This document shows positions 1-64,000 of a stretch of DNA of 64,000 nt, in pieces. The translations under genes were made by a program, and so were the position numbers. Origin of the DNA: Branchiostoma floridae (taxonomy: Eukaryota; Chordata; Leptocardii; Amphioxiformes; Branchiostomatidae). A model generated the notes under the pieces. That model saw only the letters and a list, made by a program, of their open reading frames with translations. It did no database searches and was not told where the DNA came from. The number at the start of each line of letters is the position of its first letter. Within the stretch, counting starts at the first letter, position 1. The stretch covers positions 14,772,484 through 14,836,483 of the forward strand of contig NC_049987.1 in assembly GCF_000003815.2 (NCBI RefSeq). The letters are read 5' to 3'.

Positions 1-545
1 TGAATATGCTGCAACAGTATGGGATCCGTATACAAAGAAAGACAAAGATAAACTGGAAAGGGTACAGACCCAAGCTGCCAGATTCTGTACAAACAACTAC
101 AGCAGAGATGCTAGTGTTACCAAAATGAAAACAGATCTGCAGTGGACATCACTTGAAGACAGGAGGAAAATGTCCAGACTTTGTATGATGTACAAAATGA
201 CCAATAAACTGGTGGACGTACCGACTGATAAGTATCTAACACCAGCTCAAAAACGAACTAGAAACAGTCATGCTTTCAAGTGCCAGAGTTACCAACCTAG
301 GATTGATGTGCTCAAAAATTCCTATTTCCCCAGAACTATTGTAGAGTGGAATATGTTATCACCAAGCACAGTAGGGGCGTCTTCTGCTCGATAGTTTCAG
401 AGAACACTTGCATATAGATGTGCAAAAGTTAGGTGTGATGAGTCGTTCAGTGTAACATAACCAGCTGCTGGCGCGCCGCGTGCCTGCGAAGCTGGTGTGC
501 TACGTCGAAGGGCGGTTATACCGACTATATAGATACAGATACAGA
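1..545 (+). mobile_element. 3' end of a non-LTR (CR1/L2-like) retrotransposon
   Basis: An open frame enters from the left edge at base 2 and ends with a stop at 392-394 (131 codons). It reads like the post-catalytic tail of CR1/L2/Jockey-type reverse transcriptases: EYAATVWDPYTKKDKDKLE, then VQTQAARFCTNNYSRD, and FPRTIVEWNMLSP near the end. Residues 125-394 alone would start at an internal Met, so 125 is not a real start. The 3' UTR runs on to a short tail of tandem atacag units (about 530-545), a common ending for such elements. The catalytic domain lies outside the window. Family assignment is from motif style only. Confidence 0.75.
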
Positions 546-3252
546 AGGTTTGACCAAGGTATGACCAAGGTATGGCCAAGGTATGACCAAGGTATGACCA
601 AGGTATGGCCAATGTATGACCAAGGTATGGCCAAGGTATGACCAAGGTATAGCGAAGGTATGACCAAGGTATGACCAAGGTATGACCAAGGTATAGCCAA
701 GGTATGACCAAGGTATGACCAGGGATGANNNNNNNNNNNNNNNNNNNNNNNNNNNNNNNNNNNNNNNNNNNNNNNNNNNNNNNNNNNNNNNNNNNNNNNN
801 NNNNNNNNNNNNNNNNNNNNNNNNNNNNAGGTATGACCAAGGTATGACCAAAGTATGACCAAGGTATGACCAAGGTATGACCAAAGTATGGCCAAGGTAT
901 GACCAATGTATGACCAAGGTATGACCAAGGTATGGCCAAGGTATGACCAAGGTATGACCAAGGTATGACCAAGGTATGACCAAAGTATTGCCAAGGTATG
1001 ACCAAGGTATGACCAAGGTATGGCCAAGGTATGGCCAAGGTATGGCCAAGGTATGGCCAAGGTATGACCAAGGTATGACCAAGGTATGACCAAGGTATGA
1101 CCAAGGTATGACCAAGTTATGGCCAAGGTATGACCAAAGTATGACCAAGGTATGACCAAGGTATGGCCAAGGTATGACCAAGGTATGGCCAAGGTATGAC
1201 CAAGGTATGACCAAGGTATGACCAAGGTATGACCAAAGTATTGCCAAGGTATGACCAAGGTATGACCAAGGTATGGCCAAGGTATGGCCAAGGTATGGCC
1301 AAGGTATGGCCAAGGTATGACCAAGGTATGACCAAGGTATGACCAAGGTATGACCAAGGTATGGCCAAGGTATGACCAAGGTATGACCAAGGTATGACAA
1401 AGGTATGACCAAGGTATGACCAAGGTATGGCCAAGGTATAACCAAGGTATAACCAAGGTATGACCAAGGTATGACCAAGGTATGAGCAAGGTATGGCCAA
1501 GGTATGGCCAAGGTATGACCAAGGTATGAGCAAGGTATGACCAAGGTATGACCAAGGTATGACCAACGTATGACCAAGGTATGACCAAGGTATGGCCAAG
1601 GTATGGCCAAGGTATGGCCAAGGTATGACCAAGGTATGACCAAGGTATGACCAAGGTATGACCAAGGCATGATCAAGGTATGACCAAGGTTTGACCAAGG
1701 TATGGCTATTAAAGATATGGCTATGACTATGGCTAACAGTGCACAACCCAGTTCTTACGCGACCGGTATGGCCAAGATTTGGCCAAGGTATGACCAAGGT
1801 ATGACCAAGGTATGACCAGGGTATGACCAAGGTATGGCCAAGGTATGACCAAGGTATGACCAAGGTATGGCCAAGGTATGACCAAGGTATGACCAATGTA
1901 TGATTAAGGTATGACCAAGGTATGACCAACGTATGACCAAGGTAAGACCAAGGTATGACTAGGTATGACCCAGGTATGACCCAGGTATGACCAAGGTATG
2001 ACCAAGGTATGGCCAAGGTATGACCAAGGTATGGCCAAGTCATGACCAAGGTATGGCCAAGGTATGGCCAAGGTATGACCAAGGTAAGGCCAAGGTATGA
2101 CAAACGTATGGCCAAGGTATTGCGAAGGTATGACCAAGGTTTGACCAAGGTATGACCAAGGTATGACCTAGGTATGGCCAAGGTATGACCTAGGTATGGC
2201 CAAGGTATGACCAAGGTATGACCAAGGTTTGACCAAGGTATGACCAAGGTATGACCTAGGTATGGCCAAGGTATGACCTAGGTATGGCCAAGGTATGACC
2301 TAGGTATGGCCAAGGTATGACCAAGGTATGACCTAGGTATGGCCAAGGTATGACCTAGGTATGGCCAAGGTATGACCAAGGTATGACCAAGGTTTGACCA
2401 AGGTATGACCAAGGTATGACCAAGCTATGACCAAGGTATGACCAAGGTATGACCAAGGTATGACCAAGGTATGCCCAAGGTATGACCAAGGTATGACCAA
2501 GGTATGACCAAGGTATGGCCCAGGTATGCCCAAGGTATGACCAAGGTTTGCCCAATGTATTGCCAAGGTATGCCCAAGGTATGACCAAGGTATATACAAA
2601 GTATGGCCAAGGTATGACAAAAGTATGACCAAGGTATGTGCCAGGTTAGTACGAGGGATGACCCTGGGATGGCCCACCGTTTGCCAAGCGATGATCAAGG
2701 TATGGACGAGGGGCCAGAGTAGGACCAACGTATGAACAAGGTATGACCAAGGTAGGTATGACCAAGGTATGGCCAAGGTATGACCAAGGTATGACCAAGG
2801 TATGACAAAGGTATGACCAAGGTATGACCAAGGTATGACCAAGGTATGACCAAGGTATGACCAAGGTATGACAAAGGTATCACCAAGGTATGACCAAGGT
2901 ATGACCAAGGTATGACCAAGGTATGACCAAGGTATGACCAAGTTATGGCCAAGGTATGGCCAAGGTATGACCAAGGTATGACCAAGGTATGACCAAGTTG
3001 CATGCATATGACCAAGGTATGACCAAGGTATGACCAAGGTATGACCAAGGTATGACCAAGGTATGACCAAGGTATGACCAAGGTATGGCCAAGGTATGAC
3101 CAAGGTATGACCAAGGTATGGCCAAGGTATGGCCAAGGTATGGCCAAAGTATGACCAAGGTATGACCAAGGTATGACCAAGGTATGGCCAAGGTATGGCC
3201 AAGGTATGGCCAAGGTATGACCAAGGTATGGCCAAGGTATGACGAAGGTATA
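545..3252. repeat. 11-bp minisatellite (ggtatgaccaa)n, about 2.7 kb
   Basis: Near-continuous tandem array of an 11-bp unit, consensus ggtatgaccaa with a frequent ggtatggccaa variant, broken by the N gap at 729-828. Because 3 x 11 = 33, all three minus-strand frames stay open and translate to an 11-residue repeat (LVIPWSYLGHT); these long frames are artefacts of the repeat, not genes. About 2155-2370 shows a 22-bp higher-order form (gacctaggtatggccaaggtat). Non-repeat interruptions occur at about 1706-1764, 2640-2750 and 2997-3010. True length is unknown because of the gap. Confidence 0.97.
729..828. other. assembly gap (100 N)
   Basis: Exactly 100 N inside the 11-bp minisatellite. The round size suggests a placeholder, so the number of repeat copies cannot be read from this sequence. 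Confidence 0.98.
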
Positions 3253-3274
3253 GTACCAATGTTTATATAATGTT

Positions 3275-3520
3275 TGTCACCTTCCTCAACGCAACACTGA
3301 GTTGTTCTATTCCATACTGCAGCTAGGTGTCGCTGCTCGCAAGGTATTGTCATAGCACTTTACGTTTGGAAACGCATTGTTAGAAGCGATACCTAACTGC
3401 AGTGTAGAATTGTACCAGTCAGTATTGCCCTGAGGAAGGTGACAGTCACAAAAACGTTGACTGTGATTGTGCATATTTATTGGTTGTGAATAAAGAAAGT
3501 TGATATCTAGTGATTTTTCA
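3275..3520. repeat. dispersed repeat with inverted ends
   Basis: Starts with gtcaccttcctcaacgc and contains the inverted match ctgaggaaggtgacagtcac at about 3429-3449, followed by a cryptic aataaag tail near 3490. A related copy lies at about 46875-47000 (shared segments gtcaccttcct and aggtgtcgctgct in the same order). The ending resembles 3' ends of Penelope-like or similar retroelements, but no coding part is seen. The flanking 3530-4070 holds nothing recognisable. Confidence 0.5.
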
Positions 3521-4071
3521 AACTGATGAAATATTTTTCTTTCTACAAAAAAGGCATCAAATGATCGAATGCTATTGGGCAATAAACAATTACAATTTCT
3601 TATAAGAAGTATCTTATAAACCATACCATAGTAACAGTAACAGTAGACTTCCACTGCTCGCAAGATAAAGATAAAATTAAGATAATTTGTCATACTTACT
3701 ATGATATTTGCATTAGGAAAGACTTCAGCACATTGTCTTAGAAGAGTTTTGTGTACGAAATTCCCCCCAATGTGGACTGAAAGAGACGAAATATTCAGTG
3801 AGTTTGCTTTAGCTTGTGATTTTAGACAAACACTGAAATCTCCACGTCTGGTAGATTGTCATCGTAAATCAGTAAAACAGGTCATTTATCATCTATGAGA
3901 GGACAGTATGCGATTCCTAAGATAGTCGCCGTGTTTCATGAAATAGCATCACGGTACGTACTTTGCTTAGAGTCGGTGTGTTACACTCAGACAAGCATCA
4001 AAATGTAGCCTCCGTTGCCTACTTCGAGCGGGACGGGCTTTAATTTGGTGTGTGTGTGCGTGTTGGGGGTT

Positions 4072-4216
4072 GCGCTGGTTCGCGATTTGCGTTGGCTAGG
4101 TTTTCTTATGCCGGGAAGGAGAGTTTGTCGTAGAAAGGAGCTTGCCCCGTCTCGGCAAACTCCATTTCCCAACATAGGAGAACCTAGCCAACGTTGAAAA
4201 TAACGCGCGAACCAGT
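4072..4216. repeat. imperfect foldback element
   Basis: Left arm (about 4074-4115, containing gcgttggctaggttttctt) pairs with a right arm (about 4160-4213, containing agaacctagccaacgtt and gcgcgaaccagt). The spacer is about 50 bp. A run of about 16 C (4216-4231) follows. Looks like a small MITE or foldback insertion. Confidence 0.55.
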
Positions 4217-4784
4217 CCCCCCCCCCCCCCCAAATAAAAGCCAGTCCTGCATGCTCGAAGTCTACACAGAGGTTAGTTGCTACGGATGTGTGCTGTTGTT
4301 GTACCGTCTTTCAAGAACCGCATGTCGCATTCCTGTACAGATGAGTCGTTCACCAAGTCGTGTAGTGTCTTCACGTACGTGAAGTAGATGCTCTCATACC
4401 TGAATGAAGAGATAGGAATGTTCTTATATTCGCATACAGGTTCACCTGTGACGCCGTTCATTCTTCAACTTGGGAAGGATCGGAGGCCTGATAGAAAGTT
4501 CTTGGTAAGCGCCTTACTTTGTGTATGGACGCCTTACTATCAGAAGCGTGCAAATTTTTTTTTTACAATATGGGAATGTGATGAATTCATCAATCATAAA
4601 ACAATACATGTGCCCCACGAAGAGTTGTCTGAGCTTGTAACAGAAGATTGGTCATGCTTATTCCAATACAGATGCAAGGCTGACGACAACACTTTGTTGG
4701 TGATGCTAGTAGATCGTGATGAAAGAAAAGTTTTACAATATAATCAATCGTTGAATACAAAACGGCTGGCATGTTAGTAGCCAC

Positions 4785-4918
4785 CTTTCCTCCAAGAGAG
4801 CAGGGACGATCTCATCCAGCCACGAGATGGCGAACACAACAGTCTGCGAGCCCGTCAGAACAGGAATTATAACCGAAGTTGAGTCCTCGGTCAAGTCTGT
4901 CGGTGTTACCAGCACTTT
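4785..4918 (-). CDS. possible internal exon of an unassigned gene
   Basis: I do not recognise this protein. On the minus strand a strong acceptor (a T-rich tract ending ctttacag, 4919-4935) precedes an open, protein-like stretch beginning KVLVTPTDLTEDSTSVIIPV and ending SWLDEIVPALLEE, followed by a weak donor (gtggct). Two further coding-like minus-strand stretches lie nearby: about 5275-5400 (TAVTMVTDKVAYTLYVVFDY) and 4273-4461 (YESIYFTYVKTLHDLVND). They lie downstream of the ACSF2-like exons on the same strand but do not look like the ligase C-terminal half. A plus-strand frame (4388-4777, 129 codons) overlaps and is a competing reading. None is established as a gene. Confidence 0.25.
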
Positions 4919-5541
4919 CTGTAAAGTACGCAAAAAAAAAAGAGATATATAATTAACTCGAGTATACTACGGTATATTTCCTGTTTGTCCCTAGGTCCTG
5001 GATTGATTACCAAGAGAAAAAAAAACGATGTGTTGGGAAAAAAGTAACCTCTGGCTCTTGGTGACTATACAGCTACAGAAACCAAATAAGGTCAAGCAAG
5101 TTTGCAATTTGACGGTAACACTAACAGACGTTTCCAACAATCCATGGGCCTCTAGTTACGGATATTCAAACTAAATGCAACTGGATGCTTTAAGGTAAAA
5201 TGTGCAACACAGAATGTTACCTTCACATTGTGTAGGTTGATAAACTACTGCTGTGCTTATTCTTCTTCAAACACTGTTGACACATATGGTAACTAGCCAA
5301 TCTGACCATATCCTGCCATTTGCCACATAATCAAACACCACGTACAGGGTGTATGCTACTTTATCAGTAACCATAGTGACAGCCGTCTGGTTCAGGTCAT
5401 TGACATTATTTTTTGTAAAACAAGAAGAGGAGGAAGATACGCAGCAAAATCATATTTCTCTTCTGCGAAGGAAATCATGTACTAATAAGTACAAAATGTA
5501 CTCTCTTAGTTCTTACTTTATGAACATAAAATGAGGTTTAC

Positions 5542-8500
5542 CCTTTTGTCTTGTTCCGTCATCTTGTTGGTGATTGCGACATTGTTCACGACAGCATAGG
5601 TGCTATGTTCAACACACTTCGGAAGACCAGTACTTCCCTACTTAGGAAAATATCAAATGGTGGTTATAAGATAAAGTCGAAGTATTTATTCATTTAATGA
5701 ATGAATGAATGAAGATCATCATTGTACATGTATACCCACTGGGTTAAGTACAGGTCAAAACAAAATGATCGTTGACAAATTCATGGAATATTTACGATGT
5801 AAACAAAAGGATTATATTCTACTAGTATACTAAGTGAATTTTACTTCTTCTTGCTTCTTTGTGATACTGAAAATGTAGGAACATAGAAGCTTGGTAAAAA
5901 TGACTATCAACTTTGCTCTACATCGCGCTTGTTCTTTTCTTGAACTTGTAAGCCCCAAAACACATGAACAGGTGCCGATATCCATTTTCGAATCATTTCA
6001 ACATCCGGTCCACTGATTTTTTTCAGGTTCGTTTTTTTTTCGGACCGGTCCAACAAGAAAATAAAACGGTTTTGTACCGGTGCGATGTGCCGGCCAGTAC
6101 CCACCCCTACTAGTGTGTTTTATTTTAATTTTAATTCATCGACGAAACCGTACTTACGGATGTAAAAATTAACCAAAACGTATCATAACAATTCGTCTGG
6201 CGTTGTGCGTCCTGTACCCTCTGCTTGGCGTTTTCATCGGTCCCCATGTTTTGTAGTTCTTCCCAATTGTAGAAGGCGTTGCTGGAAGAAAGAGAAACAT
6301 AAAAGGAAAGATGAAAATAAGATAACAACAGAAATAGATGTACCATGTGGGGATGCCCCAGTAGCTCAACCGGTAGCAGCCTCACAGTTAAGCTCCTGAT
6401 TCCAATAGTTGGTAACTGGGAGACTCCGCTTCAATCGTGGGCGAAGTAACTTCGGTCGGGGATGCAACTGTCTCTTAGAAGTGAAAAAAAGAAAGATTTT
6501 CCTGTGTTTAAGGAGGCGCCTTAAGCACATTAAAGGGGAAGACCTAGCAAGCTCACCCTGTAAAATTATACCCTGCTACTGAAATGGCAGAGAAACTTGC
6601 TGCCACAAGATACTTTAAGAGTCTAAACGAACGAACCATATGACGGTGTCATTACTCGTCACACAGTCGTGTACAGCAGACATATGCTGATTATTGTAAT
6701 TATCTATTCAATAAAAGTTGCATTGAGATATAACAATATTTGCTGCTTATTGGCATGTGTCTTACATCTTAGCACAATATTTCTTCAAAAGTAGCAACTT
6801 TTATCATATTGTAGAATCTATAACATACTTACTCGCTAGTTTTGTCCCCAATTATGACAATGGACGTCAAGCTTGGAACTCTGTTGGAACATTGAAAGCG
6901 TAATGTTAAAATATTACAGTGTCAACAAAATGGTAAAATATCGGTCTGCCTAAACACCTCAAACGACCTCAAATGCCTCTAATACGAAGTGTACATGGGG
7001 CAACAACCCTGTGAAGTGCTCTGGATACATTGTTTATGCATTTATGAATTAAAACAAAGCAGCAAGTCCAAAGTATTTACCAGTTATTTGGAGTCAGTCA
7101 GCCGGTTTCAAAATGGAAGCAATTTCTGGCAGCCATATTGGATCGTCTGTGTTAGGAGTCTGTATGGGGACGTTCTCGTTTACCCTCGGTAACTTCTGCT
7201 GTCCATAGACGACAGTATATGTATACAATAAAACCGTGAATGCTTTTGGTTAATAGATTATAGCATAAAACAATTCTATTATAATTTGTCAACTTATAAT
7301 GCTTGTATAGTAAGTGTTTTTCAGCCACAAATTGCGTCAATCTTAAAACCTGCTGAAACTGCATGATTGAGAAAATATTGAACAACACTTACGATTCAAT
7401 TGTTAAGGCTTTGGTCGTGGCTAACATTAACTCCGGAAATAGTTTCTTCAGGGATGGTATACTCTCAGGGTAACCTTCAGAAGCCGAGCGCTTCTCAATC
7501 AGGAGTAGTTTAACTTTGACCTGAAATGAAGGAAAGAAAAACTCCATGTATACCACTTTGCCTTGAATGGTGTACTTGGACCACGTCTTTTAGACACATT
7601 GCTATTGGGGCAAGTATGTCACAAGTATGAAATTACTATCATGTGCCACTAAGAAGTTGGGGCATGTTCATATCAATCATGCAAATTAGGCCCTCATTTG
7701 CATGTTTGGTACCTGTTTATGATCCACCTGCCATATACCAAGTGTTACATTACCTTTTTCAGCATGTCCGCGATCATCCCCTTGTACGAGCGCCAGAAGT
7801 AGATAGGAATGATTGGTAGCTGTAATACAACATCAGTGATTACATTCATTGTGCGGTTCTTATTTGCATACTGGTGCTGGTCAAGAAAGATTTTGCATGA
7901 CCCACTTTCTGGTTATTGTAAGAAGTTGAATGTGTACTTGTATGATACGCATATTCATATTTAACATTACCATTTTCAATTCTGAACTACCACATTGTCT
8001 CCGAAATGGAGCCATAAAGTCGAAACTAATTGTTAATATATATATACCGAGCTGATTTGCAGTCAAAGACTGCAATGATGTCATTGTGATGAGTCAATGT
8101 CATTTTTAGCAAAAGCTTACGGCAATGGCGCCTATCTTTGCTGCAGCGAAACAAGAGATGACCCATTCCGGTCTGGTGCTAATGACCCAGGCCACCACGT
8201 CACCCCGCCGCACCCCAATGGACAGGAGACCAGCGGCCAGCCTGTCTGCCTGTAAAGTATAAAGCCCCCGTCATAAATCAAGAATTGCGCTCGACCGACG
8301 TGTCTGCGAGCTCCAACTGGGCATTTTCGACCAAAGTACGACCGCGGCGTCCTACTAGGGATTCGGGTGGTCTTTAGCAACTCGTCCGTTGCGGGATTTA
8401 AACCTCCGTGTGATGTCAGCTGTGCAACAAAAAAAGCTGCAAAGACACTTTAATTTCCTGAGTGAAACACCGAGTCCCATCCAATTTGTGACGGGACAGA

Positions 8501-9123
8501 TGTTTTAGCGAAAGATACAAGCGATTTTGAAATTCGGCGAGCTCCAGCTGTACCCACGGCCAGTGTTGCTTGAATTGTGACAGCGGCGTTAAATTTAAGG
8601 GAAGCAATCATTATGGTAACTGTTGTTAGGAATGTCAGTGTAGCTCAAATGGTAGCAGCCTCACAGTTGAGCTCCTGCAGGTTGAGACCCCAAGGCCTGG
8701 TTCTATCCTGGGCATGGCATGTCGGTTGGGGCTGCACCCGCATTTCGGTAGGGACGTAAAACGGGGGTTCCGTAGTCAATTAAGGAGGTGCCTTAAGCAT
8801 ATCAAAGGGGTTAACAACCCCATCCTGTGAAAATGCACAAAGCTATTTATTGCACAACAGTTGTATGAGATACAATGTATGGCTACTTACATTGCTATCA
8901 TATGTCTGCACGGGCAAACTGAATATGTGGTAAATGTTAAACTTAGCTGCACCAGCGTTATGTTTCTCACCTCTTCTTTAACTTCAGCTAGCTTCATCCC
9001 GACGCCGAGGTGTCGGAAGACGTACGCCTCGTGGTCGGGACATTTTGCGGCGGAGTCGTCCAGAAGCTCCCCCAGTGTAGCCGCCACCAGGGGTACATCA
9101 CTGCGGGACTTCAGGTAACTCAT
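5542..9123 (-). CDS. ACSF2-like: ACSF2-like acyl-CoA ligase, N-terminal half (partial)
   Basis: Seven phase-compatible minus-strand exons: 8971-9123, 8121-8249, 7754-7819, 7393-7520, 6833-6880, 6158-6281, 5542-5637, about 248 aa. The order of motifs fits the ANL (AMP-forming acyl-CoA ligase) family. MSYLKSRSDVPLVAATLGEL resembles the start of mature ACSF2. Then come ADRLAAGLLSIGVRRGD and VPSLTSIVIIGDKTS, and an exon ending IFTS joins one starting GSTGLPKCVEHSTYAVVNN, which is the phosphate-binding loop (consensus SGTTGxPK). ACSF2 is a mitochondrial medium-chain acyl-CoA synthetase. Met at 9121-9123 may be internal, because a possible acceptor (gtgacag) lies just upstream; a targeting exon could be further right. 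Oddities: the loop has Cys where Gly usually follows PK, and the adenylation core and C-terminal lid (another 300-plus residues) were not found down to 3.7 kb. They may be beyond the minisatellite and gap, or the locus may be broken. Confidence 0.72.
5680..5775 (-). mobile_element. 3' tail of a LINE (same family as 54725-55425)
   Basis: Tandem atga units (5697-5715) followed by a stretch with cccactgggttaagtacagg. The same tail-plus-UTR order appears at 54745-54800, where it is attached to a readable reverse-transcriptase C-terminus on the minus strand. This copy is severely 5' truncated. Confidence 0.6.
5897..6113. mobile_element. MITE fragment, 'gggtgggtacc' family
   Basis: Ends in cagtacccacccctacta and contains ggaccggtccaacaagaaaa, both shared with the copies at 12537-12884 (opposite orientation) and 54157-54740 (same orientation). 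No transposase is present. It sits in the intron between the last two recognised ACSF2-like exons. Confidence 0.6.
6348..6595 (+). mobile_element. tRNA-derived SINE copy 1
   Basis: Begins with a tRNA-like 5' part (gtagctcaaccggtagcagc, resembling a pol III A box) and continues with a body containing ggcgccttaagcacat. The copy at 8631-8835 has the same order of segments. It sits in an intron and the 5' flank of an ACSF2-like exon. Confidence 0.6.
8631..8835 (+). mobile_element. tRNA-derived SINE copy 2
   Basis: The tRNA-like head gtagctcaaatggtagcagc is followed by ggttctatcctgggc (B-box-like) and a body with gggacgtaaaacgggggttc and aggaggtgccttaagc. The body segments recur at about 19985-20045 and, inverted, at 62440-62560, so head and body appear in several arrangements. 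Confidence 0.65.
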
Positions 9124-9129
9124 GCTGTC

Positions 9130-10340
9130 ACGGTATGCTAGGTAAATAACTTTAGATGAAAATACAGCGTTACAGATTTGCGTTAATAAATTTAGATTCG
9201 GTCTACAATGATCGACATACTAGAATACATTTCTAAACAAGTCATCAACGATACACTATCAAAGATAGGCCGCCGGCTTAGAGACACATTCTGGCTACGT
9301 ACGTGTTGACTGTTTGCTTTATCTAAGATGTCGTTTTTATCCAAAAGTCCAATCTGGGCTCAAAAACAGGTCGCGTGACGTCTTTTATTTTATTGTTCGA
9401 CCAGCTTTTTTAAACTCTCGCAACAGAGTTCTCGCGAGGTCTTGCGAAGTCGACCCAATTATGGAAACATTGGCGTGCAATTGGGTGTGCATAATTGCTG
9501 TTTTCTGTTTACGTGTAATAACTTCAATGTAGCTTTTCAAATCCTTTTCACAGTTACAGAATTAAGACAGCTCAATTCCTTCACCTGAAATCTGCACAGT
9601 AAATGCATCCCCACCTGTGAGACAAAACTGGCCACAACGTCAGGTTAGAGGTCTTCAACTTTGACGGTCGAAATGCCAGAGGCACGTCTGTCTGTAAATG
9701 CTTATTTTAGTCTAACTGGTTAACCTGTTTCTTCACTTTACCTGAGGGAAGCTGTCAAAGTTCAACTCTAAAGCTTACGAGGGAAACATGAAAGTTCACC
9801 CACTGACTTGGAAAGCCACTAGTAAAGTAGGCTGGAGTCTAGTGTATGTAAAAGGTCACACACAACCACTAATGGGCGAGGTACAACGTAGGTAAAGTCA
9901 TGTTAAGTACTATTAAAAGCCAGTGTATGAACTGCGCCGTACTTTGGGTAACCGACATGACATCGTACGTTGAACTTGGCTAGTATGTCGTAGTTACAGA
10001 TACAGATAGTTGAGTTTTGACTGGAATAGAAAACCACAAACCTCCAATGGTTATAACAAGGTGACTTCAATAGGATCGGAACCTCCATGGTAATGCGGTA
10101 TGATTTCAATCAGACGAAACATTTATAGATCAGACTTACCTTACAGACTGGAAGGCGAGACAAGTTGAATGTGGTATTTCTTCCAAAAAAAGCCAACAGC
10201 CGTCCTTCTATGTGTCATATACTGGGAGCAAGTACGGCTAAATGCACTCTTCTTTGCCCAGTGTCATGTGACCGGTGACGTCAAACAAGGTGTCCTTCAG
10301 TCCCCTTTACAAATCAACAAGGACGTTATATCACATGTCC
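9130..10340. other. no gene recognised
   Basis: Region upstream of the first recognised ACSF2-like exon. A possible donor context on the minus strand (ctgtaag|gtaagt, about 10137-10146) could end a 5' exon of that gene, but no protein similarity supports it. Nothing else is seen. Confidence 0.4.
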
Positions 10341-10342
10341 TT

Positions 10343-10511
10343 GAAATCAAGAATTTAGCTCGGCCGAGTTGTCAGCGAGCTCAAAATTACGAGGAGGTAT
10401 GACCCTGATGCCGACGAAGAAACTCTGCCATTTGTTCGTAGGCATCAGGGTCATGCCTCCTAGTAATTTAGAGCTCGCTGACAACTCGGCCGAGCTAAAC
10501 TCTTGATTTGT
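10343..10511. repeat. 70-bp inverted repeat with 28-bp loop, abutting a gap
   Basis: Left arm 10343-10412 and right arm 10441-10511 are near-perfect reverse complements (both contain ctcggccgagttgtcagcga or its complement), with loop 10413-10440. The right arm runs into the 100-N gap at 10512-10611. Related single-arm pieces are at about 8274-8320 and 10775-10805, so this is a dispersed family. Either a foldback/MITE or an assembly-edge artefact at the gap. Confidence 0.75.
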
Positions 10512-10611
10512 NNNNNNNNNNNNNNNNNNNNNNNNNNNNNNNNNNNNNNNNNNNNNNNNNNNNNNNNNNNNNNNNNNNNNNNNNNNNNNNNNNNNNNNNN
10601 NNNNNNNNNNN
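10512..10611. other. assembly gap (100 N)
   Basis: Exactly 100 N directly adjoining a strong inverted repeat; the hairpin probably caused the break. The flanks share short similar segments (ctaaatgca on both sides), so the missing part may be repeat sequence. Confidence 0.98.
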
Positions 10612-10939
10612 CCAACGTAAACAGCTAAATGCATTTACATTCGGGCACTGTATTTACCCGGAGTACTTTGACCTGACGACCGGCGACCTGGTGAACCATG
10701 ACGTTGCATGTTTATGTATGCTAGACCATTTGTTCCCCACCCCAAGAGCTCTATGCAGTTAAAAAATAGTTCACAAAAACTAGAGTTCGGCGACCTCATA
10801 CCTCCATGAAATATTTAGAGCTTTTGTAATTTTTGTGCAAATGACTTACACATTTACATGATTTATGCATGGTGATGTTCATCATGTACACATCCTAACA
10901 TTCCCATCATTGATCATGAAGCACAAGAGCTATGTAACA

Positions 10940-11175
10940 ACCCAAAATCGTGACCATAGCTTGTTCAGAACACGAGATAGCAAAACCGGAAGTTACGCTG
11001 CAGTACCAAGGGAAGCCACTAAGGGACCCTTAAATCTAACCATTTACAGATTTCATCACACCAAGTATGAAACCAATTCACCCAGCCGTTCTTGAGTTAT
11101 CTCGTACACAGACACACACAGACACACAAATGCTAGTGAAAATATAACCTCCATGACATTTCATGGAAGTAATAA
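10940..11175 (+). repeat. dispersed repeat, 'gctgcagtaccaagg' family
   Basis: Contains cgctgcagtaccaaggga, cttgagttatctcgtacaca, a short cacaga run and ataacctccatg. The same ordered blocks recur at 16440-16625, 18935-19095, 43960-44215, 44640-45245, 58885-59215 and 59935-60500, making this the commonest interspersed family in the window. No coding capacity is visible. Ends often carry an ataacctccatga or tcttggcgaaggtaa block. Confidence 0.7.
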
Positions 11176-11362
11176 AAGCTATCAAACTAGAAAGGCCTTT
11201 AAAATTGGCAAAGTTCAAAGTCTCTTTTAAGAAGGGGCAGTTTTTGTCAAGTCTATGCTGTTATGGTTATATTTTAGACTAAAATCCACCTGTGTTTGTC
11301 ATTCTTTTACTGGTAGCACAGAAAGAAAGCTGACAGAGAGAAAACAAAGTACATTTTCTGTT

Positions 11363-11368
11363 TTTATT
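11363..11368 (-). promoter_or_regulatory. possible SF3A3 polyadenylation signal
   Basis: AATAAA on the minus strand about 570 bases past the SF3A3 stop. No transcript evidence; other A-rich candidates exist, so this is tentative. Confidence 0.3.
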
Positions 11369-11933
11369 CCTTCTTACACTAAACAGTTGTTTTGACGTGG
11401 AAAAATATCAAGAGTACGTACAGACCTCTGTGTTACAAAGCAGAAATAAAGTTTGTGTCACATATTCTTTAGTCTACCAGAATCTAAATCATTTCCTAAT
11501 TTTGGTCCATAGAATAGCAGATAAGAAATTACAAGTATCGTTTTAAAACACTCTCCTTCAACATAAGTTGTCTTTACTTGTTGTTTATACGAGTGACAAT
11601 AGTAATGAAAAAAATGGTACACTGGACACGACTATGAATCATCATACCAAAAAAGTGTTTGTGACGTTCTTCATTTCAGTCTTTCTGTAAGCTATGTGCA
11701 CGTACATTAAGTACCCATTTTCAAGTTCCTTTCTAGGTTGAATATCATATTGTCACCTTCTCCATTTGAAAGAGACAGCCAACTCCTTACTGATACATCT
11801 TTACAATGGTGTGAAAATGATAATGAAGCTAACTGACTACCATTTTTTACTTCATCTCCCAAGTTCATGTCTTCCTGTGACCACTAAAGATGGTGTCAGA
11901 AGTGGGATTGACTTAAAGTTTGGGCCATTTTCC

Positions 11934-14900
11934 CTACAGCAGCCCCTGCCTCTTCAGATCCTCGTAGGTCTTCTTGGTGACCACATTACCTGTGGAGTCT
12001 TCATACTCCTCCTGAGGTGTGGGGAGAAAAATGAATGATTCAGAGAGGAAGGAAAACTTACTGAAATTGTTCAATTACAGACCACAATGCACATTTCTGG
12101 TATCTATTTTCATCTGCAAGTAAACAAAATAGTACTGACCTCCTGGTCTGGCTGCCACCTCTCTGCTGACTTGCTGTTCTTCAGTTTCTCCCATACTGTG
12201 TACAAGGCCAAAGTACATGACAAATATTAACATTGAAAATTCTTTACAAGGGGTTTTTAGACCCTTGTAAGTTGTATACCTCAATCTTTCTATTGCCTGA
12301 CAACATTCAAAGGAAAATAGCTTCATGTACCTTTAGAAATAACACAGAAGTTTTGTATAGTAAGCACAAGTTGTACAAACTGGGCTGTAACTAGGTTTGT
12401 TTGATTCACTTACACTCAGCCTAGGTACTCAATTTCACCATTGGATTAAAGTGCCTTACTCAAGGGCACAGCATTCGGGTCTGATAGGGATTCAAACCCC
12501 AAACCTTTAGATTCTCAGTCAACAACTGTAGCCACTAGGGGTGGGTACCAGTATGCTTTTACCAGGACAAAACCATTGTTTCTTGTTGGACCAATCCAGA
12601 AAAAACAGACCTGAAATAAATAGTGGACTGTATGTTGGACCGATCAGAAAATGGACAGATAATCCCGGCAGGCGTTCAGGTGTTTGGGGGCTCACTGGCC
12701 CAAGAAAAAACAAAAGTAGAGAAGAGTCGACACTCATTTTTACCAAGTCTCTACAGTCAAACCTGGTCTAAAACAGAGGCAGTAAGTGTTGTTTACAATT
12801 ACATGAAGGTAGGATTTTAGGACGGACCTGGAACTGATCCTCTGGACCTGGACCTGAATTTCTGTACTGGCACCCACCCCTGGTAACCACAATACCCCGT
12901 TGTTGTTATAAATAGATCATCTTGGGAGGATAGGGTCTGTGGGTCCAAAAAATGGGTCTCCTTAACTACAGGGTGTGAGACTTACGTGCGACAGCATCCT
13001 CGATCAGGGTGACGTTAGCGAAGTGAGCAGTGTTGGGGATCCCCAAACATCTCATACCGTGGGCGTGGCGCCACTCCTGGGGTAAAGATGGACAGGTGTC
13101 AATCAACGACAAGGTCAACAAACGTCACTTTGAATCTAGAAAAATACTGTGTGCAAATCAGTCTCCTATCATCATGAAGCGTCTGTTTTTTGTTTTAAAT
13201 GAAAGCTACACATGTTATAACAGAAAGGAAGATACCATTAAAATTAATGTAAAATTATAGTCCACACAAATCTATTTACCGTACATTCATATACCGTTTG
13301 TGGTGGAATAAACCATGTGATAGGAGTAGACACCAGGTGTTTTAAGGTTGCAGTCGAACCAAGGTTGTAGTACAAAAACACATCAAGATTGGTGGAGAAG
13401 AGGTGAGTACTTCACTTGAGCTTTCCATTATATGTTTCAGTCCCACTGATTAGTCTAAGACTTGTCCAAAATCGGGTGTGTATATTTGAATTGGGGTTTG
13501 TACTTTAATCAAGAAAATATGGTAGATTGTAAGATTGGAGGTAATGTCTTGAGAAAGTACTTACAGCAAAGTGTCTCTGGAACGCCTTGGGCCCCCTGTA
13601 GGTGTAGTTACCACAGATCTCACAGCTGTAGCTGATGTTCAGGCCATGCAGCTTGTACAGCCAGTATGGGATGGGCTGGGGAAAGAGGAACACAGAAGAC
13701 ACACTTAGAATAGGTGGCCTAACTTCACAACACCAGCTGGAACTTCTTTTTTCTTGCCTGGGTTTGGTTTGGTTTGGTTATACAGATCTCCATTAGTGAC
13801 TGATACATGTATGTCACTATTCTTCCTGGAGTTCGGGTGATTTGTGGAAAATCACCAATTCTAGACATTTCCATCCGGCAGGCTTTTAGCCAGGCATGCG
13901 TCAACGCGTCATCTGGACGCCCTTTTCTTAGAATAACAAGAAATTTTATGCCCCTGGACGCCCTATACTGGGGAGAAAATCCACTGACAAGCATGAAATT
14001 CTGATTGACCAGGGATGCTACAAGGTCATCTGTGGTCACAGTCTTCTACTGTGACATCTGTAACAGTATTTTTGCCTCTTGGGATACCTTAGAATGCACT
14101 ATTTTAACTTAAAATCATCAAAAACTCTGCACCATGGAAGGTGGATGCCCCCAGACCCCCCTACAAAAGTCACTTACCGCGACTCACCAATAAGTTTGGA
14201 CACCCTATTATAAAATCCTAGCTAAAAGCCTGCCATCCGGTAGTACATCACTTCTATGTTAGCTTCTGCTACCTGTATGGGGAACTGTTCAAATCTTTTG
14301 GTGGTGACATCAGTTAATAATTGAATTGAGGAATGAGTTCTAGAGCACTTGTTTAATGACAACAGGCCCTTCCACAAACGAACGGAGGGTGTTTCAGGTG
14401 TTGGAATGCCTGTTCGAACGAGCACTTGATCCCATTCCTTAATTTGCCCCTGTGCAGTGAGCAATAAGTGCCCTTGTTCAAAATTCAGACATTATTATAG
14501 AGATGTCAAGGTTCGCAGACAGAACAACAGAGAAGCGACAGTATAAAGAGTATAACAAAAGTCAGAGCGAGAAACGACTGTATATAGTGTATAATAAACA
14601 TTGGATCGAACTACTATCCGGACGGTACCCAGGCTAGTGCAATGCGATATGGCCCACATATAAGCCTAGCACCCCGGTTCACCCATACTCCTTGCGATAA
14701 GTGTGTTGGGTTCTTTTACATAGAGGTTTGATGCTTGCAGCTAATGCCTGAAGCTCCACATACATTAGTTGGTATGTTAGGTGAGTGGGAAAATATTGAA
14801 TAAGGTTTGCAGTGTCTTACCTTGCCATCCCAGCCCAGCGGGAGGTTCTTGGGGTTGTAGATGATCTCGTTCTCTTCGTCTTCACTCTCGCTTTCGCTGA

Positions 14901-17900
14901 ACTCCTCTGCGTCCTCGTCCTCCCGCTCCGTGTCCGTGCGAGCCTGCCGGCGCTGAACGTTCTCGCGAGTGGCCGCGCGGTGCTCCTGGGGAGAGTGGAG
15001 GAAGGGAACATCATGGTTAGGAATTGACTACAAACAATAGACCAATCCTGGCAGTCCATCACAATTGAATTAGCAGCTCGACCAATGATAACATGGCAAA
15101 TAACAATTGGACCAATGATGGCATGGCAATTAACAGTTTGACCAATGGGAGAGTTGCTCCTTTTCTAATTGTTAAAATGATGACTTACACTGAGAATCTC
15201 CGAGAGTCGGTAGACCTGTCCTTCAAGGCTGGCGATCTCCTTCTGTTTCTCACTCACATCCCTGTAGACATAAACAAAGACTGTTGAAATCATGTTTCTT
15301 TCAAAGGAGTACATACTGTTTTCTTTGTATTTCCTATTTTGAATTACATTTTCCTCCTATAGACAAACACTTAATACAGTCAAAAGTGGTCAAGAAGACT
15401 ACTCAATAGACTAATAAAATCTGGTGGACGAGTGGTCACTTAGACAGGATTCTTACTGCTTATGTCAATGGTAAAAATTATGTAAGTGGCCACATTGGCC
15501 AGGTGGTCCTTATGTAGAGGTGGTCACTTGTCATACAAATTTGACTGACAAATGCTAGATGGTACACAAAAATGACATGATCTGGTCTGGTACTCATCCC
15601 TGACACAGATGTTCACCACAACATTGGAAAAAGATGGGTGAAATATCCTACATTTGCTGGCAAATGCTGGTAAGAAATAATAATTGACAAAATCACATGT
15701 ACTCACTTGGCACCTTTCCCCTTCCCAGGTTTAGACTTGGCAAACAGTGAAGGGTCTAGCTCCTCAAGACTCTTTCCTGAGGAAGGAATATGTCTTTAAG
15801 TCAGAAATGTGACAGAATGGAAGTCTTAAGTATATGCAATTTATCATTTTGATCTACATCCTGGAATTCTACCCTACAACCAGCAACAAAATTGTTTGAG
15901 AAACAACTTTGAAAGGCGAAAAGTTGTTGCTTGCCATACCTTTTGTGCTGAAGAGCCGCTGAGCTCTCTCCTCCAGGGTTCTGTGACAAGATGGTTCAAG
16001 AAAATATCATTAGACATGTACAATGTATCTACTTTTGCCAGCCAATGAAATATGCAGATACATATATAAAATATGTGTGTTACAATAACAAAAAAAGGCC
16101 CCAAAGTTGACAAGATTTGTACAGATGCCATCCATACAAAGAAAGATTATGTGCTCATGAACTAATGATATGGCTTACCCTCCACATTTGAGTCCCAGGG
16201 CCAACAGGGCTGACTTTAACCTGTCAAGACCGAGGGAGGCCAACTCCTGCAAGGACACATATATGATTAGTGGTGTTACACATGTAAAACATTATTTGGT
16301 TACCAAGCTAATTAGCTAGCTGTTTTACTGTTGTCAAGATACATCAAACCTTTAACAGATTACTTTTCTAATATCCTTCATAGCAAATAGCAACTTTTTA
16401 ATTGACAATGTTGGCAAAGAAAGTACAGTGCATGTACATACTGCAAAATTTCAGATATTAAAACTGGAAGTTCTACTGCAGTACCAAGGGAAGTCCCTAG
16501 GGCACTCAAAATCGTGTCCAGTTTTTATCACACCCCACCAACACACCAAGTACGAAACCAAGCTACCCAGCCATTCTCAAGTTGTATTGCTGACCAACAA
16601 ACATTGCCTAAATATAACCTCCATTTTTAAGAGCTTTTCAATTACAAGACAAAAACAACCAGTGCCAAACACTTGCCTCAGCAGAAGAGAAGGCAGATAG
16701 ATCCAAATGGGCACCTGAGTGGGCCAAGGCACTGCTAGCCTCTTTCTGAAGGGAAACAGGGAAGAAAGAAATACATCAGGAATATATAATAAACAGTACA
16801 TTTGTATATACTGATACACACTGTTCAGCCAGACTGATGCACATGGTAGGAGAAAAGTACATCCTGAGAAAAGAACTCTACAAAAGACCTGAGTCAGCAT
16901 ACAGATGTGCTCTACGTGGCAGAGACTGTTATTCTCATACAGGACTGTTTAACCATAGCCGAACCTGTAGGGCTGGTATCAATTAGGATTTTACTATGGT
17001 CATTACTGACTAAAGGGTGCCATATACATGTATGTGTATATATGAAATGAAAACTAAATATGTTTTCCTTCACTTGTTTTCGAGGCACATACTCGAAATC
17101 CATAGTTTTGAAAAGAAATACTTTAATATACAAAATGAACTATGCATAGCTCCAAGCTATAAAACAAAGAGCCCTCTAGTGATTTGATGAGGAAGTGCAG
17201 TACATACAGGCCAGCCAGGGAAGGTGCCAGTCTCCCACTGCAGGTTGAAGTCCCTCATGACTTGTTCTACCTCCTCGTTCAGGTCCAACAGGGGGTGCAC
17301 ACGGGCACAGAAACCCTGCAGGTAGTCCAGCAAGGTCAGGAGATAGCTGGAGAAAAAAACACGCACAAGATAAAGGTCTCCTCTTTGATAACATTTCTTC
17401 TAAAGTTTTTTTTTTGTGTGTGTCAAAAACATGGAAAAGGTACAAGTAGGAATAAATAATCACATAGTCTTGTAATTTTAGTAGGTTCTGAAAAATGCAT
17501 TCCATTAGACATACATGGTAGAAGACCATTGAAAAATATGCACACAAAAAATACAAATAGAAATATAGTCAAAATTGCTGAAGAAGATCACTCGGTTCCA
17601 ACAAAATCTGGTCAATGTATCATGTATATGGACAGGTGTACAGTATAGGCATAGTCACATAGTTGAAGTTTTTTAGTTTTTAATGCTTGTTTCAACTGGG
17701 AAATTTATCTGGCGGACCAGCAAATTGTCGTCACATTGGACAGATAATCATTATGTACATTACATGTACAGGTTTGACTGCAGACTCATTTGAACTATAT
17801 AGTATATCTAAAAAACAATCTATTCTAATGTTCTGAAATAAAGATATTTTTATCTGACCAAGATAGTGAAAAACTGAATACTTACTCCTTGTACTGAGCA

Positions 17901-20686
17901 TTCTTCCTGTCTTTGGCGATGTCAAAGAACTGGTCAAACACATTCAGGTACGTGATGTAGTCAACTTTCTGTGGTGTGACAAAAAAGGAGATCATTAGAA
18001 GTAATTCAAAGAAAGTCACACTGCCAAAGGAGGTTACCTCCTTGCACTGCCCAAGAAACTTCTTTACTTATGTATCAAAATATTGTTAATAAATCAAAAT
18101 TCACCAATATCCAAAACCCCGACTGTATTTATGCTGTTTAACAATGCATTTACTTTAGTTACAACAATACATTTTGAATTTTTTTAGAAGACAGCGAGTT
18201 CAGCATGTAGCCTGTTGTTGTTGGGCAATATTGGTCCTCTTCCACATGGGGCCTGACCAATGGAAGGGCTGCTAGAAGATTGGCTTAGTCAGGTAAGTTA
18301 AGCATGTTATACACAGGCTTCTAGTGGCTAATCACAGTTTCTTCTCAATTCATCAAAATTTCTATTATACTACACTACATTAAAAAGGATCTAAGAAAAA
18401 GATATCACATACCTCTATACTCTTGAGGTTGATGTACTTTTCAAAACACTCATGGAGGTCCAGATACTTCCCGTATCCTTCCTCATCTGTAAAGTCCACC
18501 ATAGCTGGAAGCAAACACAGAAAAATCAAAACTACAGCAGTTGTTTCTGTGAAGTACTGTTAACCTCAAACATTTGTGGTAAGTACTATTTTTGCGACGT
18601 CTCTCCACCATAATTAAAATTGTGTTTTAGTGCTGTACATATAGATCTGCAAACTGAAAACATACCAAAACTTTCCACTTCTACCATGGGATAAAATAAA
18701 AACATCTCATTTTCACATTAATCAGTCATATTCTGGGAAACTTTCTGACATAGCTGAGTCAATTCCTCCTCCCCGAAGGTGTTGTCAAAAAGTTGCATGT
18801 ATAAACTACTAATAGTGTTTTAGATGTTTGTGTTAATGTCTCACCTTCATCAGTAGGGTTCTCCCTTGCCTCTTTCACCATTTCAAACTCAACTGACATC
18901 GGCACACTGATCTGTAACATACAGAAAAGGTATCAAAACTGGAAGTTCTGCTGCAGTACTAGAAACAGTCACTAGGAGGTCAATAATGAAATCTGTCCTT
19001 TGTTTTGCTGACACCTACGAACACACCAATATCATTAAGATCCATCCATAACTCATCAAGTTATGTTGTCCACATACATTCTAACAGGTTTAGTAATTTA
19101 AGTTTAGCACATTTATTTTTTTACATTTATTTTGTCAATGTACAGCTCAATGTTCAAGAATGATAAAGAATGAACAGAACTTAGTTTTAAAAGCCTGTAG
19201 TAGCAGGGTGGTGCTATTCAAACATCTAGAAACATGTGGAAAAGACTAAACTTTACGTAACCAACACCAAGTTAGATTGGGACTTAAAGTTTAGTCTTTT
19301 CCACAATACCATTTACCAACACTGATGAACTTTCATGCTAAGATCTAGAAACTTAAAACTAGAACCCATAGTCTTGTTATGTTAATGAACCCACGGTCTT
19401 GTTAACGATGAACTTACCTCATTTGGATGTTTCCTGTGGAAGTCTTTGATAGCCTTGAGACGGGAGTAGAACTCCTGGAACTCGTTGGGACCAGATAAGG
19501 CATCAACTTCTTCTTTTCTCAGGCTGGAAAAGGAGTCAAACTTTATCAACAGACAGCATTGCTGCAATAAAATTTGTTACAGGGAAAGATGCTATGAAAT
19601 TTCCAAATGGAAATTCATTGTTCACAGTATGTATAAATACTTCTTAAGTTCATTTGTAGCATTTTGTGAAACTAAAAGATTCTCTTACATGAGTGAGAAT
19701 TAAGGAGAAACATAAGAGGAAGAAGACAGTGTCTTACCCATCCTTGTCTTCGTACAATTCCTTCAGGTTAGCACACACTTCCATGTACCTCTATGAAATA
19801 AAGAAATTAAACAAAGTTAAAAAAGGACCAATTTGAGTGAAATTTGTGCGTTTTTGTGCAGGTGTACATCTACAGTCAGAAGTTTTTGTTGGGGCCATAA
19901 CGTCTTAAGATAAGGTACCGGTAGAAATGCAAATTAGACTAACTCCACATTAGAGATTGATAGTAAGTAACTAACTATTACATAACTCCGGGAGGGACGT
20001 AAAATGGGGGTCCCGTGCTCGAGGAGGTGCCTAGACCACGTTTAACAGCCTCATTACTCATACTTGGGGTACCTACTGGCTGGCAAAATACACCTGGTGA
20101 TTAACGTTATACTACATGTAGTAACTTGTAACAGATTGGCATGTACTAGTAATTTGGCACAAATATGTGTTGGATAACTTGGATACCTAACGTTATGCGT
20201 ACAAATTAAGAACAATATGAGGGATAAACTCACATCCAGAAGCTGTTTGCATCTCTGTTCTGAGTTGATCTGTTCCCGATGCTGAAAAGTAAATAGAAAA
20301 GAGATCATGTCATTTTTGACTCAAAACAATTTTTCTGCAAGAAAAAAAAGCTTCTACAGCACTCTCCAACAAATCTTTGAATTCTTTACAACTACTATAC
20401 TAGGTATTACCTTTAGTATCAGCATCTAACCCACCAGGCAGCTTGCAATTGCAGTTCTTACTTAATTGGAACGTTATATAGCAAAAAGTTGAAAAACATC
20501 ACAAAACTGTGTCAAAATTTGCCCCCCTCCCCCTTTAAAATTTCACCACGCACAAAAAGATGAGGAAAACTTCTGGCGTATTTTGCTTACCGATCCAGGT
20601 TTGTGTAACATTTCCTTCACCATGGCGTCCATAAGACGTTCCCTCTCCTCGTGATACCGTCTCTGTTGCTCAAGAAGTGTCTCCAT
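11934..20686 (-). CDS. SF3A3: splicing factor 3A subunit 3 (SF3a60), complete
   Basis: SF3A3 is part of the SF3a complex of U2 snRNP and helps the 17S U2 particle bind the branch site in the nucleus. Eighteen exons: 20591-20686, 20234-20281, 19738-19790, 19418-19523, 18845-18911, 18413-18504, 17886-17968, 17208-17346, 16677-16745, 16179-16246, 15940-15980, 15707-15776, 15189-15261, 14821-14985, 13565-13675, 12986-13076, 12140-12195, 11934-12011. They sum to 1506 bases (501 aa plus stop), the same length as human SF3A3. Start [20 protein letters not shown]; middle [20 protein letters not shown]; acidic block [17 protein letters not shown]2H2-type zinc finger [20 protein letters not shown] followed by [15 protein letters not shown]; end [13 protein letters not shown]. 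An upstream in-frame Met exists, but 20686 matches the family start. The intron after exon 9 begins GC (gcaagt) rather than GT. Confidence 0.97.
12415..12884. mobile_element. SINE (inverted) followed by a complete MITE
   Basis: About 12415-12536 carries ggattcaaaccccaaacc, the reverse complement of a pol III B box, and ends in a gccactag tRNA-like end. At 12537 a second element starts: its ends taggggtgggtaccagta and tactggcacccacccctgg (to 12884) form terminal inverted repeats about 345 bp apart. Internal ttggaccaatccagaaaa matches the copies at 5897-6113 and 54157-54740. The pair sits in the SF3A3 intron between exons 16 and 17 and has no transposase. Confidence 0.65.
13871..14244. mobile_element. 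possible MITE with short inverted repeats
   Basis: ccatccggcaggcttttagc at 13871 is matched in inverted orientation by gctaaaagcctgccatccgg at about 14222-14241. Lies in an SF3A3 intron; the inner part includes a ccatggaaggtggatgcccc block. No coding capacity. Confidence 0.45.
14500..14645. mobile_element. MITE, 'gactgtatatagtgtataataaa' family (copy 1)
   Basis: Two internal tandem blocks (gagaagcgacagtataaaga and gagaaacgactgtatatagt) and an end cgaactactatccggacggt. A second, more complete copy with both ends is at 50583-50745. In an SF3A3 intron. Confidence 0.55.
15370..15552. mobile_element. MITE, 'acagtcaaa...tttgactg' family (copy 1)
   Basis: Inverted ends tacagtcaaaagtgg and acaaatttgactgac bound about 180 bp containing gacaggattcttactgctta. 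A copy at 61037-61221 shares the order of blocks, and 17575-17775 is a degraded one ending caggtttgactgcag. All lie in introns. Confidence 0.55.
16440..16625 (+). repeat. dispersed repeat, 'gctgcagtaccaagg' family
   Basis: Copy of the 10940-11175 family (ctactgcagtaccaaggga, ataacctccat) immediately beside SF3A3 exon 9. Another copy lies at 18935-19095 in a neighbouring intron. Confidence 0.6.
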
Positions 20687-20699
20687 TTCAGATAAAGGT

Positions 20700-22640
20700 G
20701 ATTTTCCGTAGCACTTGTGAAATGACTGCAAAGATCACGAAACGTCTGCTCGACACCGGTTGCAACGCATGCTGGGACGCTACCAAATAGCGTCCTCTGG
20801 CGTCTTATTCCCTTACTGCAAAGTTTAGCGTTATGTCTCTACAGTGTATCAGGAAAGTTGCGTTTGAGAACCTTTTTAGGCCCGGGCCTTTCTAAAAAAA
20901 AAAACCCCGTTTCTTATATGGTAATGATGAGTGCGTCCGGTAGACCATTAACTAATGAAGAATGCTAATTCGATCTTGATAAATGAATTTTCAAAGGCAC
21001 TATAGCGTTAGCTTCTTCAGCTTCTTTTTCATATAAAATAATGGCCCAGCCCATGACTAATTAGATATCTATGCAATGATGTTCGTCCAGGGATGAAGAC
21101 CTAAGGACATTTAACGTTACAAACAAAACAGACCTAAACAGCTCAACTCCGAGCAGATATTGGGCGGACAAATATAATATCATTTTGATTGTGAATGTTC
21201 ACAATACAATTCTGAAAGAAGAAATCTTTTCCTTGAAATCAACGAAATTTCCCAAGCTTTTCACATCTTCATGATCTTACCGACCAACAAAAAAACAATA
21301 TTTTTGCCTAAGTCGTCCAACCCCTTTATCTATGAAAATGTTGGACAATTTATATCCCACTGCATACGGAAAAGAAGTCAATGACTCAAACTCATCAAAG
21401 ACCATCAAAAAGCTATTTAGAATAGATGTTATTTCCCTTTTGATTTACCTATGAATCTTATTTTCCTTCTTTGTTAAGTATACAATTAACGGGGGCCGCC
21501 CTAAGACGGTTCCCGTCGTAAGACGGTACGGATTTTTTGCTGATCTTATTATCCATAAGTACACCGTGTTTGTTGCCACTGACTATGCTGATTACAAAGG
21601 TAAATAAACCAGGTCCATGCACACAGCTTTAATTTGCATTCCAAGTATACTTTAACATATTTACTTCATGTCTTTTTTAAAAACAGAATTCTAACAGTAA
21701 TGTTGACAGTGCTGAATCACTGCGGTCACCGGCCTCTGCGTATTGGCGGCTCGTGTCGCTAACTATACGAACTCTTCCAAGCAGTCACACAACTGCCATG
21801 ATACACATAAATAAAGCTCCATAAAACACTATGAATATGGGTCTTCAAATGTTTGTTGAGTAGAAAAGCAACCAAAAGGAAGCGACATAAACATTGCCAC
21901 CATTATACTCCCAAGGGAGTGTGGCCGTGAAGGTGGCAGACTAGAGAACGCTCTTTGGAGTCCAAAGATTTATTTGACTGTAACAAATGATTCGTGCTGT
22001 CTATGAAAATAAGACTTGATAGAGAGATGTAGATGATATTTTCATATAATCAGACAGAGTTTTGTTGATGTTGGCGGTGTCGTTTTTTCGTAATGGTTTT
22101 TTTAGTCGGGCATTCACAATCAGTGCATTCAGCCCATTGCCCGTGAAAACATCAGCTGGATTGTTCTAGGTACAGCCTTCCTCATGTGAGACAAGAAGTA
22201 CATACAGTCACGATTTTACTGTCAAAAGAAAGCTAAAATATCATACTGTTAATTTTGTTCTGTGTACTTAAATTTACCACTTACTTCTGAAGAGAGCAAA
22301 ATGTAAAAAAGCGTACCAAGTTAGGCACACTGTCCAGCGTAGCACAAAATTGGAAGGTTACATACACGAAATTGTCTCACAGTGTTTGCCGCTTGTAACA
22401 CGCGGCGCGAAAGGTTCATGAACCACATGAATGCATTTCTTATTCAAGTATGTTGTTCAAATCTATGTGTAAAAAATCCAGTCATCAAAATTTGACCACT
22501 CTCAGGCAACTAGCGATGGAGCGCCATGAGTTTGAGCGCAAGAAAAGGGGCACCTCCCGTTAATCCACTGCCACGAAGCTAGGACACGAGAAGAGGGCCA
22601 CGAGAAGAAGCCTGAAGAAGCCACGCCTTTGTTTAGTCAC
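20700..22640. other. intergenic region between divergent genes
   Basis: Separates SF3A3 (minus) from the hnRNP gene (plus). Mostly AT-rich. About 21490-21530 has a short direct repeat (ctaagacggttcccgtcgtaagacgg split into two halves). About 22390-22410 and 22540-22740 are more GC-rich and probably belong to the hnRNP promoter. No ORF or RNA gene is recognised. Confidence 0.5.
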
Positions 22641-22699
22641 GTGCTTTAAATTTTCCCCGCGCATTTTTACAAACCGTGCAATTCATTCACGGAAACCCC

Positions 22700-22803
22700 G
22701 TACTTGGGTGAAGCTTTGTGAAGTCGCCATTTTGACGGAGCTGAAAGAGTTGTGCGCGATTTCCCCCCATATTTCTTCCAATTCCTGGTTTACTTTCCTT
22801 TAG
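22700..22803 (+). promoter_or_regulatory. likely promoter and 5' noncoding exon of the hnRNP gene
   Basis: GC-richer block with tgaagtcgccattttgacgg (the gccatttt motif is YY1-like, often near TSSs of housekeeping genes) and a clean donor at 22803/22804 (tttag|gtaagtcg). The coding exon 1.7 kb downstream is preceded by acceptors ending at 24470 or 24497, so an untranslated first exon here is the simplest reading. The 5' boundary is not visible. Confidence 0.5.
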
Positions 22804-24528
22804 GTAAGTCGAATTTCTATACATAGACTATCTAGATATATAGTCCTATTTAATTTTTGCAATTTTGTCTTCATACCTGTTTTTCTATGTTAGAAATCGT
22901 TGAATGAAAGATGCTTGGTGGTAGCGGCGTTTTCGGGCGTTTATTTTCGCCACGTTTTCTACATCATGCCGGCTTCTTTATTATGAGGTTTCTCGTGGAA
23001 AACACAATATCAAATATCAGCGATCCCTTTAATATATTCCCGCAACCACCCTGAATTAAGAAAATATTAGGTTTTATTTTTTAGTTGAGTTTTGCGTGAT
23101 TTCTGAGGTAAAATGTATGGTGAATATTTTTGTGGCGGTGCGTAGGATGTGATTCAGTCGCCGCCATGCCGGTATATTTTTAGGCGTCGTAAAAAACATA
23201 TCATTCGTAGGTACAGATTTTTGAGTCCTGTCGACGATAAGCAAAATAAGACTTAGATCAAGTGATTTTAAGACGTAATCGTGTAGTAAATACTTCAAGG
23301 AGGGAGTGAAATTCTCTTTTGTCTTGGTATCGGTAGTTGGCACGCCATGCGTATGGCAGCTTGTGGCAAAATATTGCTGTTTTTTCCGCTACACTGTTAG
23401 ACCCCTGTGTTTTTCTTCATGTAACGAAACCCCAAATATTTCACAAAATGTGATTTAAATTTATCTCAGTCCCAGTCGTGCGATTTGTAGTTATGTCTGG
23501 AAAGGTCCACGTTTTCCTTTGTGTAAAAGGAGGGCACGGCGTGGGTTTCGCGTCCCCTTTGTGTTGCCGTCTATGAGTCATGAATAAATCAACAGTCATT
23601 ATGCATGGCGTTGCACGTGGTGTGGGCCCAGCCACATGGCGAAAACATGCACTTTACAAATCCATTTTTTTTACACCAGGCCGAAACGTTTTAGATGTCC
23701 AAAGCCATTTGATCTGTTAAAAGTATGTTCAATCTTTGTGAATCAGCAGCTATTTAGCCTGATTTTTGATTTTTGTTTAGATAGCAACAAAGGGATAGGA
23801 CTCTCATGATCTAATAATAATAATGAGTATCTAAGTACAGAAAAGTAAACTAATGGGAACGAAAACTGGCAAACCTGAAAGATTATTGCAATTTTGTGGA
23901 CATTTTCTGGACATGCATACCAATCAAGCCATTGTATTGAATTGCATGGTAAAAAGTTAGTTAACTTACACAGCAATCACTGCAGAGCAGAAATAATTAC
24001 ATTCTAAACAGTGAGTAGATTTTTTTGACATTTATTATTTGAAGCAGATGGGTTGGCTAGACAGGCAATTATACCTTGTTATTCTTAAAGGTAGTAGTCA
24101 AAACATGGAGCTAACACCTCACAGATGGGACTGTCAACCCCCCTGGGTGAAAATCAGATTTGATTTGCATAAGAAATGAAAGGGCCAGTCTGGGAAGGAA
24201 CAATAGCAATTAAGCCTTTTATGTGGCCTATAAAGGAGACAGGTGTTGAACACCTGGTCAGTTCAGTCGCGAGAACTTTTGTAGGTAGGTGCAGTCGGGT
24301 CTTGTGTGTTGCTTTTTGCCAGTTCTATAAGTTTATCATTGACTTGCTTAATCGTCCCCCTTAGTAGACTTGTAGTTGTACTTTCATATGTGTAGCATTT
24401 GGTTCTTAGTTTTGTTTTTGTTGTAATGTGTAACATTTGTGCGATTTTGTGTGGCCTCTCTGTGGTGCAGTGTGTATAACTGTGTGCCGTTCCTCAGTAC
24501 GTAGCTGTGGGAACATACCGTATCTGCC

Positions 24529-27500
24529 ATGTCTGCAGAAGGCGAGGACCAACCGCAGGCCATGGAGGAGACCGAGCAGCAGGAGCCCATGGAGACCTCG
24601 CAGAGTGGCGACCAGGGCCTGCCGCAATCCGTACAAGATGCACTAAACAAGATGTATGAAGAAGGTAGGTCTCTTTGGGTATTCAATCTTAAAACAGAGA
24701 AATCTTGAATTTGAAATGATTATTTTCAGTTAACACTGTGCCTCTCTACCACAAAATTATTACACACTCACACACTCACTCCCCGGTTTAACATGATTGC
24801 TTTTGTATGCAAACACAACAGAAATATCCTTTTCTACAATCTTGTCACGAAAATAAACATTAATAGAATCGTTTTTCCTTGCATTTGACATCATCTTTAA
24901 AGTTGCTAAAGGAAATATATGGTACTTTCAAAGTTGACATTACTCCTTGTTTCTGTAATGTAAAACTGCAATATTTCATTGGGGGAAGGCTTAGTTAAAG
25001 AGAACTAGAATTTTGGCTTATCTTTTTTAACATATCATTTTAAAATTCTTTGTAGGTGTTCTTTCACCTGAGGACCTGGACGAGAGAGCGTTGGACGCCC
25101 TGCGCGAGTTCGACGAGTCTGGCGCCCACGACGTCCTGAAACAGTTCGCTGAGAGCGACCTATCACATGTACAGAACAAAAGTGCGTTCCTGTGTGGCGT
25201 CATGAAGACGTACCGACAACGGAACAAGAACAAACAGAACCAACAGGGCGATGCTTCCAAGAAGGGACCTGATGAGACAAAAATCAAAGTAAGATTTTTA
25301 TAAGTCACTTGGCATTTTAGTTGATGCCAATATAGGTGAATATTTGCAGACGTTGATAATTTGTGGTACTGGAAGATTAATAGTAACATCTTTATTCGTT
25401 TCCTAGGAAATCCTGGACAGAACGGGATACAAACTTGATGTGACGACAGGACAGCGCAAGTACGCAATGCCGGTCACAGAGGAAGAAGAGAAAGAAATGA
25501 CAGACAAGCTCACACAGGTATGGAGTCAACGCCATGCGCACGCCATGCACTATGTCTCATCTCATGTCTATTATGTAAAACAGCATAGCTTGGTGTAAGG
25601 AATTGTGTTAATTTGCAGCTTGCCCATGCAGGTTATGCTGTATGGGGATGTAAAATCATGTTTTTTTACAATGAATATGTATTGCATGCATGCTATGAAC
25701 ACAACTTAGCAAAGTTTAGCTGTCTTTGAAATGGCTGTGAATTGGCTACAACATAGAAAGTTTTTGCATTGTTGGTTTAACAATATTACCAATATATCTT
25801 AAGTTGCAGAAGCTTCTTTTACCATCCACAATGTTTTACAATGTTTGCTTTCAGAGATGATATATATATATAGTATAACTAGAAAGTAGATTTCTTTTCT
25901 GTTGCAGAAGCTTGTAGCTTCTAATTGTCTTGCACTTTTGAATCTTGCTACAACAATGCCTTTGTCTTGAGCACTATAACTTGTTGGGAATGAAAGATGG
26001 CCAGTTTTTTTCTTTTGTAACAGCCGCCACTGTTGCTGCGTGATTTGTTGACTTGCATTGAGTAGAATGTGCCTGCTTCTTATGTACAGAAGTAGCTGTA
26101 GTAACTAGTGTTCTGAAAATACACACGTAGCACTACTATCCTGTAGACCACTTGGTACAGATAAACAGGAAAAACCGTAAAGGGAAACTTCTGACTTTCT
26201 GTTCAAGTAGTATCGGGTTATCACTGTGTCTTGTGTTCGGCAATCAACTTTGGAAAATGTTTCAAAAACTATTCCATGTAATTGATTAGTTAATACTGTG
26301 CTAATGTCTGATGTACAGGGCTCAAAATTAGATGAGAGAATTCTGTTGGTTTGTTATATTCCACTACAGTCAAAATTTACATGATTTTAGGGCTTGATTT
26401 GGCACCGTTAGAAATGAAATTTTGCTAGTGAAGCTGCTGTTGATGATGATATAAATTATTTGAGCCCTGTGATTGTGTAATCCAACTTTCTTTCCTGACA
26501 TTGTGAAAGATTCTTTTGGCACTTTCAATCTTCTGTGCTATCAGATCTTGCACCAAATTCACACCAAAAAATGGAAAAAGGAAGACAAGGTCGAATGGAA
26601 AGTTGGTGGTTGATACAATAATGTTCTTGGAGAGCAAAGTTTTACAACGTTGCTTTCTCCCGTTTCAGCAAGGACATACCTCCCAGAGTAGCATGGCAAG
26701 TCCAACTTTTCTTCCTGGCTGCTCGTTCCATGTTCAGAATTCCTGACAATTTCAAACTGACAATTTACTGACTTTTTTGGATGGGAGGTTAAGCTCAGTG
26801 AGAGCCAGATGGGCCAGGCTAATGTTGTTTGGGCAATTCTTTGAAGCAAGAAAAAAGAGGGGGAAAAGGCGTATTGTATGGGATACGACAAAATTGTTTC
26901 TTTGAAACATTGGCAAAATGGTCAAAAGAAATGCATCACCACGACTTGCATTGGGCTGGCCCTGGTACGGTTGTGGTCTGGCTGGTCTTACACTGATGTG
27001 CTCTTTATACAGGTGTTTGTTGGTAAGATTCCGAGGGACATGTATGAAGATGAGCTCATACCACTGTTTGAGAAATGTGGAACCATCTTTGACCTCAGGT
27101 AGGTCTCCCTCTCGTGTCTTGTATTTAAGCCTCCCTGCTTGGTTTTATTGTTGGCACAGGTGTTTGTCAGTAAGATACCGAGAGACATGTTTGAAGATGA
27201 GCTCATTCCTCTGTTTGAGAAGCCCGGACCCATCTTTGACCTCAGGTATGTCCCAAGAACTTGTGAGTTGTCTTATCATATCTTGTCTACCTTCTCGAGT
27301 AACCTCCTTTAATATGGCTGCCAGTGCTCTTCAAACTTAACTAAAAAGACTATCTACTAACTTATTTTTTAAAACTTAAGTTCTAGAATCTATAAGATTG
27401 TTGGTCTAAAATTTTTACGTAAGCAAGATAGCTGCACTTTGAAGTTCCCCTTATAAAATCTCTTATAAACATTCTCTGAACTGAAGAGTGGTTTGCCTTT

Positions 27501-30500
27501 TTGCTGTGACTATTTACTTCCCTGTTCTTACCAAAACTTTTTTTAAAGAAAACAAGCAAATATACTTCTGTGTGCAGCTAGGCATTGTAAATGAATGTAA
27601 AACATAAAATGTAAGCCGAGTTAGCACAAAGACGAAATTACCCCTCCCCACATTGTAGGCTGATGATGGACCCACTCAGCGGACAGAACAGAGGCTATGC
27701 TTTCGTCACGTATACCACTAAGGAATCTGCACAGGATGCTGTCAAACAGGTGAGGTTATCGTGGAATGGTTGTATAATTCGTATGTAAACTTAGAAGACA
27801 GCAAGATAGCTTTTTGAAATCATTTTGCATAGTCATAGTTCTATTTATTGTTGCCCCAGCATTTTGAACTGAAAGACATCTGTAGCATTCTAGTACTAGT
27901 AGTAGTTAAGCATATTTGTGTTAGGCACAATTATTCATCAATTGAAAGGCAAGGTCTTTTAAACTTAGATACATGTACCAATTGTTTTACTTGTTCATCT
28001 CTTCAGCTTGACAACTATGAGATCAGAAAGGGACGCTGGCTGGGTGTGTGCATCTCAGTGGCCAACAACCGGTTGTTCGTCGGCTCTATCCCCAAGAACA
28101 AGAGCAAGCAGGAGATCTTCGACGAGTTTGGCAAAGTCACAAGTGAGTTTCTCTTTGTCTTAGATATGGTTTAGGTAGAAAGGAAGTGTGTTATTGCCTC
28201 TTAAACCGTAGGTTAGGTAGTTGAGAAGTGTGCCATCATCTCTAAACCTCTGGTTTGCGCCAGGTATAGTGAGATAACAGATTAAAGATGGTTGCAGCTA
28301 TTTTGTCAAGTACTGTGACTAACTCGCATAATAGCTTGGTGGCCCTTTTTTCGTTGTACTTCTCGACAAGTTTTTCTGTAGCATAATTTCAATCACAAAA
28401 CACCCTGAAAACTTCCTTTTGCTCTTACTGCAGGATAGAATGAGAAAAAAAAAGAAATGAATTTACAGTATGGTCTGAAATAATTTGTTGTTATTTATCC
28501 ATAGACGGGCTTAAGGATGTGATCATCTACTACATGCCTGAGGACAAGAGAAAGAACCGAGGCTTTGCCTTCCTGGAGTACCTGTCACACAAGGAGGCGT
28601 CGCTGGCCAGGCGAAGGCTCATGAGCGGGCGCATCAAGGTCTGGGGCAACATCACAGTCACGGTCGACTGGGCCGACCCCATCGAAGAGCCAGACGATGA
28701 GGTCATGTCGAAGGTCAGTGGACGGAAAAGGGTCAACCACTGAACCCAGGGGGTGATCGTTGTGTATTTGAGAAAGAACACAGCATTGTTTTACCTTAGA
28801 GTTAAAAGTATATTTTGGCCCTCATAGTTCTTTCATTGAGCTGGTCTGTAGAAAACATGGTAGATAAAATGGAGGATGGTTGGGGTGTGTTGCTGTGTTA
28901 TTTCTCATGTCCCTTGGACTTCTTTTAGGATATGAGCCATTCTAGATTTGCTGTCAACTTCAGAATTCAAAGGGGAATTCAAAGGGGAATTCAAGAGTGG
29001 ACTGATTTTAATAGCTGAAGTTCAAGCATTTTAAATCATGTTCACTCAGCTTCCTTGTTGCAGTCATTGAAGTTGACAGTAGATCACCGTGACTGATATT
29101 GCTGGTGAAGTCAAAGGGATTCTCACAAGATCATTCACTGGAACTATCTGAACTGGAAAATGCTGTTTGATGTGTTCTTTGCATCCAAAAGCTGCCCATT
29201 GTTTTGCTAAACAGAGGAACGGTTCTGTCCATGTGTGCGTGCATGTGTGTGTTGGTGTGTGTGTGTGTTTCTCTGTCACTGTCATTTCACTTGAAATGTT
29301 TCAATGGTTTTCAGCAATGGAAACAAGTAACACCCCCTATCCAGGAATTCAGGTAAACTGGATCGGGACTGGCCGCGGCCCTTCCCTGTCCGCTGGCCCT
29401 CCTCTTGGTTGACCCCCCCCTACTGTGCCACCCCCATGGGCGCCTCCGTGACCCTCCGCGCGCGCTGCCTCCCCCCTCATAGCAAAGGGCATACATAGTT
29501 CAGAGGTCATAGATGGGTAGCAGTGTGAGAAAAAACACTTTTCTCTGGGCAGTTGTTAACAGTCCTTCTGCCTCCTGCCCAACAGGTTAAGGTGCTGTAT
29601 GTGAGGAACCTTGCTGTTGAAGCTGCCGAGGAGATCATCCAAGCAAAGTTTGAGCCGTACGGGACAGTAGAGAGAGTCAAAAAGATCAAGGACTACGCCT
29701 TCGTCCACTTTGAGAACAGAGAAGATGCCATCAAGGTTGGTATTGCTGTACTGTAATGTATTGGTGTTACTTCAATATCTCTGATGTTGTATCCAAAGGA
29801 GTGCATTGTCTTGTCATTGTCATTTTATTGATGCACATTTCTGTCTGACAGGCCATGGAAGATCTGAATGGCAAGGAGCTGGAAGGGTCTGCCATGGAAA
29901 TCTCACTCGCCAAGCCACCATCGGAGAAGAAGAAAGAGAGGAAGAGGCAGAGAGAGCAGGAAAAGATGATGGGCGGGTAAGCTACAAGCGGTATTTGTCT
30001 TAAGCTCCTTTGTTACGTTTAAATCATCATCTTCTGATACTATTTTAAGATTATGGCCCATTGAATAGAACAAGATCGGTTTCCAGTAAAGAAATAGATA
30101 TTTCTGGAAAAGATATTTGTATCATTGCTTATCGAAGCCAAGCATCAGCAATGTTTATATAAGCCATTATTTGATAACTATGCGATAACAGATGTTTGAT
30201 TAGGTCTGCAGAAAGAAGGATCATTATAAGTGGCAGTTTGTGAAATGAGAGGAAAAATCAGCGCACGCAGCGTTTAATGTACCCTTGTGTTTTTCAGCTA
30301 TGACTACGATGGGTTTGGTGGTGGCCGCGGAGGCCCCATGCGTGGTCGAGGCCGTGGTGGTTTCGATCGCCGCGGTCGAGACTACGGGGGAGACTATGGC
30401 TACGGTGGCGGCTATGACGACTACGGCTATGGGGGATACGCCGAGGACTACCGTGGAGGCTACGATGACCCTTACTACAATGACCCCTACTACGGTGGCG

Positions 30501-30949
30501 GTTACGACCGTTACGATGACTATGGCTATGGTGGTGGTTATGGTGGCCGCGGCGGCCGTGGCCGCGGTGGTCCGATGGGCCCTCCCCGCGGGGGCATGGG
30601 ACCCCGCGGTGCTCCTCGGGGCCGTGCTGGCTTCTCGCCACGAGGCGGGGCCGCCCGGGGAGGCCGCGGCGGCCGAGGGGGGACGCAGCAGCGCGGTAGA
30701 GGGGGTCGCGGGGGCGGCCGTGGGGGTGGCACTAGGGGGGGCGCCAAGAGGAAGGCTGACGGGCAGGGAAATCAGGGGCCCGACACGAAGCGCCGTGCCA
30801 ACAACCAAGGAGGAGGCCAGTGGCAGTCTGCTCCCATTGCTCAGCAGCCTCTCGCCAGCCAGGACTGGGGCGGCCAGGGCTACAGCGGCGGATCTTCCAG
30901 CGGTGGTCAGGAATGGTACCAGGACTCCTACGGCCAGCAGTGGAAATAG
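24529..30949 (+). CDS. SYNCRIP/HNRNPR-like: hnRNP Q/R (SYNCRIP-like) RNA-binding protein, complete
   Basis: Acts in pre-mRNA splicing, mRNA transport and stability; binds RNA with three RRMs. Coding exons: 24529-24664, 25056-25288, 25407-25517, 27013-27098 (or 27160-27245), 27659-27749, 28007-28142, 28505-28713, 29586-29735, 29852-29976, 30298-30949; 1929 bases, 642 aa, close to human Q (623) and R (633). The N-terminal acidic domain contains [20 protein letters not shown], then [17 protein letters not shown]1 has [10 protein letters not shown] and [12 protein letters not shown]2 has [12 protein letters not shown] and [12 protein letters not shown]3 has [10 protein letters not shown] and DYAFVHF. 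A basic [13 protein letters not shown] linker follows, then an RGG/YGG-rich tail with a KRKADG nuclear signal and the end SYGQQWK. One ancestral gene of the vertebrate Q and R pair is expected in an invertebrate chordate. Start chosen by family fit and frame. Confidence 0.95.
27013..27245 (+). CDS. tandemly duplicated RRM1 exon pair (27013-27098; 27160-27245)
   Basis: Two 86-bp exons, same phase, each with acceptor and donor. The first encodes [20 protein letters not shown] then KCGTIFDLR; the second [20 protein letters not shown] then KPGPIFDLR. Both start with the RNP2 strand of RRM1 and join in frame to the exons at 25407-25517 and 27659-27749. Using both would shift the frame (172 bases), so only one can be used per mRNA. 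They are separated by just 61 bases (27099-27159), short enough that direct splicing between them may be hindered. The second exon is closer to vertebrate hnRNP R/Q at KPGPI (KAGPI) but has Ser for Gly in RNP2. Confidence 0.9.
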
Positions 30950-31692
30950 GAAGGAAAGGGTTCCTCTCTTCTTGGCTGGTACTTCCAAATTGGATGACAC
31001 GAAATCTGATGTCGGCCCTGATAACTACCTCTGTTTTGGCCATCATGGAAGATAATTATTGGAAACTGGCATCCTGTTTCCGTACCGCCCACATGACTTT
31101 ATATCCATTCTCCTTTGACGAAAGTCCCCACATGAAGATCTTTTGGAGTATACCAAGTATATCTTTCCTAGGATTACATAGTAGTGAAAGCTTGTGCTGT
31201 GAATTTTTGTGAACCATTCCATGTGATTGCTCTATTCTGTCTGGCTGCCTGGACACAAAAACTCCAGAATTGCCTAAGGAAAGACTTTATTGGATTTAAC
31301 CCTTTTGATGAGACTCCGCAGGACTTACCTATTCTCTATCATCAACAGCAGATTTCAATCCAGGTTCTTAAACTTTGTCAGAGGGTTTCACCCGACTAAC
31401 TTTGCTGTAAATTTGCCAAAGTGTTTGTGTCACTCGGCTCTGAATTTCCAGACGCCGCAGCGACGTGTGTGTTGTAGACAAACTTTTTTATTTAGGCCTA
31501 TTCCTCTTGCAACCTTTTTATATCTCTAGAAAGTTACAGTAGACTTATTCAACTGTTTGTTTTATTTGGAAAGTAGAGCAAACTGGAAAGTCAATTAGAA
31601 ACAACTGTGTAGTGGATTGGCGTAATGTTTGGTAGAACCGTAATCTATATATGTGTAATCATTGTATCATTTAATCCTTACCTTGAAAACAT

Positions 31693-31698
31693 AAATAA
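31693..31698 (+). promoter_or_regulatory. candidate polyadenylation signal of the hnRNP gene
   Basis: AATAAA 740 bases past the stop, followed within 120 bases by a T/G-rich stretch (cattttattgttgg). The 3' UTR 30950-31700 has no long frame of its own. Confidence 0.45.
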
Positions 31699-32287
31699 AG
31701 AAAGTAGCCACCCAAAACATGGTGAAAAAAGGACAAAAAAAGCAACAAATGTCTACAATTTCTTGACATTCTGTCTCGCATTTTATTGTTGGACTGAAAT
31801 TCAGTTCAATATTGTGTTTTTATTGTAGTTTATAGTATTCCAGATTGTCACCCATTGACACAACTGCTGTGGAAAATGTTCCAGAAACGGGCCAAACAAT
31901 CGCCCTGAAACCCTGCAAACTCCAGAGAAAGTAAGCACTGCAAAATGGAGAGCTGAAAGAACAAAGTTGCAAGAAACACCCTCCCCCCTACACACGAAAA
32001 ATAAAGTCTGACCGAATTCTTTACCACACAAAAACACTCCCATTCCCTTGTGAAACTCAGAAATAAACCACACATGCCCCAACCTAAAAAAAATAAAACA
32101 AACCCTTGCCTGACCAACTGCAGAAAAGGTAAGTTTACGTACATCGGTTTAAAGTATGGATGGGTTTACTGTTAAGCATTTTCAGGAAATGTTTGTTTGG
32201 TGGGTGGTTGGGTGGTGTGGACCATGGTGTTGTGGAGTGTTTGCGTGCTGTTTAACACTTGTCTGCATGTGATGGCTTTTGTGGCAG

Positions 32288-32395
32288 GTGGCGCTACTGA
32301 CCGTGGGTGTCCACCCTCGCGGCAGGCGCTGCCTCGCTTCTGTGCCCAATGCTGCTCGTGTTGGACAGAACCGGGGACCGGAGGACTGACAGCAG
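32288..32395 (+). CDS. possible alternative exon (GC-rich, 108 bp)
   Basis: A sharply GC-rich block in AT-rich sequence, with a good acceptor (tttgtggcag) and donor (cag|gtgaag); 108 bp is a multiple of three. Two frames are largely open: one reads GATDRGCPPSRQALP..., another VALLTVGVHPRGRRC... ending in a stop. No similarity is recognised. It could be a 3' alternative exon of the hnRNP gene or an exon of a noncoding transcript. Confidence 0.25.
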
Positions 32396-32399
32396 GTGA

Positions 32400-35300
32400 A
32401 GTAGAATAAGTGGGGTGACGGGAACAACATTTCTTAATGAAGAATCTGAACAAATCTGCAATCAGAAAAAAAGGAATCACAATGAAGAGTAAAATTTGAA
32501 TTAAAAGAAGTCCCAGAAAATTAACCCATTGCAGTAAATGGTGGAAAGATGATGAAAATGAACAAACAAAATTTGTCATTGCTACTATTTTTGGTGAACT
32601 TACAAGTAACAACTGTCCCTGAGCACCGGTTTCTGAATACCAATTGCAAAAATCCATTGAAGGAAGAAAATCATAGGTGTGCCTCTGCATTCAGCGTTTT
32701 TGTTTTGTGTGCTGATTTCTTTCTTGACAGCTGTGGGATAGGGACATTTTGGGACTAACCAGTGTCATTGTCCACATTCTTATGTACTCTTGCTCATGTG
32801 TTCTTTCCAAAGCTGTGTTCTGTCTTTCCTTCTTGGTTCATGCAAAAAGTAAGCTGAATTATGTATTTGTTTGAAATGAAGTAGTTACAAAATCTGTTTG
32901 CTGGGAAGGGTAAAAAATATGTTGCCTCGTTGGTCTTTCAATCAAACCATAGTGCATAAGTACATCCCATTCATCTATATACTATTTACCCTACCCTTGA
33001 AGATGGATCGAAAGAAGTCCCCTGGTGTGTGAAAAGGTTTTTAAATTCTGCTTTTTTAAATTGAAATGCACAAACCGTAGTCAACCAATACTAGCAAACA
33101 AGGCCTCGACCAGAAGTGACCAGGAAGAATAAAATTTTTAGTATATCCAGCCAACATGCACATGTACATTCTGGAGAATTCTGTTCTGCTGAGTTTAAGC
33201 AAGTTACCCATGACAAACATCTAGCAGGAAAGCACGAGTCAAACAATTAAAGCCACTGGAGTTAAGTGTGAGTCCAATTATGACTACTTGCCTTTCTGAT
33301 AATATGAGACAAAATGTTTATCAGAAAGACCTGACTATGCCCCTTTTCACATTACAAAGATTCCCCTCCACAAACCCCCTACACACAGTACTGTAGCTTT
33401 TTGAATTGGCTGGTATCTTGAAACTATTGAGTGCATCATGATCTTTTAGCACCCTGAAACAAAGTTCATTTTCCAAACAGGCTGTGTAGTAACTACACAG
33501 ATTTTAAACCTTTATAAATACAAAGTAAAATGTGAACTGCCAAATGATGACATTAGTCAATTGACATTGTCCATTTATATTTGGACAACTTTTTGTAGAA
33601 CATGTTTCTTGGCCAAAGCTTGGAGAATATGGATTGATTTAATCACATAATTACTGGTATACAGTTCATCCTAAATGAGAACAGAGTAACAGACAAATTA
33701 GCTTGGCTTGAAAATGAAACCATGTGCCCATACCTTAACATAGCATTTGATATTATGGAAAAATTGATTTGATGTGTGTGGATAAGTTAACTTAGTGATT
33801 ATCAAATCTCTCCAAGAATTAAACGGGAAATGGGGTTGTCTCAAACCTCGCAGTACTCCACCTTTCTCAAAAGCAGTGGATAACTTCAAGAATTTTCACT
33901 TAAAAAGGGGGGGGGGGCTATTTGATATGACTACTACACGCTAACTGCCACTGGGTAGGGATTGCAATTAGTTTTCAAATTTGCCAACAACACTCGGTAT
34001 TTAAACATTAAAGTGAAATACTGTTGGATCTGCCACTACATAAGTTTCATAAGGAAGCTCTCTACTCAGTGAAAGGTACTTCACCTTGAGTGAGTCAGTT
34101 TAAGTGAAAAATTCAGCACAGACAAGAGTGCCAATTTGTGCTGGCATCATAAAGGACAATAAATTGATGGGTCAAATAAAGAAATGCTTTTCTATTATAA
34201 AAATAGTAAAAATTTCATAGAACTCCTAAGCACAGAATTATATTCTCAAAGCAGAGGTTGGTTTGCAGGGATAGATAGTAGCCAGGATTTTTGCGGGCTC
34301 TACCCTAGTGACCCAACCTCTGCTTGGAGAATACAGAATAAAAGTAATGCTGTATGCACCCCAATTTAGATATGCACCCCTAATTTGAGGCAAGTCATAG
34401 ACAAATCTGTATGGCTGAAACATAAGAACTCACTTTAAGTACATCACCCTTTTCCACCAATCCCTTGCACATTTTAAACCAAAATTTATGTTTTTTTCTA
34501 CTACTTTCCCGAAGAAATTTTGCATAAATTTAGGATATTGGTAATACAAGGTCAAAAAGCGATTGCTAGTGCCGTTGCCTGGTTCAGATTTTGACAACAC
34601 AAAATTGTCAGTGTCATTCTTAATAAAAACAGGTCACTTCAAGTGGAGTATTGATATGATTTGAGTCAATTCAAAGATGCCCTGGGAATCAAACAAGAAT
34701 CCAAGTCTGGACTAGGGCGTTTGTAACAATTTTCTGCAGAAATAAATGAGTGCATGATGGAGATTAAATTTGAAATTCAGTACAGGTGATCTTAATAAAG
34801 TGCTGAATTTCACGTCAGTTTCAAAGTACATGTTTGTCTGGGGCATTCAATTACTAAGTATCTTAGAGGCATATGGAATGTGACATATTCGACATTCAGT
34901 AATGAAAATAAGCTTAACCTAATTATTACAATTAGCTCTGACATGGGGCCTAAGTGGATGTTTTTGCTGCATTATGATTGGCCCCATTGCAATGTATAGT
35001 CTAAACAAACACTTAAAAGACCTCAAGTGACAAGACGTCTATCTCTGAAATCAAACCCACTGCATTTCAATGCTGTTCCAGCACCACGCATACGACAAAC
35101 TGAATCCAGACCATGAAGCAGACATTGAAAACAGGTCTTTAAGTCTTTTCCTAAGGTTAGAATGTTGAATTTTCCTGCTATAAAAGAATCAAGTCTTTTG
35201 ACAAATTTTTGAGAAAATCCAAGCGGGTCACTCTAATGATGCGTTAATGATACCCCACATTTATATGGTGAAAACGAAGAAGGCTTTTGTTTTTATAGAT

Positions 35301-36700
35301 TTGCTGAAATTGGGAAGTATGGGGATGGGGCAATCTTTACAGCACATTTTCCCAGAGAAAGGAACCTTTGGGGATACAAATGGGTTCCTAACAATGGGGG
35401 AGCCTTTTGTTCAGTAGTGCACACAATGGAAAGCAGTGCTAAAATCGGTATTCTGCAATGGTTTTATATAGATGACCAAGGATACATCTTTTCATTCTGA
35501 AAATTGGTAACTGTCAATTTTCCACAATTATCTCTGTTACAAGTTTGGCTTTTTTGTCACGTTCAATCTTAGATTTCTAGAGTATCTCCAGGGCAATTTT
35601 ATTCATCGAACGTATGGTGGCTTTGTTGTAGTTAAGGACATGAAGCAATTTTTGTAGGTCCAAATTCTGCATTGGGAATGCATGATTAAGAACACTGCAT
35701 GCTGTGCATACTTTATTAGATAATTATGTACAGCAGTTAATTGTATTTGTCAACATCTGAATTTGTTATAAAGAGGAATAAATGACAGTGTTAAGCCCAA
35801 ATTCTAAGCCATCGAAAAATTCTTCTCTGTGGTTCAAGGTATTGAATTTTTGCTCTAATTATGGGGACATTTTTGTAACACATTAGCATTGCATGCAAAT
35901 TTTGTTAATTGGTATATAGCTTTTTTTGTAGCAAGTGAATCCCAAGTAAATACATTTTTTACATAATATTTTTATTGACCACTAAGTGTGGCCAGTTTGG
36001 GACTAATTTGTATATTTTTGCATAATATATACAAATTGGCAAAATTCATGTGGCCTGAAGTTTATATAGGAGGAACTAAATGTTTCAATGGCAGGGCACC
36101 AAAATCAGAGAATGCCCAAATATCATGTGACATTTCAAATATGTTCTTAAACGTTGGACAACTAGTAGTTGAATTCAACATATTGCATAACACAATTTCA
36201 CTGTTTCATGCTTCAGAACAATATCAAGACTGGATGAAATTGTAAACTTTTATCCCACCAAGTTTAGGGCCAAGTCACCAAAACCCTATGGAGACTGCCA
36301 AGCGCTACAAAAAGATCTTGTGTAATTACTCCGAGACAAACAAAGTAAAGAGGACTCCGTGAATCACAGAACCTTGTCCAGTTTTTCCCTTGAGTTTATG
36401 ATGTTAAATACATTTCCCCAAAGCTGTCCTGATACCAAGTAAAAGAGTTCAGCAAACTGAATTCTGAAGGAAAAAAAATCTATCTGGAGCTGAAGACTAT
36501 TCATAAGACTCAATTATGCTCGAAGCTAAATCACAGGATCAAAGTGGTACTGCCAAATCACTGAGCAATGACAACAATGATTGATCTAAAGAATTTTACT
36601 TTCTTGCCCAAATGACCTATTGACAATACTGCAATGTAATCTCTCTGTTACCATGGCAATAAAAGGATAAGCAGAAAAGACACTCTTAAATCATTTCATA
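32400..36700. other. AT-rich intergenic sequence, no gene recognised
   Basis: No coding exon with splice sites was found. It contains an 11-base G run (about 33907) and one small MITE at 34236-34335. It may be a long 3' UTR or noncoding transcript region, which cannot be judged here. Confidence 0.5.
34236..34335. mobile_element. small MITE with 'aagcagaggtt' inverted ends (copy 1)
   Basis: tattctcaaagcagaggttgg is matched in inverted orientation by caacctctgcttggagaata about 75 bp later. A second, shorter copy at 38475-38545 (ccaagcagaggtttcgg ... aaaacctctgcttgggaa) has the same ends. Confidence 0.65.
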
Positions 36701-36983
36701 ATACTGCTCATGCTGCTACATTTTGCTTGAAATCACTGGCCTTCAAAGAAGCAGAGCGGCGAGTTCAAAGTTTCATCTTTGGCTGCTTGAATGAAAAGCT
36801 CAAGTGTAACACCCTATTGTTTACCTCAACACCCGGAATCTCAAAGGAAAGCAGTGAGCAGGAAATTTGGCTGCCCCAAATTCCAGACTTTTCGAAGGGC
36901 GGAAATTTCTTGTCCCCCACTGCAGGAGAAGAGGCAAGGAGCATACCTGTGCCGTGCTGCGAAGGAGCCTGAGTTTCCAGACT

Positions 36984-37073
36984 ATGGCAGTGGAGCCTGT
37001 ACTGGATCCACCAGTGAGTGTTGCACTGTTCATAGCTGTCTTCGGTTATGTTTTAATGGAGTATATTTCCTAA
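36984..37073 (+). CDS. candidate 29-aa membrane micropeptide ORF
   Basis: ATG in a strong Kozak context (A at -3, G at +4: gactatggc) opens 29 codons. It starts MAVEPVLDPPVS, then VALFIAVFGYVLM forms a hydrophobic stretch, ending EYIS. The residue order (acidic/proline N-terminus, one short helix, short polar tail) is like single-pass micropeptides, but I do not recognise a family. A longer in-frame version begins at 36867. An AATAAA at 37463 with a following G/T-rich tract suggests a transcript end about 390 bases downstream. This could be chance: short hydrophobic ORFs are common. Confidence 0.25.
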   Translation: MAVEPVLDPPVSVALFIAVFGYVLMEYIS

Positions 37074-37462
37074 GCACTCATACAGGCTTATATATGCACA
37101 AGCATAGTATTTTTGCCGTTTTCTAGAAACTGGCTGTAATGAATTGTAGGTCTATTCCAGTAGTATTCTATTTTGTAATTAATTGTTGTTTTAAAGTCTG
37201 AACTGGAAAAGGTTTATCGCTGTAAGCCAGTAAAGTGCTTGCTTGTAGAATTTGAAAAGAAAGTAGTATACGCTGAGCATTTTGTATCACCTTGTACAAA
37301 GGTGTGCTTTGTAGCTGTAAAAAGATTGTGTAGGTTGATGGTAGATCTTTTAGCCCGGCCATTTTTGTTTATAAAGATTATTGTGTTAAATGTTGTATCC
37401 TCAAGTCGTTTGAGTTGAATCCTCACGACTGAGTTAGCAATACGGAGTCGTAATGAAGATTC

Positions 37463-37468
37463 AATAAA
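37463..37468 (+). promoter_or_regulatory. candidate polyadenylation signal
   Basis: attcAATAAAtcag followed by gcctcttgtgatgtctttat, a good cleavage/GU-rich context. It could end a long hnRNP 3' UTR isoform or an independent transcript covering 36.7-37.5 kb. Confidence 0.35.
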
Positions 37469-38474
37469 TCAGTACAAAGCCTTTCTCAGCCTCTTGTGAT
37501 GTCTTTATTTCCATTGACCTCACTCAACTTCCTCATCCATATTATGGTTCAAAGGGTATCTGGATAGAGCTGCTGTGTGTACCAGAATAAAAGTAAGCTA
37601 TGCAAAGCTCACACCTTCAAGTTAAAATTATGACAACTATGTGATCAAGATCAAAACAGCATTTTTACATTTTAGATGTACACCTTGTCATAAGACCACC
37701 TATGGACAATCTTTTTGATCTTCCTTTTGTTTCAGCTAAACACATTGCAACATCCAAATGTGCTCCTAATACATACAACTAAGATAAGAAATGTGAACTA
37801 CAAAGCCCATGATGTGTGTTGCTAAAAGTCTTGACGTCATTCAAACTTACATTAAAAACTTTTCAAGTCCACGGTTATGTGTATGGGATTCAAATTGATT
37901 TTTATAAAGCAAAATCAATTTTATCAAGCAAATAAAGAGTTACGGATCACTTCCATACTGATATATATGAAAATTGTTACTTTGTTTAATAACCAACCTT
38001 GCGCACATGTGAACAGCCTCATTACTCATATTGGGTACCTACTGGCTGCAATAATATCTCAAGGAGCATAACAGTGTACCAGAGCAGTAGGGGTTGCAGT
38101 CCTGTCACCCACAAAATGTTTTTATGACTTCAGTATATTGATTGCGCACAAGTCATCAATGTAAGACAAGCTCCAAGCAAATAGTGATTGGTTTTGCTGT
38201 TCTTTTACCCTGTGGTATTGTGAAGACAAGTAGGACAAGCATTCCACAAAACGTCTACTTGGAGAATTGCTAGACTGTGTTTGATGCTGCTGCCCCCCCT
38301 CCCCTTGGTAACTTTAGTAGGTATTCGTTAAACTACTTTCTGTATGTAAATGGAAAAGATATGAAACAAATTACATGGAATCTCACAAACCTCAGGAGAT
38401 TTGTACTATTGACTTTGTTTTTAGTATTATGTTTTTGCTGACATACCTTTACTTGTGTTTCTTAGTGGATATTT

Positions 38475-38545
38475 TACTCCAAGCAGAGGTTTCGGTCAGA
38501 GGGCTAGTAGTGGTCGCCTTGACAAAAACCTCTGCTTGGGAATCG
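38475..38545. mobile_element. small MITE with 'aagcagaggtt' inverted ends (copy 2)
   Basis: Ends ccaagcagaggttt and aaacctctgcttggga bound about 65 bp. Same family as 34236-34335. Around it (37500-39600) no gene is recognised; 38015-38060 matches a piece of the SINE body at 20045-20090 (aacagcctcattactcata). Confidence 0.6.
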
Positions 38546-39589
38546 GAGAAAAGCCTGATTGCCTGATCATAGCAGACAAGAACTTGGTATCAGTTTTGAT
38601 CTTTGAGTAAACCTGGCAAGAATCTGCTACACTTCAGCGGAGTTATAGGAGGCCCTGAAAGGAATTATTGGTTTGGGTAGTACCTAGTGGGTTCAAGGGA
38701 ACAGGTCAGACTAATTTTGGCTTGACAAATCTCAAAGCAGATGTTGGCCTAGACTTTTAAGACGTTAAAACGTTTTTTTTTCTGATATCTCACAAGTATA
38801 ACGGCCCTGCGCCTCACATGTGCTTGAAGATTATTTGCCTAGCAGCGTAGCAAAATGTTGATCACAAGACGCATACACACAACCATATTTCGTCGCAGTG
38901 TTCAATTTATTGCGACGAAATACATTGTATCGCACGATTGTTTCATGGATGAAGATATGTTTCTCTGCTACAAAGGAACTATTCCATTTTCGCTTCGTTT
39001 ATTTCTTCGAGTATCTGACTTGGTAAGTCACTGGGTTTTATGTGCAATTTGCTAATCCAGTACGATAACTGCACGAATAAAACGCATCATTACTTCATGT
39101 AGAAACATTGAATTGACAGTTTGCCCATGAATATCTAATATTTATGTCCGAGCTCGAGTACTTCCACTCAAAGTAGAAACGTACGATGGCAATGCCATAT
39201 TCTACACTTTCCGGAAGACAGTGTCTAATAGCTAACGAATGCAACGTCAGATAAATGTTTGTCTAGCTTGAACAGGGTTCCATACATATCTAGTATTCTG
39301 GCATCTTCTCGTATAATATTCGCGTGTACGAAATACGTATACGGCTAGCAAACTTTCATGCTCAAACAATAGAAACGGTTCTCCAGGCTGATTCTACAGA
39401 TGGAAACATCAAATAATTGAAGGTCCTTTTTTATAGTAAACTATGGGCTGAGGCTTCATGTGTTTCATCATCCCAGTTTGGACGTTTGCCATGTAAAGTT
39501 GTATGCTGATAAAATGTTTGTACTGAAACAACAGAAAGTTATACATAGATGAATACAAATATAGGGTTAGAGGTGAGTTCCGTGCTGAC

Positions 39590-39606
39590 GTATATCTATA
39601 TCATAA
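39590..39606 (+). promoter_or_regulatory. possible TATA region of the protease gene
   Basis: gtatatctatatcata lies about 60 bases upstream of the protease ATG, a plausible distance for a short 5' UTR typical of digestive protease genes. No transcript data. Confidence 0.35.
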
Positions 39607-39660
39607 GACGGATACTTCTAGCCACCTGTGGACTCCAGAACAACTGAACTTTTCTAGAAG

Positions 39661-42600
39661 ATGTGGGCAGCGGTCTTCTTTGTCTTTGCCTTCGGGGCAG
39701 GTAAGAAACTTATTCTAAGAGTCTTCAAAGTGACTTTTACAAGCTTTTCTTAATTTTCTACATTTATGTTAGTTAGCTGGGATAAAGTTAAAGATGGCAG
39801 ACGGTACAAGTTTGTACAAATGCAAGGTGATAAACGAAACGTCAGAATTTTATCACAATCGTGTTACCATTTTTGGAGCAAATAATGAGAGAATGAAGAA
39901 AAGACCAAAACGAACGACAGAAATTCATAACTACAAAAAGAGTTAAAGAAGGACATCCGATTTTGGATTGGCACTACTTACGAGGAATACAAATGTGTAA
40001 AATTCTTTAGATGCATTGCATACAAAACAACTTAAAAACTTGCAAGGAGATGAATGAAATATTTTCATAATATTCTGTATAGAATTTTAGGAAAGTTTCA
40101 ACGGAATCCTTTTTCCCCATAAATTTCTCACGGTCATGACAAAATAAAGACAAGACTATGAACCACAGTAGAATACGCCGAGGTTGAAAGATACCTCTCC
40201 AAAATCTATTTGTTTTGTTTGTTTGTTTTTAGACTTGGCCTATTTTGGCTGCCCCTTTTTTGAGATGAGTTTTGACTATTCAACATCCGCACCATGATAT
40301 GATGATATTATATTATATGATACGACAAAACAAACGAAGAAACCGCTCCAACTCTCTCGTGACGTAGGTTTCATCCGGCAGGTCTTCCATACTGAGCCGC
40401 AATGTTTGATCATGTCAGCGCCCACATGACTATGCAACTGCCAACAGACAGATTTTTGGCAAGAAGTTGTAAGGACCCTGATGATATGAGCTTGCCATAC
40501 ATGAAGACTATTTTCTCTTAGATTTAGACTTCTGTTTCATTTTTTGTTTACCAACAACGGCCCGATGAAAAAAAGAAGGTGTTTGTGTTTGTTATTCTTA
40601 TTCTTGTTTTACCCTTTCTTTTAGATATTACTTTTGTCGAAAATGTATTTGGAGCTTATCAATAATCATGTCTTAATGAGTTCTTTATCGATCGGTTGTT
40701 CAGCTGTTTTTGCCTGTACGTTTCTCACAGTCCGGATCAAGCAAGGACACCACAGGCAATTATTTTCAAATCACCGATATGACGCACATGATTAATTTCT
40801 AAATGTTTACCCTAAAATTTGCGAAAAGGGACGATCCTATTGTTCATTGGGCAAAAGTGTGAAGAATTTGGAAAGTAAGAAACAGTTTCTCTTCTTAAGG
40901 AATCATTCTGGAAAATCTTAAAGGAAAGAGATTCGACTTTTGGCATCTTCAAGATTTTAGGACCCAAATCTGACTAGTCCGTAGGGGGTTAGGAATGGAC
41001 TTGGGGTTACTTGAGAAACATACATAACTGATGCAAAAGCAACCTTACGGTCGTATCCGTAGTCTAATGACGTCAGGCAGACTTTGCCTTAGATCACGCG
41101 ACATGCAATCATTTAATGACGTAATCGTTTCCATGACGACGCAGTTTCCGACGGAAACCCGTTGTCGGGTTACCAGAACGACCCGGCTTTTCCCGAGGAG
41201 GTTCAGCGGATCATCGGCGGCAGCGCTGCGTCCCTCGGCAACTTCCCCTGGCAGGCTCGGCTGGACGGTAAGGATGTAGTCACATGTACCAATAAGTCGG
41301 CTCACGATGCAAAGTTCACATGCGCGAGGTCAAAGGTGACGACCCCTAACTTGTACCACGGTAAACAGTTTCTCAAGACCATGCTTGATACGTGCCCAAC
41401 GTGCTATGTCTCAGGAGTCTACAACTTTGACGTATTAGGCATAATGCATAGATATTGCACTGTGCAGGCGCAGTTCGAACCGTGACCCAGCTTTTAAGAT
41501 ATAGAATACCAAGCAGATGTTGTAGGAGGAGGAGGGGACGATTCCGACCGGAAAGATGTACACAATTAATTCCCTCAAAACACACCTCCAACATTTGCTC
41601 AGAGTCGTTTATAAGGATGCGTGAGACTTGAAGGCATTGAGCTAGCTTGGACTCATGCAAATGTAGGTAGGGCTTATTAGAACTATTGATAACTTCTTTT
41701 AGGGGCATGCAACAAGACAGGAGCACGCCAGCACCCTGGCAAAACGTTGTCAAAAAGCGAGAAATCTTGAAACTGCGACTAAAGGTACAATGCACCACAA
41801 TTCACGACACAATGTATCGTTAACAATGTATCGTAACCACTCTCACAAGTTTACTTAAAAACTGTATTTTCCATTAATGTTGATTTCCGTTGATTGACAG
41901 GTCCCCTGCTGTGTGGAGGGACTCTGGTCCATCCGTCCTACGTGGTGACGGCTGCTCACTGCTTCTTCTATAATGGGTCGGTTCATACCACAGTGTTTTT
42001 GCGCATATGTATACGTATGTATGTGTGTATATGTGTGTGTATGGTGTGTGCGTGTCTATGTATATTTGAGTTATGGCAAAGCAAGGACGCCGATATAGGT
42101 GTCAATTTTTGTTTGAATCTCTAAAAATAATTATCGCAGCGATTGCAATGCAAACTTCAAATAACACAGAGGGCATAGCTCTAACAACACGGCCAAACAC
42201 ATACATGTATCCTCTGTGTCTCCTTGGTCACACAGACTATCTTGAGAGAAAGTGGCTATCCAAATGCGCCTCCTAGTGTTTTGGAAAAGGACTGCAACCT
42301 TGTTCTTGATCCATGTAACAGACTTGTCCTTGGTGCTGAACACACTTCACAGTACACAGTCAAACACTGTTCCACGCCGAAGATTTGATCTGTGTTTATG
42401 TTTATCGATGACAGGCAGGACTATACGAACCCAGGTCACTGGACGATCAGGCTTGGTGAGATCTACCCGAACTCTCAAGAGAACACGGAACAGGCCATCA
42501 ACGCGGCCAGCGTCACCGTTCACTCCGGCTACAACCAGTGGGCCACCCCTGACTACGACATAGGTACGGACATACACCCTTATCATCCATTACAGGTTTG

Positions 42601-44400
42601 CGATACAGATTGTTTTCGTCGGTGTCCATGGGCGCCGCCATCTTGGATTTTGACGTCATGAGCATCACCGTTCATTCTGACTACAACCAGTGGGCCACCC
42701 CTGACTATGACATAGACTCTTACCATTAATTACAGATTTGCGATAGAATAACATATATTGTTTTCGTCAGCGTAAATGGGCGCCGCCATCTTGGATTTTG
42801 GATTTTTCGGTTGTATTTTCATTTTCCATCGTGGGAATTACTTTCGGTCTTCACCAGGTCTATGAATCTTAACCAACCTTCACTCTTCAAAGGTCATTCG
42901 TTGAGCTGCATTGCCGCATTGGTCTAGCGTTAGTTCATATGAATGTGAATGGTGCTTTATCTTTTTCCGTTACCCATCCCAGCTGTCATCCGTCTCCGCC
43001 ATGCCGCTTCTATCAACAACTACGTCAGCCCCCTCAGTCTGCCCACGTACGACGCTCCGGACGGCACCAATTGTGTGGTCAGTGGGTTCGGAGACACCAC
43101 TGGTCAGTTCCTCTTTTTTAAGTGATATTTTATTGTTTTTCACGATAGAGTAAGACTATGTTAGCACATTGACGTGCACAATACATGTATCTAAATTTAC
43201 AAAAAAAAGTCACGGGTAGAGTAAGGCTGTTTATGTGTGTTTGTCACACAAATGACAAAATTTCGGCACTTTTGTTTGGCGATTCACTCACATGTATATC
43301 GTGGCGTCGTGTTGGATGAACGGCTAGGGTGTTAGGTCCAGAACCCAGAGATCCTGGGTTCGCCTGCTCTGATGTCGCATCGATGTCGTGCCCTTGGTAA
43401 AGGCACTAAACACGACTTTCTCCACTCCACCCAGGGGTAAAAACGGGTACCTGACTTCGGTTTGGGAGGTAAAATACGATGGAAGGAGAGAGCTGGACTC
43501 CGTCTTCCAATACACCATAGTCACAGTAGATCGCCCAATGCCCATACGGCCTCAAAAAGACAATGGGACTACCTTTCCTTCACATAAGCAGCTCTGGTAC
43601 TCGATATTCGAATGTACGTCTATCACAAACTGGGTATCAAAAGTGTGAAGGGACATTAATAGAAATTGATGAATTTTTTTTTGTGATTTGACAGGAAACG
43701 GAAACCTCGCAAGCCGGCTGATGTACGTGTACGTGCCCGTTATGAACAGGAACACCTGTAACTACTACATGAACGGGGCCATCACCAGCCGTATGTTCTG
43801 TGCTGGTTACGACAGCGGTGGCAGGGATAGCTGTCAGGTACCGTCCATCTACCACAAATTACATATGTTACATGTATTTGAGTCCTATTATGAAAAACGC
43901 TGCAAGTACAGATTTTCCTCATCATAGATTAAGTCACCGTGTGCAAAACAAAAACGCCCTTGCAAATCCAGAGCAGGTTGCTAGGGGGCCCCCAAGCATA
44001 CATCACTTTTCCTCACATCACAAACTACTAGTATCTGCCACCAAATAAAATCACCAGAGCACAGCCAGGTCAAAAGATACAAAAACGGAAGTTCTGCTGT
44101 AGTATCAAGGTCGCATACTAGGGGCTGTCTTACACCTTCCCATATACCAATATCAACGTAGTCCATCTTGAGCATACACCAAACCTATATTTCCATTTTA
44201 TTTGGAGATCATAACCGTTACTATTTCATCTGCAGGGTGACAGCGGAGGCCCGTTGGCTTGCCAGTTGGGCGGGACCTGGACCCTGTCGGGCGTGGTGAG
44301 CTGGGGCAACGGCTGCGCTCTGGCCGGCAACCCAGGCATCTACACCCGGGTCACCCAGTTCAGAAGCTGGCTGTCACAGAATACGGGCTATGCTATATAA
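39661..44400 (+). CDS. secreted trypsin-like serine protease (S1A), complete
   Basis: Seven exons: 39661-39700, 41145-41267, 41901-41976, 42415-42563, 42983-43102, 43695-43837, 44236-44400; 816 bases, 271 aa. [14 protein letters not shown] is a signal peptide, followed by a pro-segment, the activation site RIIGG (cleavage after Arg) and NFPWQARL. Catalytic triad: His in VVTAAHCF, Asp in TPDYDIAVIRL, Ser in GDSGGP. The S1 pocket residue before SCQGDSGG is Asp (GRDSCQ), which predicts cleavage after Arg/Lys, and SWGNGCA supports trypsin-like specificity. The end [13 protein letters not shown] is the usual C-terminal helix. It resembles chymotrypsin-like elastase/trypsin genes of invertebrate deuterostomes, for digestion or secreted proteolysis. 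Introns hold a SINE and other repeats; a dead partial exon copy follows exon 4. Confidence 0.93.
42509..42801 (+). pseudogene. tandem duplication of protease exon-4 end plus intron
   Basis: Unit 1 (42509-42653: last 55 bases of exon 4 plus adjoining intron) is repeated at 42661-42801. The copy still encodes [17 protein letters not shown], but the donor is lost (gacatagactc for gacatag|gtac), so it is a dead exon. The intron part gcgccgccatcttggatttt is shared. Confidence 0.85.
43318..43520 (+). mobile_element. tRNA-derived SINE in a protease intron
   Basis: gtgttaggtccagaacccag and gatcctgggttcgcctgctc look like tRNA-related A/B-box regions, followed by cccttggtaaaggcactaaa and a cacccaggggtaaaaacggg block. 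No coding capacity. Confidence 0.5.
43960..44215 (+). repeat. dispersed repeat, 'gctgcagtaccaagg' family
   Basis: Member of the 10940-11175 family (gaagttctgctgtagtatca) in the last protease intron. Confidence 0.55.
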
Positions 44401-44598
44401 TCGAACGGTAGCAACGCTTCTCAACCAACTGACTACGCAGTTCTTTGGTATTATCAAGGTTCTGTGGTAGTCAAACAGGCTTGAGGAGATTATGGTATGG
44501 AAAGAGGCACGTTGAAAGAAAAAATACATGACTTGAATTGTATGAAATGTTGATCAACACACATTGGTTGCTGCAAAGTATTGTGAAAAACAATTCAC

Positions 44599-44604
44599 AA
44601 TAAA
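44599..44604 (+). promoter_or_regulatory. polyadenylation signal of the protease gene
   Basis: AATAAA 199 bases after the stop, followed by a T/G-rich tract (ttttatttgtgggtt) 20-45 bases on. Typical spacing. Confidence 0.6.
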
Positions 44605-44639
44605 AAGGTGTCGAATGATTTGAGGAAATTTTATTTGTG

Positions 44640-45245
44640 GGTTACGGTTTGCTTTAGTGTATAGTGTATATCCTCTTTGGAATGTCACGACAGAAACTCC
44701 CCTGCAGTTCCAACATTAAATGTTAGGGGGCTGAAACTTGTCCCACTTTGTCATGATGCCAAAAGCTATCTACCACCCGAATGTCAAGACCATATCATGT
44801 CCGGGACAAGAGATACATCGGAAAAAAACTGTTACGATAGAATATTCTCATTAACCATGCAAATGTACTACGATGTTGCATAATAAGTCTTTTATTTTGT
44901 ACAACATTGTCTAAGGTACCTACGTACAAAAATCATAAAATCCGTTGTTCCTATCTTGAGTTGTCCTCTTCAGAAATGTTTGACACAAATGCCCCTGCTA
45001 TCCCAAAACTGGCCGCTAGGGGGCCCAAATCTATATCACTTCTTCCTGAGCACAAGAGCTTTCTGACACCCGAAAGGGACCATAGCTTGTTCAGAACGCG
45101 AGATAGCAAAACCGGAAGGTACGCTGCAGTACCAAGGAAAGTCGACAGGCCCCCCAAATCTAATCATGCTATCTTGTTCACAGACAGACGCACAGACATA
45201 CAAACACTAGGAAAAATATAACCTCCATGAATATTTCATGGCGGT
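44640..45245 (+). repeat. dispersed repeats, 'gctgcagtaccaagg' family (two copies)
   Basis: Two tandem members: about 44640-44880 and 44960-45245. The second shares accatagcttgttcagaac and cgagatagcaaaaccggaag with 10940-11175. Confidence 0.6.
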
Positions 45246-45309
45246 AATGATGGGAATTTCATACCTGTCACATATGTAACTGATGAGATCGAGGTCTAAC
45301 AACATTAGA

Positions 45310-45445
45310 CATGGAACTAATGACCTATTGAGAAATGATAATTGTTGACGAAAGTATGGGGTGACCCCGGTCGTGGAGTTCACTCCAGTTCTGAGGTTGC
45401 CTTGTCGCTGTTTTAGGACGAAGATCTTCTATCGGGAACGAAAAG
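45310..45445 (+). pseudogene. relic of NAT16-like exon 2 and its upstream intron
   Basis: gaaatgataattgttgacga ... tgctgttttaggacgaagat matches the intron end and first bases of exon 2 at 51500-51610 and 46380-46450. After gacgaagatcttctatc the similarity stops within about 20 bases, and the frame closes soon after (DEDLLSGTKS...). This is a third, degraded copy upstream of the two genes. Confidence 0.75.
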
Positions 45446-45584
45446 TATGGTATAAAAGATGCACAAGACCTAAAGTCGTGGGCATTTTTACGAACACATT
45501 TCTATATTTCGTTTCAACAAGCACCCCGCTTGGAAATGTGACGTAGGCCTAACACTGGGCAGGACAGACAAGCACAATCAGTAA

Positions 45585-45638
45585 CCACCCTTGAACTTGA
45601 AACACTTATGTCAATAAGTGTTTCAAGTTCAAAGGTGG
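45585..45638. repeat. perfect-like hairpin just upstream of NAT16-like gene A
   Basis: Arms 45585-45609 and 45614-45638 (25 bp, one mismatch) with a 4-base loop (gtca). Contains aacttgaaacactta and its complement. It lies about 80 bases upstream of the ATG, in a segment where the copies at 49.8-50.8 kb have a plain aacctttgaactgtt instead, so it arose after the duplication. Confidence 0.85.
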
Positions 45639-45714
45639 CCTCCACTATACAAACATACCGCACCTACAGCTTGAGGTTACTCGCCGTGCACGAATTTTAT
45701 CTGTTCCATCAGAA

Positions 45715-48638
45715 ATGGTAAGTACTCATCATCAGGACAATTTGCTTTTCCCATATTCCCAGATAGCTATATATATAGAGCAAGAAGTCCTTGCAGTAGA
45801 CATTGGAAGGATGTAATGAACCTAATGCCACTAGCCAAGTACACTATATTTCAACAAGGGGGCGTCGTTACACAATGAGATTACTGGTAATATGTGGCCT
45901 CTCCTCTCAGTAAACAACAGTGCCTTCGGTTCACTTACAATAGCAACAAATGCCCTGCTCATAAAGCATAGACACAGTCTTGACTAGGCTGTTGGAATCT
46001 TAAGGGATCTGTGTCGGTTATTTGAACCACGTATTGTCGCTAAGTAAAGTTTCATGCAAACAGGTAACAGCGTTAAGGACTTCTAGGGTCAGAGTCCGAT
46101 CCCTGACCCCTTGCAAACTATTGAAACAGAAGGGACTCGTTTCTTTATTTCTATATGTCGTATGAATGAGAACCCCATTTGTATCATTGATGACAGACAT
46201 CAATAACACATTTGTAGTAAATTATGGAAACTATGATCTGTGAGTATATCGTTGAATACGAAACACTTGTGACCCGCCTCTCTCACAAATGAGCCAAATT
46301 CAGAAATATAGTTCTCACTCAATTTCTGCTGTGGATGTTATTACCTTCATGAAAAATGGAGGTATAGCAGGTATGTAATAAGTATGGGGTCGCGGAACTC
46401 TATATCTGGTTCTGATGCGGTCTTGCTTCTGTTTTAGGACGAAGATCTGCTATCCCGGATGACTGTGAGAGAGGCGACTCACGACGACTACCAGGCCGTT
46501 ATGAACATGGCGTCTCCGGACACCTTTCGGGACGGTTTTGACTACCTGCCGGCCAAGTTTCACGGTTTTGTGGACGATCCCGATACGGTGTTTCTCCTGG
46601 TGGAGGTCGATGGGGAAGTGGTAAGATGTGCACAGAAAAGAATTTGCGGAGTCGAAGGATAAGAAAGGTGGCAGGAATAAGTGGAATAAAAATCTGCACG
46701 AAGGTGTAAACGTAGAAAATTTGCCAGTTTGAAGTTAGATTGATCTTGTCTTCGATACGAAAATTTAATCATATGGCCCACCAAAGAACTTACGAATATG
46801 GTCATTTTTTTGACGGATAACAAATTTCTTTGTACACAACCAAGTGTTTTATTCAAGACAATCGTTTCACTGACCGCCTGTCACCTTCCTTCCTCAGGTT
46901 TAAGGAAATTCTAATTTGTTCTGTTACGCACTGCATGTAGGTGTCGCTGCTAACATATGCGGTCCCAACCGTAAAGTATTTATCTATATACATAGTAAGG
47001 TAGTTCGGTCTTGAATAGAACGATTGGTTGTGTACGAAGAACTTTGTTCTCCTTTGACTTACCAACTTGATGAAACCGTTAACGGAATTATTTCTAGAAT
47101 GTGAATAACTAAATGTAATGTCGAGCGGGAATTTCTTGACTAATATTGATATCCAGCAGGAACTTCTATCCATTGTTTTCCCCTCCTAGGTCTTCATCGA
47201 TGTGGAGTGTTTGCAGGAAAGCGGGAAAACAATTTATGGTAAAACCATACGCGTGGCTAAACGATTGCAAGGCAGGGGATTCTATAAGGCATTCGTGGAC
47301 GCCACTGTACGTCGCGCTGCGGAAAAAGTTATTGCAAAGTCAGGTCGACCACCGAAACATCTATATGTACTAAGAAACACAGAGGTGAAAGGTCCAGGCA
47401 ACTTCAGGATGAAATCTGTGATTGTAAGTATGGAATGGCCTGTTTTGTTATTATTAGCACAATTCCACGCTGTTATGTCAGTGATTACTGGGCTATTTTG
47501 GGTTCGAGTGGGCGCCCGGTTAATTTTGATTCGGACCCGTACCCGTCCCCAGCGAAAAAAATGATCCAATCCGTAACCTAATCTTGGAACCTAATCTTGG
47601 TCCCGTCCTGAAGAAAAAAAGCCCGTAAACTGTCTACTAGTATTGTTTTTTTGTAAATGCATCTAATTTCGCGGGGATTTAATTTCGCGGTAGCGGGAAA
47701 AGAGACTTTTCGCGGTGGTTTTAAGTTCGCCGTAGCACCATGCACTGTAGTCCCTTACTGCCATGGAAAAATGTTCGCGGTGGTTTTAAATTCGCGGCGA
47801 AGCGGCCACTGCGAAAACCGCGAACATTCAACCACCGCGAAAGTTTATGCATTTACAGTATCCGGCGGAGTATCAGCTTTCCGTCTAGACGTGGGCGGGT
47901 CATAACGATTTCAGAGCCCGGTCTGGGTATGGACTGTGTTTATGTGTTTTTATTTAGTTCATCGCCTTAATAAACAGAGAAGATAGAAATACGACCGGCT
48001 TAATCTGAAATCACATTCCATCTGGAGTATTGACGTCAGCAATTTTTACTTTGTCTCTCTAGAACATCATGTACTTTTGCTGGGACGCAACCCCCATGAA
48101 GGACCGGCTGACTGACGCCCAGATGTCCCTACCGGCCCTCGTACCCTACCGGCCTACCGAGACCCACCGCCTGCTGCCGCCGGCCTTCTCGGCTGCGGTA
48201 CTGTCTGAGGGCACCGTATTTGTCGACTGGGTTCCGTACAAACTTTCTGAATCCAACATGAAGAAGTTAGTAGAAGCGAGCTGCTACATCCTTGTCGACT
48301 CGAATGTACCGACCGCCAAGAGTCTTAGTTTCGGCGGGAGTTACATGACTCCCCGGGGCCGGGTGTATCACATAGATATACACTGTAAGGACGAGGCTTT
48401 ATGTAAGGCTCACATCACAAACCACGTGAAGAACGCCTGTAGTCAGTATACAGGCATGATAACCTTCTGTGTCATGGTGATTGACAAGGGGTTAAAGGAT
48501 GTAGTGATGGAGTTTTGCGTCCAGTATTTGCATTTCAGACACCTTCCACATGACCATGCATATTTCCATGCCTACCTTGATCTGGAAACTTACTGGAATT
48601 CCAAGATGACAAAACCTGTCTCTAAGTCCAAATACTGA
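45715..48638 (+). CDS. NAT16-like: NAT16-like GNAT N-acetyltransferase, gene A
   Basis: Exons 45715-45717 (ATG only), 46438-46620, 47190-47423, 48063-48638; 331 aa. The start codon is the last codon of the first exon (agaaATG|gtaagt); exon 2 then reads DEDLLSRMTVREATHDDYQA in frame. An internal Met (46459) is the alternative start. Resembles vertebrate NAT16 / fish histidine N-acetyltransferase: FDYLPAKFHGFVDDPDTVFL, then LSEGTVFVDWVPYKLSESNM and CYILVDSN match the family's GTIIQDW-YRPSESN-type blocks. The GNAT acetyl-CoA loop (R/Q-x-x-G-x-G/A) is RLQGRG in exon 3. By family, it would acetylate the alpha-amino group of histidine or related amino acids; the substrate here is unknown. The gene is duplicated downstream as gene B. 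Confidence 0.85.
46870..47010. repeat. dispersed repeat in intron 2 of gene A
   Basis: Shares gtcaccttcct and aggtgtcgctgct with 3275-3345. Absent from the corresponding intron of gene B, so it inserted after duplication. Confidence 0.5.
47655..47862. mobile_element. MITE, 'ttcgcggtggtttta' family (copy 1)
   Basis: Ends gtaaatgcat and atgcatttac form inverted repeats; the interior is a series of ttcgcggtggttttaa-like blocks in both orientations. An inverted copy is at 61794-62008. In intron 3 of gene A. Confidence 0.75.
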
Positions 48639-48739
48639 GGACATAACTCAAACGACAAGAGGTGTACACATGGTTGGATTATTTGAAGGGTAAACTAATG
48701 GTGACTTGGGAAGTTGTGACACATCATTTGGAAACTATA

Positions 48740-49236
48740 AACATGTAAATGAGACGACTTTAGATGATACACACTGTCGAAGTGCTCCAAAAATTAACCA
48801 TGAAAAGACAATGTAAAAGATACACTGCATTACCTTTACTCGTAGATTTTGCATGAGTGATAAAACTACAGGACTGTAAACAACCTTATGCATCTCAACC
48901 TGAATAACACAATATTCATCTTTTATTTCCCGGCAATTCTCATTAGTATGTTCGTGCAGACAGTACTCTGATCAAAGCAAGTAACATCAGAAATAAACTG
49001 TTGATTAAATCAACAGTGTGCAAAAGGAAATGATGAATTTCGAAGATGATCTTATTCTAGTTGACACTGCCTCCCCCCCAATCCCAAACAAGCAATAAAT
49101 ATTATTTTGTCAACTATCTCTAACTTCAGGCTAATCTTTCTTTCATCGACACCATAACTCCTGTTGATCATCTGTTGTCTTAGTTTCCGTAATTGGTGCT
49201 TTTTGTCCATCGTAGATTTTGATGCATAATTTTTAG
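48740..49236. pseudogene. duplicated 3' flank with a relic of the JmjC gene's terminal exon
   Basis: 48740-49236 parallels 55640-56155 (gatacacactgtcgaagtgctc, tgataaaactacaggactgt, gatgatcatctg-type blocks in order). The last 90 bases, read on the minus strand (49140-49235), give YASKSTMDKKHQLRKL, matching DASKSNMDKKSQT at the end of the JmjC gene's last exon. The block therefore copied the end of the neighbouring gene. It stops where a LINE begins at 49237. Confidence 0.8.
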
Positions 49237-49735
49237 TTTTCATGTAGAGAGTACCGCTTGTACGTTTGGAATGTGGGAAACGCAAGTTCTCTTATAGAGG
49301 TATCACTGCATGGAACAGTCTTCCACCATCTGTAAAGACCTGCACGTCAAAATCTACCGTTAAAACCAAATGCAGGGCTTGGCTAGCCTGACCTCTGACC
49401 ACTCAATGAAACTGACGACTTGATAGTATTTATTTTGTTATCATTATTATTGTTATCATTAGTTTCGTACCATGATTTTCATTCATTATTTGTATTGATA
49501 TCATCATCACTAGCAGCATCTATTGTTATGATTAGTATTATTGTTTACATCAGTTTCATTACCATTGTTATTTAATCATTTCATTTATTGCTGTCTATTT
49601 ATGTTTGCCTATGTTTGTGATGTATATGTTTTATTTTATTTTATGTAACACGCAGGGCTCCACTGAAAAGCAGTGCAAGATGCACTGAGTTTGGACCATC
49701 CTGGATAAAGATTACAGAAATAGAAATAGAAAATA
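49237..49735 (+). mobile_element. 5'-truncated non-LTR retrotransposon 3' end
   Basis: Frame 49248-49391 encodes RVPLVRLECGKRKFSYRGIT then AWNSLPPSVK, the usual C-terminus of CR1/L2-like reverse transcriptases, followed by an AT-rich UTR and the end ctggataaagattacagaaatag with tandem aaatag units. Insertion into the duplicated block. Confidence 0.75.
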
Positions 49736-49779
49736 AATAGAGATTGTGTAACACAAGCTAGGTAGAAAAGATAGCCGAA

Positions 49780-50910
49780 CACAACCTGAACAGGTACGTC
49801 ATCAACATTTTATGACGTCTCATCAGCTATACAAGCACACCACACCCACGGCTTGAGGCTACTCGTCTTCGTCCACGATTTTGATCTGGTCCATCGGCAA
49901 AAACAATGGTAAGTGCTTATCATCCGGACGGTTTCCATAAAACATAGTGGAAGCGTTGTAGAAGCGTGATCTAGTCAGACCTGACTGAACGCTAGCCCGA
50001 GAGAGATTGTAGCAACGTAGCTACGTAGGATAGGTAGACAAGAGAACCAGAGACAACCTTTGAACTGTTATCAACAATTGCCGCCTCCATTCTACAAACA
50101 TACCACCCCCGCAGCTTGAAGTAACTCGTCCTCGATTTTGATCTGTTCCTCAGCAATGGTAAGTGCCCATCCTCTTAACTTTTTCCCATTAGAGCTTAGC
50201 TGCATCTCGTTGCGATTGGCATTGAAAGGTTGAAATTGTTTGGACATAAGTCTGGGCTGCAAATGAGAATCTCTATTAGCGTTGGGTGGACAAGAGAACA
50301 TTGGTGCTGTTATATCAACATATGGCCCAATGACCATACAAACATACCGACCCTCGCAGTATGAGACCACCCGTCTTCGATGCCTTTGACCTGGTCTATA
50401 TCTGGTGTAGTATCAAGTGGTCATCATCGGAACCTTTTCCCATGAAAGCTAGTTAAAACACACTGACTTGTTGTAATTAGCATTGATAGGTTGAAATTGT
50501 TGGTCATTAGTACGGACTGCAGATGTTCTATAAGCGTTGGACAAACAAGGAAACCACACACAGTATTTGTGCTGTTATATGACTAGCTTGGGTACCATCC
50601 GGGTAGTACTTCGCTCCTATTATATGTTCGCTTTTGCTACCCAGCAGTAAAGCGACTGTATATAGTGTATAATAAATGTCAGCGTGAGAAGCGACTGCAT
50701 ATAGTGTATAATAAACGCCGGAGTGAACTACTTTTCGGATGCTAAGATATGGGTCATATGACCCCATCACTGTACAAACATACCACCCCTCACAGGTTGA
50801 GGTCACTCGTCTTCTAAACTTTTGATCTTGTCTAGCAGAAATTAATGATATCAAGTGCTCATCATCTGGACCCCGCGAGAGCCTATAGCTGTAACACAAG
50901 AATCCTTGCA
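49780..50910 (+). promoter_or_regulatory. four tandem promoter/first-exon units of NAT16-like gene B
   Basis: Units of about 245 bp at about 49780-50035, 50040-50290, 50291-50540 and 50541-50910 (the last interrupted by a MITE at 50583-50745). Each has atacaaacataccaccc-like and cgcagcttgaagtaactcg-like blocks and then an exon end. Units 1 and 2 end in an ATG joined to a consensus donor (aacaATG|gtaagt at 49906-49908; cagcaATG|gtaagt at 50156-50158). In units 3 and 4 the ATG|gt is lost (gtgtagtatcaagt; attaatgatatcaagt). The same unit occurs once upstream of gene A (45640-45730). Sequence after unit 4 matches the gene A intron, so unit 4 is the original. Confidence 0.8.
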
Positions 50911-53629
50911 ATAGGCCTTGGAAAAATGACACTCTCTGTCGCTAAATACACAATATTTCAAACAGGGGTGTGTCATTACAAAATACTGTTACGTGACCCC
51001 TTCTGTCCGTAAACAGTAGTGCCGTTGGTCCACTTGCGACTGCAGTATAGTGTTGTCTAATCATGCCTTGGGCTGTTGAAATCTTTAGACATGGTACTAG
51101 TAATACATTTTCAGGCTTTATTCAACAAAATACAAAGTACATTACAAATCACACCAGTGTAATAGAAACATTTCTTACAAGCGTGACAGGACATTTCTGT
51201 GCTGTTTCCTAACGTCACTTAGATATAGAAAGCAATCAACTTTAAAAGATTTGTAGATGTCACCAGTCACCCTTACTTTGGTTTCTGCACCAGTTTTTGA
51301 ATATGACATATTTTGCTATAGTAATCAATAAATTAATTGTAACATAGGTATCGGATACTTTGAATGGATAATCTGTTTTATGACCTAGTATGATGGTTTT
51401 GAGATCTATTATGACATTACATTTAAAATAATTGTGTACTAACTTACAAATTTTGTACCAGAAAAATTTCAAGCCGTTACACTTTGGTACTAGTAATACA
51501 TTGCAAAGTTGATGAGAAATGATAATTGTTAACGAAAGTACATGTGGTCGCGGAACTCTAGATCTGGTTCTGAAGCTGTCTTGCTGCTGTTTTAGGACGA
51601 AGATCTGCTATCCCGGATGACTGTGAGAGAGGCGACTCACGACGACTACCAGGCCGTTATGAACATGGCGTCTCCGGACACCTTTCGGGACGGTTTTGAC
51701 TACCTGCCGGCCAAGTTTCACGGTTTTGTGGACGATCCCGATACGGTGTTTCTCCTGGTGGAGGTCGATGGGGAAGTGGTAAGATTTTGTGGAGATTAAA
51801 GATAAGAACGTTGAACTTTGTTCCGAAAGTTGACGTGAAAAAGTGAGAGGAAAGTCTGCATTAACTTGTGCACTAACAACCTAGCAAATAACGTGAAGTG
51901 TCCCAGTTATGTCTCACTAAAATCTAATAATAGGTCCTGATAAGAAACCAACGAATGGGGGGAAATCATTTTCAATGTATGAATCATTAAACGTAGGCTT
52001 TGATATTGAACGGGAAAAAGTATACTATTGTTTTTCCTTAGGTCTTCCTCGATGTGGAGGTTTTGCAGGATGGCAGGGAAAGATGTATTTGTAAAACCTT
52101 CCGCACGGCTACAAAATTGCAAGGCAGGAGACTGTCAAAAATATTCGCGACAGCCACGCGAACTCGTGCTTTTGCAAAAAGTATTGAAATGTCGGGGAGA
52201 CCGCCCAAAATGCTATATGCACTGAGAGGCACTGAGCGACAAGACCTCGAACGTCTGGACAGCGACTTGCCCTTCAGGACCAAATCCGTGATTGTAAGTA
52301 TTATATGATCTGTTTAGCACAATCCCACACTGTTATACCCCAGTCAGTGTGTCACGGTGGCCAGGTAGTGAGTCAGGGATCAGGACAGAGGCATGATGTC
52401 TGAGGAGATGATAGACTTTATTACAGGATCTTTCAGTGCTCTGGGCGGACAATCTGGACACGTCTTTCCCCTGCCACGTCTCTAGGTCGAATACCCTTCC
52501 CCTCCTACGTGTCACTCACCCCAACCCCTCTACATCTGCTCTCCATTACTCCCCACTCCAGGGGTTATCCGTGACGCTGTCGCCTCGTGACAAGTGTATA
52601 GCACAACCCCACTCTGTTATACCCTAGTCAGAGACTACTGTGTTTTTGGGCTCGGGTGGGCCCCGGTTGATTTGATTCGGACTTAAAATCAGCTCCGACC
52701 CCAGCGAAAAAAGCCCGATTCAAACCGTCATCTAATCTCGAAAACATTTATGATTCTTGGTCCCGTCAGAAAGTAAACACAAAAAGCCCGTTGTCTGAGG
52801 AGGGGCGGCCCCTAGTATCCGGAGGGGTGTCGGTTTGAAACTTCTCATGTAGCATGACTAGAATCCGGAGTGATCATGATTTTAGAGCCTGTCCCGGGTA
52901 TGGACAGTACAGTGTTTGTTTGTTTGTTGGTTGTTTGTTTATTCATTTCGTTGACCGCTTCAGGAAACAGAGAAGATTCGAAATGGCCTAATCTGAAATC
53001 ACATTCCATCTGGAGTATTGACGTCAGCAATTTCCACTTTGTCTGTCTAGAACATGATGTACTTTTGCTGGGACGTAACCCCCATGAAGGACCGGCTGAC
53101 TGACGCGCAGAAGTCCCTCCCGGCCCTCGTACCCTACCAGCCTACCGACATCCACCGCCTGCTGCCGCCGGCCTTCTCGGCTGCGGTACTGTCTGAGGGT
53201 ACCGTATTTGTCGACTGGGATCCGCACAAACTTTCTGAACCCAACATGAAGAAGTTAGTAGAAGCGGGCTGCTACATCCTTGTCGACTCGAATGTACCGG
53301 CCGCCAAGAGTCTTAGTTTCGGCGGGAGTTACATGACTCCCCGGGGCAGGGTGTATCACATAGACATACACTGTAAGGACGAGGGTTTATGTAAGGCTCA
53401 CATCATAAACCACGTGAAGAACGCCTGTAGCCAGTATACAGGCATGATAACCTTCTGTGTCATGGTGATTGACAAGGGGTTAAAGGATGTAGTGATGGAG
53501 TTTTGCGTCCAGTATCTGTATTTCAAACACCTTCCACATGACCATACGTATTTTTGTAAGGACCTTGATATTGTAGAAGCTTTCCGAACTTCCATAATGG
53601 CAAAACCTGTCCCTAAGTCCAAATACTGA
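50156..53629 (+). CDS. NAT16-like: NAT16-like GNAT N-acetyltransferase, gene B
   Basis: Exons: ATG at 50156-50158 (or 49906-49908), then 51596-51778, 52042-52293, 53051-53629; 338 aa. Same plan as gene A. Exon 2 is identical to gene A over all 183 bases, including the first bases of the donor. Exon 4 is very similar until its last 35 codons (YLYFKHLPHDHTYFCKD versus YLHFRHLPHDHAYFHAY). Exon 3 is only about half identical: the acetyl-CoA loop RLQGRG of gene A is KLQGRR here, changing both the first basic residue and the small residue. Conserved islands SGRPPK, LY.L and KSVI frame it. The protein may have altered cofactor use or be on the way to loss, but the frame is intact. Intron 3 holds an insertion (52350-52590). 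Confidence 0.82.
50583..50745. mobile_element. MITE, 'gactgtatatagtgtataataaa' family (copy 2)
   Basis: Ends ctagcttgggtaccatccgg and cggatgctaag form imperfect inverted repeats; inside are two tandem agcgactgtatatagtgtat blocks. It interrupts promoter unit 4 of gene B: the sequence on both sides joins up when compared with unit 3. Confidence 0.7.
52315..52630. mobile_element. insertion flanked by direct repeats in intron 3 of gene B
   Basis: tagcacaatcccacactgtt (52315) and tagcacaaccccactctgtt (about 52597) are near-identical 33-base direct repeats. Between them about 250 bp starts gtgtcacggtggcc and ends gtcgcctcgtgaca, imperfect inverted ends. Gene A has a single copy of the flanking segment and no insertion. 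Confidence 0.55.
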
Positions 53630-54156
53630 GGACATAACTCAAACGACTAGTGGTTTACACATGACTGGATTATTTGAACTACTAGTATTTGACTATTGAA
53701 TGGCGACTTGGGAATTTGTCCTGATACGTATAACGCTAACTAATACATGAATATTATATGGAAATCTACTTTTTCATGAGAAAATTAAATGGGAAATTTA
53801 ATGCTTAATGCATGAAAATCACTGTTTTAACTCTAGAAACATTAAAGGTAACTACTGCATAGAAAATATTTTCAAAACCTTGTGGAGAAGTAATTTCGGG
53901 ATCTCTTTGAATTGAGCTTGCTATTATTATTATTTTTTTTTTGAAGCATAACAATGGTATGGAATTTACCCAAAAGACCGGCTTGAGTGTAACTATGGCT
54001 GTACATGTACTAGCATGCTAGTGTTATATTGTAATAGTGGTCTACCGTTCTGTGTTGGAAGAAAAGCCTCATGAATAGGAGGAATAATAAGCACCGTTAT
54101 TTCATGCATAAGGTCCATCTTTGAGACAATTGCAAGCTGTTGATACACCTTAATCT

Positions 54157-54740
54157 AGGGGTGGGTACCGCGGTACAGAAAATTCAGGTACAGGTACGGT
54201 CCAGGTCCAGAGGATGAGGTACAGGCGTGGACCTATCTGAACCTTAATACCTGAACTGAGAAAACTTATGAATGGGTGATACTCAAAACAATGGTCCATT
54301 TCGCTAGAGAGGAATCTGGGATTCACTACAGAGGAATCTATCTTCACGCAAACAACGCTAACTGCACCTGTTGTGTGTTGGTTCGAATAAAGTTCCTATA
54401 CGGGGAACATGCGGCTCCAGTCTTTTCTGAAGATGTGGCGTAAGTGTGAACGGCTGGCTTGAGGTTGTTCTTCCCGACATACTCTAATAACGCTAACTGC
54501 CTCTGTTACGTTTGAACAAGTTTGACTGTAGATCTAGACTATGACTATCAACCTCCTCTACTGCGCTCTTGTTATTTTCTTGGCCAATAAGACTCAAAAC
54601 ACTTGAACGCCTGCCGCCGCAGTGTCGGCATAATCTGTTCATTTTCTTATTGGTTCAACATCCGGTCTACTGATTTTTTCAGGACCAGGTTTTTCCGGAC
54701 CGGTCCAATAAGAAAAAACGGTTTTGTACTGGTATACCGC
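54157..54740. mobile_element. MITE, 'gggtgggtacc' family (longest copy)
   Basis: Starts ctaggggtgggtaccgcggt and ends ttttgtactggtataccgcc. The interior shares gactatcaac and ggaccggtccaataagaaaa with 5897-6113. About 580 bp; no transposase frame. 53630-54150 upstream holds only the 3' flank of gene B. Confidence 0.6.
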
Positions 54741-55425
54741 CATCAATGAATGAATGAAGACCTTTATTGCACATTTTTGCCCCACTGGGCTAAGTACAGG
54801 TCACACGGTAAGAATCACATATATGTAACAATGGGAACAATCATACACATCTATATATGCAGATGTGCGTCTAATCTATTCTATGACATTCGACTTCCTC
54901 TCGCTTCTTGGTAATTGCATAAATGTAGCTAGCTGTATGGTTGGTTAGAGTTGGTTTATCAAAAGCTGTCAGGAATATAAACTTCTCTTTACTGATCAAG
55001 TGTCTAAAGTGGGGATATTTACTTAACACATAGTCAAATAAAATGTTCCTATCGCTATCATACAAAGGACAATCCATAGTAAAATGTACTTCATCTTCTA
55101 CTTTCCCTAAACTACAAAATTGGCATATTCTTTGCTCTAGAGGAGTGTGGTTATGTCTTCCTGATTCGATTCGTAATTTGTGGCAACTGATTCTTAGTTT
55201 TGTGATGGAAGATCTGTGGCGTACATTGGCAATCTTCAGATATTCTTCTTCTTTATAATATTGTTTTAATAGTCTGTATGTTCGTAGTTTGTTTTTTGCA
55301 GTCGCAACTCTTTTATCGTTGTGGATTTCAGATAGAAAGGTCTGGAAATAAATATCTTTTAAACGTTGATAGATTGATGAAATAATTTGAGGTGTACTTG
55401 AGATTGTTGATAACTCTAAATTTCA
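54725..55425 (-). mobile_element. 5'-truncated LINE, reverse-transcriptase C-terminus
   Basis: Minus-strand frame 55425-54872 encodes KLRISCHKLRIESGRHNHTP, LEQRICQFCSLGKVEDEVHF and TMDCPLYDSDR. This is the C-terminal region with a CxxC...H...C knuckle that follows reverse transcriptase in several non-LTR families. It ends at VECHRID and a stop. The 3' UTR ends in tandem atga units at 54745-54757, the same tail as at 5697-5715. A stop at about 55425 and no upstream RT show truncation. Confidence 0.85.
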
Positions 55426-56071
55426 ACCAACTCTCGGTCTAGTGTCGTTCTTGGTGTGGTCTTCAATGACTGAAGTTGCAATGTGTTATCGGCCATTTAC
55501 AGTGAGTTGTTCTCGTGTAATTACATTAGAATTCATCCCGGTTTCTGTTATGTGTTTAGTCAGAATTTCGTCCGTTGCATAACAATAACTTCTGCGACAC
55601 AACATTTTGAAACTATGGTATAGACGGGATATTGTAAATACATAAAGACGACTTTATATGATACACACTGTCGAAGTGCTCCATAAGATAATTATGAAAA
55701 GACAACATTTCTCTCCATAAGCACTGTATTATCTTTTCTCGTAGATTTTGCACGAGTGATAAAACTACAGGACTGTAAACAAACTCCAATGCACCTCAAC
55801 CTGAATCACAATATTCATATTTCATTTCCAGGCAATTCTTATTAATCAATTGAAGTTAAAGTAAGAGACTTTTGTGTAGACAGCACGTTGAACACAGCAA
55901 GTAACAGTTGGAATGAATTCAAAATCAACAGAGAAAGAACCTGACCGTTTAGAAGATCATATTCTTCAAGTTGACATTACCTCACATATTCAAAATAAAA
56001 CAAGCAATTAGCTTAACTATTTCTAACTTAAGGCTAATATTTGCAGGAATGCAATTCATTTATCACCAATA

Positions 56072-59000
56072 TCATAATTCCTGATGATCATCTGATTTCC
56101 TAGGTGGCTTCTGTTTATTTGCTGTTTGTGATTTTTTGTCCATATTTGATTTTGATGCATCATCTTTGCTTTCCTTGGAAACCTTTGGTTTTGATGCATC
56201 ATCTTTGGTTTCCATGGAAACCTTTGATTTTGATGCATCATCTTTGGTTTCCTTGGAAACCTTTGATTTTGATGCATCATCTTTGGTTTCCTTGGAAACC
56301 TTTGATTTTGATGTAGCACCTTTGGTTTCCTTGGAAACCTTTGATTTTGATGCATCATCTTTGGTTTCCTTGGAAACCTTTGATTTTGATGTAGCACCTT
56401 TGGTTTCCACGGAAACCTTTGATTTTGATGCATCATCTTTGGTTTCCTTGGAAACCTTTGATTTTGATGTAGCACCTTTGGTTTCCACGGAAACCTTTGA
56501 TTTTGATGCATCATCTTTGGTTTCCTTGGAAACCTTCGATTTTGATGCATCATCTTTGGTTTCCTTGGAAACCTTTGATTTTGATACATCATCTTTGGAA
56601 CCCTTTGATTTTGATACATCATCTTTGGAACCCTTTGATTTTGATGCATCACCTTCGGTTTCCTTGGAAACCTTCGATTTTGATGCATCATCTTTGGTTT
56701 CCTTGGAAACCTTTGATTTTGATGTAGCACCTTTGGTTTCCACGGAAACCTTTGATTTTGATGCATCACCTTTGGTTTCCTTGGAAACCTTTGATTTTGA
56801 TGCATCATCTTTGGTTTCCTTGGAAACCTTTGATTTTGATGCATCATCTTTGGTTTCCTTGGAAACCTTTGATTTTGATACATCATCTTTGGAACCCTTT
56901 GATTTTGATACATCATCTTTGGAAACCTTTGATTTTGATGCATCATCTTTGGTTTCCTTGGAAACCTTTGATTTTGATTCATCATCTTTGGTTTCCCTGG
57001 AAACCTTTGTTACTATGGCAACCTCATCATCATCATCCTCTGCTAGGACTTCCTCTACTTCCTCCTCCTCCTCCACAACAGCAAAGTCAGTAAACTCATC
57101 CTCCAGGAGCTCTTCTCTCTTCTTCTCCTCCTCCCTCTCTCTCTGCTTCTCTCTGAACTTGTCCTTGATCTCTTCCTTGCTGCTGTAGGACTCCTCGCTT
57201 GTCTTGTCGTCCAGGCCTGGGGAAGGCTTCTTCTTCTGGCCCAGCATGGCTGCCAGTTGGTCGTCAATCATCTTCTTTATCTGTTCGGGGTACTTATCCA
57301 TCTGTCTCTTGCCCACATCTTTCACCAAGTCCTTGGGGTTGGAAGGAGAGTGTTAGTAAGGCCAAGTTGATTTGATTATATGGATGATATATTCTGGGAA
57401 CCCCAAAACTGATGCGAGTGTGTAATAAAAAACAATATTGGAAAAAAGTTGCCTTCATTATGAGATCTAAGTGGTTAGGACAGCTGAACAAATGACTAAA
57501 AACACAGAGTATGCTATACTAAGTAGATTAATAATTTTTGTTCTTTCACATCATCTTTGACTTTGGGACTAATTTTGGCACTCTATGGCATTAGTAGCCA
57601 TATTGCCACACACAGGCAAACATGCCTGTCCTTGGTGCTGAACACAATATAATCCACACAGGCAAAAAATACCAGTCTTTGGATATTTCACTCTCAATTA
57701 TGGCATATATATTTGCTCTTTTTGCAGCTGTTTTGTACATTTACAGTATGGTCAAATACTTCTTTTTTTTTAAACAGCTGAAAATTGATATCATCCATAT
57801 AATCGAATCTGCATGGCCTCAGGGAAAAGGGCATCCAAATCCTTTCAAATCATTGTTTTTGTAGGTTCTTGTTCCTTGCTATTTTGAATACAGTTATGTT
57901 TTTGAGATTGTTTGTCCCAAAGGCAAGTTTGAATAAGAGCAGTTTCAGATATTTCAAGACAGAAAAAGTGTCACCTGTTTTAGTTCTGCTTCCTGGTCAT
58001 CTGCAATGTCACTGAGGTCGTGGATCCTGTCCCGCAACAAAGCATTCAGGTCTTCCTTCTTCTGTGGGAATGAAAACAAAACTTGTCTCAATCTGAGCTT
58101 GATTTGATCAATGATATCAATAACGCTTGTCACAAATACAAATGATATGCATAATTTTTCTATGAAAATTAATTGCTTTTCTTTCTAATCAGATAATACA
58201 CAAATGAGACACATGACTTGGCTATGAAGCACAGCATCTAAGTCAACATGTGATGGTGAGTGTGAGACCTTCTTACCTCTCGTGTGAGACCATCCATGTC
58301 ATCATAGTCAAATACGAAATTCCCGCTGTCGTCCAGCCCATCAAACATCTGTACAGAAGGGTCAAAGGTCAATGTTAAACAGTAAGTCGTACACAAATTA
58401 GCACGGACAAATATTAGATTGAGATCACACAGAAAGGTAAGAATTCAATGAAAAGGAATTGACTAACGTTAACTTGAAACATGACTTGCTTTTGATTATG
58501 CCCCTCAGGATTTCATTGTCCACTCACCTCTTGAGCCGCTTGGGTACACTCGTCTGTCCAGTTGGTCAGTTTTGAAGCCAGGTCATCCTGGGAGGCAAAA
58601 GACACATCTTAATACACCTATAATAACCAAACAAGGACGTCATACAAGAATATATAACGTCCTTGATCCAAATGAGTGAAATTAAAGAAAAAAAACAGAC
58701 ATTTCTGATTGCTAATTACCTTCTTGATCTTGCCCTCAAACATCTTGAAGGTCAAGTTAGCATCTTTCTCCTTGGAAAGGTACGAAACAAAGTAGGTTCT
58801 GTGGGAGAAAAGGAAACAAAATGCTTTACACATGACTCAATTCACAACTGTTAATGTCTGACTTAGTACAGTGCCTCCCATAATGATGCCTGTCATATGC
58901 ACAGTCAAATGATTCACAGACTAGAGTTCCACAAAACACATACCTTCGCCAAACAATCATGGTTCGTTATGGAGAATGCCTTTATCAATGACTTAAAGGT

Positions 59001-62000
59001 TTTATAGCTTCTCAAGTTATGTTATCCGCACACACACACACACACTCACACACTGAGCCCGCTGCAGTACCGACGAAAGATACCGGGCGAACCATTTTCA
59101 AACTCAACCTTTCTTTCTGCGACCGCTACTCAATACCAAGTATCATAAAGATCCATCAATCAGTTCTCCAGTTATACTGTTGACCTACATAAAGACTCAC
59201 CTTTCTTGGCGAAGGTAATGAAAAGGCCACAAACCACCAAGCTTCCACTTTTCCCTGCCACATACATGTAAGCATCACCAAAATAAGGCCCGGAAAAACA
59301 CCCCTTGACATCAAAATGGAGAAACCCCTTCCCATTGTGCACAAATAAACAACATGGCACTTGCAAAGTGAGAACTAATAAACAATGTGTTAGCAACAAT
59401 AACATCTATGTTTTGATGACACAAATATGTCATGAACAACACAAATCTGCACCACAGATGTATTTAGACCAGGGGTCTAGCCAGCGTCCGTTTTTCCGTC
59501 AATTGACGGAAATTTGCTACGTCTGACGGAAAAATTTTAAAACCAATCCGTCAACCTTGACGGACAGAAATCCTTGGTGGAAGCTACAGGCGACTTGGGG
59601 ACGCCGTCCACGGCCGTAAAAGCCACACACTGTTTGTTTTGCTATTGTTATGATTGTTGACAATGTGTGTCGGCGCCCTTTCGCATACGATAATCTCATT
59701 AAAACCATTTTCAAGGTCTCAGTTCAGTCCTTCTAATTAATTTTCGCGGTTTTCGCGACGATTGTAATTGGCTGACGGAAAAAAATTTCGAGCTGGCTAA
59801 AGCCCTGATTTAGACACTTATCACTGACTGTCCAGAAAAGAGGTCAATTGAAGGATTTACAGTTACACATTCTTCTAATTATCATGTAAATTAAGCCCTG
59901 ATTTGCATACAATACATTTCAGGATTTTAATCATTACCTAAGGTATGTACATACCAAAAATAATGCAAATCCACCAACCACTGCTTGATTTACTCTCTTT
60001 CAAAGATAACAACAAAATCGCCCACTGCAGTTCAAAACAAGCCGCCAGGGGGCCCAAACTTACACGATTTACTCCCTACCCAAAGACGTATCCACTAGCC
60101 AAAAATCCTCAACCTGCCACTTCAGGATAACTATAACGCCAACTCTGACGCTCCGCTGCAGTACCACAACTTGTCGCCAGGACGCCCATTATCGAACTTG
60201 ACCGTCGTTTTCCAAACCCCTAAATAACTACCGAATATAATGCAAAACGATCCACAGCGTCAAAAGTTATCTTGTACGCAAATACACACACACACACACT
60301 CACCCCGCTGCACTCACGACAGAAAGCGCCAACAGTACCATTTTCGTACAAAACCTTGCTATACGCAACCGCAACTCAAATACCAAATATCGCGACATTC
60401 CATCCACAGCTACCAAAGTTATCTGAGATTGACCTATATACTGGGACAAAAAAAAATTTTCTAACCATAACATGACCTTCTTGGCGAAGGTAATAAAGAG
60501 ATTTTTTTCCATTCATTTACAAGCCCCTCCTATCAGATTCTTCTCAAACTGCAGCTTCATTAAAGCCACATCTTTCAAAGGGCAACAGGTGCAAACATAT
60601 ACTAGTACTGTACTCCTCACCAATTGCCTTGGTTTAGATGATCGTTTATAGCCTGACTTTTAGTCAGATTGCATTGAACAAGGTAGCCTGGAGTCCAGCC
60701 TAATGTTATGCTTTTAGAAGGGGAGTAACTAAAAGCACAATAAGGCTGGGCTCCAGGCTAGGAACAAGGTAGGCAAATGACCAATTCTGAAAAATTCTAG
60801 GGTCTTCTAGTGTATGTAACTTACAGTAGATCCTGACTGTTTTCTGGTTCTGTCTCTTGGACCTTGAAATCAAAGTCGGCAAGAGTCGTATCATCTGGGG
60901 CGTCGCCACAGGTCTTGGACAGCATCTTCACATACTTCTTGGCATCGTGGTCCCAGAAGATGTTCACCGCGATGTTACGCCCGTACGAGTTCACCTGATG
61001 GAACCTGCGCACGGATTGGATGAAATTAGTAAGAAACAGTCAAAACTGTCCAGGAAGACCAATCAGGGGACTGATAAAATCTGGTATATGTGGACAGGTG
61101 ATCACTATAGACAGGATTCTTACTGCTTGTGTCAAGGGGATTTACATGGGATCACCAGAATTGTGTCAATTTGGACAGGTGGTCCTAATGTAGAGATGGT
61201 AACTTGTACAGGTTTGACTGTGTTAGAAACTATAGCAACATGATATAAATTAGTAATCATAGATTGTGAGTTTATGCAATCAAATCTTGTTTTCATGTTG
61301 AAATGTGCTTTATAGCCAACTTTTAGCTAACAACATGCTATTAAGGCATATCTATTTATCATCAAATAGATAAAGCACTCATCTAATCCTCAGAAATTAG
61401 GTTTATGGAAAAGGCTAAGCTGTACCTGGGCTGTCTAATTTGGTGTCTGATCGTTTGTGAGGATATGAATGGGGGTTCTTAGTAGCCTAATGGCATGTCC
61501 CAGGTAGACAGGTCAGCCTTTTCCAGAAACCCTCAGAAAACTATAATATATAGTGTATTTCTGAGGCTGGAATGGGGGATTTCAGATTCCAACTCACCAC
61601 ATATATGGTACATAGAGACAGTCCCCCGCTGTCATGTTAACCCTGTAGTACTCCACCTCACGCATGCCCGGGTACTTGGTAAAATCTACAGCATCCACAT
61701 CCATACTGGAGTACCTGTCATCTGGGTGGTCAATGGGCACCTGGAATTAGAAAAAAAGTTAACTTCAAACAATTGTTGAATACAATATGCTAAATGCAGA
61801 AAGTTTCGCGGTGGTTTAATGTTCGCGGTTTTCACGGTTGCCGCTTCACCGCGAACTTTAATAAAACCACTGCGGACATTTTTCCACAGCAGTTATAAGA
61901 GACTACAGTGCATGGTGCTACCGCCAACTTTAGACCACCACAAAAAGTCATTTTTCCCTCTACAGTAAAATTAAATCCCTGGGAACTTAAATGCATTTAC

Positions 62001-64000
62001 AGTACTGTACTTGGAGAGTATGATGTTTGTGAAAATAATAGTTTCATTCGGTATTCTTTTATTATTTGTGATAGGATTATGTACTTCAAAAAGAAGACTC
62101 AAGGGAAATTAATTGCCCAACCTTGCAATAAGAATATAAATGGAAAAAAAAACTTTGAAAAAAAATTGATCTGATCATAGCTTCCCCAAAGGCCTTTCTG
62201 TCCAAGCTAAAAGTTGTCTTCCGAAAAGGCGAAAGGAGTAAAATGTTTTCACACATTTTTGACTTGTCAAAGTGTTGGCAAGTGACAAAAGTTCAGACAA
62301 ACAAAGAATCAAATGCTGTTTAAGATACATCTGCCCTTGTTAATCCTACCCAAGATAAAGTATTAATTTCATTCATCCTAGTAACTTAAGATGTACACAA
62401 GAGTTACCTAAAATATCTGATCTGATATATTCACCTTGGTGTATTATTGCAGCCAGTAGGTACCCAATCTGAGTAAATGAGGCTGTTTTACGTGCTTCAG
62501 GCACCTTCTCAAATACAGGACCCCCATTTTACGTCCCTTTCGAAAGATGAACGCAATCCCTTACAACATGTACAAGCTGAGCCGACCCTGGGATCGAATC
62601 AGGCCCACATATCCACGGAATTGGAACCAGATGGCCAAGCGGCGGGGTTGCATTACTGCTTGGCCACAGAGACATATATGGTATTTTATATCTATTTACC
62701 TTGTTCTTGTATTTTTGATAATTGATGAAGACAAGCTCCTTCCTGCCATCCAGCAGACAGTTGATGTTGTCCAGGTTGTCATGGTGAAGAACAGACCTGG
62801 TTCCTCCACTGCTGAACCACAACACCTGGAGTAACCAATCACTGCTGTCAATCATGGATCACATGACATGGAGTAGCCAATCAGTACCTTCTGTCCATCA
62901 TTGATTGATCACATGACTTGGAGCACACAATCAGTACATCTGTCCATTTTCTTGGCCATTTTCTTTCAATCAAGTTTTTATCAAGTAACTTTTTTTAAAA
63001 TCCAATTCTAGATCTTTATATCTAACAAATTGTGACAAGAATAAAGATGGTATGCAGCTTGAAATGGCACTCACTGGGTTAATTTGCTGTTAATTTTGCA
63101 AATTTAGTAACAAAATTAATTTTATTTGATATCTTAACATGATTTTCTTGATGAAAGTTGGAAAAAACTCCTTGAACTTAGAGTGACTATTGTTTTGGTA
63201 CCAACTTAAAATAAACAGAAAAAGGTCATGGTAGGTTTTGCTATAATAAAAGGATAATGCAATTAATGTTTTGTATAGTAAATTATCACTTTACCGCATC
63301 TTGCAGCATCTCAATAAACGGCTCACAAAGAAGTGGTTTTGGCATAGGAACATCTTTTCTGCAAAAAATATCCACATCAGACTATCAGCAAGTTTTCTGG
63401 TACTTGAATGTAAATAAAAAAATGTGCAAAGCAACAGTTCAAAAGGAATGAATGTATCAGTTACAATCATATATCCCAAAAGAATCACAGTAGAAATTAT
63501 AATTCTAGTAAAGACTAAACAAACCATACTTGTCATGCACTGAGATAGATGTTATCAGTTCAGTATATGCGACATTCAAATATACATTTGTGATGTCATA
63601 GAAGGAACTGACCAATCAGAGAGTGCCACAGCAACAGGTGTGCATTTCAAAAAGTTATGAGTCATGATAGTACATGTATTGTTTATCTATTGTTAATACC
63701 ATTTTGTACGTTAGATGAAGGATTCTCTTCATATTACCAAAAACAGAAAGAGTGATGCTGTCTAATATTACTGTTAATAAAGCTCCTTTGGTATCTTATT
63801 TATTTAAGTTAAAAAATAGTAGTACTCATAAACTGACTGTAGCATTATACATATAAATGGATATAATATAAAAAGCTCAATGTAGTAAACACATATGAGC
63901 AAGGCGTAGGGGTAACTGATGTACTGATTTCAACTTACTTCGAGCATATACAATTAGAGACTTTGAGACTTTAGAGGTACTTACTTGAGAAACTCAGGCA
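56072..64000 (-). CDS. JmjC/cupin-type 2OG-Fe(II) oxygenase with Lys-rich repeat tail (5' end outside)
   Basis: Minus-strand exons, in order: about 63983-64000 (PEFLK, enters from the right edge), 63295-63358, 62700-62825, 61598-61740, 60825-61004, 58720-58798, 58528-58587, 58277-58348, 57975-58061, 56072-57331. All phases join. The JmjC/cupin core contains VLWFSSGGTRSVLHHDNLDN with the HxD iron ligands (HHD), GRKELVFI, TAGDCLYVPYMW joined to FHQVNSYGRNIAVNIFWDH (the distal His ligand in WFHQV). This is the HIF1AN/JMJD7-like class of small hydroxylases; I cannot name an ortholog. The core is followed by FDGLDDSGNFVFDYDDMDGL, a helical region, and a terminal exon with an acidic/basic stretch and 23 short repeats. 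A hydroxylase acting on lysine or asparagine side chains is the family expectation. Confidence 0.78.
56150..57020 (-). repeat. 39-bp/30-bp coding tandem repeats in the JmjC terminal exon
   Basis: Nineteen 13-residue units (KVSKETKDDASKS type) and four 10-residue units (KGSKDDVSKS type), about 287 residues. Nucleotide units are 39 or 30 bp and nearly identical, so long frames also open on the plus strand (56136-57188); these are shadows. The unit is rich in Lys, Ser and Asp and probably disordered. Confidence 0.95.
57340..57970. other. intron of the JmjC gene, no other feature
   Basis: Contains a possible repeat end (caaacatgcctgtccttggtgctgaacaca, which resembles 42320-42345). No gene recognised. 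Confidence 0.4.
58885..59215 (+). repeat. dispersed repeat, 'gctgcagtaccaagg' family
   Basis: Contains a (ca)n run at 59030-59048, cgctgcagtaccgacgaaa and the end tttcttggcgaaggtaat. A second copy with the same end is at 59935-60500. Both lie in a JmjC intron. Confidence 0.6.
59469..59806. mobile_element. MITE with 'tagccagc' inverted ends
   Basis: Starts tctagccagcgtccgttttt and ends ttcgagctggctaaagc; the first part has the palindrome ccgtcaattgacgg and both ends have gacggaaaaa blocks, in opposite orientation. No coding capacity. Confidence 0.55.
59935..60500 (+). repeat. dispersed repeat, 'gctgcagtaccaagg' family (long copy)
   Basis: Two cores (cgctgcagtaccacaactt; cgctgcactcacgacagaaa) with (ca)n at 60283-60298 and the end cttcttggcgaaggtaataa. 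Probably two tandem or fused members. Confidence 0.6.
61037..61221. mobile_element. MITE, 'acagtcaaa...tttgactg' family (copy 2)
   Basis: Ends acagtcaaaactgtccagga and gtacaggtttgactgtg; interior gacaggattcttactgctt shared with 15370-15552. In a JmjC intron. Confidence 0.6.
61794..62008. mobile_element. MITE, 'ttcgcggtggtttta' family (copy 2, inverted)
   Basis: gtttcgcggtggtttaatgt at one end, aaatgcatttacagta at the other; interior actacagtgcatggtgctac is the complement of the 47735-47755 block. In a JmjC intron. Confidence 0.7.
62440..62665 (-). mobile_element. tRNA-derived SINE (inverted)
   Basis: Reading on the minus strand it starts with a tRNA-like ggccaagcagtaatgcaacc region and runs into ggtcctgtatttgagaagg and gggtacctactggct blocks. 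The last block also appears at 20070-20090 and 38030-38045. Confidence 0.5.
63380..63980. other. intron of the JmjC gene, nothing recognised
   Basis: AT-rich, no splice-bounded coding stretch and no repeat I can place. The next upstream exon begins at the right edge of the window. Confidence 0.4.

Follow-up and report, generated by a model that had tools for sequence, protein, structure and literature searches.

Does the amphioxus hnRNP Q/R gene (SYNCRIP/HNRNPR) hold two interchangeable versions of part of its first RRM, and does splicing choose between them? The question is raised by two neighbouring and closely similar exons, here called 4A and 4B, which we found in a 64-kb stretch of Branchiostoma floridae DNA (the window). 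We consider it likely that 4A and 4B are tandem duplicate exons that are spliced mutually exclusively within a single hnRNP Q/R gene, a usage that we infer from features of the DNA.

The hnRNP Q/R gene and its exon pair

The gene is complete within the window and has 10 coding exons per isoform (Table 1). Profile searches with the first 426 aa of its product returned TIGR01648 hnRNP-R-Q at 507 bits (cutoff 318), PF18360 hnRNP_Q_AcD at 100 bits and three stretches matching RRM_1. By-eye reading showed that the last exon (30298-30949) encodes an RGG-rich C-terminus, as in mammalian members. The acidic domain, the three RRMs and the family profile place the product in the hnRNP Q/R family. A 38-nt stretch (29315-29352) in the intron separating the exons for RRM2 and RRM3 follows an acceptor-like TTTTCAG and is closed by a donor-like CAG/GTAAAC. 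Its inclusion would bring a stop at codon 353, and it is a candidate poison exon, or chance.

Table 1. The hnRNP Q/R gene and the features in and around its exon pair, in window positions
Feature	Position	Strand	Description
hnRNP Q/R (SYNCRIP/HNRNPR) gene, coding ATG to stop	24529..30949	+	Spliced frame uninterrupted; 642 aa
Exon 3, 5' partner of the pair	25407..25517	+	Donor CAG/GTATGG
Exon 4A	27013..27098	+	86 nt; encodes RRM1 from strand 1 (RNP2) through helix 1 to the beginning of strand 2
Spacer intron	27099..27159	+	61 nt; 66% pyrimidine
Exon 4B	27160..27245	+	86 nt; putative alternative to 4A
Exon 5, 3' partner of the pair	27659..27749	+	Holds RNP1

The two exons have two of the properties by which mutually exclusive tandem exons are recognised, since they are adjacent, homologous and equal in length and phase (86/86 nt), and their double inclusion breaks the frame. 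Both run from phase 0 to phase 2, beginning after ...KLTQ and ending in AG/G, an Arg codon, with the last residue of each split with exon 5. The CDS with 4A alone or with 4B alone is 1929 nt, encoding 642 aa and a stop. When neither exon is included the first stop is at codon 181, and when both are included it is at codon 219. Both stops fall in exon 5, several junctions upstream of the last exon, a position from which nonsense-mediated decay would be expected. An earlier note on this DNA had described two 86-bp exons of the same phase at a spacing of 61 bases; its coordinates, lengths and peptides were all reproduced here, and the codon-219 stop bears out its statement that inclusion of both exons shifts the frame.

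In the mechanism that we propose, exon 3 would be joined either to 4A or to 4B, and whichever of them is chosen would then be joined to exon 5. From either one, RRM1 would receive its strand 1 (RNP2) and helix 1. Use of both exons, or of neither, would break the frame early, and the resulting mRNA would presumably be destroyed by nonsense-mediated decay.

Splice sites, spacer and RNA signals

The acceptor and donor of 4A scored 8.6 and 10.2, and those of 4B scored 7.9 and 9.8, all comparable to the sites of the other exons in the gene. On consensus splice-site matrices, the donors of 4A and 4B exceed 99.6% and 99.5%, respectively, of the 3999 GT sites in the window, and the corresponding acceptors exceed 98.0% and 97.5% of its 3806 AG sites.

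The spacer contains two candidate branch adenines, pattern matches only, at 27128 and 27147, at distances of 30 and 49 nt, respectively, from the donor of 4A. Introns near 60 nt in length are spliced routinely in some animals, and any steric exclusion between 4A and 4B would depend on the shortest intron that amphioxus can splice. For exons 4a and 4b of OGDH, the relevant passages of a published study treat a distance of less than about 50 nt between 5' splice site and branch point as a steric threshold (PMC7969005). Because both candidate adenines lie within this distance, 4A is probably joined to 4B inefficiently; steric hindrance would probably disfavour this junction, as a 61-nt spacer would put any branch point of 4B too close to the donor of 4A. 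As far as those passages describe it, the OGDH pair is like the amphioxus pair in consisting of tandem duplicates with a short spacer and a branch point near the 5' splice site, the amphioxus branch points being pattern matches. However, OGDH is a different gene, its branch points have been mapped, and its spacer measures 118-131 nt in birds and mammals as compared with 61 nt in amphioxus (PMC7969005).

As regards competing intronic base pairing of the Dscam type, the folding of the spacer region (27080-27180) was unremarkable (z -0.54, with 57 of 200 shuffles folding equally well). Four inverted pairs are present in 25518-27658, none of which touches the spacer, and one of them (27 nt, 70% complementary) brackets both 4A and 4B. 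TGCATG does not occur in the spacer or within 300 nt on either side of the pair; two occurrences, at 25683 and 25687, are more than 1.3 kb upstream. The spacer contains two candidate matches to CU-type motifs, and no regulator motif stands out around 4A/4B.

Similarity and copy number

Exons 4A and 4B are identical at 74 of 86 bases (86%; 12 differences), and the next best ungapped 86-mer to 4A on the + strand of the 64-kb window has 41 matching bases. Their local-alignment score of 62 was attained in none of 200 shuffles, which had a mean of 7.9, and chance resemblance is excluded. The adjoining introns of the two exons, compared with the splice consensus bases omitted, did not resemble each other more than shuffled sequences do (P 0.67 and 0.84), which argues against a recent assembly duplication. 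If the duplication carried intron along with the exon, then the neutral sequence has diverged past recognition whereas the exons have not.

No third exon copy was seen in the window; in a tblastn search with exon A, the best match after A and B was the gene's own RRM2 (E 0.046). A DNA search of the assembly (513,431,437 bases in 431 contigs) with the 233-base pair gave one match, the locus itself. The protein search of the same genome, in which 35 candidates were scored, returned 14 matches with E no greater than 0.001, comprising seven exons of the hnRNP Q/R gene, two paralogues (L002 and L003) and five weaker matches (E 1.8e-10 to 2.7e-4). Among these 14 matches in the assembly, a second hnRNP Q/R gene was not recognised. 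Two scans of IMG/VR, one with a 250-aa piece of the protein and one with an alignment of four sequences, and one scan of GTDB yielded no confirmed relative; as these collections are viral and prokaryotic, the result has no bearing on conservation among animals.

Selection and age of the two copies

The codon changes between 4A and 4B comprise six synonymous and four nonsynonymous ones, corresponding to a dN of 0.079 and a dS of 0.58 (NG86), the latter with a bootstrap range of 0.18-1.46. In the 989 usable codon bootstraps of 1000 run, dN equalled or exceeded dS in 0.3%. A model in which one copy is frozen and all changes are free in the other is rejected (P 0.0027). When half of the changes are assigned to a constrained copy and half to a free one, four or fewer nonsynonymous codons with no stop arise at P 0.49, and the counts alone therefore leave room for one relaxed copy. 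The four changes of 4B include one hit among 16 positions that are invariant in five relatives, an avoidance no better than chance (P 0.22). Taken by themselves, the substitution counts are no proof that both copies are constrained; the intron comparison is the better argument, provided that intron sequence was part of the duplication.

Position 26 is Phe in both A and B, Trp in HNRNPR and fly Syp, and Tyr in L002 and L003. The shared Phe26, a single site, points to a duplication within the amphioxus lineage, or to later homogenisation, and suggests that the pair may be a lineage-specific duplication. As many as three of the four changes (S4, F11 and P22) seem to have arisen on the B branch. 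In a search against solved structures, A and B scored 128.4 and 126.8 bits with HNRNPR, and 114.1 and 102.7 bits with Syp.

Alternative explanations

One of the copies, most likely 4B, might be an unused or relaxed duplicate that leaves 4A effectively constitutive, a reading that we regard as unlikely. It would fit with the greater closeness of 4A to human HNRNPR (9ejy) and fly Syp isoform K (6es4), from each of which A has five residue differences as compared with six and eight, respectively, for B. Position 4 also fits, being Gly in A, HNRNPR, Syp, L002 and L003 and Ser in B only, among the six sequences compared, as does the drop in RRM_1 score for the protein from 144.7 bits with A to 140 bits with B, and the half-and-half model above is compatible with the counts. 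Nevertheless, 4B is open, in the correct phase and equipped with good splice sites, and it is still 86% identical to 4A although the surrounding introns are without similarity; furthermore, its F11 and P24 are present in relatives.

Amphioxus genomes are highly polymorphic, and this would favour an assembly artefact in which two alleles, or a misjoined repeat, have been placed head to tail. We consider such an error extremely improbable, given that 12 of the 86 exon bases differ, that the flanks are unrelated, that the assembly holds a single DNA match and that splice boundaries are precise on both copies. The pair could also serve mainly as an off switch, with double inclusion or skipping yielding a decay-prone mRNA through which the protein controls its own level. 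Autoregulation of this kind is frequent among splicing factors, and both wrong products do end prematurely (codons 181 and 219); but a single poison exon would suffice, and the presence of two open and near-equal versions would argue for use in protein. A principal role as an off switch is very unlikely. Mutually exclusive splicing of 4A and 4B, as proposed for RRM1 in the earlier note, is partly supported, by the frame logic, the splice sites, the retention of the exons beside diverged introns, the single copy found and the 61-nt spacer, with the qualification that one relaxed copy is still compatible with the substitution counts.

Amino-acid changes in RRM1

Four amino-acid differences distinguish 4B from 4A, namely G4S, Y11F, C22P and T24P, the last two amounting to KCGT/KPGP. 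Under the standard RRM topology, which we take to apply here, G4S is the fourth position of RNP2 and faces the RNA, Y11F lies just ahead of helix 1, and C22P and T24P lie in the turn between helix 1 and strand 2; the predicted isoforms would differ at these places. The RNP2 aromatic F2 and exon 5 (RNP1) are common to both. The suggestion of the earlier note that the changes touch the RNA-binding strand therefore holds for G4S and fails for the other three. With just one of the four differences located on the strand that faces RNA, altered RNA preference between the isoforms is possible rather than indicated.

In the parts of the report on the fly Syncrip crystal structure that deal with RRM1, its RNA-binding surface is described as aligned with that of the N-terminal domain, and the RRM1 core as also contacting this N-terminal RNA-binding domain (PMC5827114). 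On account of this contact, domain coupling is another candidate target of the swap, and by analogy with the fly protein it is possible that exchange of 4A for 4B alters it.

Precedents and significance

We found no published description of the amphioxus 4A/4B pair in the literature on mutually exclusive or duplicated exons, Syncrip, HNRNPR and Branchiostoma, the scope being titles, abstract starts and some passages. Human hnRNP Q1/Q2/Q3 and R1/R2 are like the amphioxus pair in being splice isoforms of the same gene family. However, according to the isoform description in part of one paper, these alter the RRM2-RRM3 region, the C-terminus or the AcD-RRM1 linker, and not strand 1 or helix 1 of RRM1 (PMC6125337). 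This agrees with the earlier note, which was not aware of such a pair in vertebrate SYNCRIP or HNRNPR. The note's statement stands for vertebrates, within that description, but a precedent in the fly was overlooked, since an 'alternative RRM1' is mentioned for the Drosophila isoform Syp-PC in a passage of a paper from 2014 (PMC4163661). Given this mention, an alternative RRM1 is not new in the hnRNP Q/R family. Syp-PC, as mentioned there, is like the amphioxus pair in that a choice between isoforms, within the same gene family, exchanges one version of this domain for another. Position 26 is Trp in fly isoform K (PDB 6es4) and Phe in both A and B, which argues for a separate origin of the fly and amphioxus alternatives.

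If both isoforms are made, one gene would give two versions of the first RRM, and these would constitute a natural four-residue swap for probing the part of RRM1 in target choice. Splicing in a one-gene chordate would then do what gene duplication may do in vertebrates. Position 11 of SYNCRIP is presumably Phe, as in 4B. In HNRNPR the same position is Tyr, as in 4A (PDB 9ejy). We may speculate, with little confidence, that amphioxus splices within one gene between two types of RRM1 that vertebrates have put in two genes (HNRNPR and SYNCRIP) and that, with separate origins of the fly and amphioxus alternatives, there has been repeated selection for two RRM1 states.

Paralogues and other features

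The two hnRNP Q/R-related paralogues, L002 and L003, lie about 10 kb apart on contig C7, and each has RRM1-3 in one uninterrupted frame. They appear to be of the A1CF/RBM46/RBM47/DND1 type, a name based on their RRMs and, in L002, on a hit to a DND1-type dsRBD. We considered whether they might be retrocopies of the hnRNP Q/R gene, and this was ruled out by their translations, which are those of separate paralogues, and by the DND1-type dsRBD hit in L002. At position 11 one of the two has Tyr and the other has Phe, which repeats the difference between 4A and 4B. Just downstream of the A1CF/RBM47-like paralogue, at 3025-3714 of L003, there is a tandem repeat reading YKVHSNCVFQPV.

Elsewhere in the window, a long tandem array on the - strand (397-3276) has frames that read as YLGHTLVIPWS repeats and extends across a 100-N gap (729-828); it is probably a satellite-like repeat. 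On the + strand, several exon-like frames in 41120-44400 resemble by eye a trypsin-type serine protease (IIGG...NFPWQA, AAHC, GDSGGPL). Two very similar open frames of about 190 aa, also on the + strand (48063-48638 and 53051-53629), both contain LPALVPY and VYHIDIHCKDE, and judged by this resemblance they are a local duplicate.
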